Source of the DNA: a virus
Direction: 5' to 3' (one strand)
DNA: 20,065 nucleotides
IMG/VR virus record: IMGVR_UViG_3300001750_000036
Location: 1 to 20,065 of that record
Shown here: one piece after another, positions 1 through 20,065 of the stretch
How the letters are laid out: every line of letters starts with the position of its first letter
Position numbering within the stretch: position 1 is the first letter of the stretch
Made by a program: the position numbers and the translations under genes
The notes under the pieces: model-generated
What the model saw: only the letters and a program-made list of their open reading frames with translations
What the model was told of the DNA's origin: nothing
Databases searched by the model: none

Positions 1-834
1 TTGCCTATAGTCTTGATTATAGTAATATCAATAATTGTTATCAGCATTATTTTATTGGCTCTATACTTTGGATTTAACTTATTCGTTGTCTTACCTATAG
101 TGGCTTTTATAATTATATCAATAATTATTATTAGTATTGTCGTACTCACATTATTCTTTGGGTTTAATCTATTTGTTATCTTGCCTATAGTTGGAATTAT
201 AGTTATCTCAATAATTATTATTAGTATTATATTGTTAGTTTTATTCTTTGGATTTAATTTATTTGTTGTGTTACCTTTGATTGGAATTATAGTCCTGAGT
301 ATTATAGCACTTGTTATAATAGGTATTGCAATCTTTATAATAGTTCAGATTGTTATAATCGTTATTATTGGCTTTATAATTCTTGTAATAATAGCTATTA
401 TATTCATTGCTATAATTTTTGCTATAATCTTTATACTGTTTAATCTCTTTGTTGTTCTACCCATAGTCGGGATTATAGTTATATCAATAATTGTTATCAG
501 TATTATTTTAATGGCTCTATTCTTTGGATTTAATTTATTTGTTGTGTTACCAATAATTGGCTTTATAGTCTTGGGCGTTATTACTGTTGTTATAATCGGT
601 ATTATAATCTTTATTATAATCTTTATTATAGTTCAGATTGTTATAGGTATAATTATTGGCTTTATAATCTTGATTATTATATCTATTATATTTGTTGCTT
701 TAGCTCTTGTTATAAGTTTTATTCTTTTCAATCTCTTTATTGTGTTACCAATAATTGGCTTTATAATTTTGAGCATTATAGCTCTTGTTATAATAAGTGT
801 TGTAATTTTTATTATAATATTGGTTGTTATAGGT
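1..834 (+). repeat. 90-bp tandem repeat with longer spaced copies
   Basis: The Leu-Pro codon pair of the unit falls at 1, 91, 181 and 271 (exact 90-bp steps), then at 457 and 547 (90 bp), then 745. The larger steps (271 to 457, 547 to 745) contain inserted hydrophobic segments that themselves resemble each other (both contain FIIVQIV followed by IIGFIIL). The 3' end is approximate because the copies decay after about 830. All steps are multiples of three, so the reading frame is kept. Confidence 0.85.
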
Positions 835-1464
835 ATAGTTATTGACAGTTTAATTTTTGGATTTCTGATTATATCAATTATTATTCTTTTTATTATTGTC
901 TTTATAATGATTATTTCAATCCCTGTTATGATTATTATAGGGGTTATAATTGGCATGGGGTTTACTATATTAGTTGTTGTTATTATATTGATTATTATAA
1001 GTTTACCAATAATAATCATTTTTATTATACTATTTCTTTTGATTATTTTTTCTATGATTATAATGCCAATATTTACGATAATAATTTCAATGAGTTCTAT
1101 GTTTATAACACTGTTTATAATAGCTATACCCATTGTTTTTATTTTAATTATTTTATTTGTTGGAATTGGTATCCCTCTACTTATTATTGTAATTAGTGTT
1201 GTTATGATAGCTGGGGTTATACTTATAATAATTATTCCAGTAATAATAATCATTATAATTGTTATTTTTATTATTTTAATCGGATTATTAAGTTTACCTA
1301 TAATATTATTGATTGCTGTAATTATAGTTCCGTTTATTATTTTCTTTATATTAGCTGGAGGTTTATTGATAGTAGGTATAATTTTGTTTGTGATAATGCT
1401 CGTTGCAAATATGTTTAGTGGTGAAGATGTTGAGAATGAAGAAACCATAAAATTACAAAAATGA
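1..1464 (+). CDS. Extremely hydrophobic tandem-repeat membrane protein (5' end outside window)
   Basis: No family recognised. The 487 visible codons nearly all have T at codon position 2, so the product is almost entirely Ile, Val, Leu, Phe, Met, Ala and Gly. I see a single Asp (in IVIDSLIF) and a few Gln, Ser and Thr, and no Lys or Arg, until a short acidic tail (GEDVENEETIKLQK) just before the TGA at 1462-1464. A 30-residue unit of the type FGFNLFVVLPIVGIIVIS recurs. The first bases (TTGCCTATAG) align with the same point of later repeats at 91 and 181, so the gene very probably begins upstream and TTG at position 1 is not the true start. The product should be a polytopic inner-membrane protein. 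Beyond that the function is unknown. A non-coding repeat region is an alternative, but the strict second-position T over about 1.4 kb argues for translation. Confidence 0.6.
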   Translation: MPIVLIIVISIIVISIILLALYFGFNLFVVLPIVAFIIISIIIISIVVLTLFFGFNLFVILPIVGIIVISIIIISIILLVLFFGFNLFVVLPLIGIIVLSIIALVIIGIAIFIIVQIVIIVIIGFIILVIIAIIFIAIIFAIIFILFNLFVVLPIVGIIVISIIVISIILMALFFGFNLFVVLPIIGFIVLGVITVVIIGIIIFIIIFIIVQIVIGIIIGFIILIIISIIFVALALVISFILFNLFIVLPIIGFIILSIIALVIISVVIFIIILVVIGIVIDSLIFGFLIISIIILFIIVFIMIISIPVMIIIGVIIGMGFTILVVVIILIIISLPIIIIFIILFLLIIFSMIIMPIFTIIISMSSMFITLFIIAIPIVFILIILFVGIGIPLLIIVISVVMIAGVILIIIIPVIIIIIIVIFIILIGLLSLPIILLIAVIIVPFIIFFILAGGLLIVGIILFVIMLVANMFSGEDVENEETIKLQK

Positions 1465-1469
1465 GATTT

Positions 1470-1477
1470 TATAAATA
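1470..1477 (+). promoter_or_regulatory. T4-type late promoter box TATAAATA
   Basis: TATAAATA lies just after the stop of the first hydrophobic gene, in the context TTTTATAAATAAC. It is one of five such boxes at gene starts here. In T4 this octamer is the whole late promoter, recognised by the phage sigma factor gp55. With T4 spacing the transcript would start near 1483 and carry a leader of about 180 nt before the ATG at 1667. Confidence 0.75.
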
Positions 1478-1495
1478 ACAATGAAGAAATAAATA

Positions 1496-1612
1496 CGTTA
1501 GGGCATAACGGAATTAACGCTTGTGGAGATGTTTCGTTAGAAACGTCTGTGAAGCAAGAAAAAGAATGTTTGGTTATCCAAACAGATGTCACAAAAGGTT
1601 ATAATCTTTTGT
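1496..1612 (+). promoter_or_regulatory. Structured late-mRNA leader: four consecutive hairpins
   Basis: Four perfect or near-perfect inverted repeats follow each other. CGTTA/TAACG is at 1496-1510. A 9-bp stem closed by the loop GTTA is at 1527-1548 (AGATGTTTC pairs with GAAACGTCT, one G-U), with a possible outer helix GCTT/AAGC at 1519-1522 and 1552-1555. TGTTTGG/CCAAACA with loop TTAT is at 1567-1584. ACAAAAG/CTTTTGT with an 8-nt loop is at 1591-1612. The sequence GTTA occurs once in each. No hairpin is followed by a U-run, so they do not look like intrinsic terminators. The segment is richer in G and C than its surroundings and lies between a late promoter and the next start codon. A leader structure controlling translation or mRNA stability is likely; a separate small RNA is possible. 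Confidence 0.5.
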
Positions 1613-1666
1613 GGAATGTCAAAAATAATTATGATTAAATAAATAAAAAAATTCAAGGATATATAA

Positions 1667-3562
1667 ATGATTATTTTACCTATGTTGATGGCTTTAGTTT
1701 TTTTTGCAGGGTTTTTACCTTTGTTGATGATAGTATTTGCTCTTCTTTTTCTCATTGTGGGTATTCCTATTCTTATTATTTTAATTATATTATTTTTTAT
1801 CTTTATATTTATTGTTATTATTTTTATCATTTTAGCTATTTTATTTTTTATCTTTGTAGTTGTCCCTGTTAGTATTATTATTATTATTTTAGCTATGTTA
1901 TTTTTTGTTTTTATAGTCATTCCTGTTAGTATTATTATTATTATTTTAGCTATATTATTTTTTGGATTTATTATTTTTATTGTATTGCCTATCGTCATTA
2001 TTATAATAATAAGTATTATAGCTTTTGTTATAATTTTTATCTTGTTTAATTTATTTATCATTCTGCCTATGGTGGCTTTTATAGTTGTATCAATAATTAT
2101 CATTAGCATTATTTTACTGGTTTTATTCTTTGGATTTAATTTGTTTATTATATTACCTATAATACTTTTTATAATAATATTGATATTCATTATTGGCATT
2201 ATATTGTTAGTGATATTCTTTGGCTTTATTATTTTTATTGTATTGCCTTTAATTATAGGATTTGGTGGAGTTAGTCTTTTTATTATAATTATAATAGTTT
2301 TTGTTTTATTACTTAGTTTTTTGATTATAATTCTTATTGCTCAAAGTATGTTTATTATTATTATTTTGGTTATATTAGTAATAATCTTTTTAATTATTTT
2401 TATACTTATTTTTATATTATTTATTGACGCTATGTTGGGACATATTCTCGGACCGATGTTTACAACTATTTTCGCAAGTTTAGCAGATATGTTTAATAGA
2501 GTTATAAGTTTTATAACTAATGTTTTATGGAAACTTATAGATGATATAGTAGATAGAATAAAATTATTTTTAGGATATGAAATTGGGGACATCTCGTTGA
2601 GTATAGTTGACTCCATAAGAGATATAATATTTAATATGTTTAATCAAAGTGAAGTTCCTGTTGATGATTTAATAAGAAATACTATAGATTATTTTTATAA
2701 TTTAATAACAAATATTATAACAACTGTTAGAGAACGGATAAGAAATTATATGCCAATTATCCCATTGTTAGGCGAGCAAGGGACAGAATTGATAAGAACA
2801 ATTCTTGATAACAGAATAGATTCAATATTTATAGACCTAACTAATCAAATAAAAAGAGTAATATTAGGAACAACTTATTTTAGCGACCCGGATGAGATTA
2901 ATACCGGTAAAAATATAATTGACCTCATAGGTGAAATGATATTTAGAAGAAGTTCAACAGATGTAAGATTAAGTGAAACACTAGAAAACTTTATATTAGA
3001 TTTATTAAATCGGAATTTTCTATTTGATAGTATGCTTACTAATATAGGTAAATTTGGTGGTAGATTTGATTTAATGAGTGTTGTATTTGATTTTCTAGTA
3101 AAAATAATTAACAGGCTTACGGGTAAAAATGATGATGATGATACAGATGACCCACCCCCAACAGGCGGAACAGGAGAACAAAAACCAACAGAAGAAGAAA
3201 CAGATAATAGTAAAGTATCCAATTTTAAAAGTAGATTAAGTTTATTATTTGCTCCATTAAGTAGCGTTCCTTTTAATACAATTATTAGTAATTTTATAGA
3301 ATTGATAAAAGACGCTTTTAATAAATTAAGAAGTTTTTCACCTGCTGAATGGTTAGACGATTCATTCCCATATTTTAAAGATGTATTTGATGATTTTATA
3401 CTTGTTATAAAAGATTATTTTATACATATAATAAATTTTAATTTAGTTGATTGGTTGGGTGAATATGTTCCATATTTTCAAGATGTGATAGACGCTTTCC
3501 TTGTCTTAATAAAAGATTTATTTGAAATAGTGTTACCTTTTAATTTAGGAAAAAATAGATAA
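1667..3562 (+). CDS. Large membrane protein: hydrophobic repeat half plus amphipathic helical half
   Basis: No family recognised. The start is supported by ATG at 1667 with AAGGA at 1655-1659. Residues 1 to about 250 contain no charged residue and repeat the same FNLFIILP-type 30-residue unit as the upstream gene, so they should form many membrane passes. From about residue 254 (IDAMLGHILGPMF) the protein becomes an amphipathic helical domain with ordinary composition. A low-complexity acidic Pro/Thr linker follows (about 486-520, beginning KNDDDDTDDPPPTGG). The last about 100 residues hold a 34-residue repeat with a PYFxDV core. The product is probably an integral membrane protein with a large soluble domain on one side, expressed late from the box at 1470 and followed 27 bases later by a coiled-coil gene. 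Its role could be in lysis, envelope remodelling or superinfection control; the sequence does not decide. Confidence 0.7.
   Translation: MIILPMLMALVFFAGFLPLLMIVFALLFLIVGIPILIILIILFFIFIFIVIIFIILAILFFIFVVVPVSIIIIILAMLFFVFIVIPVSIIIIILAILFFGFIIFIVLPIVIIIIISIIAFVIIFILFNLFIILPMVAFIVVSIIIISIILLVLFFGFNLFIILPIILFIIILIFIIGIILLVIFFGFIIFIVLPLIIGFGGVSLFIIIIIVFVLLLSFLIIILIAQSMFIIIILVILVIIFLIIFILIFILFIDAMLGHILGPMFTTIFASLADMFNRVISFITNVLWKLIDDIVDRIKLFLGYEIGDISLSIVDSIRDIIFNMFNQSEVPVDDLIRNTIDYFYNLITNIITTVRERIRNYMPIIPLLGEQGTELIRTILDNRIDSIFIDLTNQIKRVILGTTYFSDPDEINTGKNIIDLIGEMIFRRSSTDVRLSETLENFILDLLNRNFLFDSMLTNIGKFGGRFDLMSVVFDFLVKIINRLTGKNDDDDTDDPPPTGGTGEQKPTEEETDNSKVSNFKSRLSLLFAPLSSVPFNTIISNFIELIKDAFNKLRSFSPAEWLDDSFPYFKDVFDDFILVIKDYFIHIINFNLVDWLGEYVPYFQDVIDAFLVLIKDLFEIVLPFNLGKNR
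1864..1980 (+). repeat. 57-bp tandem duplication (19 residues)
   Basis: The unit coding VPVSIIIIILAMLFFVFIV occurs twice in direct tandem. CCTGTTAGT appears at 1865 and 1922, 57 bp apart, and is followed both times by an ATT run and TTAGCTAT. The copies differ by few bases, which suggests recent duplication within the hydrophobic half of the gene. Confidence 0.8.
2063..2332 (+). repeat. Three 90-bp units matching the repeat of the upstream gene
   Basis: Leu-Pro codon pairs lie at 2063, 2153 and 2243, exactly 90 bp apart, each in the FNLFIILP or FIIFIVLP context with FFGF between units. The unit length and motif equal those in the gene at 1-1464, so the two genes share one repeat family. An earlier degenerate copy has its Leu-Pro at 1985. 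Confidence 0.8.
3256..3547 (+). repeat. About 102-bp degenerate repeat (34 residues), nearly three copies
   Basis: In the C-terminal end of the large membrane protein, the segment EWLDDSFPYFKDVFDDF is followed 34 residues later by DWLGEYVPYFQDVIDAF. A weaker first copy (VPFNTIISNFIELIKDAF) precedes them. Each copy ends in an IKD motif (ELIKD, LVIKD, VLIKD). The pattern suggests a repeated amphipathic helical hairpin. Confidence 0.7.
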
Positions 3563-3589
3563 AAAAACATTTTCAACAGAGGATAAAAT

Positions 3590-4219
3590 ATGGTAGCAAG
3601 TAACGATAATTTAGAAAAGTTGTCAACACAATCTTTACTTAAAAGATTAAAAGAAAGAGAAACTGTACTTGAAAAATTAAAAAATAGGGAAACGGTATTT
3701 GATAAATTAAGAGAAAGAGAAACTGTATTTGATAAGTTAAGAGAGAGAGATTCTTTAATTAAACGGTTAAGAAAAAAAAGATGGGCGTTAATTAAAAAAA
3801 TAAGAAATAGAGATTCTTTAATTAAGCGATTAAGAAAAAGAAGAAGAACACTACTTAATAATACAAAAGATAGAATAGTTGGTAAAGTAACAGATAGAAT
3901 ACCTTTATTTGATGAAATAATAAATATTATTGATTTAATAAAAGATGTGCGTTCTTTATTTGATTTTGATAAAAAACCTGTAAAACAATCTCATTCGGAT
4001 ATTATAAAAGATGATGTTGAAAAATTAAAAACTTCTGTAAGTAGATTATTTGAAAAACTTACCACCGGAACAACGGAAGATGAAACAGAAGATGAAGAAT
4101 TAGATTTATTGGAAGAAATAAATTTAATAGAAGAAGAAGAATTACCCGAAGAAGAGTTAGCTTTTGAAGAAAAATTTAAAAGGCAACGAGAAAAAGAAAA
4201 GGAATATTTAAAGGGGTAA
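3590..4219 (+). CDS. Charged coiled-coil protein with 10/11-residue repeats
   Basis: No family recognised. ATG at 3590 is preceded by GAGGAT (3580-3585). Residues 17-88 are seven tandem units of ten or eleven residues: four of type FDKLRERETV, then 11, 10 and 11-residue units such as IKRLRKKRWAL. Charge changes along the protein, with mixed Glu/Arg at the start, Lys/Arg in the middle, and a strongly acidic C-terminal third (about residues 160-195) before a final basic stretch. There is no signal peptide and no membrane segment. Repeats of 10 to 11 residues are typical of right-handed or flattened coiled coils rather than heptad coils. The gene stops one base before the next ATG, so translation is probably coupled. 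A structural rod or a cytoplasmic partner of the preceding membrane protein is a reasonable guess. Confidence 0.7.
   Translation: MVASNDNLEKLSTQSLLKRLKERETVLEKLKNRETVFDKLRERETVFDKLRERDSLIKRLRKKRWALIKKIRNRDSLIKRLRKRRRTLLNNTKDRIVGKVTDRIPLFDEIINIIDLIKDVRSLFDFDKKPVKQSHSDIIKDDVEKLKTSVSRLFEKLTTGTTEDETEDEELDLLEEINLIEEEELPEEELAFEEKFKRQREKEKEYLKG
3638..3853 (+). repeat. 30/33-bp tandem repeats coding a coiled coil
   Basis: Seven units code residues 17-26, 27-36, 37-46, 47-56, 57-67, 68-77 and 78-88 of the coiled-coil protein. Third and fourth units are almost identical in DNA (ACTGTATTTGATAA type), and GATTCTTTAATTAA occurs at the junctions before the fifth and seventh units. Growth by unequal recombination or polymerase slippage is likely. 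Confidence 0.85.
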
Positions 4220-4220
4220 G

Positions 4221-4448
4221 ATGGGGTTTTTAACGATATTTAAAACTTTACTTCCTGTTGTTGGAGAGATTTTAGTCAATGTATCCAAAAATAAAACGAA
4301 AGAATCGGAATATTTGACAGAAAATTTAAAAGATAAATTAGAAAACGTTAAACAAGTAGAAATAACTAATGAATCAGTAGAAAAAAAAATGAAATTAATG
4401 AATGACAGAGTTAAGGAATTAGAAAATAAATTAAAAAAATTTTTGTAA
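4221..4448 (+). CDS. Small amphipathic/coiled-coil protein, possible i-spanin
   Basis: A 75-residue protein, ATG at 4221, with AAGGGG (4211-4216) in the end of the previous gene as ribosome site and a single base between stop and start. Residues 3-21 (FLTIFKTLLPVVGEILVNV) form a moderately hydrophobic segment with one Lys and one Glu. Residues from about 30 onward are highly charged with a heptad-like pattern ending in VKELENKLKKFL. A short N-terminal anchor followed by a coiled coil, directly before a lipoprotein gene, is the plan of an i-spanin. The hydrophobic segment is weak for a membrane helix, however, so a peripheral or soluble protein is equally possible. No sequence family recognised. 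Confidence 0.6.
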   Translation: MGFLTIFKTLLPVVGEILVNVSKNKTKESEYLTENLKDKLENVKQVEITNESVEKKMKLMNDRVKELENKLKKFL

Positions 4449-4464
4449 AAAGGAGTACAACGAC

Positions 4465-4731
4465 ATTAACAAAATAATCTTAACAACAACTTTTATTATT
4501 TTATTTACATCTTGTGCGTTCTTTACTAAAAATAAAATAGAAGAACTGCCAACTATTGTTTATAAACAAATTTATGTTCAAACTCCTTTGCCTGAGCTTC
4601 CTGTTCCACAAATACCAAAAATTCAGACAAAAGAACTTCTATTAAAAGAATTACAAAAAGCAATTTTTATATTGTCTGAATATGAAAAGTATAGAATTGA
4701 TATGGACAATTCTTCTAACCCTATAAAATAA
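4465..4731 (+). CDS. Small lipoprotein, o-spanin-like, apparent ATT start
   Basis: An 88-codon reading frame. The first possible codon behind a strong ribosome site (AAAAGGAG, 4448-4455) is ATT at 4465; upstream in frame up to the stop at 4432 there is no ATG, GTG or TTG. The translation begins (M/I)NKIILTTTFIILFTSC, a standard lipoprotein signal peptide: one Lys, a hydrophobic core and a lipobox-type LFTSC with Cys at residue 17. The mature part is short, with a Pro-rich stretch (TPLPELPVPQIP) and a C-terminal helix. This is the plan of Rz1-like outer-membrane spanins, which fuse inner and outer membranes at lysis. Ordinary gene calling would miss it because of the start codon. Either ATT is used, or ATT is a sequencing error or mutation for ATG. 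Function is inferred from architecture only. Confidence 0.6.
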   Translation: MNKIILTTTFIILFTSCAFFTKNKIEELPTIVYKQIYVQTPLPELPVPQIPKIQTKELLLKELQKAIFILSEYEKYRIDMDNSSNPIK

Positions 4732-4768
4732 AAAATTTATTTTTTCCAAAAAAAAATCCTACTTTTAT

Positions 4769-4776
4769 TATAAATA
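4769..4776 (+). promoter_or_regulatory. T4-type late promoter box TATAAATA
   Basis: TATAAATA in the context TTATTATAAATAAAG, just upstream of the probable gp33 gene. With T4 geometry the transcript would begin about 4782, only about four bases before ATG 4786. The message for gp33 from this promoter would then be nearly leaderless, or the box mainly serves gp32 downstream. Confidence 0.7.
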
Positions 4777-4785
4777 AAGTTGAAT

Positions 4786-4992
4786 ATGTTATCCGTTGAA
4801 TTGTTCCATCAAACAGTAAATGAAGAAATTATCAAACATCAGAAAGTAAATAATTCTGATTTAATGGAAGCAATTATTTTAGTTATGGAAAAATTCGATG
4901 TTGATTTTTCTGTAATAAGTAGTATATTAAATGAAGATATTAAAGCTCAGTTTTTGACTGAGTGTAGAAATAAAAGATTATTAAAAAAATAA
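4786..4992 (+). CDS. 33: Probable late-transcription co-activator gp33
   Basis: A 68-residue protein from ATG 4786; a TTG at 4780 in frame would add two residues. Neither start has a clear ribosome site. In T4, gp33 bridges RNA polymerase, the gp55 sigma factor and the gp45 sliding clamp at TATAAATA promoters. The central part (LMEAIILVMEKFDVDFSVISSIL, split here as LMEAIILVMEKF and DVDFSVISSIL) followed by NEDIKAQFLTECRNKRLLKK resembles the short gp33 proteins of marine T4-like phages as I remember them. Position just before gene 32 matches T4, where 33 lies close upstream of 32. The late boxes in this window require such a factor. The protein is much shorter than T4 gp33, and the match is from memory of a short weakly conserved family, so the call is moderate. 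Confidence 0.6.
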   Translation: MLSVELFHQTVNEEIIKHQKVNNSDLMEAIILVMEKFDVDFSVISSILNEDIKAQFLTECRNKRLLKK

Positions 4993-5004
4993 GGAGGTAC
5001 ACAA

Positions 5005-5898
5005 ATGAATAGTCTAGCAGAATTAAAAAAGAAAAGAGGTGGTTTAAAAAAATTGAAAGAAAATATGAAGGTGATGAAAGAAGGTACATCATATCCAGAA
5101 GATATTTTAAGTTCAAAGATTTTTTGGAGTTTGAAAAGGGATAAGCAAGATAACGGTTACGCTATAATCCGGTTTTTACCGTCAATCAAAGAAGACGCTT
5201 TACCATTTATAACTTTTTACCGTCATATTTGTAAAAAAAATAATAAATGGTTTATTGAAAATTGTCCAACAACAATAAAACGAGAATGTCCGGTATGTGA
5301 ATATAATAGAATGTTGTGGGACACTAATAAAAAAGATGAAGCTAGAAATAATAGTAGAAAGAAAATTTATATTTCAAATATACTGGTTGTCAACGACCCA
5401 ACAAACCCTGAAAATAATGGGAAAATTTTTATGTATAAGTTTGGTGAAAGAATAATGAATATTATACAAGAAAAATTAGACCCAAAATTCCCTGATGAAG
5501 AACCTGTAAATGTTTTTGATTTTTGGGAAGGTGCTGATTTTAGATTAAAATGTAAAAAACTTGATGGATTTATCAATTATAATTCTTCAACGTTTGATAG
5601 TTCAACTTCATTAGAAGAAGAAAATATAAAAAGAATTTGGAAAGAATTAAATGAATGTGAAATCAAAATTAAAGATTTATTGTTAGAAAAACATTTCTCG
5701 ACTTATGAGAATATTAAAAAGAAATTTGATAGGTTTAATAATAAACCAACTGTAAAAGAAAATGTAGGTCAAAAGGATAGTTTAAATGTTAGTAATCCTA
5801 CTCTTATAAAGACTCCAGAACCAATTCCAAAAACAATAAAAGAATCAAGTAATAAAGATTTAGAATATTTTAGTAAATTAGCAGATGAGGAGTTATAA
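5005..5898 (+). CDS. 32: Single-stranded DNA-binding protein gp32
   Basis: The product coats single-stranded DNA in replication, recombination and repair. At 297 residues it is close to the 301 of T4 gp32. The zinc site is intact: His74, Cys87, Cys95 and Cys98, with spacings 12, 7 and 2 against 12, 9 and 2 in T4. The N-terminal basic segment (ELKKKRGGLKKLKENMK) fits the region used for cooperative binding. The core contains FWSLKRD and the IRFLPS strand, and the C-terminus is acidic (YFSKLADEEL), as expected for the tail that recruits partner proteins. ATG 5005 has a near-perfect ribosome site (AAGGAGGT, 4991-4998), in keeping with high expression. The last codons contain GAGGAG, which serves as ribosome site for the next gene two bases downstream of the stop. 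Confidence 0.95.
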   Translation: MNSLAELKKKRGGLKKLKENMKVMKEGTSYPEDILSSKIFWSLKRDKQDNGYAIIRFLPSIKEDALPFITFYRHICKKNNKWFIENCPTTIKRECPVCEYNRMLWDTNKKDEARNNSRKKIYISNILVVNDPTNPENNGKIFMYKFGERIMNIIQEKLDPKFPDEEPVNVFDFWEGADFRLKCKKLDGFINYNSSTFDSSTSLEEENIKRIWKELNECEIKIKDLLLEKHFSTYENIKKKFDRFNNKPTVKENVGQKDSLNVSNPTLIKTPEPIPKTIKESSNKDLEYFSKLADEEL

Positions 5899-5900
5899 AA

Positions 5901-6659
5901 ATGAGTGATATACCTTCAATGAAAGTAAAATTACCAAAGATTGATGTTGTAAATTATACTTTAGAGATACCGTCAACTAAAAAAGAATTACTTTATAGAC
6001 CTTTTTTAGTTAAAGAAGAAAAGATATTATTACAAGCTACACAACAAAATAATGAAAAGGATACTATTCGAGCAATAACACAAATAATTAATAATTGTAT
6101 TTTAACCGAAGATTTTAATGTTGATGAATTAACTCTTTTTGATTTAGAATATATTTTTTTACAATTAAGAGCTAAATCTATTGGTGAAGTAATAGAGTTG
6201 ACATTAAGTCATCCTAATAATAAAAATAAAAGTGGTGAAGAATGTACTGGAGTTTTCCCTTATGAATTAAATGTAGATGATATAGAAGTTTGTTTTAATG
6301 AAAAAAACAATAATGTCATTAAATTGTCTGATACTATGGGAGTAAAATTAAAATATCCAAGTTATAAATTATTACCTAAATTAACTAAAATTAAGGAGGA
6401 TAATTTTGACTCCATTTTAGATGTAATTTTAAATTGTGTAGATTATATCTATGATGGTGATAATGTTTATTATGCCAAAGATATATCAAAATCAGAGTTG
6501 AGTGAATTTTTTATGAATTTTAATACAAAACAGTTTCAAGAAGTACAAACTTTTTTTGAAACATTACCAATTATTAGAAAAGAAATAATTTATACTTGTC
6601 CGAAATGTGGTGAGGAAGAAAAAATTGTACTGGAGGGTTTGCAAAATTTTTTCACCTAA
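5901..6659 (+). CDS. 26: Baseplate hub protein, gp26-like (T4 baseplate family)
   Basis: A 252-residue protein starting two bases after gp32, with GAGGAG (5886-5891) inside the end of gene 32. The N-terminal pattern (MKVKLPKIDVVNYTLEIPST, then LLYRPFLVKEEKILLQA) and FNVDELTLFDLEYIFLQLRAKS are those of T4 gp26-like baseplate hub proteins found in T4-like and marine myophages. A CPKCG motif near the C-terminus (about residues 234-238) is followed by the end LEGLQNFFT. These proteins act in hub assembly around the tape measure. The reading frame ends on a slippery run, and a second gp51-like segment continues in the -1 frame. The gene may thus give both this product and a fusion of about 320 residues ending at 6862. 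Whether the product is a structural hub subunit or a chaperone is uncertain. Confidence 0.8.
   Translation: MSDIPSMKVKLPKIDVVNYTLEIPSTKKELLYRPFLVKEEKILLQATQQNNEKDTIRAITQIINNCILTEDFNVDELTLFDLEYIFLQLRAKSIGEVIELTLSHPNNKNKSGEECTGVFPYELNVDDIEVCFNEKNNNVIKLSDTMGVKLKYPSYKLLPKLTKIKEDNFDSILDVILNCVDYIYDGDNVYYAKDISKSELSEFFMNFNTKQFQEVQTFFETLPIIRKEIIYTCPKCGEEEKIVLEGLQNFFT
6632..6653 (+). promoter_or_regulatory. Putative programmed -1 frameshift site
   Basis: In the gp26 frame the sequence at 6644-6653 reads A AAT TTT TTC. It contains two overlapping heptamers of the X XXY YYZ form: A AAT TTT (6644-6650) and T TTT TTC (6647-6653). Six bases upstream lies GGAGGG (6632-6637), an SD-like stimulator as known for E. 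coli dnaX. The -1 frame is open from here through the gp51-like segment to 6862, while the zero frame ends at 6659. I see no strong downstream hairpin. Confidence 0.6.
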
Positions 6660-6676
6660 GCGTTGGCTATAACAGT

Positions 6677-6862
6677 TTGGTACTTTATTATAGAATCAAT
6701 TTTGCTTTAATGACACACTATAAGTATAGTTTAAATGAATTAGATAATATGATACCTTATGAGCGAGAAATTTATATAGCTTTACTTCAACAATGGATAA
6801 AAGAGGAGAATGAAAAGACAGAAAAGTTGAATAGAGAAAGAAAAGTTAAAAATAGAAAGTAA
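6677..6862 (+). CDS. 51: gp51-like hub assembly segment, probably the -1 frame extension of gp26
   Basis: The visible product (61 residues from TTG 6677) contains YYRINFALMTHYKYSLNELDNMIP followed by YEREIY, quoted here as YYRINFALMTHYKYS and LNELDNMIPYEREIY. This matches what I remember of the C-terminal or gp51-type segment of T4-like hub assembly proteins. The C-terminus is a charged helix. TTG 6677 has no ribosome site. The frame is open upstream across the end of gp26 (FFHLSVGYNSLVLYY), so translation by -1 slippage at 6644-6653 seems better than independent initiation. The fusion would append about 70 residues. The alternatives are a separate weakly started gene, or initiation at ATG 6710, which would cut off conserved residues. 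The stop at 6860-6862 runs straight into the first terminator hairpin. Confidence 0.65.
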   Translation: MVLYYRINFALMTHYKYSLNELDNMIPYEREIYIALLQQWIKEENEKTEKLNRERKVKNRK

Positions 6863-6888
6863 AAAGGTTGGGGAATCCCCAACCTTTT
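6862..6888 (+). terminator. Intrinsic terminator hairpin 1
   Basis: A perfect 12-bp stem AAAAGGTTGGGG / CCCCAACCTTTT with a three-base loop (AAT) directly after the gp51-like stop. The short U-run is formed by the 3' arm. The symmetry also allows function on the opposite strand, though no gene there needs it. Confidence 0.8.
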
Positions 6889-6892
6889 ATGG

Positions 6893-6933
6893 AGAGGTCA
6901 GGAGACGAAAACTAAGTTTTCTGACCTCTTTTT
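6893..6933 (+). terminator. Intrinsic terminator hairpin 2
   Basis: The 9-bp stem AGAGGTCAG / CTGACCTCT continues inward with AAAAC / GTTTT after a six-base bulge (GAGACG). It is followed by five T (6929-6933). It stands four bases behind the first hairpin, and its T-run shares its last base with the next late promoter. Confidence 0.8.
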
Positions 6934-6940
6934 ATAAATA
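6933..6940 (+). promoter_or_regulatory. T4-type late promoter box TATAAATA
   Basis: TATAAATA in the context CTTTTTATAAATAAG, immediately after the tandem terminators and seven bases before ATG 6948. With T4 spacing the transcript would start about 6946, two bases before the start codon. It restarts transcription for the tail genes. Confidence 0.8.
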
Positions 6941-6947
6941 AGACAAG

Positions 6948-9900
6948 ATGGATAACTCTCAAAAAGAATTAAGTAATAATTTAAAAAAAGCCGTTGAGCC
7001 TTTGGTTCAACGAACGGAAAAGTTTATTAAAGTTGTATCTGAAAATATATCAAAAAATAATAAATCTGTATCCAATATTCAAAAACCATTTATAAAAACT
7101 TTTAATTTAATAGATAAGAATTTGGGTAGTAATATTACCAAATTAGATAATATTGTTCCAGTTAAAGATAAAGAAAGTAATATTGTAACAAAAGCAATTA
7201 AACCTATTTTATCAAAATTACCAACCGCAAAAGATTTTGACCCTACAAAAATGGGCGATGTTTTCTTTTCCGCATTAGACGCTAGTGGTATAATGGGCGG
7301 AATGATGAGGCAAAGTCCAGCTTTAATGCTTGCAACAAGTTTTATCGCTAAAAAAGGTCATTCATTGATGGAAGGTTTAAGAGAAAAACGAGTACCGAAA
7401 GAAGACGGTATTAAGAAAATACCCATTAAAGATAATAAAGAAAAAGAAAAACAAATATCTCAACCTTCATTTATAAAAGAAAAAGAAGTTGAAAATATTA
7501 AAGAAACTTCTTTTAATGACACTGATTTAAATATTTTATCTAGTATTTTAAATAATATATATAATACTTTAAGAGATATATTAAATTCAGTACATAGAAG
7601 TTTTTCTTTTTCAAAAGATACAGTACAAGCTGATGAACACAATTTATTAGCTCAAAGAGAAGCTACCAGAGAACAATCAAATGCTTTACAACTTGCTTTG
7701 GGTGGAATTGCTGGTGCTGGAACATCGACTATAATTGAAGGTGATAATATTAAAAAAATGGGTGGTATGTTTTCGAGTGGCATAATGGGTATAAAAAATA
7801 CATTTATGACAGGAGCAAGTAAATTAGTTAAAGCTATTGCAAGTCCAACTGGTGCTTTAGTTGCCGGAGTTGCGGCTGTGGGGTTAGCAACCTTTGGAGC
7901 AGTTAAAGCATTAAAACGAACGGGGGAAATAACAGGAAAACAAGAAGAAAATATAACAGCTCTTGATAAAACATTAGTAGGTACTGCTGGAGCTTTAAGT
8001 GGTTTGACGCTTGGATTAGTAAAAACCGAAACTATGTATAAAGGGATACAATGGGTGGGGGATTGGTTTAAAAAATTTCCAGTATTTTTAGAAAAATTAC
8101 CTCAAATGTTTAGTATTGTAATTAAAAAATCTGTAGATTGGATTTTAGGGTTTTTTCAAAAATTTCAAGAATTTATCCCTGAATTACGAAATATGATTGT
8201 AAATATAGCTACTTGGTTTGTTAAAGTATTTAAAAATATTATAAAATTATCTTTAAAATTATTATGGGAATTAATAAAAAATCTTCCTAAAATGTTATTG
8301 GGGGTATTAAAGTTATCATTTGTTATATTTAAAAATGTAGTAATATTATTAGGACAATTATTATGGGAATCTGTAAAAATGATATTAAAGGGTTTATTAA
8401 ATATTCCTAAATTATTATGGAATGGAATAAAAGCACTACCGGATTTATTATGGAAAGGATTAAAATTATATTTTGAAATATTAAAAGGATTTTTTTTCAC
8501 ACTCCCTATGATGATAATGAAATTATTTTTAAAATTACCAATGTTATTATGGAAAGGTTTAACAAAATTTGGAAGTTGGATATGGAAAAAATTTATAAGT
8601 TTACCAACGTTAATATGGGAGAAATTACAAGGAATATTTACAGGAATTGTTGATGCTATAAAAACAGTCATTGCTACAATACCCGGAGTTAAAACCGAAG
8701 ATGAAAAAGAAATGAACAAGTTAAGAGAAGAATTAGATGATACAAGAGGCGAAAATCAAAAAGAAGTTATTATTAAAATTATAGATAAAGCTAGAGATAT
8801 AGGTACGAAGAAAGGATTGCGTCAAATAACTAAAAAAGAAGATGAAGAAGAAAGACAATTAACGGATAAAGAAAGGGCTGAAATAATAGATAAAGAAGTA
8901 GTAAAAGCCCAATTAGAATGGTTAGAAGAAATACGAGGAGTTCAGAATCTAATGTTAAGACCTTTAAGATGGCTCGGAGTAGGTGGAAAAGAAATAGAAC
9001 AAAAAGGAATTGCCGACCTAAACAAGAAAATTCAAACACTCGAAAGAGGTAAAAGTATCCCTCAATCTTCTTCTACAACACAAGAGATAAAGGTAATAGG
9101 TCAAAAAGAAAAAGGTGGGGTGATATATAAAACTGGATTATATAAACTTCATAAAGGCGAAGAAGTTATCCCATCTGATACAGTAAATAATTTAACTCCA
9201 AGCATTTTTAGTGATAAATTAACTAAAAATTTTATTCCAGCGATGGCTTCTTTTTTGATGGTAACTTCTTCAGGAATATTACAACCACAAAATAATTTTA
9301 ATACTTTTAATAATAATATAAATTCTCCAGAAAATTCAAAATTATCTACTATTATAAATAAACACATAATAGACCCCTTTGAAAAATTATTTAAAATTGA
9401 AAGTCGGGATACTTCCTCAAAAAAAATAACAACATTTAATATTAACAATATCAATAAATCTTCATCTATAAGTGATAAAAATGATACATTTACTGATATG
9501 GCTAATAAATTTAATCCTTTACGTATATTTCCGTCATTAAAAAGAAAAGAACCTAATAAAAATGACATATATAATTATTTAATAAATAATAAAGGTACAA
9601 CTCCTTTACAAGCTCAGGGGATTATAGCTAATATTGAAGCAGAGTCAAGTTTTAGAACAGGAGCGATGGGCGATTCTGGTACATCTGGAGGGTTATTTCA
9701 ACATCATAATACAAGGTTTGAAGGAATGAAAAATTATGTGGGTGGAGATAATTGGAAACAAGATTGGAGAGGTCAAATAGATTATGCTTTTACTGAACGT
9801 GAAATGAAAAAATATTTATTAAGAGAAATTAAAACTATATCAGAAGCAACCAGTTATTTTGTAAGAGATTTTGAAAAACCTAAAAATACAAATTTTGAAA

Positions 9901-10238
9901 TTAAAAAAAGAATTAAAATTGCAAAATTAAATCAAGAAAAATTAACTTTAAATCCACAAAAACAATCATTTCAACAACAATATACTATGCGTTCTAATAT
10001 CCCTACTGTAATATCTCCGTTAGAAAAGCAATATATGATGTTACAACAAAGAGAAGCTCAACGAGACACTTTAAAATTACAACAAGCAACCGAAGAAAGT
10101 CAAGTTACAAGCGGAGGGAATAATCTTGTTTCTGCAAATAATAATAATACTAATAATGTTAGTACAAATACAATAAACGTCAGTGATAGCACAGGTTTAA
10201 ATGATACGCTTATGAACATACATAAGTTTATAAATTAA
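6948..10238 (+). CDS. Tape measure protein with tail-lysozyme domain
   Basis: A 1096-residue protein, the functional counterpart of T4 gp29 by position after the hub chaperone and by composition. It would set tail length and leave the tail with the DNA. The N-terminal about 200 residues are charged helices. Around 255-345 there are Gly/Ala-rich hydrophobic segments (LVAGVAAVGLATFGAVKAL). From about 370 to 580 lies a Trp/Leu-rich amphipathic repeat region (IPKLLWNGIKALPDLLWKGL). The segment YKTGLYKLHKGEEVIPSD (about 722-745) is typical of tape-measure C-termini. At about 875-985 is a lysozyme-like domain (GIIANIEAESSFRTGAMGDS, then GGLFQHH), with a Glu in NIEAESSF the likely catalytic residue. 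It is the Phage_lysozyme2 / tail lysozyme type, which opens peptidoglycan during DNA entry. The Asn-rich C-terminus may be unstructured. The only plausible start has no ribosome site and lies almost at the predicted transcript start. Confidence 0.85.
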   Translation: MDNSQKELSNNLKKAVEPLVQRTEKFIKVVSENISKNNKSVSNIQKPFIKTFNLIDKNLGSNITKLDNIVPVKDKESNIVTKAIKPILSKLPTAKDFDPTKMGDVFFSALDASGIMGGMMRQSPALMLATSFIAKKGHSLMEGLREKRVPKEDGIKKIPIKDNKEKEKQISQPSFIKEKEVENIKETSFNDTDLNILSSILNNIYNTLRDILNSVHRSFSFSKDTVQADEHNLLAQREATREQSNALQLALGGIAGAGTSTIIEGDNIKKMGGMFSSGIMGIKNTFMTGASKLVKAIASPTGALVAGVAAVGLATFGAVKALKRTGEITGKQEENITALDKTLVGTAGALSGLTLGLVKTETMYKGIQWVGDWFKKFPVFLEKLPQMFSIVIKKSVDWILGFFQKFQEFIPELRNMIVNIATWFVKVFKNIIKLSLKLLWELIKNLPKMLLGVLKLSFVIFKNVVILLGQLLWESVKMILKGLLNIPKLLWNGIKALPDLLWKGLKLYFEILKGFFFTLPMMIMKLFLKLPMLLWKGLTKFGSWIWKKFISLPTLIWEKLQGIFTGIVDAIKTVIATIPGVKTEDEKEMNKLREELDDTRGENQKEVIIKIIDKARDIGTKKGLRQITKKEDEEERQLTDKERAEIIDKEVVKAQLEWLEEIRGVQNLMLRPLRWLGVGGKEIEQKGIADLNKKIQTLERGKSIPQSSSTTQEIKVIGQKEKGGVIYKTGLYKLHKGEEVIPSDTVNNLTPSIFSDKLTKNFIPAMASFLMVTSSGILQPQNNFNTFNNNINSPENSKLSTIINKHIIDPFEKLFKIESRDTSSKKITTFNINNINKSSSISDKNDTFTDMANKFNPLRIFPSLKRKEPNKNDIYNYLINNKGTTPLQAQGIIANIEAESSFRTGAMGDSGTSGGLFQHHNTRFEGMKNYVGGDNWKQDWRGQIDYAFTEREMKKYLLREIKTISEATSYFVRDFEKPKNTNFEIKKRIKIAKLNQEKLTLNPQKQSFQQQYTMRSNIPTVISPLEKQYMMLQQREAQRDTLKLQQATEESQVTSGGNNLVSANNNNTNNVSTNTINVSDSTGLNDTLMNIHKFIN

Positions 10239-10254
10239 AAATAATGATTATTAT

Positions 10255-10262
10255 TATAAATA
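10255..10262 (+). promoter_or_regulatory. T4-type late promoter box TATAAATA
   Basis: TATAAATA in the context TTATTATAAATAAAAAT, between the tape measure and the DUF4815 gene. The expected transcript start is about 10268, giving a leader of about 29 bases that contains the ribosome site AAAGG (10281-10285). Confidence 0.75.
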
Positions 10263-10296
10263 AAAATAATTAAAATAACAAAAGGTAAAAACTTCT

Positions 10297-13200
10297 ATGA
10301 AAAAATTCAACATAAACCCTTATTATGACGATTATGATGAGAATAAACAGTTTTATAAAATATTATTTAGACCCGGAAGATACGCACTTCAAGCAAGAGA
10401 ACTCACACAAATACAATCTATACTTCAAAATCAAATAGAGAAACAGGGTTTATATAATTTTAAAAATGGTTCTATCGTATATGGCGGAGAGAGTTTTTTA
10501 AATGATTTAGAATATTATTATTTAAACAATTCTTATGATGGGGTAGAAATAACCGAAGAATTATTAAAAACTTTTCTTGGTAAAAAATTTCAGACAGAAG
10601 ATGGCACTAAAACTATAATAATTCTAAATTATGAATTAGAGTCTGAAAATACTCCTTTTATTATTCACGTTACTAATTTAAGTGGGCTTGAAATTTTACC
10701 AAGTGATATTTTTTTATTAAAAGATACAGTTGAAATATCAAGTGATTTAATTCTCGGACAAATTAAATTTCAAATTTATTCTGCTCCAGCGACACAAAAA
10801 TATTCAGGTGTGTCAACAAATGTATTTATTTCAGAAGGGATATTTTTTATAAATTCATATTTTGTTTATTGTCCGGCACAGCAATTAGTTATTTCAAAAG
10901 ATGAGCCAGCAAACGGAAAGATAGGTTTGGCAGTTAAAGAAATAATTGTTGACGAAAAAGATGATGTTTCACTTTTAGACCCGGCAAGAGGAGTTGATAA
11001 TTATAATTCTCCGGGTTCACATAGATATAAAATAGATTTAAAATTGGATAAAAGACCACTAGAATATATAGAAGTTTATGATAAAGAGTTAAGAATTATA
11101 AACCAACCTGATATAGATTTTATTGAATTATTAGAAATTAAAAATGGCATTGTAGAAAAACAAACATTATATCCAGAAAGGGGAGCTATACAAAAAGAAA
11201 TTGCTAGAACTATCAGGGAGTTACATGGTAATTTTTATATAGACCCATTTATCCCTGAAGTTATTGATAGTCCAGAGGAAAGTGTTGACGACCCAACCTT
11301 TGATATAAAAATAGACCCCGGTGTTTATTATGCTAGAGGAAATCGAGTTGAAACTATTGCCGATAGTTTTGTTGAAGTAAAAAAAGCTAGAACTTATAAT
11401 CCACTTGTAAATCAAAATATCAATTTTCAATTTGGGAATTATATAGTGTTAAGGGGTTTACTAGGAAAAATTGAAGTGTCTGCTAATAAAACTGTAACGC
11501 TAATAAACAAAGTTATAACAGGCAAAAATATATCAGAAGAAGATTATGATAAAATGGTAATAGGACACGCAAAAGTTCGGAGTGTTGTATTTCACGAAAA
11601 TTATATGAGTTCTGGTACTAATAAAGTAAAAATAAGAATGTATTTATATGATATACAGATGATAAGCGGAAATATAAAAGATATAATGGGGATTATAACC
11701 TCTACTTATATCACTGATTTAAAACAACACGATGTTATATTTAAAGGTGATGTTGATACAGATTCTTTAGATAAAAATGTTGAAACTTTTTTAGGCGACA
11801 CAAAATATAATACAACTTTGTATAAAATGCCTTATGACGTTATAAGAAGTATTAGAGAAGAAGGTAAAACCATAAATGAAGGTGGATTACCTTGTTTATC
11901 TTATCAATATCAAAAATTATATCAAAATGTTTCTATAAAATCAGGAATAAGTGTACCTATATTTTCTCCTAGTGCTAGGGATAATTTTATACCAGCGGAA
12001 GGTGAAATAAGTAGAGCTATTGCGACACAAAATTATATTATTATTATAAAAAGTGGAACATACACAAATCCAGATGGCATTAAATTTATGGGTGGAAGTT
12101 TTTTAAATTTAATGGATATGGGTATAACTTTATCTATTGACAAAAAAAGAACTGCTGAAGCTCCGGATACATTAAGAATAAAATTTGACTCTGGAAGTAA
12201 TAAAACTTTTACAGGTATAGTTGATATATATGTTAATTTAATCAGACAATCCGCAAGAGAAAGACAAAAATTATTAGATATAAGAAATTTGAATTTTAAA
12301 TTTCCTAATATTCATTTAGAAAAAACAGATAATCTTTATACGTCTGATATTCATAAAATAATAGGTATTTATGACAGTGCCGACCCTGACATTTTTATAA
12401 TTCCAAGTAATTATATAATAAATCCTATAACAGGGGATTTAGAGGATGAAGATGGGAATATTGCTTTTTTAAATAGAGCAGATTTTTATGATTTTGATAA
12501 TGGACAAAGAGATAATACTTATGAATATGGAAATATTACTTTGAAACGTTTATCTCCTGCTCCAGAAGGACAGTTATTAGTGATAATAGAATACTTTAAT
12601 CACGTTTATGAAGGGAACTCACCACTTATAACGGTTAATTCTTATAATGATATTAACTATGCTGATATACCAAATTTTACTAATTCAAGTGGTGAATTAT
12701 TAGAATTAAGAGATTATATAGATTTAAGAATTAAAAGGTCTAATACTATATTTGAAAATGAAACGTCAACTATAACACATATAATAGAAGATAAAGACGA
12801 GCAAGGAAATATTGAAAGTTTTAATGGAGTATTGACAGATAACTACGAAGAAATTGATTATCCAGTTCCATACTCATTTTTAAATTTAGATTATAGTTAT
12901 TATCTTGGTCGAATAGACCGACTAATATTAAATGAAAATTATCAATTTCAGTTGGTAGAAGGGGTATCAAGTTTAAAACCAGAAGCTCCACACGAACCTT
13001 TTAATAGTATAAGTCTTTTTTATATTAAAGTTCCAGCTTATACATTTAATACTATAGAAACTACGTTTGAAATGTTTGAACATAAAGGCTATACGATGGA
13101 TGATATAGGCGAGATAGACCAAAGGGTAAAACAATTAGAGTATTATACTTCTTTAACACGTTTAGAACAGGATACTAAAAATTTAATTGTAAGAACAGAA

Positions 13201-16200
13201 GATGGAGAAGAAATATTTAAAAATGGAATTTTAATTGATAGTTTTGAGGGACATTCAATCGGAGACGTAAATAATCCTGATTATGACTGTGCTATTGATT
13301 ATGAAAAAAATGAATTAAGAGCACCTTTTGAAAATGAAAATTATGAATTAGAATATAAACCTGAAATTTCAAAAGATGTTGCAAAAGCTGATGATATTAT
13401 TACATTACCTTTTACAACTAAACCTTTTTTAGAACAACCACTTGCAACAAAATGGCAAGTTGTAAATCCTTTTGCTTTAAATTTTTATCTTGGAATTGTT
13501 AGATTATTTCCGGGAACAGATAATTGGTTCAGTAGAGAAAACAGACCATACGTTAAAGCTAATATAAATGGAATAAATAACAACTGGATTTCAAGAATTT
13601 TAGATAGAAAACGTGAAGCATATCATAGAACAACTAGAAAGATGAGAGAACGAGGTTATGGAACAATGTGGGATGAGTGGGAGTCATTATGGTATGGTAG
13701 GTCAATAGCTGAATTAAAAGAAAGCAACTCACCACTAGATAAATTTGGAGCTAGTAATCCTATGAACCCATACGGATATACAAAAGCTATTAAAGATATG
13801 ACAAAAACAAACACAAGAAAGGGTATAAGTAAATGGAAAAAACCCGGTGATTTTAGTAATATATTTAAAAAGGATGATAGAAAACTAATAAATTTAGGTA
13901 TTCAACCACTTATTAGGGATAGAACACTTGCTTTTTACGGAAAATCTTTTAAACCGAATACAAAATTAAATGCTTTTTTTGATAAAATTAATGTTGATAA
14001 GACTTTAAGACCAGCCGCAGACGTAATGATAAATTATAAAACTTCTAGGAGATTTGGGCTTTATGAAATGGTTGAGGTATATGAGGTTAATGAAAAAGGG
14101 CATTTATTAAGTACAACTAGATTGGGTACTGGTAGAGTAGCTTTAAATGATTTATATTGTAAAAAATGTAAAACAACAGATAAATCTTATATTTTAAAAA
14201 TAACGGATATATCAGACCCTAAAGCATTTACTCCTGAACCCGGAAAAATTAAAAAGATTTTTGGAACAAGATATGGGGACATCAATATTAAAGATGGTAA
14301 AACTTGGACATATTTACCGGCCGGAATTATTATGGGGTTTGATTATAAAGAAGTTGGAGAACCTTTAATAACAGATGATAGGGGTAGATGTGCTGGAGAA
14401 TTTACAATCCACCCAAGAATGAATTATTTTCCTGTACGAGTAGGAAGAAAAGTATTTAGACTAATTGATAAGACACAAGAAAAGAAAGGGTTACTTGATA
14501 AATTAGAAAATATAAGAGATACTTTAACCAATGGTGATGCTGAGTATTTTGCTTCTGGTGGGGGGAGGGAAATAAATGGTTTATTTGGTGTAAGAGGTTT
14601 ATTAAGACGTAGGAACTCAATAGATACAGAATTTATTTATGATAATGTAATGGATAGAGATTTAAACGGAACAACAAGAAGTAAAAAATGGGTTGACCCA
14701 TACTCACAAATTTTTACAGTAGACGAAAACGAATACCCAGAAGGTTGTTTTATAACATCGGTTGATTTATTCTTTAAAGATAAAGACGAAGATTTTTCTA
14801 TAAAAGTTGAAATAAGACCAGCGGATAATGATTATCCAGATATATGTCATTCTTTACCTTTTTCAGAAATTGAACTTGAACCGGAAGATGTTATTGTTAT
14901 TTCAAAACCTAAAAATGTTAAAGAAATAAATGAAAATCCTACAACATTTACTTTTGAAGCTCCGGTATATTTAAGAGGTGGGAAACAATATGCTTTAGCA
15001 GTTATGTGTCATTCTAATAAATATAAAATTTATACATCCGAAGTTGGTCAAAGAGTGATAGGTTCAAATGTTAGGGCAACAGCCGCACCTTATTTTCCAC
15101 TACTACTTAAAGCTCAGAATTTAATGGATTGGAAAACTGATTCAGAAGAAAATTTTATGATGAAAATTCATAGAGCTAGTTTTGATATTACAAAGAAAGG
15201 AGAGGCATATTTTAGTAGTTTAAAACAAGAAGAAGAAACTATACATTTAATGAATTGTCAAATATCGAGTATGTATAAACTACCAAGTACGGAAAATAAT
15301 TTTTATTATAGGGGTGTAGATGTATTTAGTGGACAATATGATACAGATTATTATAGATTTCCTAACAAAGAAAACTTATATTTTATAAACACAAAACGAT
15401 TAAAAGAACCTGATGATTTAAAAATAAAAATAGTTCTTGAAAGTGAAGATGAAAGAGTATCACCTGTAATTGATATAGAAAATTCATCTTTTATTGGTGT
15501 CCATAATGTAATAAATGATGGTGATTTGATAGATAGTGATTTTTTTGTAGTAGAACCCGGAGAAGGTTTTGATATAACAAATCCACCTAATACTTATGAT
15601 GGAAGTATATCAGTTATTGGAACAGGAAGTGATATAAAAGCAACAGCAAAAATTGATAATGATGGGAAATTGATAGATATAAATGTCCTCGAAGGTGGAA
15701 AAGGTTATTATGAATCTCCAGAAATAAATGTATATGGCGGTGGGTCATCCCCATTTATTATAATTAACGGAGAAACAAATAATGCTGGTGGTAATGCGGA
15801 GGCAAGATATATTACGAGGAAAGTTGAATTGACAACAGGTTATATATCAAATACATTGAGGGTATTTATTGAAGCGTATAAACCTTATGGAACTAATATT
15901 GAAGTTTATTATAAAGCGAAACATATTGACGACCCCGACCCTTTTGATTATAAACCTTATAAAAGAATGAAATTAAAAACTAATTTACAAACACAATTTT
16001 CTGAAATGGAAGATGATATTATAGAATATGAATATTATCCTAATAATGTAGAATTAGATGACCCGGAACTGGCTCAATATAAAAGTTTAACAACAAGCAC
16101 TTTTTATGATGGTTATTCAACTTTTGCAATTAAAATAACAATGTATTCAAGTAATCCGCAAACTGTACCAATAATATCATTGTTAAGGGCAATCACCGGC

Positions 16201-16245
16201 ATAAAATCTTCAAGTATCCCTACCAGCCCTAAAGCTATAACATGA
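10297..16245 (+). CDS. Giant virion structural protein with DUF4815 domain
   Basis: A 1982-residue protein from ATG 10297. The N-terminus (NPYYDDYDENKQFYKILFRP, then GRYALQARELTQIQSILQNQ) is the signature of DUF4815, found in large structural proteins of T4-like marine phages and related myophages. The rest is beta-rich. A long middle region ends with a helical stretch (DDIGEIDQRVKQLEYYTSLT). A CKKC motif occurs near residue 1287. A C-terminal part has Gly-rich turns (GGKGYYESPEINVYGGGSSP) typical of adhesion or fibre-type domains. Position between the tape measure and gp53 suggests a baseplate wedge or peripheral baseplate component, perhaps carrying fibre or receptor-contact functions. The exact T4 counterpart cannot be named; gp10-like or gp7-like roles are possible. 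Its last four bases overlap the next start (ATGA), so gp53 is translationally coupled. Confidence 0.8.
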   Translation: MKKFNINPYYDDYDENKQFYKILFRPGRYALQARELTQIQSILQNQIEKQGLYNFKNGSIVYGGESFLNDLEYYYLNNSYDGVEITEELLKTFLGKKFQTEDGTKTIIILNYELESENTPFIIHVTNLSGLEILPSDIFLLKDTVEISSDLILGQIKFQIYSAPATQKYSGVSTNVFISEGIFFINSYFVYCPAQQLVISKDEPANGKIGLAVKEIIVDEKDDVSLLDPARGVDNYNSPGSHRYKIDLKLDKRPLEYIEVYDKELRIINQPDIDFIELLEIKNGIVEKQTLYPERGAIQKEIARTIRELHGNFYIDPFIPEVIDSPEESVDDPTFDIKIDPGVYYARGNRVETIADSFVEVKKARTYNPLVNQNINFQFGNYIVLRGLLGKIEVSANKTVTLINKVITGKNISEEDYDKMVIGHAKVRSVVFHENYMSSGTNKVKIRMYLYDIQMISGNIKDIMGIITSTYITDLKQHDVIFKGDVDTDSLDKNVETFLGDTKYNTTLYKMPYDVIRSIREEGKTINEGGLPCLSYQYQKLYQNVSIKSGISVPIFSPSARDNFIPAEGEISRAIATQNYIIIIKSGTYTNPDGIKFMGGSFLNLMDMGITLSIDKKRTAEAPDTLRIKFDSGSNKTFTGIVDIYVNLIRQSARERQKLLDIRNLNFKFPNIHLEKTDNLYTSDIHKIIGIYDSADPDIFIIPSNYIINPITGDLEDEDGNIAFLNRADFYDFDNGQRDNTYEYGNITLKRLSPAPEGQLLVIIEYFNHVYEGNSPLITVNSYNDINYADIPNFTNSSGELLELRDYIDLRIKRSNTIFENETSTITHIIEDKDEQGNIESFNGVLTDNYEEIDYPVPYSFLNLDYSYYLGRIDRLILNENYQFQLVEGVSSLKPEAPHEPFNSISLFYIKVPAYTFNTIETTFEMFEHKGYTMDDIGEIDQRVKQLEYYTSLTRLEQDTKNLIVRTEDGEEIFKNGILIDSFEGHSIGDVNNPDYDCAIDYEKNELRAPFENENYELEYKPEISKDVAKADDIITLPFTTKPFLEQPLATKWQVVNPFALNFYLGIVRLFPGTDNWFSRENRPYVKANINGINNNWISRILDRKREAYHRTTRKMRERGYGTMWDEWESLWYGRSIAELKESNSPLDKFGASNPMNPYGYTKAIKDMTKTNTRKGISKWKKPGDFSNIFKKDDRKLINLGIQPLIRDRTLAFYGKSFKPNTKLNAFFDKINVDKTLRPAADVMINYKTSRRFGLYEMVEVYEVNEKGHLLSTTRLGTGRVALNDLYCKKCKTTDKSYILKITDISDPKAFTPEPGKIKKIFGTRYGDINIKDGKTWTYLPAGIIMGFDYKEVGEPLITDDRGRCAGEFTIHPRMNYFPVRVGRKVFRLIDKTQEKKGLLDKLENIRDTLTNGDAEYFASGGGREINGLFGVRGLLRRRNSIDTEFIYDNVMDRDLNGTTRSKKWVDPYSQIFTVDENEYPEGCFITSVDLFFKDKDEDFSIKVEIRPADNDYPDICHSLPFSEIELEPEDVIVISKPKNVKEINENPTTFTFEAPVYLRGGKQYALAVMCHSNKYKIYTSEVGQRVIGSNVRATAAPYFPLLLKAQNLMDWKTDSEENFMMKIHRASFDITKKGEAYFSSLKQEEETIHLMNCQISSMYKLPSTENNFYYRGVDVFSGQYDTDYYRFPNKENLYFINTKRLKEPDDLKIKIVLESEDERVSPVIDIENSSFIGVHNVINDGDLIDSDFFVVEPGEGFDITNPPNTYDGSISVIGTGSDIKATAKIDNDGKLIDINVLEGGKGYYESPEINVYGGGSSPFIIINGETNNAGGNAEARYITRKVELTTGYISNTLRVFIEAYKPYGTNIEVYYKAKHIDDPDPFDYKPYKRMKLKTNLQTQFSEMEDDIIEYEYYPNNVELDDPELAQYKSLTTSTFYDGYSTFAIKITMYSSNPQTVPIISLLRAITGIKSSSIPTSPKAIT

Positions 16246-17027
16246 ATACTAAAGCATTATTAAATAAATACCCTACGTTAGAATATAAATTTTTTAAAGA
16301 AAATGATACATATATTTTAAGAGATATTTTTGTAAGAATAAAAATAAAAGAATATATAAAAAATAATATTTCTGTTTATGAATATAATCGTATTGGAGAA
16401 GAATTTGAAAATAAACTAGAGAATTTTAGTTTTAATTTATATGATGATGTTGACCAGCATTGGATACTTATGTTAATGAATAATTTACTAGACCCACGAT
16501 TTGATGTTGGTGTTGATAACGCTATGTTAAGTAATATTTTATCTGAAAAATACAAAGGATTTGCGTATGAAATAAAAGAACAAGATGGATTTATTTTAAA
16601 GGGAATGAATATTTTAGCTGATTGTCCAACAACAGAACGAAATGGAAAACACGTTTGTTATGTTACAGAAATAAATATACCAAATAATTATTTAGTATGT
16701 AATAATAATTTTTTGGAATTAAATAAAAAATATACAGCTAAAAAAATTGATGAACAAACAGGGAATATAATAGAAGGTAATGTTATAGTAGATAATAAAA
16801 TGTTATATATTAACGCTCCCCATCATTATCTTAATACAAAAACAAATACCATTATAGATAGAGATATTTTTTTTACATTAGAAAAATCAGAAAGACAAGT
16901 TGTTTCTAATTATAATTATGAGTTTTTTGGAAATGAAAATAAAAGAAGGATTAAAACTCTTAATAAGAAATTTATATCAAACATTCAAAGTGAAGTGACA
17001 AAAATAATAAAACAAGAAAAGGTATAA
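16242..17027 (+). CDS. 53: Baseplate wedge protein gp53
   Basis: gp53 joins wedges to one another around the hub during baseplate assembly. The diagnostic segment is residues 43-90: ISVYEYNRIGEEFENKLENF, then LYDDVDQHWILMLMNNLLDP and RFDV. This matches the gp53 pattern of a LysM-like fold followed by WxxLxMNNxxDPxxD. The protein has 261 residues against 196 in T4, the extra length being mainly C-terminal. The gene starts in the ATGA overlap with the DUF4815 gene and has no strong ribosome site of its own, so reinitiation is expected. The next gene starts four bases after its stop. Confidence 0.85.
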   Translation: MNTKALLNKYPTLEYKFFKENDTYILRDIFVRIKIKEYIKNNISVYEYNRIGEEFENKLENFSFNLYDDVDQHWILMLMNNLLDPRFDVGVDNAMLSNILSEKYKGFAYEIKEQDGFILKGMNILADCPTTERNGKHVCYVTEINIPNNYLVCNNNFLELNKKYTAKKIDEQTGNIIEGNVIVDNKMLYINAPHHYLNTKTNTIIDRDIFFTLEKSERQVVSNYNYEFFGNENKRRIKTLNKKFISNIQSEVTKIIKQEKV

Positions 17028-17031
17028 AAAT

Positions 17032-18441
17032 ATGCCATTCACAATTTACAAGTACCAAATAGAGTTTCTCAAATGTGAACTTTCTACTCTCAATCACGAT
17101 GAAAAATTAGATATACGAAATATGATTGTTAATTTTTCATATACAGAGTCTTTTTTTACTAATTATATTAGAGGCGAAGCAGTTATTGTAGATTTAGAAG
17201 ATATTTATGAAAAATTCCCTATAATTGGTGAGGAGTTTCTTGAAATTACTTTTAATAAATATAATAAACAAGATAAAGAAGATGAACCGAAAGATAACGA
17301 AGAAGAAGATGAGATTACTTTTAAATTTAGAGTTTATCAAGTAAGCGATATAAAGTCTGTAAAAGAAAGGTCAACATCATATAAATTACATTTAATTTCA
17401 CCAGATTATATAAACAATTTAAAACGAAAGTTTTCAAAAAGTTATGTAGATGAAAAGGCGGAGGATATAGTTCAAGATATTTTTACAAATTATATAAAAA
17501 GTGAATTAGAATTAAAAGAACTTACAACAACAAAATATAATATTCAACACAATTTTAGTTGGTCTCCACCGTATTCTGCTATCAATACTTTAGCTAATAG
17601 AGTTGTATTAGATGAATTTGTTGGTTGTGATATAAGATTTTTTCAAACAACCAAAGGTTATTTTTTTAAAAGTCTTCAAGAACTAATAAAAAAAGGTAAT
17701 GAAACAAAACCCGAAAAAGAAGCTACGAATAATGATGATTCAAAAGAAACAATAGAAGGAGTAAAAGAAATTTTTAGATGGCAAAACGTATTGATTTCCG
17801 ATGTTTATTCAACACATAATTTAACGGAAGAAAATATAATAAAATATCAATTTTTAAAAAAAGATAATTTAACAAATATGACTTCTGGGATTTATGCTAA
17901 TAAAATAATTACTTATGACTTTTATCAAGGTAAATATAATACTCAAACTTTTAAATTAGCTGATGAGTTCAAAGATTTTCAACATACTAAAGATGAAGAA
18001 GAACAGTGGTTTACACAAAAAGAAGATTTAGATGTCGATGACAATGCTGTTTTAAGTTATCTTTTTACGAGATATAAGCAAAATGAAAATGACGCTTTTA
18101 AAAAATATTCTGATGAAATAATATATCCCACATATATAGAAGAGTATTTACCACAAAATATTGCTCAAAATCAAATGTGGTCAAATAATCTTTTAGTTAT
18201 AAATGTAAATGGAAAAATTACAAGAACCGTTGGGGATTTAGTTTATGTTTTTTTACCAAGATTAAGTGGTACAGTTGGAGACGAAGAAAATGAACGAAAA
18301 TATTATGCTGGAAGATATATTATTTTAGAAATTCAACATACTATAGACGTAGGAAATGCTTACAGTCATAGGTTATTGCTTCACAAAGAAAGCTACAATG
18401 TTGAATTAAACTATGAGTACAAAGAAGAAGGGGAACATTGA
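17032..18441 (+). CDS. 27: Baseplate hub protein, gp27-like
   Basis: A 469-residue protein from ATG 17032 with AAAAGG (17015-17020) upstream. In T4 a gp27 trimer forms the torus that joins the tail tube to the gp5 spike. The assignment rests on the order (directly before the gp5-type spike) and on family-like segments: the N-terminal strand region IRNMIVNFSYTESFFTNYIR, the helix FSKSYVDEKAEDIVQDIF, and the pair AINTLANRVVLD with FFQTTKGYFFKSLQELI. It is longer than T4 gp27 (391). A charged Asp/Glu/Lys insertion around residues 82-96 (KQDKEDEPKDNEEEDE) and another around 222-240 are likely surface loops. The stop overlaps the next start (TTGA). Confidence 0.75.
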   Translation: MPFTIYKYQIEFLKCELSTLNHDEKLDIRNMIVNFSYTESFFTNYIRGEAVIVDLEDIYEKFPIIGEEFLEITFNKYNKQDKEDEPKDNEEEDEITFKFRVYQVSDIKSVKERSTSYKLHLISPDYINNLKRKFSKSYVDEKAEDIVQDIFTNYIKSELELKELTTTKYNIQHNFSWSPPYSAINTLANRVVLDEFVGCDIRFFQTTKGYFFKSLQELIKKGNETKPEKEATNNDDSKETIEGVKEIFRWQNVLISDVYSTHNLTEENIIKYQFLKKDNLTNMTSGIYANKIITYDFYQGKYNTQTFKLADEFKDFQHTKDEEEQWFTQKEDLDVDDNAVLSYLFTRYKQNENDAFKKYSDEIIYPTYIEEYLPQNIAQNQMWSNNLLVINVNGKITRTVGDLVYVFLPRLSGTVGDEENERKYYAGRYIILEIQHTIDVGNAYSHRLLLHKESYNVELNYEYKEEGEH

Positions 18442-19655
18442 AAAATAAAAATTATTTCAAAGGTCTCAACGATTTTATATGGTTTATAGGGATTGTAGAA
18501 TCAAGATTTGACCCATTGTTAATTGGTAGAATTAAGATTAGAATTGTAGGTTTTCATAATAATAATACGACAGAAATGCCAACGGAAGATTTAATATGGG
18601 CTTATCCCATTTTCCCTTATGGTAATAACCCATTTTTTTCTGTACCTAAAGAACAAGACCAAGTTTTTGGTTTTTTTGCAGACGGAAAACTTGCTCAAGA
18701 GCCGATGATTTTTGGAACTATTCCATATTTTAATACTAGCGAAACTGGCGGATTTTCAGAGGATAATAAAGAAGATATAGATACTCGCCCTAAGATACCT
18801 AAAAAAATTGAATTAAAAGATGACGGTAGTGGTACAACGATTGAAGAAGAAGATGAGGGAAAAGAATATCCTAATAAAGATTATGATAATGAACAACTTA
18901 CAAGTAGATTAATACGAAATGAAAATATAGATAAAACACTTATACAACAAAAGAAAGATTGGATTGATATAGGGCAAAAAGATATACCCACATCAAAACA
19001 TACAACAACTGGTTTAGGCGAAGATAAAAATGTTGACGAAGAAAAATTTACAGAACCAGAAACAAAATATGATACCCAATATCCTTATAATAATGTTTTA
19101 GAAACGGAATCGGGACATATTTTTGAACTAGATGATACAGTAGGAAAAGAAAGAATTCATATTGCTCATAGAACTGGAACATTTAAAGAGATATTCCCTG
19201 ATGGTATGGAAGTAAATAAAATTGTAAATGATTATTATTTTGTTGGAATGAAAAATGTATTTGACCACGTTGAAAATAATAAATGGGAAACTATAGACGC
19301 TGGCTATAAATTATATGTAAATAAAGATAATAAAACAGATAACGATTTTGTAATACGTTGTGGTAAATCTGGTAATGTAAAACTTACACTTGAAGAAGGA
19401 CATCTTTGTATCTATGTAAATGGTGAAAAGAATGAGAAGATTGAAAAGGATTGTAATATAGATATAAAGGGTGAAAAAAATCTTACAATAGAAAAGGATT
19501 ATAACATAACTGTTGAAGATGATAAAAACGAAGAAATAAGTGGAGATTGGAATGTAAATGTTGAGGGTGATATAAATATTAACGCAGATGGAGATATAAA
19601 TTTGGAAGCTGCTGGGGACGTAAATATTAAAGGGAGTAAAATAAGTCTAAATTAA
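18438..19655 (+). CDS. 5: Baseplate central spike, gp5-like, without lysozyme domain
   Basis: The membrane-piercing spike. Residues about 12-98 form the gp5 OB-fold domain (WFIGIVESRFDPLLIGRIKI, then DLIWAYPIFPYG and QVFGFF). Residues about 100-210 are a charged low-complexity linker. From about 214 comes YPYNNVLETESGHIFELDDT, the entry to the stem. From about 320 to the end there is a triple-stranded beta-helix with short repeats such as GDWNVNVEGDININADGDIN. T4 gp5 (575 residues) carries a lysozyme between OB-fold and beta-helix; here no such domain is seen and the total is 405. The enzyme appears instead in the tape measure. The start is TTG at 18438, overlapping the previous stop by four bases with GAAGGGG (18427-18433) as ribosome site. 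The next ATG follows the stop without a gap. Confidence 0.9.
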   Translation: MKNKNYFKGLNDFIWFIGIVESRFDPLLIGRIKIRIVGFHNNNTTEMPTEDLIWAYPIFPYGNNPFFSVPKEQDQVFGFFADGKLAQEPMIFGTIPYFNTSETGGFSEDNKEDIDTRPKIPKKIELKDDGSGTTIEEEDEGKEYPNKDYDNEQLTSRLIRNENIDKTLIQQKKDWIDIGQKDIPTSKHTTTGLGEDKNVDEEKFTEPETKYDTQYPYNNVLETESGHIFELDDTVGKERIHIAHRTGTFKEIFPDGMEVNKIVNDYYFVGMKNVFDHVENNKWETIDAGYKLYVNKDNKTDNDFVIRCGKSGNVKLTLEEGHLCIYVNGEKNEKIEKDCNIDIKGEKNLTIEKDYNITVEDDKNEEISGDWNVNVEGDININADGDINLEAAGDVNIKGSKISLN

Positions 19656-19928
19656 ATGTCAAAAGTTGGAAGAAATCAAGTAGACAAAGCTGGTGGAAAA
19701 ATTATAGGGGAACAGGCGGATAGTGTTTTTGCAAATGGTGATGTGATTGCTGTAAAGGGTGATAGTATAGAAAATCACGGAAAAGGAAACCACGCAAACG
19801 CAACAATGAAAGAATGTTCTGATACTGTATTTGCTTGTGGTAAAGGTATATGTAGAAAAGACGACAAAGCAACTTGCGATTGTAAGTTAGCTCCGGGTTC
19901 TAACGATGTTTTTGCGGATGATAATTAA
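19656..19928 (+). CDS. PAAR-repeat spike tip protein (gp5.4-like)
   Basis: A 90-residue PAAR protein that should cap the gp5 beta-helix as a sharp metal-binding tip, as gp5.4 does in T4. Typical PAAR elements are present: GRNQVDKAGGKIIGEQADSV, FANGDVIAVKGD, HGKGNH, the middle TVFACGKGICRKDDKATCDC, and the final GSNDVFAD. His and Cys residues suited to bind a metal are spread through the C-terminal half (four Cys within about 25 residues, plus HG and NH). Its ATG follows the gp5 stop directly, so the two are made together. A strong fit in length and motif. Confidence 0.9.
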   Translation: MSKVGRNQVDKAGGKIIGEQADSVFANGDVIAVKGDSIENHGKGNHANATMKECSDTVFACGKGICRKDDKATCDCKLAPGSNDVFADDN

Positions 19929-19935
19929 ATTTTTT

Positions 19936-19943
19936 TATAAATA
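19936..19943 (+). promoter_or_regulatory. T4-type late promoter box TATAAATA
   Basis: TATAAATA in the context TTTTTTATAAATAAAAT, eight bases after the PAAR stop. The expected transcript start is about 19949, leaving about 23 bases of leader with ribosome site GGGAG (19959-19963). Confidence 0.75.
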
Positions 19944-19971
19944 AAATAAAACGTTAACGGGAGTTATAAAA

Positions 19972-20065
19972 ATGATATTAGAAGATATAAAAGAATTAAA
20001 TAAAGTAAAACGGAAGTTTATTAAAAAATATATGGTAAATCATTTACATCATATAATTGGGGTGG
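19972..20065 (+). CDS. Start of an unidentified gene (3' end outside window)
   Basis: ATG 19972, with GGGAG eight bases upstream and a late promoter box at 19936, opens a frame that runs to the window end. Only 31 residues are visible, beginning MILEDIKELNKVKRKFIKKY and then MVNHLHHIIGV: a basic, helical N-terminus. Too short for identification. By its late promoter and position it should be another virion or assembly protein. Confidence 0.75.
   Translation, partial: MILEDIKELNKVKRKFIKKYMVNHLHHIIGV

Follow-up and report, generated by a model that had tools for sequence, protein, structure and literature searches.

A repeat-built phage protein with a charge-free N-terminal half and an amphipathic C-terminal half in a probable late gene block of a divergent T4-like myophage

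What role could be played by a phage protein whose first 253 residues carry no charged side chain, and whose remaining sequence is amphipathic and helical in pattern? This question is raised by an open reading frame, termed ORF B here, near the left end of a 20-kb virus record (IMGVR_UViG_3300001750_000036), the whole of which was analysed and is referred to as the window (20,065 nucleotides). ORF B is located between a second hydrophobic, repeat-bearing frame (ORF A) and three smaller frames, while the right part of the window belongs to a divergent T4-like myophage (Table 1). Further genes of the window encode gp53 (phrog_232; e-value: 2.7e-15), gp5 (phrog_430; e-value: 5.8e-73), a tail protein and a PAAR protein. 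Judged by its complement of core genes (gp32, gp26, gp51, gp53, gp33 and gp5), the window as a whole is a stretch of a T4-like myophage genome, and TATAAATA late promoters are found before its late genes. Compared with known phages, the best identities are approximately 43% (gp26) and 25% (tail protein), and the phage collection searched thus contains no close relative of this phage. The tape measure of the window harbors a basic, amphipathic, Trp-rich stretch at approximately residues 380-600. The DUF4815 protein has its own upstream TATAAATA box.

Table 1. Positions of the features discussed, in the numbering of the window
Feature	Position	Strand	Remarks
ORF A, 487 aa	1-1464	+	5′ end lost at contig edge; hydrophobic, 30-residue repeats
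TATAAATA, T4-type late promoter box	1470-1477	+	~190 bases before ORF B
Row of four hairpins	1496-1613	+	presumed 5′ untranslated region of the B block
AAGGA, Shine-Dalgarno-like	1655-1659	+	7 bases before the ORF B ATG
ORF B, 631 aa	1667-3562	+	ATG 1667 to TAA 3562
ORF B residues 1-253	1667-2425	+	charge-free and hydrophobic; repeats punctuated by Pro; probably anchors the protein by several membrane passes
ORF B residues 254-631 and stop	2426-3562	+	amphipathic helical half (helical moment, repeat)
Acidic Pro/Thr linker, residues 488-515	3128-3211	+	11 D/E, 1 K/R
34-residue repeat copy 1, residues 556-589	3332-3433	+	..WLDDSFPYFKDVFDDF..
34-residue repeat copy 2, residues 590-623	3434-3535	+	..WLGEYVPYFQDVIDAF..
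ORF C, 209 aa	3590-4219	+	highly charged
ORF D, 75 aa	4221-4448	+	hydrophobic N-terminal helix, then charged coiled-coil-like helix
Lipoprotein-like frame	4465-4731	+	MNKIILTTTFIILFTSC.. then Pro-rich; o-spanin-like; ATT start
TATAAATA late promoter box before gp33	4769-4776	+	
gp33-like late transcription co-activator	4780-4992	+	phrog_254; E 2.3e-5
gp32	5005-5898		phrog_224; 1e-75
gp26	5901-6659		phrog_150; 1.1e-64
gp51	6677-6862		phrog_634; 7e-21
Tape measure	6948-10238		phage-lysozyme domain (PF18013) near C-terminus
DUF4815 protein, 1982 aa	10297-16245		phrog_358; E 1.3e-296

The initial annotation, made from the DNA alone, had described some 250 uncharged residues followed by an amphipathic half. 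Residues 1-253 of ORF B indeed include no Asp, Glu, Lys or Arg, and among Asn, Gln, His, Tyr and Trp only N128, N158 and Q226 occur, while Ile contributes 95 of the 253 residues, Leu 44, Phe 44 and Val 25. The longest comparable charge-free hydrophobic run elsewhere, among approximately 23,700 frames from six-frame translations of other loci (a set from which loci chosen by low-complexity pattern were left out), extends over 120 residues. Several stretches of ORF B consist of units of approximately 30 residues of the type LPMVAFIVVSIIIISIILLVLFFGFNLFIILP. As these are tandem repeats at the DNA level, the hydrophobic halves of A and B may represent an expanding AT-rich repeat instead of functional protein, with the true gene being the C-terminal part or a frame on the other strand. 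The long frames that lie open on the antisense strand (633-1592 and 1537-2199) are compatible with this explanation, as is a generic hydrophobic-run scan of IMG/VR, where the matches listed are mostly apparent strand shadows of simple repeats. The differences between six repeat units of A and B argue against an untranslated repeat: at codon positions 1/2/3 of the + frame they amount to 0.32/0.14/0.47, with the second position the most conserved and the third the least, as expected if a hydrophobic protein is translated from the + strand, whereas in an antisense reading codon positions 1 and 2 would come in the wrong order. Furthermore, the reading frame is unbroken for 487 and 631 codons and continues into an amphipathic domain, the N-terminal ATG of ORF B is preceded by AAGGA, the GC skew fits the + strand, and the antisense products would be rich in Lys, Asn, Ile and Thr with very few acidic residues. 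We consider a repeat artefact highly improbable.

The repeat architecture is shared with ORF A, where the initial annotation had missed both the repeats and the charge-free runs. ORF A includes at least six FNLFxxLP units, of the approximately 30-residue FGFNLFxxLP type found in ORF B. Two of its stretches, 281 and 192 residues long, lack charge altogether, and charge is confined to its last ~15 residues, with the exception of one Asp at position 282. In a single BLASTP comparison, ORF A and ORF B share 76% amino acid identity over 33 residues (e-value: 1e-4). ORF A stops at a TGA codon, after which its frame stays open for 57 further codons (1462-1638; chance ~0.005 in shuffles). This may possibly reflect read-through or a lost C-terminus, and the open frame overlaps the row of hairpins that separates A from B. 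The region from 1465 to 1666 has a predicted folding energy of -42.1 kcal/mol (z -4.3), and the hairpin row has no match in Rfam.

The motif TATAAATA is the late promoter motif of T4, for which NATAAATA is found in S-PM2 (PMC2984593). Five copies are present in the 586 bases of intergenic sense strand, compared with 0.29 in shuffles, none of 2000 of which reached five. These are located upstream of ORF B, gp33, the tape measure gene and the DUF4815 gene, with one further copy after the PAAR gene. The motif shows no enrichment when the window is taken as a whole, and as such the evidence on timing rests on its placement. Given that the box at 1470 belongs to this significant intergenic set and that gp33 is present, ORF B is probably a late gene, and late expression of the block as a whole is supported.

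The C-terminal half of ORF B differs in character from the charge-free half. With the linker left out, the mean helical moment of residues 254-631 is 0.371, compared with 0.231 ± 0.021 in shuffles, and it peaks at 95-100 degrees, as that of an amphipathic α-helix should. Residues 556-585 and 590-619 align with a score of 85 (BLOSUM62; 30 residues), while the best of 200 shuffles scored 49. The amphipathic C-terminal helices, the acidic Pro/Thr linker, with its residue counts as tabulated, and the 34-residue PYFxDV repeat that had been read from the letters are thus all present. The same reading had likened these helices to the pore-lining segments of tape measures. Tape-measure PHROGs do match the C-terminal half (best e-value: 5.8e-5), but the reversed sequence matches the same profiles (best e-value: 9.4e-7). 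Since the reversed sequence performs as well or better, the matches reflect an amphipathic pattern and not descent, and tape-measure homology of ORF B is rejected on the basis of this control; the frame displays no profile similarity beyond composition and helical pattern. The likeness can be retained as one of pattern, whereas common descent can not, and the phage encodes a tape measure of its own. A profile search of the C-terminal half against phage databases likewise returned no family beyond pattern-level matches.

Segments of tape measures are thought to form an inner-membrane channel for DNA ejection. ORF B could accordingly be a virion or tail-delivered protein, the amphipathic half of which would be held in the tail tube or head and would, together with the hydrophobic half, form an inner-membrane channel for DNA ejection. 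The probable late promoter upstream of ORF B, its location a few kb upstream of the gp26 and tape measure block, and an amphipathic pattern common to tape measures, including that of the window, are consistent with such a role. We nevertheless consider it rather unlikely, as the survival of the tape-measure matches upon reversal leaves common descent unsupported, the phage already has a tape measure with a lysozyme domain, and an uncharged stretch of 253 residues would not easily remain soluble within a tail.

No relatives of ORF B were found in Pfam, NCBIfam, PDB or PADLOC, nor by tblastn in 50,697 phage records, and searches of IMG/VR with peptide patterns of the C-terminal half identified none. 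The PYFxDV DNA pattern occurs in ten stretches of IMG/VR, none of which is repeated or hydrophobic. Motif scans for the hydrophobic repeat in IMG/VR and GTDB genomes yielded no long charge-free frame among the matches listed, and tblastn with this repeat returned no relatives. At e-values of up to 10, the C-terminal half is absent from eight whole T4-like genomes except for one pattern-level match. The weak match in phage Sf-CH11 (e-value: 0.004; 13 bits) falls within a gene encoding a baseplate hub and tail lysozyme protein, and is of the same pattern-level kind as the tape-measure matches. In a gp26-bearing IMG/VR contig (L148), a frame near codon 3748 (frame 0) encodes a 726 amino acid protein with an amphipathic stretch weakly resembling B (14 bits), a likeness that is probably one of pattern only. 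The expectation that no described family has this plan was confirmed in every library searched. The ORF B family thus appears to be undescribed in the databases searched, while an orphan phage membrane protein is in itself a known kind of thing.

No ORF B-like gene was observed near gp26 in 80 gp26-bearing IMG/VR loci, the best of the first 600 matches listed, a sample in which near relatives may be missed. This further weakens the case for a virion protein and lends ORF B an accessory character. Along with its absence from the eight T4-like genomes and the membrane-type composition of A and B, this could be accounted for if both acted in the host membrane, either to block superinfection or to remodel that membrane in favor of virus production, and were dispensable for lysis and for particles. 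The promoter box, however, points to late expression, whereas superinfection exclusion is usually needed early, and known exclusion and defence profiles match none of A, B or C. We regard this role as about as unlikely as that of a virion protein.

The frames B, C, D and the lipoprotein-like frame follow one another in this order, closely packed, with gaps of 27, 1 and 16 bases. The first half of ORF C is composed of tandem repeats of 30 and 60-63 bases and its second half includes an acidic stretch; searches identified no relatives. Profile searches with ORF D gave weak coiled-coil-type matches and nothing else. Among the defence profiles of PADLOC, a single weak match to PtuA (e-value: 8.8e-5; 20 bits) covers its coiled-coil-like part and is taken as an effect of pattern. 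The plan of an i-spanin, with an N-terminal transmembrane segment and a periplasmic coiled coil, fits ORF D by eye, but its N-terminal helix has Lys and Glu inside and makes a poor transmembrane segment. The lipoprotein-like frame is preceded by a good Shine-Dalgarno sequence (AAGGAG; 4450-4455) and includes the Pro-rich TPLPELPVPQIP. It lacks an ATG, GTG or TTG start, and gene callers would miss it. Its lipobox, FTSC, fits [LVI][ASTVI][GAS]C at two of the three positions before the Cys and departs from the consensus, while comparison with the Rz-like spanin profile phrog_456 gave an e-value of 0.22, which amounts to no match.

A membrane anchor joined to an amphipathic helical half fits all measurements of ORF B, and the protein most likely acts in the host membrane. 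Our preferred, tentative reading, to which we assign a rough probability of one in three (0.33), is that ORF B is a late inner-membrane protein that acts on the host envelope at the end of infection, in lysis or permeabilisation. Several Pro-bounded helices of the charge-free half would insert into the inner membrane of the host, and the C-terminal half would form a chain of amphipathic helices which lies on the bilayer or may oligomerise. Together with A, C, D and the lipoprotein-like protein, ORF B would act at the host envelope late in infection, most likely by permeabilising or disrupting it for lysis. Such a role is suggested by the late timing, the lack of charged loops, the amphipathic half, and the coiled-coil-like and lipoprotein-like neighbors. 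Set against a lysis function are the absence from the window of an endolysin or a recognised holin, and the absence of any B homologue able to show conservation. A more elaborate proposal, which we consider distinctly unlikely, is that A, B, C, D and the lipoprotein-like protein constitute an undescribed trans-envelope apparatus. Its new protein architecture would provide a holin-like or pore function, with an inner-membrane part formed by the Pro-punctuated, charge-free 30-residue repeats joined to the amphipathic helical domain.

For a phage protein, a nearly charge-free repeat region of approximately 250 residues (470 in ORF A) joined to a helical domain represents an extreme of composition, and A and B would test the membrane insertion of chains without charged topology signals. 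Few lysis proteins are known from marine T4-like phages, and a probable late membrane-protein block near gp33 and gp32 is therefore a concrete lysis candidate. If unrelated to lysis, ORF B would still represent an orphan family worth naming.

Several known systems can be compared with this block. Two-component spanins of the Rz/Rz1 type, the features of which were taken from the literature (PMC6139136), resemble the arrangement seen here, in which ORF D, hydrophobic at its N-terminus and continuing into a coiled-coil-like helix, adjoins a short lipoprotein-like frame rich in Pro; the candidate pair differs in its profile e-value, its non-consensus lipobox and the lack of a standard start codon. 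Tape measures (PHROGs 1272, 4200, 58, 1535 and 5493) share with ORF B long runs of amphipathic helix, hydrophobic segments and late expression, whereas ORF B has no lysozyme domain, carries the charge-free N-terminal residues, and occurs in a phage with another tape measure. Holins, like ORF B, are late phage membrane proteins without enzymatic domains, but they are typically far smaller, with few transmembrane helices. A holin of more than 600 amino acids would be unusual, and neither A nor B matches a holin profile in Pfam, PHROGs or NCBIfam. A pore operon, csgGF, is carried by the distantly related marine T4-like phage Melnitz, and a role in lysis has been proposed but not proven for it (PMC9004378). 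CsgG is an outer-membrane β-barrel pore, whereas ORF B encodes a helical hydrophobic protein to which no relation is shown; the CsgGF operon of Melnitz and the pelagimyophages nevertheless resembles the B block in its location near the gp32 and gp26 region, and its membrane-pore genes have likewise been proposed to aid lysis (PMC9004378).

Follow-up and report, generated by a model that had tools for sequence, protein, structure and literature searches.

An ATT start codon is described for infC, the IF3 gene of E. coli (PMC5472188). In S. aureus, cvfC1 is reported to begin with AUU behind a strong Shine-Dalgarno (SD) sequence; the arrangement is conserved among staphylococci and comes with a lower protein yield (PMC13009471). 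A switch from AUG to AUU is given for just one of 61,358 ancestral AUG starts in bacteria (PMC5622118). In a reconstituted system, AUU and the anticodon CAU are reported to form a weak pair that is disfavoured by higher IF3 (PMC10158994), and re-initiation in E. coli is described as less inhibited by excess IF3 where an SD sequence is present (PMC2268962). For phages, a full-text literature search covering few subscription journals returned no report of a gene with an AUU (ATT) start. Gene finders usually take only ATG, GTG and TTG as starts.

Here we describe a lipoprotein gene in a virus record of 20,065 bases and 26.8% GC, the whole of which we analysed and call the window. Like infC and cvfC1, this gene has AUU behind a clear SD sequence and no in-frame canonical start. 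Unlike them, cases that are conserved or tested, it is a phage gene represented by a single sequence, for which a link to IF3 would be hypothetical, and its SD counts six bases whereas the SD at S. aureus non-canonical starts is of an extended type. The features of the locus are as follows.

4221–4448, plus strand: 75-aa open reading frame (ORF), predicted to be helical, with an N-terminal hydrophobic stretch followed by a coiled-coil-like part; putative i-spanin partner
4450–4455, plus strand: SD core AAGGAG; anti-SD duplex of −8.2 kcal/mol, third of 14 gene starts
4465–4467, plus strand: ATT, proposed start codon, 9 bases 3' of the SD
4465–4515, plus strand: predicted lipoprotein signal peptide, INKIILTTTFIILFTS and then Cys, with lipobox LFTSC, by a PROSITE-type lipoprotein rule
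4465–4731, plus strand: lipoprotein gene of 88 codons, mature part 72 aa
4786–4992, plus strand: gp33-like late-transcription coactivator (PF16805, E 6.9e-07, 29.5 bits against a cut-off of 25)
5005–5898, plus strand: gp32 ssDNA-binding protein, about 36–39% identical to cyanophage and pelagiphage gp32

Read directly from the sequence, the lipoprotein frame extends from ATT at 4465 to a stop at 4729–4731 and translates as INKIILTTTFIILFTSC-AFFTKN... Upstream it is closed by an in-frame TAA (4432–4434), and none of its codons from 4435 to the Cys codon (4513–4515) is ATG, GTG or TTG. The purine run AAAAAGGAG occupies 4447–4455; its core AAGGAG starts one base after the TAA (4446–4448) that ends the 75-aa ORF, and nine bases (4456–4464) separate this core from ATT. 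The signal peptide has Lys 3 in its n-region, a hydrophobic core and LFTSC with the Cys at residue 17. It thereby fits the PROSITE-type lipoprotein rule used here: positive n-region, hydrophobic core and lipobox with Cys at residue 15–35. A preliminary description of this DNA had claimed a good ribosome site followed by nine bases and ATT, the lack of a canonical start between the upstream stop and the signal peptide, and a signal peptide ending in LFTSC; all three held when the sequence was reread. Phe at position −3 of the lipobox deviates from the strict consensus [LVI][ASTVI][GAS]C, and o-spanins with deviations such as FVGC are on record (PMC6139136). The mature protein carries 7 prolines in its 72 residues, mostly in a flexible middle linker, after which comes a predicted C-terminal helix.

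AT-rich DNA readily gives hydrophobic frames, and no homologue of the lipoprotein turned up in the collections searched, so that a chance open frame had to be weighed. It is contradicted by the codon usage of the frame, by its SD and lipobox, by the gap that it fills and by comparison with random DNA. The frame scores 0.281 bits per codon, against 0.173–0.430 for 13 other ORFs and −0.48 to +0.09 for the remaining five frames of this stretch. Of 20,000 shuffled versions of 4449–4779, 13 contained an open run of at least 98 codons. Only gp32 (−13.5 kcal/mol) and gp26 (−8.9 kcal/mol) have a stronger predicted SD duplex. Without the gene, a gap of 337 bases would lie between the 75-aa ORF and gp33; the gene leaves gaps of 16 and 54 bases on its two sides, and those elsewhere in the window range from −4 to 85. 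A strong SD, a near-cognate codon and a lipoprotein signal peptide with at least 35 further codons, in a frame lacking a canonical start, coincide a single time in the window. In a test designed after the feature had been seen, none of 400 random windows of the same length, generated by a second-order Markov model, had this combination. We conclude that 4465–4731 is very probably a real gene, and that a chance frame is highly improbable.

Within this frame, ATT at 4465–4467 is the sole codon one base away from ATG at a workable distance from the SD; the other such codons lie at a spacing of −6, or of 18 bases and beyond. It alone retains the n-region lysine at codon 3. As alternative starts, ATA at 4474 and ATC at 4477 were rejected, being 18 and 21 bases from the SD and losing the lysine. 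Because only this codon combines workable spacing with Lys 3, AUU is, as far as the given sequence can tell, the start of the lipoprotein gene if the gene is made. For comparison, gp32 and gp26 have ATG 8 bases after GGAG, the lipoprotein ATT stands 9 bases after its SD, and 12 other genes of the window start with ATG (11) or TTG (one). Predicted RNA folding is weak around the start (−1.6 kcal/mol for 4431–4500), and in a longer fold (4400–4530) the SD is paired, yet the energy is ordinary (z 0.34). A special RNA structure at the start was accordingly discarded (z 0.97 and 0.34).

Is this ATT really used? We put a natural, used AUU start at 4465 only just short of an even chance, and give a genuine start a small edge over an erroneous base or a private variant. 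It is quite possible that the virus itself has a canonical start and that an assembly or read error put the wrong base at 4467 of the contig. A single substitution turns ATT into ATG at exactly the right spacing, natural changes from AUG to AUU are exceedingly uncommon, and the window consists of one virus record derived from a metagenome. For its part, a wrong base in a lone metagenomic contig may be about as rare as that natural change. The remainder of the roughly 20 kb, in which all long ORFs are intact and no other gene looks broken, speaks only slightly against an error, because substitutions elsewhere would be invisible. The base could also be correct and mark a start-loss allele, a gene recently crippled in one genome and giving little or no protein. 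AUU is a poor start and a single genome has been seen, but the gene is otherwise intact with normal codon usage, so that any such loss would be very recent; we regard this as improbable. Finally, ribosomes translating the 75-aa ORF might reach the lipoprotein frame by a frameshift, with no initiation at all, and a run AAAAAAATTTTTG at 4433–4445 does lie ahead of the stop of that ORF. However, the lipoprotein frame is +1 to the 75-aa ORF whereas such a run would favour −1, and the signal peptide would be buried behind a leader of 75 aa, which makes frameshift entry scarcely credible.

To place the gene in a wider setting, 254 fetched loci and the window were surveyed for SD-preceded lipoproteins. 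Three had a canonical start and seven did not; among these seven, only that of the window looks genuine by eye and six look wrong-frame. This survey was a small one, and no frequency of ATT starts follows from it. Tblastn against the 254 loci (2.28 Mb) revealed no homologue of the lipoprotein, nor did one appear among the matches listed for viral contigs, phage genomes and genome contigs, where single-protein searches used six exact 8-residue patterns and could miss relatives under roughly 70% identity by our estimate. The lack of homologues, and hence of a conserved ATT, weighs against a genuine AUU start. A plasmid search with 4300–4800 gave one Spiroplasma match, which was dismissed as chance-like.

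The gene content marks the window as a fragment of what is, by its sequence relationships, a divergent marine T4-like phage. The hydrophobic repeat proteins come first, then a coiled-coil protein, the 75-aa ORF, the lipoprotein, gp33, gp32, gp26 (PF12322, E 2.9e-60) and a gp51-like ORF; these are followed by a tape measure protein with a tail lysozyme domain (PF18013), a VrlC-type baseplate protein and other tail genes. Of the relatives with names, the best belong to the marine Kyanoviridae: the Pelagibacter phages Mosig and HTVC008M, Prochlorococcus and Synechococcus phages, and the Methylophilales phage Melnitz. Phages of this type (Mosig, HTVC008M, P-SSM2, Melnitz) share gp32, gp26, gp51 and the VrlC-type protein with the window, but gp32 is only about 36–39% identical, the gene order differs and the lipoprotein is absent from all Kyanoviridae-type loci fetched. 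A search with the VrlC-type protein yielded 40 loci, with long matches at about 25–33% identity. No near relative of the phage was found via gp32, gp33 or the C-terminal part of the 1667–3562 protein, and no close relative in IMG/VR among the matches listed.

Other parts of the window deserve a brief description. Each of the regions 1–1464 and 1667–3562 encodes a very long protein of extreme hydrophobicity, made up of imperfect repeats with units of 51–90 bases; part of each region is open on the complementary strand as well. Pfam and NCBIfam gave no family match for the 1667–3562 protein. The protein encoded next to it (3590–4219, 209 aa) contains a basic, coiled-coil-like stretch (RERETVFDKLRERDSL...) specified by repeats of 30 and 60 bases, and its tail is acidic. 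In gp32 of the window, the Cys-rich zinc motif is kept as ENCPTT....CPVC. Among the marine relatives that were fetched first, SLTT...DPVS is the most frequent form, and a motif scan showed CPVC in three of those loci (L035, L037 and L056).

A separate observation concerns gp26 and gp51 (5901–6862 in the window). Homology of the gp51-like ORF (6677–6862) begins ahead of any start codon, within the last part of gp26. In all 64 distinct junctions, a count that leaves out two loci with non-adjacent matches, the gp51 frame is −1 to gp26. The heptamer T TTT TTN, read in the gp26 frame, lies 0–8 codons before the gp26 stop in 63 of the 64 (the exception is L242), its last base being C in 33, T in 23 and A in 7; in the window it is at 6647–6653. 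An SD-like tetramer stands within 18 bases upstream of the slippery site in 41 of 74 cases, against 126 of 1,535 control windows from the same genes, an excess that may partly reflect protein conservation. The pattern points to a programmed −1 frameshift of the kind that other tail assembly chaperones have, and this would produce a gp26–gp51 fusion ahead of the tape measure gene. In Pelagibacter phage Mosig (MT647606, locus L002, 7123–7257), the annotated gp51 start falls eight codons inside the conserved reading, and homology begins upstream of it, within the gp26 overlap. T4-like phages are reported to have such chaperone genes, some without frameshifting (PMC10885494, citing Vladimirov et al. 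2022), and the marine clade may differ from those that do not use it. The literature searched, at the level of titles and abstracts, contained no naming of a gp26–gp51 frameshift.

What could the lipoprotein do? The preliminary description had spoken of a lysis protein. In favour of this, the general shape of the locus resembles a spanin pair; in its disfavour, no family match was obtained. As in the two-component spanins lambda Rz1 and T4 PseT.2, a small lipoprotein with a short mature part and a proline-rich linker adjoins a small helical ORF. Unlike in those systems, there is no sequence match, the genes are separate and 16 bases apart, and the membrane segment of the partner is uncertain. 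For the lipoprotein, Pfam, PHROGs, NCBIfam and PDB sequences gave no significant o-spanin family match (best PHROG E 0.1), and since no family model supports it, we did not file the protein as an o-spanin. Its seven prolines do not discriminate, because T4-family o-spanins are described as lacking such a proline-rich or structured periplasmic region (PMC6139136).

The neighbouring 75-aa ORF reaches a best 19-residue hydropathy of 1.74, but a Lys and a Glu lie within the hydrophobic stretch. Its single-sequence structure model has three helices (mean pLDDT 72.7) and, like that of the lipoprotein, is too weak for fold comparison. There was no confident family match in Pfam, PHROGs or NCBIfam. 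Three sets of matches were rejected as homology: weak coiled-coil-type matches in five Erwinia phage records (best E 0.4), a PHROG match of the same weak type (E 0.0057) and a Med9 match below the Med9 cut-off (E 0.00012).

The chances seem evenly balanced that the protein is a real lipoprotein of another kind, whether surface, exclusion or other envelope lipoprotein, with whatever start codon. This reading draws on the missing family match, on the charges that interrupt the hydrophobic stretch of the 75-aa ORF, and on the fact that neither a holin nor an endolysin was recognised adjoining the gene. Yet lysis genes are reported not to be clustered in T4-like phages (PMC6139136), and size, lipobox, proline-rich linker and an adjoining helical ORF with a hydrophobic N-terminus all resemble two-component spanins. 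An o-spanin role paired with the 75-aa ORF is plausible on these grounds. Spanin genes are said to be frequently overlooked or mis-started in annotation (PMC6139136).

To explain the layout of the locus, we propose that a small outer-membrane-type lipoprotein is most likely translated from AUU at 4465. Ribosomes finishing the 75-aa ORF stop one base before the SD and would thus stand on it. A strong SD and terminating ribosomes together could then place the initiator tRNA on the weak AUU, by translational coupling and re-initiation. Given SD-aided re-initiation and the weak AUU/CAU pair, coupled, low-level synthesis of the lipoprotein would be the natural reading. A bolder version is that a phage envelope (lysis) gene keeps AUU deliberately, being throttled by host IF3 and tied to the upstream ORF by re-initiation, much as in infC. 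We consider this unlikely; if true, it would mean that a virus has borrowed infC-like control, and that there is a class of phage genes invisible to standard gene callers. The preliminary description had also suggested that a poor start codon would limit and delay synthesis of a lysis protein. The analysis lends no support to a delay of lysis by a weak start, and such a delay is not obviously needed, because lambda spanins accumulate harmlessly before lysis.

The lipoprotein frame is very probably a real gene, and ATT is its only plausible start in the given sequence. A phage gene starting at ATT would be missed or mis-started by the usual gene finders. If the base is an error, a single contig cannot support the claim of an ATT start. 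If the codon is real, the gene would add a phage example of a very rare start and offer a direct test of whether phages employ weak starts as dosage control.

Follow-up and report, generated by a model that had tools for sequence, protein, structure and literature searches.

Comparative evidence for a programmed -1 frameshift joining gp26 and gp51 in the probable tail assembly chaperone locus of a T4-like marine phage

Here we analyzed a 20,065-base virus record (IMGVR_UViG_3300001750_000036; GC 27%), referred to throughout as the window. It carries a homolog of T4 gene 26, a gp51 segment that continues in the -1 frame and, directly 3' of this gp26/gp51 locus, a gene for a tape measure protein (Table 1). 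The gp26 ORF matches T4_baseplate in Pfam (PF12322, E = 2.9e-60) and phrog_150 in PHROGs (E = 1.1e-64), indicating that its product is a TAC-N homologous to T4 gp26. The AlphaFold2 model of this protein has a pLDDT of 90 and clear matches among viral gp26 models. Against the PDB, the highest-probability match was the HK97 tail assembly chaperone 2ob9, which is weak (E = 0.63, probability 0.87, TM 0.52 by target), and no credible match was found when solved structures were searched by sequence with gp26 and gp51. The tape measure assignment is based on matches to phrog_9570 (tape measure, E = 2e-14) and Phage_lysozyme2 (E = 7.9e-18). Rfam and tRNA scans gave no matches.

Table 1 Features of the gp26/gp51 locus and the adjacent tape measure gene, with coordinates in the window.
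Feature	Positions	Strand	Basis
gp26 homolog, short product (TAC-N, 252 aa)	5901..6659	+	C-terminus ...LEGLQNFFT then stop; Pfam, PHROGs, AlphaFold2
SD-like GGAGGG; inner GAGG at 6633-6636, 10 nt before T TTT TTC	6632..6637	+	sequence; codon -5 GAG bias in relatives
First slippery heptamer, A AAT TTT, gp26 (0) frame	6644..6650	+	sequence
Slippery heptamer T TTT TTC, conserved putative -1 shift site, gp26 frame	6647..6653	+	kept in relatives
-1 frame extension, gp51 segment, TAC-C, 69 codons + stop	6653..6862	+	phrog_634, phrog_150, helix prediction
0-frame stop TAA of the short product	6657..6659	+	sequence
Tape measure protein (gp29 position), expected chaperone partner	6948..10238	+	phrog_9570, Phage_lysozyme2

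Elsewhere in the window, positions 1-3562 hold two long ORFs composed largely of near-tandem 51-90 bp repeats that encode almost only Ile, Val, Leu and Phe. These repeats are membrane-like, such as FFGFNLFVVLPI, and the ORFs had no match in PHROGs. The ORF at 3590-4219 contains 30-60 bp repeats that encode charged Arg/Lys/Glu repeats (LKERETVLEKLKNRETVFDKL...). Between gp51 and the tape measure gene (6862-6948) there is a perfect 12-bp hairpin (AAAAGGTTGGGG...) and a second hairpin, GAGGTCAG...CTGACCTC, with a T-run. At 6933-6940, 7 nt before the tape measure ATG at 6948, lies TATAAATA, which resembles a T4 late promoter and could give a nearly leaderless tape measure mRNA; this motif is not enriched within the window.

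The 3' end of gp26 reads CTG GAG GGT TTG CAA AAT TTT TTC ACC TAA. The original prediction, made from the window alone, described GGAGGG, six bases and then A AAT TTT TTC with two overlapping slippery heptamers shortly before the zero-frame stop, and the sequence reads exactly so: the decamer spans 6644-6653, and a single codon separates the second heptamer from the TAA. On its own the motif is unconvincing, because this AT-rich window contains 91 canonical in-frame heptamers. In-frame T6 is present at 0.39% of window codons, with approximately 0.02 expected within the last five codons of a gene, and a heptamer placed just before a stop and followed by an open -1 frame is an unusual combination. 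Chance is excluded by the conservation of the site in homologs.

A scan for close relatives with the single window protein returned one locus only, and alignments were therefore used as queries. With the gp26 body as the query and its C-terminal part left out, we recovered 80 further loci, or 81 with the window. In all 81, T TTT TTN occurs in frame close to the 3' end of gp26 and the gp51 frame is open in -1, although the contig edge truncates two of these loci. An independent gp51 query found T TTT TTN in 78 of 80 loci. After removal of near-identical loci, the set comprised 148, in which the heptamer is TTTTTTC (106), TTTTTTT (29) or TTTTTTA (13). Since the 13 TTTTTTA loci exchange the 0-frame Phe for Leu yet retain all six Ts, selection acts on the nucleotides; elsewhere in gp26, only 14 of 154 Phe-Phe pairs use T TTT TTY. 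By the same comparison, the first heptamer, A AAT TTT, is not the conserved element, since only 30 of the 148 relatives have AAT ahead of the T-run.

This conservation also bears on whether the overlap is simply a sequencing or assembly error that splits one true gene. Errors are common in T-runs, and the shift does sit in a T-run, but the frame relation recurs in every one of the 81 loci from independent assemblies and in isolated, finished genomes, for example those of P-SSM2, S-ShM2 and Aeh1. Independent genomes with the same frame relation refute such an error, and we give it practically no weight.

Sixteen phages from public records were also compared. Their gp26 genes end with an in-frame T TTT TT(C/T/G), save those of T2, CRW-SP2 and Vibrio phage D494, the latter two being phages of or near the Ackermannviridae. 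Wherever the T-run is found among these phages, the -1 frame enters the gp51 segment. Ackermannviridae and related Vibrio/Aeromonas phages have no T6; their gp26 ends with NTT TTY, but the -1 frame continues openly into a gp51-like segment, and TAATG is present at the gp26 stop in some of these phages. Such T6-less loci may have a degenerate slip site or may rely on translational coupling. A scan of viral contigs for Ackermannviridae relatives found none.

Downstream of the slip site, the -1 frame is open as predicted. It extends from 6653 through a stop codon whose last base is 6862, and reads HLSVGYNSLVLYYRINFALMTH... The product of a -1 shift would be a gp26-gp51 fusion of 320 aa. The gp51 segment matches phrog_634, baseplate hub assembly catalyst (E = 4.6e-23), as well as the C-terminal part of phrog_150 (E = 3.3e-6), and is predicted to form three helices. 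Open -1 frames of 69 codons or more are found at 0.5% of coding positions, and shuffling the segment produces one in 0.07% of cases. In the stretch between the slip site and the first ATG, substitutions in relatives number 2627, 2513 and 5225 at the first, second and third positions of the -1 frame, respectively, and thus fall mainly at the third.

Public records list gp51 as a gene of its own, with inconsistent starts; the P-HM2 gp51, for example, is annotated at 30 aa. It could accordingly be a separate small protein, produced by reinitiation or from a weak internal start after the gp26 stop, with no fusion. Reinitiation is possible in about one third of relatives, as the first ATG lies at codon 5 from the slip site in 54 of 148, though without an SD, and in some relatives an ATG occurs at or just past the gp26 stop (Vibrio phage CZ01 and some Ackermannviridae, for example, have TAATG). 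Of the other relatives, 67 have their first ATG at codons 20-21, 13 have it elsewhere and 14 have none. Over the whole set, an SD-like 4-mer stands before the first ATG in only 5 loci. The window itself agrees with the prediction that the downstream segment lacks a usable start signal: the -1 frame offers TTG 6677 as its first start-like codon and, already within the conserved segment, 6710 as its first ATG, both lacking an SD. Residues upstream of any ATG are conserved in the -1 frame in relatives, the T-run is kept at the nucleotide level, and the T4-type gp51 itself includes a gp26 domain. Against this evidence a separate gp51 is very improbable, and the inconsistent annotations probably truncate a real fused product.

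T4 and its relatives are informative here. The original prediction held that relatives encoding the two parts as separate genes would speak against a frameshift, and T4 and T2 literally have such genes, yet their gp51 carries its own gp26-like N-terminal domain. In T2, a close relative of T4, the gp26 and gp51 genes are on opposite strands. T2 gp51 begins with a T4_baseplate domain (residues 1-201, E = 4.3e-55) and continues into the gp51 segment; its alignment with the window-type fusion spans the junction (E = 1.4e-7). The frameshift product is therefore the counterpart of a real, separate T4-type protein, with the same gp26-like domain and C-terminal segment, and because T4/T2 gp51 matches the fused product, the separate genes support the frameshift rather than oppose it. 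Unlike the window, T2 gp26 has neither a T-run nor an open -1 frame, the two forms being encoded by separate genes. The two T4-type genes appear as hub assembly chaperones in PMC3004832.

The region around the slip site was compared with that of dnaX, to which the original prediction had likened the SD-slippery arrangement. The E. coli dnaX heptamer A AAA AAG has an SD-like element approximately 10 nt upstream and a strong hairpin downstream. The likeness holds upstream: the window heptamer is in phase, with an SD-like element at about the same distance and a GAG bias at codon -5 among relatives. The window differs from dnaX in its heptamer, T TTT TTC, and in having no significant downstream hairpin. 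Among the 108 loci with Glu-Gly at this site, codon -5 is GAG in 85 (79%), compared to 25% for Glu codons across gp26 bodies (p ~1e-31) and 19 of 70 Glu-Gly pairs in gp26 bodies (p ~8e-12), though these p-values overstate the count of independent events because related sequences are not independent. No GAG preference was found at other nearby Glu codons with a useful sample, so it is confined to codon -5, where it yields a GAGG ending 10 nt 5' of the heptamer. This pattern argues for selection on an SD-like stimulator placed about 10 nt ahead of the slip site.

On the 3' side, the 50 nt of relatives starting 12 nt past the heptamer start fold more stably than shuffles (mean z -1.85, vs -0.54 in control stretches). 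An 11-bp hairpin lies 5 nt past the heptamer in 46 of 148 loci, and one of its positions varies between TA, AT and GC. As a stimulator in the window, a downstream hairpin was rejected, as the window RNA has z = -0.26 and retains only 5 of the 11 pairs of the relatives' hairpin.

These flanking signals help to distinguish ribosomal slippage from slippage of RNA polymerase, which would add or drop a U at the T-run. Six consecutive Ts in AT-rich genomes would favor polymerase slippage as well. But the phase of T TTT TTN relative to the frame is fixed and most runs are exactly six Ts rather than longer, while an SD-like element with the spacing of dnaX, joined in a third of relatives by a hairpin 5 nt past the heptamer, is more in keeping with the ribosome. 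We consider transcriptional slippage highly unlikely. By contrast, the predicted programmed -1 frameshift joining gp26 to gp51 is strongly supported by this comparison of sequences.

The frameshift is strongly conserved, and it is not new. A paper by Vladimirov, Gautam and Davidson (Virology 2022) reportedly names T4 genes 26 and 51 in its abstract and describes frameshifting as kept in several T4-like groups. The original prediction knew of no description of such slippage in T4-like hub genes; passages in two later papers citing Vladimirov, Gautam and Davidson 2022 (doi 10.1016/j.virol.2021.11.003) point to one. According to the first, some T4-like phages do without frameshifting and encode a short chaperone and a long, fused one in separate genes (PMC10885494); according to the second, the TAC-N genes of T4-like phages contain poly-T slippery sequences (PMC12846349). 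The TAC-N/TAC-NC genes that those passages concern, reportedly gp26/gp51, are of the same type as those in the window, with short and long forms. Since their frameshifting has, according to those passages, already been described, the window is a further case, adding a new uncultivated member. The Vandenendeviridae, another phage family, also have a -1 frameshift at a T-rich site where TAC-N ends, ahead of the tape measure gene as in the window, although with GTTTTT as the slippery core (PMC12846349). A limited literature search found no report of an SD-like element at such slip sites, from which novelty does not follow, and the SD-like stimulator and lineage-specific hairpin may be a new detail. 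We suggest tentatively, with slightly more doubt than confidence, that the composite signal is unreported, consisting of a selected SD-like element 10 nt upstream in most lineages and a hairpin evolved in one cyanophage-like lineage, so that stimulators turn over around a fixed T-run.

Overall, we consider it very probable that the gp26/gp51 region serves as the tail assembly chaperone locus of a marine, T4-like (Kyanoviridae-like) phage, which would express gp26 and a frameshifted gp26-gp51 by slippage on T TTT TTC. The lambda slippery site, G GGA AAG, differs from this heptamer. In lambda, a short chaperone (gpG) and its longer version made by -1 frameshifting (gpGT) are encoded just ahead of the tape measure gene (PMC5009743), the same order as in the window. 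We infer that most ribosomes would terminate at the TAA and release gp26 as the short chaperone, and that a minority would slip one base back on the heptamer, probably aided by pairing of GGAGGG with 16S rRNA. Slipped ribosomes would then read on in the -1 frame and produce the long form. By analogy with gpG/gpGT, gp26 may coat the tape measure protein, the product of the next gene, and the fused tail domain may recruit tube subunits.

For the widespread marine phage group to which these loci belong, this frameshift reading corrects the annotation of gp51 as an independent "baseplate hub assembly catalyst". It also offers a reason for the presence of two related hub-assembly genes, 26 and 51, in T4. 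Finally, the apparent SD-like stimulator and the lineage-specific hairpin provide a natural series for the evolution of frameshift signals around a fixed slip site.
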